DNA from: Gammaproteobacteria bacterium
GTDB lineage: Bacteria; Pseudomonadota; Gammaproteobacteria; DSM-26407
DNA length: 14,879 nucleotides
Direction: 5' to 3'
Assembly: GCA_028694565.1 (NCBI GenBank)
Contig: JAQVKR010000016.1
Coordinates: 1 to 14,879 of the forward strand
This document shows, in pieces, positions 1-14,879 of this stretch. Every line of letters starts with the position of its first letter. Within the stretch, counting starts at the first letter, position 1. The notes beneath the pieces were generated by a model that searched no databases, was not told the origin of the DNA, and saw only the letters and a list, made by a program, of their open reading frames with translations. Both the position numbers and the translations under genes were made by a program.

Positions 1-582
1 CGAGCGCGAGCCGTCCACGGCGGCGGCCAGGTTGAGGCCGCTGAGCGGAACCGCCTTGGGCTCGCCGCTGCTGCCGCTGGTGGCGATGACCAGGTGGGTC
101 GCCTCCACCGCCAGCGGCTCCGCCACGGGCGCTGCGGACGCCGGCGCGGCGGCCAGCAGCCGCGCCCCGTCCAGGGTCGGCAGCGCATCCGGTGCGGGGG
201 CGCCGTCGGTTACCGCCCGGGTGGCGCCGCCCAGGCGCAGGAGCCGCTCCAGCAGCGCCGGCGGCAGGTCGGGGTTGAGCGGCAGGAGATGCAGACCGGC
301 CCGGGGCGCGGCATGCAGGAGCAGGGCGGTCAGCAGCCGATCCCGGCTGAGCACCGCCAGGCCGCCGCCCGCACCACCGCTCCATGCGCCGAGCCGCCGC
401 GCCAGCCCGGCGACGCGCACCTCCAGGTCCGCGTAGCTCCAGGCCTCCTGGCCGTGGTACAGGGCCGGCGCCTCCGGCGCGCGGCGCGCCCCATGCCGGA
501 GCCAGGCGGCGGGGGAGGAGGGCGCAAGGGCGGCAGGCTCCACGGGATGATCTCGCTGACGGGGAAGAGGAACCCCCATCAT
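1..582 (-). CDS. AMP-binding (acyl-CoA synthetase / MenE-like) ligase, N-terminal part, cut by window edge
   Basis: The minus-strand frame is open for 194 codons from ATG at 582 to the first base of the window, so the C-terminal part is missing. The N-terminus reads like the usual ANL adenylating-enzyme opening: a segment around residues 27-54 (WLRHGARRAPEAPALYHG, then WSYADLE) and, at 168-176, TSGSSGEPK, the glycine/serine-rich ATP-binding signature of this superfamily. Family knowledge: these enzymes activate a carboxylate as an acyl-AMP and usually transfer it to CoA. The signature falls at about residue 170, which suits a compact member such as o-succinylbenzoate-CoA ligase, but the substrate-determining half lies outside the window, so no symbol is given. 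Two adjacent ATG codons (582 and 579) are possible starts and neither has a clear Shine-Dalgarno. The frame remains open upstream, so the start is uncertain. The family assignment is firm; the substrate is unknown. Confidence 0.8.
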   Translation of the reverse strand, partial: MMGVPLPRQRDHPVEPAALAPSSPAAWLRHGARRAPEAPALYHGQEAWSYADLEVRVAGLARRLGAWSGGAGGGLAVLSRDRLLTALLLHAAPRAGLHLLPLNPDLPPALLERLLRLGGATRAVTDGAPAPDALPTLDGARLLAAAPASAAPVAEPLAVEATHLVIATSGSSGEPKAVPLSGLNLAAAVDGSRS

Positions 583-662
583 GCACGCCGGGGCGGCGCT
601 GGCAAGCGCATGGCCCCTCGCTGCGCCCTCCCGGCCACTCCCCGGCGGGCGCCGGCCGGAAC

Positions 663-716
663 GGAGCCGGGCCCGCCATTGCGGCGAACCCGGCTCCGGC
701 ACCCGCGGGCGGGTGC
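663..716 (-). terminator. Two tandem hairpins downstream of the cytochrome gene (terminator-like, no U-tract)
   Basis: Just 12 nt after the cytochrome stop, 699-705 pairs with 710-716 (7 bp, 4-nt loop). Next, 663-677 pairs with 683-697 (15 bp, 5-nt loop). In the longer stem the two non-Watson-Crick positions are G.U pairs in minus-strand RNA but A-C mismatches in plus-strand RNA, so the structure suits the cytochrome transcript. No T-run follows on the minus strand, so intrinsic termination is not assured; it could instead protect the mRNA 3' end. Confidence 0.45.
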
Positions 717-728
717 GGCCGGATTTGT

Positions 729-1046
729 TTACTGGCTGGCCAGCCAGGCGGCGATGGCGGCGATCTCCTCATCGTTCACCATCGCCATGATGGGCTTCAT
801 GGCGGCGGTCTGGCCATTGGCCCGGGCGCCGCTCTTGATGTCCTTCATCTGCGCGGCCAGGTACTGCCCGTTCTGGCCGGCGATCCTGGGATAGGTGGGT
901 ATGAGGGGGGTCTTGGCATCGGCGCCGTGGCAGACATTGCAGGTCTTCTGGACATACAGGGCGGCCCCATCGGCGGCCAGGGCCGGCGTGGCGGCGACGG
1001 CCAGGGCCGCGGCCAGGACCCGCACGGAAAGGTTGGGCTTGCGCAT
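729..1046 (-). CDS. Periplasmic monohaem cytochrome c (class I, c5/c553-like)
   Basis: A 105-residue protein with a Sec signal peptide (residues 1-24, ending TPALA before ADGAALY) and one haem-attachment motif CNVCH at 36-40. Mature size is about 81 residues, typical of a small class I cytochrome c. Met83 is the likely distal haem ligand because it precedes the conserved C-terminal helix (NDEEIAAIAAWLASQ); Met87 and Met89 are nearby alternatives. Role: electron carrier in the periplasm; the partner cannot be told from sequence. The start at 1046 is chosen because it gives an intact signal peptide and has GGGAG about 10 nt upstream. The frame stays open back to 1301, but that extension would bury the signal peptide. 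The gene stands alone, divergent from aroE, with an FNR-type box about 140 nt upstream and two hairpins after the stop. Confidence 0.9.
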   Translation of the reverse strand: MRKPNLSVRVLAAALAVAATPALAADGAALYVQKTCNVCHGADAKTPLIPTYPRIAGQNGQYLAAQMKDIKSGARANGQTAAMKPIMAMVNDEEIAAIAAWLASQ

Positions 1047-1184
1047 GGCTTGTTCACTCCCTTGCAGTATTTCGTTTCGGATGGTTTGACACGATCGATT
1101 GTTGTTATTGGCGATCCTCATCCTCGTCCTGGCGCCCACCCGCTCCGGCAACGACCGCCGGCAATTCGAGCGCCCACAATTTAC

Positions 1185-1198
1185 TTGATTTTTGTCAA
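1185..1198. promoter_or_regulatory. FNR/Anr-type box between the cytochrome gene and aroE
   Basis: On the minus strand the site reads TTGAC-AAAA-ATCAA, a dyad matching the FNR-family consensus TTGAT-N4-ATCAA at nine of ten defined positions. It is symmetric outward to CTTGA...TCAAG. It lies in the divergent region, centred about 145 nt before the cytochrome ATG and about 145 nt before the aroE ATG. A haem protein for low-oxygen respiration is the more natural target (inference). No convincing -10 hexamer was seen at the class II spacing in either direction. Confidence 0.5.
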
Positions 1199-1244
1199 GG
1201 AATTCCAGTGATCCGGCCAATTCGCCGCCGCCCTTGCTAGACTT

Positions 1245-1301
1245 GTGTACCGCTTCACCCCGGGGGGCGCTTTCAGAGCCTCCCGGGGTGAAGCGGTACA
1301 C
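1245..1301 (+). repeat. 24-bp stem hairpin just upstream of aroE
   Basis: The left arm 1245-1268 starts with GTGTACCGCTTCACCCCGGG. The right arm 1278-1301 is its reverse complement at 23 of 24 positions; the remaining pair (G1265 with T1281) is a G.U wobble in plus-strand RNA. The loop is 9 nt (GCTTTCAGA). It ends 35 nt before the aroE ATG, so it would sit in the aroE leader if transcription starts upstream of it. It is not placed as a terminator for any plus-strand gene in view. The function is unknown. Confidence 0.8.
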
Positions 1302-1336
1302 TAGGGAACCCCTTTCCAGCCCTGCCGAGACCGACC

Positions 1337-2161
1337 ATGCCAGTGGACCGCTATGCGGTGATGGGCAACCCCATCGCCCACAGTAAATCGCCCCGCATCC
1401 ACGCCGCCTTCGCCGCGCAGACCGGCCAGGCGCTCGCCTATGAGGCCATCCTGGTTCCGCTGGGCGGCTTCCAGGACGCCCTGGAGAGCTTCGCGTCCGG
1501 GGGCGGGCGCGGCCTCAACATCACCGTTCCCTTCAAGCAGGAAGCCTGGGCGGCCGTGGACTCGCGCAGCCCGCGGGCGGAGCGCGCCCGGGCGGTGAAC
1601 ACCATCGTCCTGGGTGGGGAGGGCCGTCGTTACGGCGACAACACCGACGGGGTGGGCCTGGTGCGCGACCTGACCGTGAACCACGGCGCGGTGCTGGCGG
1701 GTCGGCGGCTGCTGCTGCTCGGCGCCGGCGGCGCCGCCCGCGGCGTGCTCGGCCCGCTGCTGGAGGAGAGGCCGGCGTCCCTGCTGATCGCCAACCGCAC
1801 CGCCCGGCGGGCCGAGGAATTGGCGGCCGACCACGGCGACCTGGGCCCGGTGAGCGGCGGCGGTTTCGACGTGCTCGCGGAGGAGGAGGGCTTCGACCTG
1901 GTCATCAACGCCACCGCCGCCAGCCTGCAGGGGGCGGTGCCGCCCCTGCCCGGGCACTGCCTGGCGCCGGGCGCGTGGTGCTACGACCTCATGTACGCCG
2001 CCGAGCCCACCGCGTTCCTCACCTGGGCCGAGGCCCACGGCGCCGAGCGGGCCATCGACGGCCTGGGCATGCTGGTGGAGCAGGCCGCCGAGTCCTTCGC
2101 CCTGTGGCGGGGCGTGCGCCCCGACACCGCCCCGGTGATCCGGATGCTGCGCGGGGGGTGA
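1337..2161 (+). CDS. aroE: Shikimate 5-dehydrogenase AroE
   Basis: Cytosolic NADPH-dependent reduction of 3-dehydroshikimate to shikimate in aromatic amino acid synthesis. The 274-residue product has the usual AroE length. The shikimate-binding SKSP is at 16-19, NITVPFK at 61-67 with the catalytic lysine at 67, and GDNTDG at 100-105 with the catalytic aspartate at 104. The nucleotide-binding GAGGAARG is at 129-136, followed by NRT at 153-155, the segment that recognises the NADP 2'-phosphate in this family. C-terminal DGLGMLVEQAAESF is also typical. The ATG at 1337 gives the standard N-terminus (RYAVMGNPIAHSKSP); the Shine-Dalgarno is weak. aroE is divergent from the cytochrome gene, convergent with gor, and appears to be a single-gene unit. 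The hairpin ending at 1301 lies in its upstream region. Confidence 0.97.
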   Translation: MPVDRYAVMGNPIAHSKSPRIHAAFAAQTGQALAYEAILVPLGGFQDALESFASGGGRGLNITVPFKQEAWAAVDSRSPRAERARAVNTIVLGGEGRRYGDNTDGVGLVRDLTVNHGAVLAGRRLLLLGAGGAARGVLGPLLEERPASLLIANRTARRAEELAADHGDLGPVSGGGFDVLAEEEGFDLVINATAASLQGAVPPLPGHCLAPGAWCYDLMYAAEPTAFLTWAEAHGAERAIDGLGMLVEQAAESFALWRGVRPDTAPVIRMLRGG

Positions 2162-2172
2162 GTTGGGACAAC

Positions 2173-2389
2173 TAGACAGGATTTACAGGATTTGGAAAAG
2201 CGCGTCAGGCACCACAAACCGGCTACATTTCGGACCAACCACTGACGAACCTGGTGCAGGACACGGCACTGATTTGGCAAGGACACGACCACGAAGAGGC
2301 GCCCCTCGTGGCCGTGCGTCAGATCCACCCCGCTTCCCCCCGCCGTGGATAAACTCCTTAAATCCTGCACATCCTGTCAATCCTGTCTA
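2173..2389. repeat. Intergenic repeat element A1 (CAGGATNNN tandem repeats in inverted orientation)
   Basis: This 217-bp element fills the gap between the convergent aroE and gor stops. The left end has two CAGGAT copies 9 nt apart (TAGACAGGATTTACAGGATT from 2173). The right end, read on the minus strand, has three copies 9 nt apart (CAGGATTGA, CAGGATGTG, CAGGATT) beginning with TAGACAGG, so the outer 11 bases are perfect inverted repeats. The interior has a core TTCGGACCA near 2229-2237 shared with element A2, and a 16-bp hairpin at 2283-2317. No reading frame in it looks like a protein. It resembles a small palindrome-ended, MITE-like or RNA-forming unit, of no family I can name with certainty. 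Confidence 0.8.
2283..2317 (-). other. Hairpin inside element A1, compatible with minus-strand RNA
   Basis: In minus-strand RNA 2302-2317 pairs with 2283-2298 around a 3-nt loop: 12 Watson-Crick pairs and 4 G.U pairs without a bulge. Read on the plus strand the same four positions are A-C mismatches. The asymmetry suggests that, if the structure matters, it acts in RNA read through from gor. No U-tract follows. Confidence 0.5.
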
Positions 2390-2399
2390 TTTCCAGATC

Positions 2400-3752
2400 T
2401 CAGCGCATGGTGACCAGTTCCTCGGCGCTGGTGGGGTGCAGGGCCACGGTGTTGTCCAGATCGGCCTTGGTGGCGCCCATCTTCAGCGCCACGGCGAAGC
2501 CCTGCAGCATCTCGTCGGCGCCCAGCCCGATGAGGTGCACGCCCACCACCTTCTCCTGCGCCCCCACGGTCACCAGCTTCATGGCGGTGGGAGAGGGGTG
2601 GGAGGTGAGCGCGGCGTACATGGGGGTGAAGCTGGTCTGGTAGCACTTCACGCTCTGGGGGCCGAACCGCTCCAGCGCCTGGGCCTCGGTGAGGCCGACG
2701 GTGCCGACGGGCGGGTGGCTGAAGACCACCGTGGGCACGTTCTCGTAGTCGAGCCGCAGCTCCGGCCGGCCGCCGAACAGGCGCGTGGCCAGGCGGCGGG
2801 CGGCGGCGATGGCCACCGGCGTCAGCGCGATCCGGCCGGTCACGTCGCCCACCGCGTAGATGCCCGGAACGTTGGTGTTCTCGAACGGGTCGGTGGGGAT
2901 GAAGCCGCCGGCGTCGGTCTCCACCCCGGCCGCCTCCAGGTTCAGGTCCGCGGTGGCGGGATCGCGGCCGATGGCCCAGATCAGGCTGTCGAAGCCGGCC
3001 AGCTCGGTGCCGTGGTCGCAGTGCAGCCGGAGACCGTCGTCACTGCGCTCCACCGCCGTGAGCGTGGTGTTGGTCACCACCTGGATGCCCTCGTCCTGCA
3101 TCGCCTCCAGCAGGGTCTCCCGCAGCAGGGCGTCGAAGCCGTCCAGGACATGCTCGCGGCGGATGACCAGGGTGACCTCGGAGCCGAGCGCCTGGAGCAC
3201 CCCGGCCAGCTCCACGGCGATGTAGCCGGCGCCCACCACCGCCACCTTGCGCGGCTGCGCCTCCAGGGCGAAGAAGCCGTCGGAGGTGATGCCGAGCTCG
3301 GCGCCGGGAATCGACGGCAGGCGCGGCACCGCGCCCGGGGCGATGACGATGTGATCGGCGCTGTAGCGCTCGCCCTCCACCTCGATGGTGCGGCTGTCGA
3401 GGAAGCGGGCGCGACCCCGGATCTCGTCGATGCCGGAGTCCTTCAGATAGCCGTGGTACCAGGCGTTGATGTTGCCGATGTAGCGCTCGCGGGCCGCCAC
3501 CAGGCGGCCCCAGTCGAGCCCGCCGGCGCGCACGTCGAAGCCGTAGTCTGGGGCATCGCGCAGGGTATGGGCGATGGAGCCGGCGAACCACATCACCTTT
3601 TTCGGCACGCAGCCCACGTTGACGCAGGTGCCGCCGATGCGGCCGGACTCCACCACCGCGCAGCGGGCGCCGTGGGTCACCGCCCGCTCGGCCACGGAGA
3701 GCCCGCCGCTGCCGCCGCCGATGGCAATCAGATCGTAGTGTTTGCTGGACAC
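2400..3752 (-). CDS. gor: Glutathione-disulfide reductase (glutathione amide reductase possible)
   Basis: FAD flavoenzyme that reduces glutathione disulfide in the cytosol. It has 450 residues, the same length as E. coli Gor. The FAD motif GGGSGG is at 12-17, the redox-active disulfide Cys43/Cys48 in [13 protein letters not shown], the pyridine-nucleotide motif GAGYIAVE at 174-181, a second FAD motif (AVGDVTG), and the catalytic C-terminal His439/Glu444 in HPTSAEE. The start is GTG at 3752, supported by GAGGAGG 5 nt upstream. Oddity: at the NADPH 2'-phosphate site Arg198 is kept, but the position of E. coli Arg204 is Asp204 (VLDGFD instead of an LRSFD-type segment), so coenzyme preference may differ. 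Known from the family: a purple sulfur bacterium has a glutathione amide reductase that prefers NADH. Single-gene unit, divergent from prlC, with its own sigma70-like promoter. Confidence 0.93.
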
Positions 3753-3757
3753 GTCAG

Positions 3758-3764
3758 CCTCCTC
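3758..3764 (-). promoter_or_regulatory. Shine-Dalgarno deciding the GTG start of gor
   Basis: On the minus strand GAGGAGG is followed by 5 nt and then GTG. This near-perfect anti-16S match fixes the rare start codon, and the protein then begins directly before the conserved FAD-binding strand. Confidence 0.8.
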
Positions 3765-3778
3765 TCGGACAGAGGCCG

Positions 3779-3807
3779 AATCTAGCGGAACGGGGCGGGG
3801 ATGGCAA
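3779..3807 (-). promoter_or_regulatory. Probable sigma70 promoter of gor
   Basis: Minus strand: TTGCCA (3802-3807), 17-nt spacer, TAGATT (3779-3784). The -35 matches consensus at 5 of 6 and the -10 at 4 of 6. The predicted transcript start is near 3772, leaving a leader of about 20 nt that includes the Shine-Dalgarno. Confidence 0.55.
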
Positions 3808-3868
3808 AGGGACGGCCGCCCGGCGCCGGCCGGGGAGACCGGGAAGCTGGCCGCTGGCGGCCGGAAAC

Positions 3869-3877
3869 TGGTATCTT
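3869..3877 (+). promoter_or_regulatory. Possible extended -10 promoter of prlC
   Basis: TG-G-TATCTT matches an extended -10 element (TGN before the hexamer) with no recognisable -35. Predicted start near 3884, about 24 nt before the prlC ATG. A short GGCCGC/GCGGCC dyad lies just upstream at about 3850-3863. Confidence 0.35.
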
Positions 3878-3907
3878 TCCCCCTCTCACGACAACGCGCT
3901 GAATCCC

Positions 3908-5950
3908 ATGGACAACCCCCTGCTGGACATGACCGGGCTGCCGCCCTTCTCGGCGTTGCGCCCGGAGCACGTGGAGCCCGCCATCGACGCGGTGCTGGAG
4001 GAGAACCGCGGCCGGGTGGCGGCGCTGCTGGCGGCCACGGATCACTACACCTGGGACAGCCTGGTGGCCCCGCTGGAGGCCCTGGAGGATCGGCTCAACC
4101 GCACCTGGTCGCCGGTGAGCCACATGAACTCGGTGGTGAACACCCCCGAGCTGCGCGCCGCCTACAACGCCTGCCTGCCCAGGCTTTCCGACTATGCCAC
4201 CGAGATGGGGCAGAACGAGGCGCTCTACGCCGCCTTCCGGTCCATCGCCGAGCGCGCCGACTTCGGCGCCCTGGACCCGGTCCGCCAGCGCATCGTCGGC
4301 AATGCGCTGCGCGACTTCCGCCTCGCCGGCGTCGCCCTCGACCCGGAGCGCCGGGAGCGCTTCCGGGCCATCCAGCAGCGCCTCAGCACCCTCACCTCGA
4401 AGTTCGAGGAGAACCTGCTCGACGCCACCCACGCCTGGTTCCGGCAGGTCACCGACACGGCCGAGCTGGCGGGCCTCCCGGAAAGCGCGCTGGCGGCGGC
4501 GCGCCAGGCCGCCGCCAGCCGGGAGCTCGACGGCTGGGTCTTCACCCTCGAGTACCCGAGCTATTTCGCGGTGATGAGCTACGCCGAACACCGCCCCCTG
4601 CGCGAGGCGCTCTACACCGCCTACGTCACCCGGGCCTCGGACCAGGGCCCCCATGCCGGGCGCTGGGACAACGGACCGGTGATGGAGGAGATCCTGGCCC
4701 TGCGCCACGAGCTGGCCCGGCTGCTCGGCTTCCGCAACTACGCCGAGCGCTCGCTCGCCACCAAGATGGCGCCGGACACCGGGGCGGTGCTCGCCTTCCT
4801 CGAGGACCTGGCCGGGCGCTCGCTCGCCATGGCCCGGGAGGAGCTGGAGACGCTGCACCGCTACGCCCGCGAGCACCACGGCCTGGCGCGGCCCGAGAGC
4901 TGGGACATCACCTACTGCTCCGAGCAGCTGCGCCGCCACAGGCACCAGCTCTCCCAGGAGGATCTGCGCCCCTACTTCCCCGAGCCGCGGGTGCTGGAGG
5001 GGCTGTTCGCCGTGGTGGAGCGGCTCTACGGCGTGCGCGCCGAACTCCAGCCCGGGGTGGACACCTGGCACCCGGACGTGCGCTTCTACCGGCTGGTGGA
5101 CGAGGCGGGCGAGGTGCGCGGCCGGTTCTACCTCGATCTCTACGCCCGCGCCCACAAGCGCGGCGGGGCATGGATGGACGAGTGCATCGTCCGCCGTGTC
5201 GACGGCCAGGGCCGGGTGCAGGTTCCGGTGGCCTACCTCACCTGCAACTTCAACGCGCCGGTGGAGGGCCGCCCGGCGCTGTTCACCCACAACGAGGTGC
5301 TGACCCTGTTCCACGAGTTCGGCCACGGCCTGCACCACATGCTCACCCGCATCGATCACGCCAGCGTGGCGGGGATCAACGGCGTGGCCTGGGACGCGGT
5401 GGAGCTGCCCAGCCAGTTCCTGGAGAACTGGTGCTGGGAGCCGGAGGCGCTGGCGCTCGTCTCCGGTCATCACGAGACCGGCGAGCCCCTGCCGCAGGAG
5501 CTCATCGGGCGCCTGCGCGGCGCGCGCAATTTCCAGGCGGGAATGCAGATGGTGCGCCAGCTCGAGTTCGGCCTGTTCGACTTCCGCCTGCACCTGGAGT
5601 ACGACCCGGCGCGCGGCGCCCGGGTGCAGGAGATCCTCGACGAGGTGCGGGCCCAGGTGGCGGTGGTGGCCCCGCCGGCCTTCAACCGCTTCCAGCACAG
5701 CTTCTCCCACATCTTCGCCGGCGGCTACGCGGCCGGCTACTACAGCTACAAGTGGGCGGAAGTGCTGGCCTCCGACGCCTTCTCGCTGTTCGAGGAGCAG
5801 GGCATCTTCGACGCCGAGACCGGACGCCGCTTCCTGCGCACCATTCTGGAGCGGGGCGGCGCCCAGGAGCCCATGGAGCTGTTCGTCGAGTTCCGCGGCC
5901 GGGAGCCCGAGATCGACGCCCTGCTGCGCCACAGCGGCATCGCCGCCTGA
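3908..5950 (+). CDS. prlC: Oligopeptidase A (M3 zinc metallopeptidase)
   Basis: Cytosolic thimet-type zinc peptidase that cleaves short peptides, including cleaved signal peptides in E. coli. The product has 680 residues, identical in length to E. coli OpdA/PrlC. The active-site motif HEFGH is at 469-473 (zinc ligands His469 and His473, catalytic Glu470), in the family context [12 protein letters not shown]. The third zinc ligand is Glu499 in [10 protein letters not shown]. Typical family segments are also present: the N-terminal [15 protein letters not shown] and the C-terminal [23 protein letters not shown] 3908 gives the standard N-terminus; no strong Shine-Dalgarno is visible. Its stop codon overlaps the start of the SH3/anchor gene, suggesting co-translation. 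Divergent from gor across 155 bases. Confidence 0.96.
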
Positions 5951-6597
5951 TGATCATGAGCAACCGACGCCCCCTGTTCCTCGCCGCCATGGCGCTGCTG
6001 CTCCTGCTGCCGCCGATGCCGGCCCCCCGGGCCGCCACCGAGACCCGCTACGTGAGCGATCAGCTGCTGCTGGAGGTCCGCGCCGAGCCCGACCCGGCCG
6101 CGGCCGCCGAGGCCACGCTGCCCACGGGCACCCCGGTGGAGGTGCTGGAGCAGCGGGACGGCATGGCCAGGATCCACGCCGCGGACGGCACCGAGGGATG
6201 GGTCGACAGCGCCTTTCTGATGGGGGAGCAGCCGGCGCGGCTGCGGCTGCTGACCACCGAGGATCGCCTGCAGAAGGCGCGGGAGGAGATCGACCGGCTG
6301 CGGGAGGAGAACGAGCGCCTGCAGGGGCGCGATGGGCCGTCACCGGCGGCGGGCGACGGTGACGCCCGGCTGCAGGTGGAGAACGCGGCCCTCAGGGCGC
6401 GCATCGAGCGGGCGACGGCCGTGCTGCGCGGCGAGGAGGCGCCGGCGGAAGCCGCCCCCGGGGAAGCCGGGCCGGCCGCCAGCGCGCCCCTGGCCTGGCT
6501 GGGCCTGGCGCTCGGGGCCCTGCTGGCGGGCTTCCTGCTGGGCACCCGCTGGATGGACCGCCGCCAGCGCCGGCGCCTGGGCGGCTTCCGGCTCTGA
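5950..6597 (+). CDS. YgiM-type SH3-domain protein with C-terminal membrane anchor
   Basis: A 215-residue envelope protein. An N-terminal signal/hydrophobic segment spans about 9-26, followed by a bacterial SH3-like domain at about 32-96 (YVSDQLLLEVR, later GWVDSAFLM). A charged coiled coil follows at about 104-160 (DRLQKAREEIDRLREENERLQ in part), then a Pro/Ala/Glu linker, one transmembrane helix at about 180-197, and a basic tail (DRRQRRRLGGFRL). This order fits the SH3-and-anchor family that includes E. coli YgiM; its biochemical role is not established. It starts at 5950 in a TGATG overlap with the prlC stop; ATG 5956, two codons later, is an alternative. The layout predicts the SH3 domain on the outer face of the inner membrane with a short basic cytoplasmic tail (inference). 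Confidence 0.88.
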   Translation: MIMSNRRPLFLAAMALLLLLPPMPAPRAATETRYVSDQLLLEVRAEPDPAAAAEATLPTGTPVEVLEQRDGMARIHAADGTEGWVDSAFLMGEQPARLRLLTTEDRLQKAREEIDRLREENERLQGRDGPSPAAGDGDARLQVENAALRARIERATAVLRGEEAPAEAAPGEAGPAASAPLAWLGLALGALLAGFLLGTRWMDRRQRRRLGGFRL

Positions 6598-6628
6598 GCC
6601 GCCGCGGCAGTTCACCTTCCAGTTCCTA

Positions 6629-6762
6629 AACGCAAAGGCGCAAAGGACAGGGAAGGTGGTTGCAATCCGGCCCGTCAAGCCTGGTGATAAGCCCCGGCGG
6701 GCCCGAATCCAACCCGGACTGCACACGCCATATTGTTCCTGGCGTCTTGGCGTCTTCGCGTT
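6629..6762. repeat. Intergenic repeat element B (8-nt GCNAAGNC repeats in inverted orientation)
   Basis: This 134-bp element lies between the convergent SH3 gene and hemE. The left end is AACGCAAAGGCGCAAAGG (6629-6646), two units 8 nt apart. The right end, read on the minus strand from 6762, is AACGCGAAGACGCCAAGACG followed by CCAGGAA, three units 8 nt apart. The interior is an imperfect palindrome: GGTTG near 6657-6661 answers CAACC near 6709-6713, with partial pairing continuing inward to GGCCCG/CGGGCC. No reading frame in it looks real. Its ends differ in sequence from A1 and A2, but the two-plus-three inverted layout is the same. Confidence 0.75.
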
Positions 6763-6821
6763 GAACCGATTCCATGCCCCAGCCAGTACGGGCGGCCGGT
6801 AGCCGGAGGCCGGCGCTGCGG

Positions 6822-7886
6822 TCAGGAATGGTAGGGTGCGCTGAGCTCGTGCACCGCCCGCACCAGGGCCGCGGCATGGTCTGGGTTCACGTCCGGGTGG
6901 ATGCCGTGGCCCAGGTTGAACACGTGGCCCGTCCCCTTGCCGTAGGAGGCCAGGACGGTCGCTACCTCGTCCCGGATCCGCTCCGGGCCCGCGTAGAGGA
7001 CGCAGGGATCGAGATTCCCCTGCAGGGCCACCCGGTCGCCGACCCGGGCGCGGGCATCGGCGAGATCGGTGGTCCAGTCCAGCCCCACCCCGTCGCAGCC
7101 GGTCGCGGCGATCCCCTCCAGCCACTGCCCGCCGCCCTTGGTGAACAGGATGACCGGCACCCGCCGGCCATCGGCCTCCCGGGTGACGCCCTCCACGATG
7201 CGCGCCATGTAGTCCAGGGAGAATTCGCGGTAGGCGCGGGGCGTCAGCACGCCGCCCCAGGTGTCGAACACCATCAGGGCCTGGGCGCCGGCGGCCACCT
7301 GGGCGTTGAGGTAGGCGATGACGCTCCGGGTCAGCACCTCCAGCACCCGGTGCAGCAGGGCCGGGCGGTCGAACAGCATCCCCTTCACCCGGGCGAAGTT
7401 CTTGCTGGTGCCGCCCTCGACCACGTAGGTGGCCAGGGTCCAGGGGCTGCCGCTGAAGCCGATGAGGGGCACCCGGCCGTCCAGCTCGCGCCGGATCAGC
7501 CGCACCGCATCCATCACGTAGCGCAGCTCGCCCTCCGGGTCGGGCACGTGCAGGCGATCGACGTCACGCTCCTTGCGCACCGGATTCTCGAACACCGGCC
7601 CCTCGCCCTCCTCGAAGGAGAGCCCCAGGCCCATGGCGTCGGGCACGGTGAGGATGTCGGAGAAGAGGATGGCCGCGTCCAGCGGGAAGCGCTCCAGCGG
7701 CTGCAGGGTCACCTCGCAGGCCAGCTCGGGCGTCTGGCACAGGGTCATGAAATCCCCCGCCCGGGCCCGGGTCGCGCGGTACTCGGGCAGGTAGCGCCCG
7801 GCCTGGCGCATCATCCACACCGGGGTCACATCCACGGGCTGGCGCAGCAGCGCGCGGAGAAAACGGTCGTTCTTCAGCTCAGTCAT
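6822..7886 (-). CDS. hemE: Uroporphyrinogen decarboxylase HemE
   Basis: Cytosolic cofactor-free decarboxylation of uroporphyrinogen III to coproporphyrinogen III in haem (and, if present, chlorophyll) synthesis. It has 354 residues, the standard length. The signature [16 protein letters not shown] is at 22-37, with Arg27 and Arg31 lining the substrate pocket. The essential aspartate Asp77 is in ILFSDIL, then come [18 protein letters not shown] and the C-terminal [10 protein letters not shown] with invariant His327. The ATG at 7886 fits the family N-terminus; the Shine-Dalgarno is weak. It lies 153 bases downstream of gltD on the same strand, and repeat element A2 fills most of that gap, so either hemE is read through from gltBD or a promoter lies in or near A2. 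No clear -35/-10 pair was found there. A GC-rich inverted stretch (about 6793-6813) follows the stop. Confidence 0.97.
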
Positions 7887-7910
7887 GGGGACCCCGGTTG
7901 AAAAGCCTCA

Positions 7911-8031
7911 ATAGACAGGATTAACAGGATTTCCGGCGCCGATTCGGCCGGCGCGTGCAACGTTACTTCGGACCACCGGCGACGGGCAAGCCTTCGACCC
8001 AATCCTGCACATCCTGCAAATCCTGTCTATT
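7911..8031. repeat. Intergenic repeat element A2 (CAGGATNNN tandem repeats in inverted orientation)
   Basis: This 121-bp relative of element A1 lies between gltD and hemE. The left end carries two CAGGAT units 9 nt apart (TAGACAGGATTAACAGGATT from 7912). The right end, read on the minus strand, carries three (CAGGATTTG, CAGGATGTG, CAGGATT), preceded by AATAGA. The three-copy ends of A1 and A2 match at all but two of about 30 positions. The shared core TTCGGACCA is at 7967-7975, preceded by TAC and followed by GACG in both. A small hairpin lies at 7936-7954. The element ends 9 bases from the gltD stop and 24 bases before the hemE start codon. Confidence 0.8.
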
Positions 8032-8039
8032 CGTTTCTT

Positions 8040-13971
<5,932 letters not shown>

Positions 13972-14002
13972 GATGTTGCTGTCACATGTCGGCTGGGTGA
14001 CC

Positions 14003-14026
14003 GCCCGGGGCGCAAAAACCCCAGGC
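14003..14026 (-). promoter_or_regulatory. Leader hairpin of gltBD
   Basis: On the minus strand GCCTGGGG (14019-14026) pairs with CCCCGGGC (14003-14010): seven Watson-Crick pairs and one U.G pair, with the 8-nt loop TTTTTGCG. It lies between the predicted transcript start (about 14034) and the gltB ATG. No T-run follows, so it is not a typical attenuator. Function unknown. Confidence 0.4.
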
Positions 14027-14040
14027 AAAAATGGAGGAAC

Positions 14041-14069
14041 ATTCTAGCGCTGGTGGGCGCCATGCTCAA
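14041..14069 (-). promoter_or_regulatory. Probable sigma70 promoter of gltBD
   Basis: Minus strand: TTGAGC (14064-14069), exactly 17 nt, TAGAAT (14041-14046). The -35 matches consensus at four positions including TTGA, and the -10 at five of six. The predicted start near 14034 leaves a leader of about 63 nt before the gltB ATG. No sigma54-type element was recognised. Confidence 0.6.
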
Positions 14070-14151
14070 TCTCTGTCCAATGGGGGAATTTCCGGATTCC
14101 GCCCCGGAAGGAGGATTGCCCCGGGATTACAGTGGGTTGAGCCAGCCGCAA

Positions 14152-14406
14152 TCAGCCGGAGCGCTGCGGACTTTCCGCGAAAACGACGCGGTAGCCCCGC
14201 GCGAGCTGGCGGTCGCGGGCCTGCATGAGCGCCTCCAGGGCGCTGTCCCAGTCGGCGAAGGTGTCCCGCTGCAGCCGCCCGCCGGCCCCCTGCACGCCCC
14301 ACTGGCGCACCAGGGTCCAGCCGCCGAGCAGATCGCGCTGGAGGAACAGCTGGTAGAACCGCGGCGGCTGGTCGTCGGCGGGCGGACTCTGCATGTAGAT
14401 GCGCAT
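14152..14406 (-). CDS. Small stand-alone WGR-domain protein
   Basis: An 84-residue protein that is almost entirely one WGR domain: FYQLFLQRDLLGGWTLVRQW at about 17-36, then a glycine turn (GVQGAGGR), a central DTFADWDSALEALMQAR, and the closing RGYRVVF. WGR domains in PARP and MolR-type proteins bind nucleic acid or mediate protein contact; single-domain bacterial versions are common but uncharacterised. Oddity: the name-giving Trp-Gly-Arg is Trp-Gly-Val (WGVQG) here. The ATG at 14406 has GAGG a few bases upstream and follows the aroB stop by 37 nt, so it is probably cotranscribed with aroB. In Pseudomonas the aroB-gltB interval holds a DamX-type gene; a WGR gene occupies it here (inference from known gene order). 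Confidence 0.8.
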   Translation of the reverse strand: MRIYMQSPPADDQPPRFYQLFLQRDLLGGWTLVRQWGVQGAGGRLQRDTFADWDSALEALMQARDRQLARGYRVVFAESPQRSG

Positions 14407-14443
14407 GGGCCCCTCGTGAAGGAGATAGCCGGCCGCGGGCGGC

Positions 14444-14879
14444 TCAGGCCGCGCGCCAGGCCTCGATGGTTGCGATGAGATGCCCGGGATCCACCTCGGC
14501 GGTCACCACCGCGTCGCCGATGGCGCGCAGGAGCACCAGCCGCAGGCGGCCATCGAGGACCTTCTTGTCCACGGCCATCAGCTCCAGGAACCGCTCCACG
14601 GTCATCTCTGCCGGCACCCTCACCGGCAGCCCGGCCCGCTCCAGCAGGCTCCGGATCCGGACCACGGCGCCCGGCTCCAGCAACCCCTGGCGCACCGACA
14701 GGTCCGCCGCCAGCACCATCCCCGCGGCCACCGCCTCGCCATGCAGCCAGTTGCCGTAGCCCATCCCGGCCTCGATGGCGTGGCCGAAGGTGTGCCCGAG
14801 GTTGAGCAGCGCCCCGCAGCCCGCCTCGTACTCGTCGGCGGCCACCACTGCCGCCTTGTTGCGGCAGGATCGTTCGATG
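14444..14879 (-). CDS. aroB: 3-dehydroquinate synthase AroB, C-terminal part, cut by window edge
   Basis: The frame is open from the window edge to the stop at 14444, about 145 residues, so the N-terminal NAD-binding half lies outside. It reads [20 protein letters not shown], then the conserved [20 protein letters not shown] and [12 protein letters not shown]. The histidines of GHTFGH and WLHGE are zinc ligands in this family. [20 protein letters not shown] matches the usual AroB C-terminus. The enzyme converts DAHP to 3-dehydroquinate, the second shikimate step, three steps of which include aroE elsewhere in this window. A GTG at 14848 is internal (a valine codon), not a start. It leads into the WGR gene and then gltBD, matching the aroKB-gltBD gene order of many gammaproteobacteria. 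Confidence 0.97.

Follow-up and report, generated by a model that had tools for sequence, protein, structure and literature searches.

Intergenic Elements with Inverted Tandem-Array Ends in a Gammaproteobacterium and Their Possible Kinship with Elements Carrying GxxExxY Nuclease Genes

Three Elements Bounded by Inverted Tandem Arrays

The DNA analyzed here (the window) is a stretch of 14,879 nucleotides from contig JAQVKR010000016.1 of a gammaproteobacterial assembly (GCA_028694565.1). It contains three intergenic elements, to which as wholes no strand is assigned, lying between genes which we take, by recognition, to be aroE, gor, hemE, gltD, and an SH3-like gene. Element A1 (2171..2391), located between aroE (plus strand, ending at 2161) and gor (minus strand, stop at 2400), consists of a left array of two CAGGAT units at 9-nt spacing (2177..2191, plus strand) and a right array of three such units at the same spacing (2362..2385, minus strand). 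Element A2 (7910..8031), between hemE (minus strand, starting at 7886) and gltD (minus strand, stop at 8040), likewise has two CAGGAT units on the left (7916..7930, plus strand) and three on the right (8002..8025, minus strand), so that both are inverted tandem arrays of the unit CAGGATNNN, with sharp ends. Element B (6628..6765), between the SH3-like gene (plus strand, ending at 6597) and hemE (minus strand, stop at 6822), has equally sharp ends and inverted arrays of another unit, CGCNAAGN; two exact 8-nt CGCAAAGG units (6631..6646, plus strand) are opposed by three related ones, CGCGAAGA, CGCCAAGA, and CGCCAGGA (6739..6762, minus strand).

The arrays reported in a preliminary description of this DNA are real. 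In the window, CAGGATNNNCAGGAT occurs exactly at 2177 (+), 2362 (−), 2371 (−), 7916 (+), 8002 (−), and 8011 (−), and with up to two mismatches it gives 9 matches against 0.85 expected, a number reached in 0/200 shuffles; pairing between the two arms reaches 88% over 25 nt in A1 and 90% over 21 nt in A2. The element limits first proposed were borne out except for a few bases, as the family-consensus ends, AATRGACAGGAT (AATRGA/TCYATT) for A and TCAACGC for B, from which our own approximate limits were set, lie slightly farther out. Measured from these ends, the stop codons of the minus-strand genes are about 8 nt (gor), 8 nt (gltD), and 56 nt (hemE) away, instead of the 10, 9, and 59 nt initially given. 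The elements are 122–221 bp long, with units of 8 and 9 nt, and A1, A2, and B contain neither a GxxExxY gene nor a four-helix-bundle open reading frame. A CRISPR nature was rejected, there being no unique spacers between longer repeats.

Copies in the Host Genome and Its Class

A search of the host genome for further copies, by which the preliminary description proposed to put the elements to the test, returned many: 138 double-unit matches for CAGGATNNNCAGGAT (77 + 61; none with the backwards control) and 67 for CGCNAAGNCGCNAAG (36 + 31; one with the backwards control). A pattern imposing a fixed gap of 20–50 nt between the arms gave no match in the same genome because the arms are farther apart. 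We studied 34 A elements, namely 32 drawn from the first 100 of the 138 matches listed, together with A1 and A2. Their unit numbers, counted by loose unit match, are not fixed at two on the left and three on the right as had been thought: (2,3) occurs 9 times, (3,3) 8 times, (3,2) 7 times, and other combinations 10 times, with no fixed polarity. Inner CGCAGATT-type units are present on both sides in only 3/32 A elements under a strict pattern. The cores are mostly unrelated among A elements despite the identity of the ends. Two copies at one locus (L091) are identical at 205/219 positions between precise borders and have unrelated flanks, although this is a single local pair. Within the host's class, a high A copy number is restricted to 3/185 genomes: the host itself (G000), its sister species (G001), and G083, which has 139 A-pattern matches.

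Gene context was established with our own codon-scored gene caller, used in place of a longest-ORF count that misplaced genes in this GC-rich DNA. The nearness to stop codons noted at the outset proved general, 31/34 A elements and 7/7 B elements having a stop-codon side, and 25/39 of the stop-facing sides of A elements lie at 4–16 nt from the stop. Such a position would suit elements that act mainly as RNA, as hairpins or terminators spread and kept for this role at gene 3′ ends, and the RNA does fold better than shuffles (z = −4.2 for A1, −2.2 for B, and −4.1 for A2). We nevertheless consider this explanation highly unlikely: 3/34 A elements are located between two gene starts, the elements have long loops and unrelated cores, no Rfam family scores above its gathering threshold in the window, the spacers, which pairing needs, change faster than the remainder (see below), and a 3′-end RNA leaves the wider association with a nuclease gene unexplained.

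No target duplication of 3–9 bp was found at the consensus ends of any of the 34 A elements; with the ends set 3 bp inward, a 3-bp duplication appears in 1/34, for 0.83 expected. In being gene-less, with inverted ends and many copies, the elements resemble the MITEs of DDE-type insertion sequences, from which they differ by this lack of duplication and by the PD-(D/E)XK nuclease present in their gene-carrying relatives. They also recall the REPIN/RAYT system, in which gene-less, intergenic palindromic elements present in many copies depend on a single dedicated protein encoded elsewhere (a Y1 transposase, TnpA-REP, instead of a PD-(D/E)XK nuclease). That the elements are themselves REP/REPIN-like repeats moved by such a transposase would agree with their layout and with the absence of duplications, and each of the A-rich genomes does carry Y1 genes (G000, 3 matches; G001, 7; G083, 3). 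This presence says little by itself, because E. coli and other control genomes carry Y1 genes too, and neither A arrays nor any detected inverted array adjoin them at the six loci examined among the 13 matches. REPs, moreover, end in GTAG/GGAG-tagged hairpins, whereas the ends seen here are tandem arrays devoid of these tags. The prospect of a Y1-driven origin is the slimmest of those considered.

Comparison with a Sister Species

In G001, A1 is the same element with the same core, and A2 has one additional left unit, hence three. As the preliminary description had anticipated for a relative, G001 keeps the conserved ends, and the units, compared at fixed sites, show fewer changes than spacers, cores, or flanks. 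In the 13 elements used out of 18 compared, with units defined by their position in register, the two species differ at 3/308 unit positions, 20/153 spacer positions, and 165/1815 core positions; the cores differ more than the flanks. The five elements left out (L074, the second of L076, L078, the second of L085, and L095) differ at more unit positions and have cores that align poorly; their inclusion gives 13/391, 29/191, and 226/2125, respectively; the other 16 of the 34 A elements are without a G001 counterpart among the loci compared. An earlier count suffered from bias, having located the units by their letters, and the in-register one replaces it. As to presence or absence, a comparison that the preliminary description also proposed, L074 is missing from its G001 site and B is absent from its place, which is filled differently; 20/22 sites checked are filled in both species, and there is consequently little sign of recent movement.

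These differences bear on the possibility that the elements evolve essentially by cut-and-repair conversion, a nuclease cutting the arrays and repair copying ends or cores between elements that share units, with little true transposition; units would then stay uniform while cores are swapped. Identical ends around mostly unrelated cores, the partial replacement of the L061 core in G001, the conservation of units next to cores more divergent than flanks, and the gain of whole units between species at A2 and L070 are all in line with it. Yet unit gains can also result from slippage, no match to the nuclease gene was found in G083, and conversion alone cannot place arrays at new sites. We regard it as unlikely.

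Many GxxExxY Genes Lie between Inverted Arrays

GxxExxY proteins form a family of small PD-(D/E)XK nucleases (predicted DNA-cutting enzymes) of roughly 125 amino acids, whose catalytic D, E, and K are kept in 96–97% of 107 proteins. The structural model obtained has a mean pLDDT of 95.6. By using a unit-chain detector that allows mixed 8/9 spacing, we found inverted arrays on both sides of the gene at 80/110 testable loci, compared with 17/645 shifted controls. The flanked loci comprise 51/77 from a survey of genome contigs, restricted to the top 80 among at least 582 relatives and based on patterns favoring the AG-type protein, and 29/33 from the host's class; at one of them, L133, what the detector scored was a chance chain, although true arrays are visible there. 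At the remaining 30/110 loci, about a quarter, the detector revealed no arrays. A previous fixed-period detector, abandoned because it missed arrays of mixed 8/9 spacing, had given 49/77 and 11/15 for GxxExxY and 11/13 for the four-helix bundle described below, versus 4/316 shifted controls. Left and right flanks paired from different loci (76/376 positive) are of little use as a control, since the same units recur in many elements.

The arrays around GxxExxY genes hold 2–5 copies, at times more, of an 8–10 nt unit. The 8-nt and 9-nt periods are not two isolated designs: periods of 8, 9, and 10 nt all occur in this wider class and can be combined in a single array. The preliminary proposal that one mechanism underlies different units is supported and extended, as both unit types of the window flank members of this one nuclease family elsewhere. 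In G001, of the same genus as the host, a GxxExxY gene (L131) is bounded by the A unit and AATRGA/TCYATT ends, and genes with B-type units were found in other genera (L132 and L299). The host genome (88% complete) encodes one GxxExxY protein, of D type, and none of A or B type; the L131 region, when sought there, gave one 49-nt match. In G083, we detected no match to L131 at E≤1e−5 and none to the four-helix bundle. Two loci, L134 and L135, contain truncated GxxExxY genes between intact arrays, and they are the only gene remnants detected in the cores of gene-less copies. GxxExxY is a very common family (in one search, all 8000 of 8000 scored candidates matched); matches in mobile DNA were confined to 2 viral contigs and 8/72,556 plasmid records, with none in phage records, a low count if the gene is mobile.

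Unit Class Tracks Protein Clade

The class of the unit corresponds, in many phyla, to the clade of the protein encoded between the arrays. In a tree of 75 proteins, limited to loci with a detector score of at least 7 and from which L124 (a near copy of L122), L134 and L135 (remnants), and L167 and L172 (short) were dropped, the proteins of the 10 loci that have GATT/GAAT/AAAT-type units group in a single clade (support 96/90). Mapping unit class on the tree requires 1 change, against a mean of 9.6 in shuffles, none of which (0/500) did as well; for L133, L178, L206, L210, L223, and L285, the class was assigned by hand from the arms, and this labelling was not blind because some protein tails had been viewed beforehand. 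Because the scan patterns favored the AG-type protein, the GATT-type set (10 rows) is drawn entirely from the host's class, which also supplied 16 AG-type rows. Within the AG type, unit profile correlates with tree distance (Mantel r 0.334, 0/5000, n=62). The two arms of an element also match, spacing patterns on the left and right agreeing in 54/71 loci versus 12 for shuffled pairs.

This correspondence is relevant to another explanation, in which a nucleoid or regulatory host protein with a role near gene ends binds the arrays, and GxxExxY genes carry them because they exploit these sites or are regulated through them. Paired tandem repeats of Geobacter metallireducens have been described in this sense, as global regulator binding sites of the IHF/HU type (PMC2700814, in the part available to us), and two observations fit such a role: at fixed sites the units stay the same as spacers and cores change, as expected under selection, and G083 has arrays but no gene. 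A general host factor, however, predicts neither that unit type should track the clade of the enclosed protein in many phyla nor that arms should match element by element, and the restriction of high copy number to three genomes of the class is also against it. We judge it unlikely.

Relation to Known Arrays and a Possible Four-Helix-Bundle Branch

The protein of 23S rRNA intervening sequences, a four-helix bundle unrelated to GxxExxY, is flanked by arrays at 28/33 loci, nearly always with a 7-nt period. In the text available to us, these intervening sequences, with their S23p ORF, are called selfish (PMC4990558); they share with the gene-carrying elements a small size, inverted ends, and one small ORF, and their four-helix-bundle protein belongs to the family that we observed flanked by 7-nt arrays. 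They differ in lying within 23S rRNA genes and being cut out of the RNA, whereas the window elements are of the GxxExxY type and lie between genes.

Arrays alone are already known. Those of G. metallireducens, as far as the accessible text of that report goes, consist of 3–4 tandem units, each about 8 nt long, that lie on opposite strands with a variable distance between them and recur in many intergenic copies, and their class 2 unit, TCTCCGTS, is our CACGGAG unit read on the other strand; that text mentions no link with GxxExxY (PMC2700814). Short intergenic tandem arrays are likewise described in the available parts of reports on Xanthomonas and Nostoc heptamers, often in inverted pairs in Xanthomonas (PMC4692102), and on the TAACTGA repeats of Beggiatoaceae (PMC4679880), both with a 7-nt period, unlike the window elements. 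The accessible portions of these three reports name no partner protein, and a literature search by unit letters returned no paper related by title. The link with a protein, the match between unit and clade, and the reading of arrays as element ends were not found in print.

Proposed Origin of the Window Elements

We slightly favor a scenario in which the window elements A1, A2, and B derive from GxxExxY elements but carry no gene, and their arrays are ends read by the elements' own nuclease. A gene-carrying member would consist of one GxxExxY gene between two inverted arrays, serving both as its ends and as the sites that its nuclease recognizes, as suggested by the occurrence of one unit per protein clade and by the agreement between the two arms of an element. 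Gene-less copies may have arisen by internal deletions that spared the arrays, which would leave these copies open to the action of a nuclease supplied in trans. That GxxExxY binds and cuts the arrays, and that it mediates transposition, is inferred here, and movement would follow a route without target duplication, such as single-strand transfer or cut-and-repair copying. Several observations count against the GxxExxY scenario: G083 has arrays without a GxxExxY or four-helix-bundle gene, the host genome has no gene-carrying member with the same units, sites are mostly common to both species and lack target duplications, and matches in viruses, plasmids, and phages are scarce.

More broadly, and with somewhat less confidence, such elements may belong to a widespread group of minimal mobile elements with inverted-array ends, read by the product of their sole gene. 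This group would comprise a GxxExxY branch with 8–10 nt units and a four-helix-bundle branch with 7-nt units, and its gene-less derivatives would account for many unexplained arrays (CAGGATT, CGCAAAG, CACAGAG, CACGAAG, and heptamers). If this is true, the intervening sequences of 23S rRNA genes would join a larger group, each of the two period classes would have as its candidate a small protein amenable to expression and direct testing, and GxxExxY, whose function is not described in the literature that we found, would gain a role.

Array Elements of the Window and Their Abundance

The window is contig 495 of the host genome (G000; 3.02 Mb in 511 contigs, 88% complete) and carries three intergenic elements. 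A1 (2171..2391) and A2 (7910..8031) are built on the unit CAGGATNNN, with family ends AATRGACAGGAT...ATCCTGTCYATT; B (6628..6765) is built on CGCNAAGN, with ends near TCAACGC...GCGTTGA. Double-unit matches in the host number 138 for the A family and 67 for the B family, versus 0 and 1, respectively, for reversed patterns. A survey of 185 genomes of the class gave 138 A-pattern matches in the host, 232 in G001, its sister species in the same genus, and 139 in G083, a genome of another family, versus at most 10 in each of the remaining 182.

Elements were listed by script from the stretches around the first 100 of the 138 listed A matches and around most B matches (the outer unit was clipped by the script at L082, L088, and L091). 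The 38 elements with both ends listed (32 A and 6 B) measure 125–404 bp, and unit number differs from copy to copy. Their cores mostly share no similarity; exceptions are stretches in several A elements that carry a third unit, CGCAGATT, and homologous-core pairs at L091, L085, and, in opposite orientation, L082. The local duplication at L091 fixes the borders of the element: its two copies (L091a and L091b) share 205 of 219 positions, and the sequences outside them only 6/20 and 5/20. A search of 34 A elements revealed no target duplication. Elements can also be nested in those of another unit, as A elements are found between arms of a further family, D (CACGAAG; L086, L090, L099, and L343). 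Extended tracts of TGCGTGAA-type 8-nt repeats were also observed beside or inside array elements, at L347 in G001 and at L061 in the host, the core of the latter tract differing between the two species. At L346 in G001, an A left array is closely followed downstream by an FMN riboswitch (RF00050, 107 bits; 511-665).

Genes were predicted with a codon-scored caller, for which six genes of the window served as the training set. Overlap with a predicted gene did not exceed 15 nt for any of the 34 A and 7 B elements examined. At least one stop codon adjoins 31 of the 34 A elements, and 25 of 39 stop-facing sides lie 4–16 nt from the stop, while distances to start codons span 10–236 nt. Such placement could result from selection against insertion into genes and upstream signals, so it need not reflect targeting.

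Genes Enclosed by Inverted Arrays

Two gene families were suspected beforehand and both were searched for: GxxExxY, a PD-(D/E)XK nuclease family of ~125 aa, and the four-helix bundle of 23S intervening sequences. GxxExxY (TIGR04256) was matched in 10 of 56 relatives, once in the host and five times in G001, where two matches are remnants. Reading the flanks of these genes revealed inverted tandem arrays: the host's gene (L122) has D arrays, a G001 gene (L131) has A arrays together with A ends, L132 has B-type units, and L128 has CGCAGATT units. With a detector given no unit in advance, arrays flanked the gene on both sides at 29 of the 33 same-class loci that could be tested (of 34 supplied, among them L124, a near copy, and two remnants, L134 and L135) and at 51 of 77 testable loci of a broader sample (the best 80 of at least 582 relatives, representing many bacterial phyla and, at L215, an archaeon), versus 17 of 645 shifted control positions in the same loci. 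Of 359 intervals between units, 323 measure 8, 9, or 10 nt. At L134 and L135, parts of the gene remain between intact arrays. At ~1340-1780 of L135, the CGCCAAG element holding the gene remnant lies inside the arms of a GATT/GAATT-type element, and these outer arms match each other near-perfectly.

The protein itself matches PF13366, keeps the catalytic D, E, and K in 96–97% of 107 sequences, and gives a confident structure model (mean pLDDT 95.6); the one protein queried had no sequence relative in the PDB. GxxExxY is rare on other replicons, with two viral contigs (L149 and L150), 8 of 72,556 plasmid records, and no match in phage records.

Unit type follows the protein. In a tree of 75 GxxExxY proteins, the ten whose units terminate in GATT, GAAT, or similar form one side of a branch (96/90), and unit class requires one change versus 9.6 with shuffled labels. 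A C-terminal G-hydrophobic-x-R motif is found in 65/65 proteins of the other class, the AG type, and is missing in nine of the ten GATT-type proteins. Within the AG type, the unit profile correlates with tree distance (Mantel r 0.334, 0/5000). The arms of an element also resemble each other, with 81% identical positions versus 36% between elements, and the first two spacings agree between left and right in 54 of 71 loci, for 12 expected and a maximum of 22 in 2000 shuffles.

Four-helix-bundle genes (TIGR02436; L137-L145, L147-L148, and L300-L319, gene at 1501-1815), of which the host has one (L139), likewise lie between inverted tandem arrays at 28 of 33 loci. The period is 7 nt in 229 of 250 intervals, and the letters vary freely from locus to locus. 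Because nearly every interval is 7, left/right spacing agreement (17/21 versus 16.3 expected) is uninformative here.

Comparison with the Sister Species

The match between G001 and the window is 96% across the two longest pieces, and G001 carries A1 and A2 at the same places, with three left units in A2 versus two in the window; a one-unit difference between species also occurs at L070. B is absent from the corresponding G001 gap (L239, matching window 6599-6828), which holds in its place a short 7-nt inverted array, (GATGAAG)n...(CTTCATC)n. This is not a clean empty site, because the surroundings differ too. The period of the L239 array is the one found around four-helix-bundle genes.

G001 contains both flanks of another 22 elements, the pieces being paired by eye. 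Sequence lies between the flanks at 20 of these sites, filled in both species alike, and recent movement is thus little in evidence. L074 is missing in G001, where a short residue resembles one right end, and of L095 the left array alone remains.

Of 18 A elements compared, 13 had cores that could be aligned, and divergence was counted in these, with unit positions set by register. Differences amount to 3/308 in units, 20/153 in spacers, 165/1815 in cores, and 77/2052 in flanks; adding the five poorly alignable elements gives 13/391 for units, 29/191 for spacers, and 226/2125 for cores. Units are thus kept while spacers and cores drift. The outermost unit was required for detection of an element; the second unit differs at 0/152 positions. 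Either selection or conversion between copies may account for this conservation.

Published Context and Interpretation

Comparable repeats are described in earlier papers: paired tandem octanucleotide and similar sites in G. metallireducens, read as global-regulator sites (PMC2700814), GGGAATC heptamers as inverted pairs in Xanthomonas (PMC4692102), and TAACTGA arrays in Beggiatoaceae, where the authors urged identification of the protein that binds the repeats (PMC4679880). The 23S intervening sequence, which carries the S23p ORF, has been described as selfish (PMC4990558). In a mostly open-access literature, preprints being outside its scope, we found GxxExxY mentioned in passing and no link of either protein to arrays, which does not prove that such a link is missing from print.

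In the simplest reading, which draws on the array ends, their association with the genes, the match between unit type and protein clade, the gene remnants, the local duplication, and the conservation of units, the arrays would be the ends of the element, and the enclosed protein would recognize and cut them and move the element. Against this reading, 20 of the 22 sites compared with G001 are filled in both species, and G083 (L329-L340) has arrays (139 A-pattern matches) with no match to GxxExxY or the four-helix bundle. In that genome, near-identical short A elements occur in differing surroundings at 4 of 12 fetched places (L336, L337, L339, and L340). The presence of Y1 transposase genes in these A-bearing genomes also counts against the reading, though arrays lay beside none of the six Y1 loci looked at. 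If the enclosed protein does act on the arrays, movement might proceed by single-strand transfer or by cut-and-repair copying, both compatible with the lack of target duplications and the core changes. The simplest reading of A1, A2, and B is that they are gene-less copies of such array elements.
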